This document shows positions 1 through 5,026 of a stretch of 5,026 nt of DNA, piece after piece. Within the stretch, counting starts at the first letter, position 1. Every line of letters begins with the position of its first letter. Below the pieces are notes generated by a model, which saw only the letters and a list, made by a program, of their open reading frames with translations, ran no database searches and had not been told where the DNA came from. The translations under genes were made by a program, and so were the position numbers. The stretch is from a bacterium (GTDB lineage: Bacteria; BMS3Abin14): assembly GCA_029210545.1 (NCBI GenBank), contig JARGFV010000153.1, forward strand, positions 1 through 5,026, given 5' to 3'.

Positions 1-22
1 AATCCGGGACTTTTCGCTCCAC

Positions 23-52
23 GGAAAGGGAAAAGCGTCGTTTTCCCTTTCC
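23..52. repeat. Perfect 12-bp inverted repeat (hairpin 1)
   Basis: Arms GGAAAGGGAAAA (23-34) and TTTTCCCTTTCC (41-52) are exactly complementary around a 6-nt loop GCGTCG. It is the first of four adjacent hairpins in the non-coding leader left of nadA. On either strand the second arm contains only a short T run, so it could act as a weak terminator for a gene outside the window, but with its neighbours it looks more like part of a repeat cluster. Confidence 0.75.
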
Positions 53-55
53 TTA

Positions 56-90
56 CAAATCAATGACTTACGGTGCGAGTCATTGATTTG
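56..90. repeat. Perfect 12-bp inverted repeat (hairpin 2)
   Basis: Arms CAAATCAATGAC (56-67) and GTCATTGATTTG (79-90) are exactly complementary around an 11-nt loop. The apex reads GACTT-ACGGT-GCGAGTC, sharing GACTT and GCGAGTC with the hairpin at 111-137. The right arm belongs to the 41-bp element that recurs inverted at 242-282. Confidence 0.8.
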
Positions 91-119
91 GGCGCCCCGC
101 GCGGGGCGCGTTGATGGAC
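79..119 (+). repeat. 41-bp element, copy A, with 18-bp GC palindrome
   Basis: Copy A contains the perfect palindrome GCGCCCCGCGCGGGGCGC at 92-109. Its reverse complement matches 242-282 at 37 of 41 positions. Weaker similarity continues outward to 137 (matching about 224-241 in copy B, with one gap). The two copies are head-to-head inverted and 122 nt apart, so a transcript across the region could fold into one long stem instead of separate local hairpins. Confidence 0.8.
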
Positions 120-137
120 TTTTAGCGAGTCCCTCAA
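111..137. repeat. Hairpin with GGACTTTTAGCGAGTCC core
   Basis: Arms TTGATGGACT (111-120) and AGTCCCTCAA (128-137) pair with one mismatch around the 7-nt loop TTTAGCG. Related cores occur at 7-20 (GGACTTTTCGCTCC), 65-81 (GACTT...GCGAGTC) and 294-311 (GGACTTTTGGCGATTCTG). All four have the same orientation, judged by their loops. From memory, repeats of this style are scattered through deltaproteobacterial-type genomes; that part is recollection, not something the window shows. Confidence 0.7.
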
Positions 138-167
138 CCCTCAATTGACTGTTCACGGGCAGGCCCT

Positions 168-196
168 TTGAACAAGTGAAATTTATATGTTATTTA
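168..196 (+). promoter_or_regulatory. Weak candidate promoter for nadA
   Basis: TTGAAC (168-173) is followed after 17 nt by TATTTA (191-196). The -35 is reasonable, but the -10 matches consensus at only three of six positions. The call rests mainly on this being the only AT-rich island in the leader. An imperfect inverted repeat CAAGT(G)AAAT / ATTTACTTG (173-182 / 192-200) and the short repeat TTGAC-CCT-GTCAA (198-210) overlap it and could be an operator; no known NAD-regulator motif is recognised. Confidence 0.2.
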
Positions 197-241
197 CTTG
201 ACCCTGTCAACGAAGGCACCCAGGATGATGGACCCATAAAT

Positions 242-282
242 GTTCATCGACGCGCCCCGCGCGGGGCGCCCGAATCAATGAA
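242..282 (-). repeat. 41-bp element, copy B (inverted), with 18-bp GC palindrome
   Basis: Copy B contains the same perfect 18-bp palindrome at 252-269. Relative to the reverse complement of copy A it has four substitutions (three transitions and one transversion). Just before it, GATGGAC (227-233) and GTTCATC (242-248) form a 7-bp stem with one G-U pair, a decayed version of the hairpin at 111-137. Copy B ends 47 nt before the nadA start codon, so it probably lies in the nadA leader or promoter region. Confidence 0.8.
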
Positions 283-329
283 TAGCCGCGCCCGGACTTT
301 TGGCGATTCTGTCTTAAAAGGAAAATCCC

Positions 330-1250
330 ATGAACCAGGAACAGCTCAAAGGGGAGATCAGGGGGCTCCTTGACGACCGGAAGGCCGTTCTCCTGGCCCA
401 CAACTACCAGAGGGACGAGATCCAGGAGATCGCCGGCCACACCGGTGATTCGCTGGGGCTCTCCCAGGTGGCGGCCGACTCGGACGCCGAGGTCATCGTC
501 TTCGCCGGGGTCCACTTCATGGCGGAATCGGCGGCCATCCTCGCGCCCGACCGGACGGTCCTCCTGCCTAACAGGAACGCCGGCTGTCCCATGGCCGACA
601 TGATCACCCCGGAGGGTGTGGCCGCCCTCAGGGAAAAGTACCCCGGGGGCACGGTGGTGGCCTATGTGAACACCTCCGCGGCGGTCAAGGCCGTGAGCGA
701 CATCTGCTGCACATCGGGCAACGCCGTCAACGTCGCCCGCTCCTTTCCCCCGGAAGCCGACCCCCTGATCATGGTCCCCGATCAGAACCTCGCCCGGTAT
801 ATCGCGGACAAGGTGGACAGAGAGGTCGTGTGGCACGACGGCTACTGCCCCATCCACCACCAGTACACGGCGGAAGATGTGCTGGCGGTCAAGGCGCTGC
901 ACCCCGGCGCCGTGTTCGCCGCCCACCCCGAGTGCCGCCCGGAGGTCCTCGCCCTCGCCGACCACATCACCAGCACCTCGGGAATGTACACCTTCGCCCG
1001 GGAGTCTGCGGCGAAGGAGATCATCATCGGCACGGAGCTTGGGGTCCTGTACCGCATGAGGAAGGAGAGCCCGGGGAAAACGTTCATCCCCCTTTCGAAG
1101 AACATGATCTGCCCCAACATGAAGCTGACCCGCCTCGAGGACATCAGGGACGCGCTGGTGAACATGGAGCCGGTGGTCACGGTTCCTGAGGATGTCCGTG
1201 TCAAGGCTAAGGAGGCACTCGACAGGATGCTGGCGGTCCCGAGGGATTGA
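330..1250 (+). CDS. nadA: Quinolinate synthase NadA
   Basis: This 306-residue protein condenses iminoaspartate (made by NadB or an aspartate dehydrogenase) with dihydroxyacetone phosphate to give quinolinate, the precursor of NAD, in the cytoplasm using an oxygen-sensitive 4Fe-4S cluster. The three cluster cysteines are C86 (NAGCPMAD), C173 (GYCPIHH) and C261 (MICPNMK), with the spacing of the short Thermotoga-type enzyme. Active-site residues known from that enzyme are all in register: H24 and Y26 (HNYQ), S41, Y112 and N114 (AYVNTSA), S129, H176, H199 and E201 (HPEC), T216. The length fits the short NadA class (about 300 residues) rather than the roughly 350-residue enterobacterial form. The ATG is preceded by AAAAGGA (316-322) with 7-nt spacing. 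No nadB or nadC is adjacent, and a terminator follows, so it is probably transcribed alone. Confidence 0.97.
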   Translation: MNQEQLKGEIRGLLDDRKAVLLAHNYQRDEIQEIAGHTGDSLGLSQVAADSDAEVIVFAGVHFMAESAAILAPDRTVLLPNRNAGCPMADMITPEGVAALREKYPGGTVVAYVNTSAAVKAVSDICCTSGNAVNVARSFPPEADPLIMVPDQNLARYIADKVDREVVWHDGYCPIHHQYTAEDVLAVKALHPGAVFAAHPECRPEVLALADHITSTSGMYTFARESAAKEIIIGTELGVLYRMRKESPGKTFIPLSKNMICPNMKLTRLEDIRDALVNMEPVVTVPEDVRVKAKEALDRMLAVPRD

Positions 1251-1338
1251 TCAGGCTGTATCGGAGTAAAAGCGCCAAAATGTGAACGGTATTATTGCTA
1301 TTCTCCGGTTATCAGGTGTGAATGTCTTCAGAAATAAG

Positions 1339-1368
1339 AAAACCTCCATCCTGGAGGTTTTTCTTTCG
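1339..1368. terminator. Bidirectional intrinsic terminator between nadA and moaC
   Basis: Arms AAAACCTCCA (1339-1348) and TGGAGGTTTT (1352-1361) form a perfect 10-bp stem with the 3-nt loop TCC. On the plus strand the second arm runs into TTTTTCTTTC; on the minus strand it runs into TTTTCTTATTTC. It can therefore end nadA transcripts from the left and moaC transcripts from the right. The rest of the 1251-1427 gap shows no coding sequence. Confidence 0.88.
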
Positions 1369-1419
1369 TGTTTTTGGTTTTTCCCCGACACCCCGTTACA
1401 CCGGTACCCCGATACATAT

Positions 1420-1448
1420 GGCGAATATCACTCTCCGTGATATTCGCC
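1420..1448 (-). repeat. Perfect 12-bp hairpin overlapping the moaC stop codon
   Basis: GGCGAATATCAC (1420-1431) and GTGATATTCGCC (1437-1448) are exactly complementary around a 5-nt loop. The inner arm encodes the last residues of MoaC (GEYH), the loop region holds the final codons, and the stop codon (1428-1430) is in the outer arm. No T run follows on the minus strand, so it is not a typical intrinsic terminator; it could protect the mRNA 3' end or help ribosome release or termination. Confidence 0.7.
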
Positions 1449-1904
1449 TGATTTCCCCCCGCTCTTATACACCAGCCTGATGTCGCTGATCCGAATCCCC
1501 TTCTCCAGGGATTTCAGCATGTCGTAGACTGTCAGGGCCGCCACGGACACCGCGGTGAGGGCTTCCATCTCCACGCCGGTCTTGCCGGTGGTGGTGGCGG
1601 TGGCCTCGACGCGGATACCGGGAAGGACCCTGTCAGGGGTCAGCTCAACCTTGAGGGAGTCAAGGCCGATGGGGTGGGTGAGGGGGATGAGGTCAGGGGT
1701 CCTTTTGCCGCCGGTGATGCCGGCGACGCGCGCGACTGCCAGAACGTCACCCTTGGGTACATCACCGTCCAGAACGGCCGCTAGGGTCTCAGGGGTCAGG
1801 AGGACATCGGCTTTTGCGACGGCAGTGCGGCGGGACGGGTTCTTGCCGCCGACGTCCACCATCCGGGCCCGCCCTTTTTCATCCAGGTGGGTCAGGTCGG
1901 ACAA
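1428..1904 (-). CDS. moaC: Cyclic pyranopterin monophosphate synthase MoaC
   Basis: MoaC converts the MoaA product 3',8-cyclo-dihydro-GTP to cyclic pyranopterin monophosphate, the first stable intermediate of molybdenum cofactor synthesis, in the cytoplasm as a hexamer. The 158-residue protein has the family's usual length and motifs: LTHLDEKGRARMVDV (4-18), KGDVLAVARVAGITGGKRT (51-69), LIPLTHP (72-78), TGVEMEALTAVSVAALTVYD (109-128) and the C-terminal KSGGKSG (147-153). Catalytic-site residues K51, K67, H77, E112, D128 and K131 sit at the same numbers as in the E. coli protein. The common LIPLCHP motif here has Thr76 for Cys. The start is TTG, chosen because it aligns exactly with the E. coli N-terminus (MSQLTHI) and no ATG or GTG lies nearby in frame. 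GAGG (1917-1914) sits 9 nt upstream, inside the end of the pilZ gene. The 4-nt gap to pilZ implies translational coupling. No other moa/mob genes are nearby. Confidence 0.96.
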   Translation of the reverse strand: MSDLTHLDEKGRARMVDVGGKNPSRRTAVAKADVLLTPETLAAVLDGDVPKGDVLAVARVAGITGGKRTPDLIPLTHPIGLDSLKVELTPDRVLPGIRVEATATTTGKTGVEMEALTAVSVAALTVYDMLKSLEKGIRISDIRLVYKSGGKSGEYHGE

Positions 1905-1908
1905 GAGG

Positions 1909-2253
1909 TCATCCCTCGTCCCCGGCCAGGAAATCGGTTATCACCGCGGCGTTCTCTTTGGAGATCTTCCTGAAGGCGATGCCGAGCCCGATGTGGCCGC
2001 TTTCCAGTTTCCTCTGGTGCACGATCTCTCCCGTGGTCTGAATGACGTGCTCGCGGATGCCCAGGGTGACCTCCACCATGCGGTTTTCTGAAGGCAGAGG
2101 CTGGTGGATCTCGAGCAGGATGCCGCCCTCCGACAGGTCAAGGGTTCGTCCCACGACCTCCAGGTCCACCTGGCCCTTGTCGTCCCTGTGTGAGAGGGAG
2201 ACCAGGTTGAGGGACTCGAGACGCTTGTGTCGGGACTTGGAACCTTGGCTCAC
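1909..2253 (-). CDS. Small PilZ-domain protein (putative c-di-GMP binding)
   Basis: With the GTG start at 2253 this is a 114-residue protein made almost entirely of one PilZ domain, a fold that typically binds cyclic di-GMP and acts on motility, exopolysaccharide or secretion. Seen in sequence: a basic N-terminal RHKRLES (8-14) in the position of the RxxxR motif, then a beta-rich region with VGRTLDLSEGGILLE (34-48) carrying the D/NxSxxG motif (D39, S41, G44), and a typical HIGLGIAF strand near residues 87-94. If R11 is the second arginine of RxxxR, the first position is Ser7, so the motif is degenerate and ligand affinity could be reduced; R8 might substitute. No signal peptide or membrane segment is seen. 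The gene is first in a pair with moaC; a functional link between c-di-GMP and molybdopterin is not established, and shared transcription may be incidental. Confidence 0.85.
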   Translation of the reverse strand: MSQGSKSRHKRLESLNLVSLSHRDDKGQVDLEVVGRTLDLSEGGILLEIHQPLPSENRMVEVTLGIREHVIQTTGEIVHQRKLESGHIGLGIAFRKISKENAAVITDFLAGDEG

Positions 2254-2266
2254 TGATCTCCTCCTT
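2251..2266 (-). promoter_or_regulatory. Strong ribosome binding site fixing the pilZ GTG start
   Basis: On the minus strand AAGGAGG (2266-2260) stands 6 nt before GTG (2253-2251), close to ideal. The longer frame starting at ATG 2307 would add 18 residues (rich in Arg, Pro and His, without domain similarity) and has no Shine-Dalgarno sequence upstream, so the GTG start is preferred. Confidence 0.85.
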
Positions 2267-2316
2267 GGGCGGGGGAAATGCCTCCGTGGGGTGTCAAAAC
2301 AGCCCATGCTTCAAGG

Positions 2317-2332
2317 CTCGGCTAAGGCCGAG
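2317..2332 (-). repeat. Short GC hairpin in the pilZ leader
   Basis: CTCGGC (2317-2322) and GCCGAG (2327-2332) pair perfectly around TAAG. It lies about 65 nt before the pilZ start and overlaps the predicted transcription start of the leftward promoter candidate, so it would be at or near the 5' end of the pilZ mRNA. Its role is unknown; it could be a stabilising 5' stem. Confidence 0.4.
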
Positions 2333-2360
2333 GGATAGCACATTTCCCCTTCTATTGCAA
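2332..2360 (-). promoter_or_regulatory. Candidate leftward promoter for pilZ-moaC
   Basis: Read on the minus strand: TTGCAA (2360-2355), 17-nt spacer, TATCCC (2337-2332), with TG one base before the -10, as in extended -10 promoters. The -35 matches four of six consensus bases and the -10 three of six. It is divergent from, and about 45 nt away from, the rightward promoter. Confidence 0.35.
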
Positions 2361-2379
2361 TTGGTTTGCCCGATTCCTT

Positions 2380-2408
2380 TTGACTTTGAAGGGTCGATTG
2401 GCTATATT
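2380..2408 (+). promoter_or_regulatory. Strong sigma-70-like promoter for yjbQ
   Basis: TTGACT (2380-2385) and TATATT (2403-2408) each match five of six consensus bases and are separated by the ideal 17 nt. Transcription would begin near 2415, giving a short leader of about 25 nt before the yjbQ ATG, too short for a riboswitch. It is the best promoter match in the window. Confidence 0.75.
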
Positions 2409-2439
2409 CAACGGGTTTCGAAATATGCTAAGGAGGGGC

Positions 2440-2865
2440 ATGCAGACGGTGGTTAAACTCTCCACCAGGCGCCGTGAGGAACTGGTGGATATCACGTCAC
2501 AGGTCGAAGATGCCATCCGCTCTTCCGGGGTCTCGACCGGCGTCTGCGTTCTGTACTGTCCCCACACGACATCAGCGCTGACCATTAACGAGGGAGCGGA
2601 TCCGGCGGTGGCCGCGGATCTCGTCTCCGGCCTGCGCCGATTGGTCCCCGAGGGGTGGGATTTTTCCCACGCGGAGGGGAATTCCGACGCCCACCTCAAG
2701 GCAAGCCTGTTCGGGGCATCGGAGACGATCCTCATCGAGGACGGCCGCCCGATGCTCGGGACCTGGCAGCGGATCTTTTACTGCGAGTTCGACGGGCCGA
2801 GACACCGCACATTTTACGTCAGGATCGAGGACCAGGGGGGACAGCCAGGGATGAAAACCGGATGA
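2440..2865 (+). CDS. yjbQ: YjbQ / UPF0047 family protein
   Basis: This 141-residue protein belongs to the YjbQ/UPF0047 (TIGR00149-type) family, small trimeric cytoplasmic proteins for which a weak thiamine-phosphate-synthase activity has been reported but whose true role is unsettled. Signature motifs are present: LSTRRREELVDIT (7-19), CPHTTSALTINEGADP (40-55), HAEGNSDAHLKASLFG (77-92) and LGTWQRIFYCEFDGPRHR (106-123). The conserved H42, H77, H85 and E116-D118 cluster is intact, consistent with the family's metal or phosphate pocket. The ATG at 2440 is chosen because it aligns with the usual family N-terminus and follows AAGGAGG (2430-2436), although only 3 nt separate them; the GTG at 2449 is a less likely alternative. 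The C-terminal 10 residues (DQGGQPGMKT) extend past the domain. The stop overlaps the next start as ATGA, so the two genes are co-transcribed and probably translationally coupled. Confidence 0.93.
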   Translation: MQTVVKLSTRRREELVDITSQVEDAIRSSGVSTGVCVLYCPHTTSALTINEGADPAVAADLVSGLRRLVPEGWDFSHAEGNSDAHLKASLFGASETILIEDGRPMLGTWQRIFYCEFDGPRHRTFYVRIEDQGGQPGMKTG

Positions 2866-4811
2866 GCGACGCGACGCTTCTTGAAGGCTACCGTGAATGC
2901 CATTCCTGCGCCATCCCGGACAAGATGGTGGCCAGGCGCTGCTTCCATTGCCTGGGCCGCCTCGACCTCAAGGATCTGCTGCTTCTGGAGGGTCAGAAGC
3001 GCTTGCGGCGCAAGCGGGCGCCCATCCTGTCGGCGGTCTTCCCCGGCCTCGGGCACTGGTACTCGGGCCGCCGCTATATCGGCACATACTTTTTCGCTAT
3101 GGCTCCGCTCAGTATCGGCCTGGTCCTGGCCACCTACCAGAAGTGGAACTGGGGCCTTTCCGTCCTCACCCTGTCCTTCGTCCTGGTCTGGTTCCTGGCC
3201 ATCATCGACTCCAGGAAAGGTCCCCACTATTTTCATCCCCCGTGCCAGGAAACGTGTCCCGGCAGCGTGCCCTGCTCCCAGTACGTCCACCTCGCCGCCG
3301 CGGGCAAGGTCAGGGAGTCCCTGGAACTGGTCGAGGCTGTCTGTCCTTTCCCGGGCACCATCGGGCGGATCTGTCACCATCCGTGTGAGCAGAACTGCAA
3401 CCGCGGCAAGGACGGCGACCCTGTCGCCATCTGTGCCCTGAAACGCTACATCGACGACCGGACTGAACGTCCCTACAACTTTTACCAGAGGGAGATCGCC
3501 AAGAGCGGCGTCCGGGTGGGCAAGAAGGTGGCGGTGGTCGGGTCCGGACCGTCGGGCCTGAGCGCGGCCCTTTACCTGAGGCTGTTCGGGTTCGAGGTCT
3601 CTGTCTTCGAGGCAAGGGAGTTCGCCGGGGGTACGCCTGCCATCTACGCGCCCGAATACCGCCTGCCCCGGGAGATCTACCGCAGGGAGGTCGACCGGAT
3701 CCTGGAGCTGGACATCGACTTCAAATTCGGCCGGCGGCTGGGTAAGGATTTCACCCTCCAGGACCTGGAAAAGGACGGTTACTCGGCTGTCTACCTGGGG
3801 CTCGGCGCCATGAGGTCCGTGCGCCTCCCCCACACCGGTGAAAAATCGGAAGGTTTCATCGACGGCAGGGAGTTCCTCGAGCAGGTGGTCATCGGCGACG
3901 GGATGAAGCTTCCCGGGGATGTCCTCGTCATCGGCGGAGGCAACGTCGCCATGGACGTGGCCCGCTCGGCCCTCCGGTGCGGTGCCGACAATGTCAGGCT
4001 CATCTGCCTGGAGAAAAAGCCGAAACCGCCGGAGAGAAAGTTCCATTACAAGGATAACGGGTGGAAGGAGATCCTCTCCCCTGTCACCGGTGAGTTCATG
4101 CCGGCCCACCGGTGGGAGATCGCCGAAGCGGTCGCTGAAGGGGTCGAGATCCTGGATGCCGGGGCCACCGTCACTTTCCAGCGTGAGAACGGGAAAGTGG
4201 CCGGCGCTCGATGCCTTCAGGTCGAAAGGATCGACAAGGACCCCAACGGCAGGCTGGTCCCGGTCTTCAGGGACGGTTCCGATTTCACCGTCAGGGCGGA
4301 CTGGGTGATCACCGCGGTGGGGTCGGCCCCGGACTTCTCCTTCCTCGGCGGCGTGCCGGCGAAAAAGCGGTTTGACCTCAAGGCGCCCCTCGTCCAGCTG
4401 GAGATCCCGGAGGTATCCGTACCGGTCCTCGCCGGGGGAGACCTGGCGATCGGTCCCGCGTCGGTCATCGAGGGGATAGCGGCGGGGAAAGAAGCGGCTG
4501 TCCACCTCTACCTGACCCTGGTGGGCGCCACTCCGGTGAACATCCGGTACCGGCCGCGCCGCCTGATTGAGCCCTGGGCGAACTACCCGGACAGCCTGGA
4601 CCGCCGCCGGCGGCGGCAGGAGGTCATGCTGGACATGGAATCCCGCCGCTCGACCTTTACCGAGGTGGACCGCGGGTTCACCGAGGCCACCGGCCATGAA
4701 GAGGCCGAACGCTGCACCCGCTGCGACTGGCCGCTGATGAGGGAGAGCAAGGTGAAGAAGTTTTTCCGGGCCGTAAAGAGAGTGGGCCCCGAAAAAACTT
4801 CCAGTGTTTGA
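2862..4811 (+). CDS. Membrane-anchored GltD-like FAD/4Fe-4S NAD(P)H oxidoreductase
   Basis: This 649-residue protein has four parts. Residues 13-30 form a two-CxxC zinc-ribbon-like knuckle (C13, C16, C27, C30). After a basic stretch (KRLRRKR, 46-52) comes a TM2-like motif SAVFPGLGHWYSG (57-69) and hydrophobic segments at about 74-92 and 97-116. Residues 125-200 resemble the Fe-S domain of GltD, NfnB and dihydropyrimidine dehydrogenase, with C128, C132, C138, C161, C171, C175, C179 and C191. The rest is a GltD-type flavoprotein: FAD Rossmann GSGPSG (227-232) with E250, EYRLPRE (265-271), a second NAD(P)H Rossmann GGGNVAMD (358-365), AVGSAPD (485-491) and FAD-closing AGGDLAIGPASVIEGIAAG (524-542). 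A lone CTRC (618-621) lies near the C-terminus. Two membrane segments and a basic N-terminal side would leave the catalytic module in the cytoplasm. It probably moves electrons from or to NAD(P)H; substrate and partner are unknown. The start is the ATG in the ATGA overlap with yjbQ; upstream frame extension is yjbQ shadow. Confidence 0.9.
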   Translation: MSDATLLEGYRECHSCAIPDKMVARRCFHCLGRLDLKDLLLLEGQKRLRRKRAPILSAVFPGLGHWYSGRRYIGTYFFAMAPLSIGLVLATYQKWNWGLSVLTLSFVLVWFLAIIDSRKGPHYFHPPCQETCPGSVPCSQYVHLAAAGKVRESLELVEAVCPFPGTIGRICHHPCEQNCNRGKDGDPVAICALKRYIDDRTERPYNFYQREIAKSGVRVGKKVAVVGSGPSGLSAALYLRLFGFEVSVFEAREFAGGTPAIYAPEYRLPREIYRREVDRILELDIDFKFGRRLGKDFTLQDLEKDGYSAVYLGLGAMRSVRLPHTGEKSEGFIDGREFLEQVVIGDGMKLPGDVLVIGGGNVAMDVARSALRCGADNVRLICLEKKPKPPERKFHYKDNGWKEILSPVTGEFMPAHRWEIAEAVAEGVEILDAGATVTFQRENGKVAGARCLQVERIDKDPNGRLVPVFRDGSDFTVRADWVITAVGSAPDFSFLGGVPAKKRFDLKAPLVQLEIPEVSVPVLAGGDLAIGPASVIEGIAAGKEAAVHLYLTLVGATPVNIRYRPRRLIEPWANYPDSLDRRRRRQEVMLDMESRRSTFTEVDRGFTEATGHEEAERCTRCDWPLMRESKVKKFFRAVKRVGPEKTSSV

Positions 4812-4839
4812 AATTCGGGTTCAAGATTCAAAATCCAGG

Positions 4840-4870
4840 ATAAAGCGGCCAGCGGCCGCTTTATTTGTCT
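4840..4870 (+). terminator. Intrinsic terminator after the oxidoreductase gene
   Basis: Arms ATAAAGCGGCC (4840-4850) and GGCCGCTTTAT (4854-4864) form a perfect 11-bp stem around the 3-nt loop AGC, followed by the T-rich tail TTTGTCT. It begins 29 nt after the stop codon and closes the yjbQ unit. The AT-rich flanks of the stem also give it some activity on the minus strand. Confidence 0.85.
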
Positions 4871-4937
4871 TCGCGAGCCCAATTATAGTCCACATCCATC
4901 TTCTTCTTCCCCTCATGTAGGCTCCCTTCCTTATCCT

Positions 4938-4990
4938 TCCTCCCCCTGCTGAGGGGGGAGGATCCGCCGTCGCTCAAGCTATGGCGGGAC
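4938..4990. repeat. Non-coding double hairpin repeat at the right edge
   Basis: TCCTCCCCC (4938-4946) pairs with GGGGGAGGA (4954-4962) around a 7-nt loop, and directly next to it CCGCC (4964-4968) pairs with GGCGG (4983-4987). The outer bases CCCCTCA (4909-4915) and TGAGGGG (5020-5026, the end of the window) form a further 7-bp inverted pair. No convincing gene is seen in 4812-5026. The CCGCC-GGCGG unit resembles short interspersed repeats I recall from many environmental bacterial genomes; this is recollection only. Confidence 0.55.
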
Positions 4991-5026
4991 AAGTCAGAGG
5001 TGGGGGTGAAAGTGATTTTTGAGGGG

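Follow-up and report, generated by a model that had tools for sequence, protein, structure and literature searches.

A predicted membrane hairpin fused in frame to a StnC-type NAD(P)H flavoprotein in three bacterial lineages

The window analyzed here (5,026 nucleotides) is the whole of contig C153 in a draft bacterial genome of 2.72 Mb that is 97% complete. It contains nadA, moaC, a gene for a PilZ protein, yjbQ, and a gene for a fusion protein in which a zinc-ribbon-like head and a predicted membrane hairpin precede a flavoprotein (Table 1). The ATG of the fusion gene shares bases with the stop codon of yjbQ (ATGA overlap), and yjbQ is the upstream neighbor of the fusion in several relatives as well. 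An open frame of 627 amino acids on the opposite strand looks like a shadow of the GC-rich fusion gene. The region upstream of nadA is AT-richer and contains two copies (window positions 91–111 and 252–270) of a GC-rich palindromic stretch, gcgccccgcgcggggcgc.

Table 1. Genes of the window and features of the fusion protein. Residue numbers refer to the fusion protein.
Feature	Position	Strand	Residues and remarks	Basis
nadA	330-1250	+		
moaC	1428-1904	-		
PilZ protein	1909-2307	-		
yjbQ (UPF0047/TIGR00149)	2380..2865	+	Upstream of the fusion gene and translationally overlapping it	Family-model scan
Fusion CDS	2862..4811	+	649 amino acids, without internal stop	ORF translation
Zinc-ribbon-like head	2898..2951	+	13–30; C13xxC16-x10-C27xxC30	Exact motif in translation
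PGLGHWYSG motif	3042..3068	+	61–69	DUF5683/DUF6677-like hairpin signature
Predicted membrane segment 1	3078..3134	+	73–91	Hydropathy scan
Predicted membrane segment 2	3150..3206	+	97–115	Hydropathy scan
Fer4_20 [4Fe-4S] domain	3234..3464	+	C128, C132, C171, C175, C179, C138, K194; without first CxxC	Profile match, positions 29–108
FAD and NAD(P) double Rossmann domain	3522..4511	+		Pfam, alignment
C-terminal stretch resembling first part of Fer4_20	4647..4739	+	C618xxC621	Profile match, positions 2–32

The original prediction described one continuous frame in which a CxxC-x10-CxxC head, a PGLGHWYSG motif, and two membrane segments precede an Fe-S domain, and both the translation and a hydropathy scan with a 19-residue window agree with this description. 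The scan found one further hydrophobic segment above threshold, located inside the flavin domain. The cysteines C13, C16, C27, and C30 are invariant in ten members of the window's family and are also kept in two genomes of another phylum-level group (G158 and G296). By these four conserved, predicted metal-ligand cysteines, the head of the window protein qualifies as a zinc ribbon. The hairpin had been called a TM2-like anchor. We reject membership in TM2, as the Pfam TM2 model (PF05154) had no match to the window protein up to a limit of E 10; the hairpin instead resembles DUF5683 and DUF6677, both of which match below threshold. Basic stretches occur at both ends of the hairpin (KRLRRKR before and DSRKG after). 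Since a hairpin of two helices leaves both of these arginine- and lysine-rich flanks on one side, the positive-inside rule would place the zinc ribbon and the flavoprotein probably both on the cytoplasmic side. Hydropathy, domain content, and flanking charges support the proposal that this is a membrane-attached electron-transfer flavoprotein for NAD(P)H, with an inner-face location being probable.

The flavoprotein half contains a Fer4_20 domain (residues 125–201, E 6e-18, 65.1 bits against a cut-off of 25.8) and a Pyr_redox_2 domain (residues 221–387, E 3.4e-16, 60 bits against a cut-off of 26.1), and the Pfam scan of the window protein found no domain beyond these two. The two matches bear out the domain content implied by the earlier GltD-type label, but the closest solved relatives of this half are 9bov, 9n5u, and 8oh5 (StnC), which are of the StnC type and not GltD, NfnB, or dihydropyrimidine dehydrogenase (DPD). 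All of the NCBIfam models (NF009410, TIGR01316, TIGR01318, and others) scored below cut-off, the best being NF009410 with 345.7 bits against 516. The canonical N-terminal CxxC-x4-C-x3-C of Fer4_20 was not found in the window protein, in which the profile match begins at position 29. By sequence, the protein would not be classed as GltD or NfnB proper, and its flavoprotein is best matched to the StnC type.

The first CxxC of the Fer4_20 domain lies at the C-terminus instead. The C-terminal stretch EAxRCxRC aligns with the Fer4_20 profile starting at position 2 or 3, with E 0.0024 in the window protein and 4–5e-4 in four relatives, so the domain is circularly permuted. Several soluble multi-domain relatives are likewise permuted, and their module ends in EAxRCLRC. 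Every aligned fusion, also in the Desulfurobacteriaceae, retains the same seven cluster cysteines. Two of these come from the C-terminus, where the C618xxC621 pair is kept throughout. In an alignment to 8oh5, C138, K194, and R267 of the window protein fall on C114, K170, and R239 of StnC. The three residues are present in nine of nine zinc-ribbon-type fusions in alignment A5, while its two Desulfurobacteriaceae rows have I or V at C138, H at K194, and K at R267. In DPD, the fourth ligand of the proximal cluster is glutamate or glutamine rather than lysine. The same is true of NfnB, whereas in StnC it is K170, or C114 in another state, that is found at the FAD-proximal [4Fe-4S] cluster (PMC10482914). 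Most activity of StnC is lost in K170A/C variants and half in C114A, and R239 variants have low activity (PMC10482914).

StnC belongs to the Sporomusa-type transhydrogenase StnABC (8oh5; PMC10482914) and shares with the window protein the GltD-like NAD(P)H/FAD module and two [4Fe-4S] clusters. However, StnC is 1172 amino acids in length, carries NuoG/FdhF-like domains, and acts together with StnA and StnB. The window protein has none of these, and a zinc ribbon and membrane hairpin stand in place of the extra domains. Similarly, NfnA of 9n5u (963 amino acids) and the 'molybdopterin oxidoreductase' 9bov (1178 amino acids) resemble the window protein over residues 93–634, including the C-terminal EAxRCxxC, but are large multi-domain proteins in which the zinc ribbon and hairpin are unmatched. 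GltD, NfnB, and DPD have the same motifs and the same order of Fer4_20 followed by the FAD/NAD(P) domain, but are soluble, and their first CxxC is N-terminal, whereas that of the window protein is C-terminal. The PGxGHxYxG-type two-helix hairpin itself is shared with DUF5683/DUF6677 proteins and with TPR proteins, often with a CxxC/CxxC ribbon before it, but in these no redox enzyme is attached. TPR-type membrane proteins of many bacterial families have such a ribbon and a PGxGHxYxGR-like hairpin at their C-terminus (for example L070, L071, L072, L075, L076, L080, L081, and L082, seen in the C-terminal regions of frames of 620–860 amino acids).

The original prediction had considered that homologs might lack the N-terminus. 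A search with the N-terminal 128 residues alone in 12 genomes of the window's family found this part fused in frame to the flavoprotein in ten, with 54–82% identity to the other members. The ten include single-contig genomes (CP070682, CP070698, and CP070719); of the two without the fusion, one is 71% complete and the other is in 660 contigs. In codon comparisons, dS was far above dN in all three parts (zinc ribbon, hairpin, and flavoprotein). For the two closest g4 relatives, the hairpin had a dN of 0.07 against a dS of 1.4–1.7, and was the least changed part, the flavoprotein having a dN of 0.23–0.25. These values indicate that strong purifying selection acts before and after the join. We reject the reading that an assembly or frameshift artefact joined two genes, and give it a negligible probability, since the join is shared by ten genomes, single-contig ones among them, and selection acts on either side of it.

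The hairpin region is well conserved among the ten family members, with 23 invariant positions in residues 40–124. Block 53–76, which contains PGLGHWYSGRR, has a mean pairwise identity of 0.78, compared with 0.80 for the NAD(P)-binding motif; over its full length the hairpin reaches 0.67, no higher than the flavoprotein taken as a whole. Because conservation of the PGLGHWYSGRR block nearly equals that of the NAD(P) site, the block suggests a specific surface, more than a passive greasy anchor. The zinc ribbon and hairpin also appear to form a reusable module, since the weak matches of the N-terminal profile that were inspected are stand-alone hairpins or hairpins that end TPR proteins. We did not accept PGLGHWY as a quinone-site motif, as it is also carried by non-redox TPR proteins.

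We searched with the N-terminal profile in 386 genomes sampled around the window, the majority of them from distant families, and again in 385 genomes around G158, a set that largely overlaps the first. In these sets, true fusions occur in three lineages only. The first is the window's family (ten genomes, with zinc ribbon), and the second consists of G158 and G296, both genomes of their phylum-level group, with the same zinc ribbon. The third is the Desulfurobacteriaceae (18 species), in which the zinc ribbon is absent and the hairpin is joined directly to Fer4_20; carriers include Desulfurobacterium thermolithotrophum (G021; PMC3368423) and Thermovibrio ammonificans (G516; PMC3570795). A tree computed from the flavoprotein part unites the window's family with G158/G296 in one fully supported clade. 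The tree separates the Desulfurobacteriaceae fusion from this zinc-ribbon clade, with a single clade not being rejected (p-AU 0.17). No match covering 80% of the fusion protein was found in a plasmid collection. We regard the fusion as real because the same design has been kept in three separate bacterial lineages.

Gene neighborhoods were compared from rough open-frame calls, with family-model scans covering the window genes and the tested MqnE-type proteins only. As the original prediction had it, the window supplies no partner, and neither do the neighborhoods of the window's family contain a conserved adjacent redox partner; the neighbors are housekeeping genes, with none that is stnA- or stnB-like. 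No single partner gene is adjacent to the fusion across all three lineages, and no recognizable sulfur-metabolism gene is linked to it in any of them. In the Desulfurobacteriaceae, an MntR/DtxR-type regulator follows the fusion in 13 of the 14 neighborhoods examined, and two MqnE-type genes come after the regulator in 12 of those 13 (two small genes intervene in one case). All four MqnE-type proteins tested, from two pairs, pass the TIGR03700 MqnE equivalog cut-off. In D. thermolithotrophum, the fusion adjoins a metH-like gene, and the two MqnE-type genes are elsewhere in the genome. Among the seven genomes of the window's family searched for the MqnE family, strong homologs were found only in G000, and these are below cut-off. 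Tandem MqnE (aminofutalosine synthase)-type genes behind an MntR/DtxR-type regulator are seen at L130–L141 (e.g., L131:11248-13487). A divergent ADP-ribosylglycohydrolase-like gene lies upstream of the Desulfurobacteriaceae fusion.

Other redox enzymes accompany the fusion. A complex I 49-kDa family protein was present in all eleven genomes checked, making it unlikely that the fusion replaces complex I or is the sole entry point for NADH. The window's genome also encodes, on another contig, a separate canonical GltD/NfnB-type protein of 484 amino acids, as well as a NuoF-GltD type protein; we thus rejected the possibility that the fusion is the only GltD/NfnB of this genome. With these proteins and complex I already present, the fusion is one more electron-transfer enzyme. 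Downstream of the fusion in the complete genome G001, at ~6–25 kb, lie a Rex-like gene, multiheme cytochromes, a cytochrome b, and complex I. By rough gene calls, the segment that separates the fusion from the complex I genes (L155:1-6478) encodes multiheme c-type cytochromes with 9–11 CxxCH each by machine count, a short Rieske-like protein, and one resembling cytochrome b. The window's family has another unusual GltD fusion (L004; contig C23, 8509-12393; ~1030–1080 amino acids), in which a permuted StnC/GltD-type module comes after a NuoF-like sequence. Of its relatives, the one at ~213000-216100 of G001:C1 adjoins the complex I genes.

We propose that the window protein is a membrane-tethered NAD(P)H oxidoreductase that exchanges electrons, in either direction, with the menaquinone pool. 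That it is a membrane-tethered oxidoreductase of the StnC type is very probable; the whole statement, menaquinone included, we put slightly short of an even chance. The electron-entry module would be StnC-type, GltD-like, and non-bifurcating. In the electron path we infer, NAD(P)H would reduce FAD, which would pass electrons to a proximal [4Fe-4S] cluster (probably bound by C618, C621, and C128 together with K194/C138) and from there to a distal [4Fe-4S] cluster (C132, C171, C175, and C179). This putative ligand assignment draws on the alignments together with what is generally known about NfnB and DPD; an AlphaFold2 model of the fusion made with seven sequences had a mean pLDDT of 47.9, too poor for cluster geometry. 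The hairpin would keep both clusters at the cytoplasmic surface of the membrane, letting them trade electrons with a membrane acceptor, for which the menaquinone pool is the likeliest candidate. ETF:quinone oxidoreductase, also a flavoprotein, has a [4Fe-4S] cluster that encounters quinone at the surface of the membrane. Its fold and electron donor differ from those of the window protein, and it serves as an analogy only.

Menaquinone is the leading guess for the acceptor because most Desulfurobacteriaceae neighborhoods have the order fusion, MntR, two MqnE-type menaquinone synthases, which lends the link indirect support. The multiheme cytochromes, cytochrome b, and complex I found ~8–25 kb from the fusion in G001 also speak for it. 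Speaking against this role are the lack of a conserved redox partner adjoining the gene in the window's own family, the unlinked MqnE-type genes of D. thermolithotrophum, and the restriction of strong MqnE homologs to one of the seven family genomes searched. A simple NADH:quinone role would in addition be partly redundant, given complex I in every genome checked. The further proposal that zinc-ribbon/hairpin, membrane-integrated StnC-type flavoproteins form a new class of single-polypeptide NAD(P)H:menaquinone oxidoreductases, found in three lineages and tied to menaquinone biosynthesis in the Desulfurobacteriaceae, is possible, but we hold it to be doubtful.

The protein might instead be a subunit of a larger enzyme, its StnC-type module passing NAD(P)H electrons to a membrane partner encoded elsewhere (cytochrome b, a multiheme cytochrome, or another redox complex) and its zinc ribbon and hairpin serving as a docking surface. 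The high conservation of the zinc-ribbon/hairpin block within the clade fits such a surface, and solved StnC-type relatives act in multi-subunit complexes (PMC10482914). The Rex, multiheme cytochrome, cytochrome b, and complex I genes within ~25 kb of the fusion in G001 are also in keeping with a subunit role. However, no single adjoining partner is seen across the family or the three lineages, and we consider this reading conceivable but rather unlikely.

A distinctly less probable reading is that of an NsoC-like, membrane-associated enzyme that would use NAD(P)H to reduce sulfur or polysulfide, with the hairpin placing it near sulfur that enters at the membrane. NsoC, an NADPH-dependent sulfur oxidoreductase, is among the closest homologs of StnC (PMC10482914), and both Desulfurobacterium and Thermovibrio reduce sulfur (PMC3368423, PMC3570795). 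Yet it is the sulfur-reducing family that differs at the cluster residues (H for K194 and I/V for C138), and a linked sulfur-metabolism gene is missing from all three lineages. We give slightly less weight still to an ordinary NAD(P)H reductase for soluble acceptors, in which the zinc ribbon and hairpin would be a generic localization module with no redox role. The occurrence of such ribbons and hairpins on unrelated TPR-type proteins in many families would agree with a generic module, as would the Desulfurobacteriaceae fusions that do without the ribbon, but a hairpin about as conserved as the catalytic parts, and maintained together with the flavoprotein in three lineages, argues for more than localization.

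The preferred reading, a membrane-tethered StnC-type oxidoreductase, bears on how anaerobes connect their NAD(P)H pool to the membrane. GltD/StnC-type modules are central to the electron trade of anaerobes among NADH, NADPH, and ferredoxin. Those of solved structure are soluble, and a version built into the membrane would add a link between the NAD(P)H pool and the membrane. We found no description of the zinc-ribbon/hairpin-flavoprotein architecture in the open-access literature; the fusion appears to be an undescribed variant and may be an undescribed connection from NAD(P)H to a membrane partner. The gene is close to core in the two uncultured lineages as well as in the Desulfurobacteriaceae, which are cultured, and the idea is directly testable because homologs exist in cultured type strains (D. 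thermolithotrophum and T. ammonificans).

The window protein has an insert of 24 amino acids (residues 385–408, window positions 4014-4085) just after the NAD(P)-binding strand. The insert occurs in ten of ten family members and not in G158 or G296, and is found only in the window's family. E384, the acidic residue before the insert, could favor NADH over NADPH.
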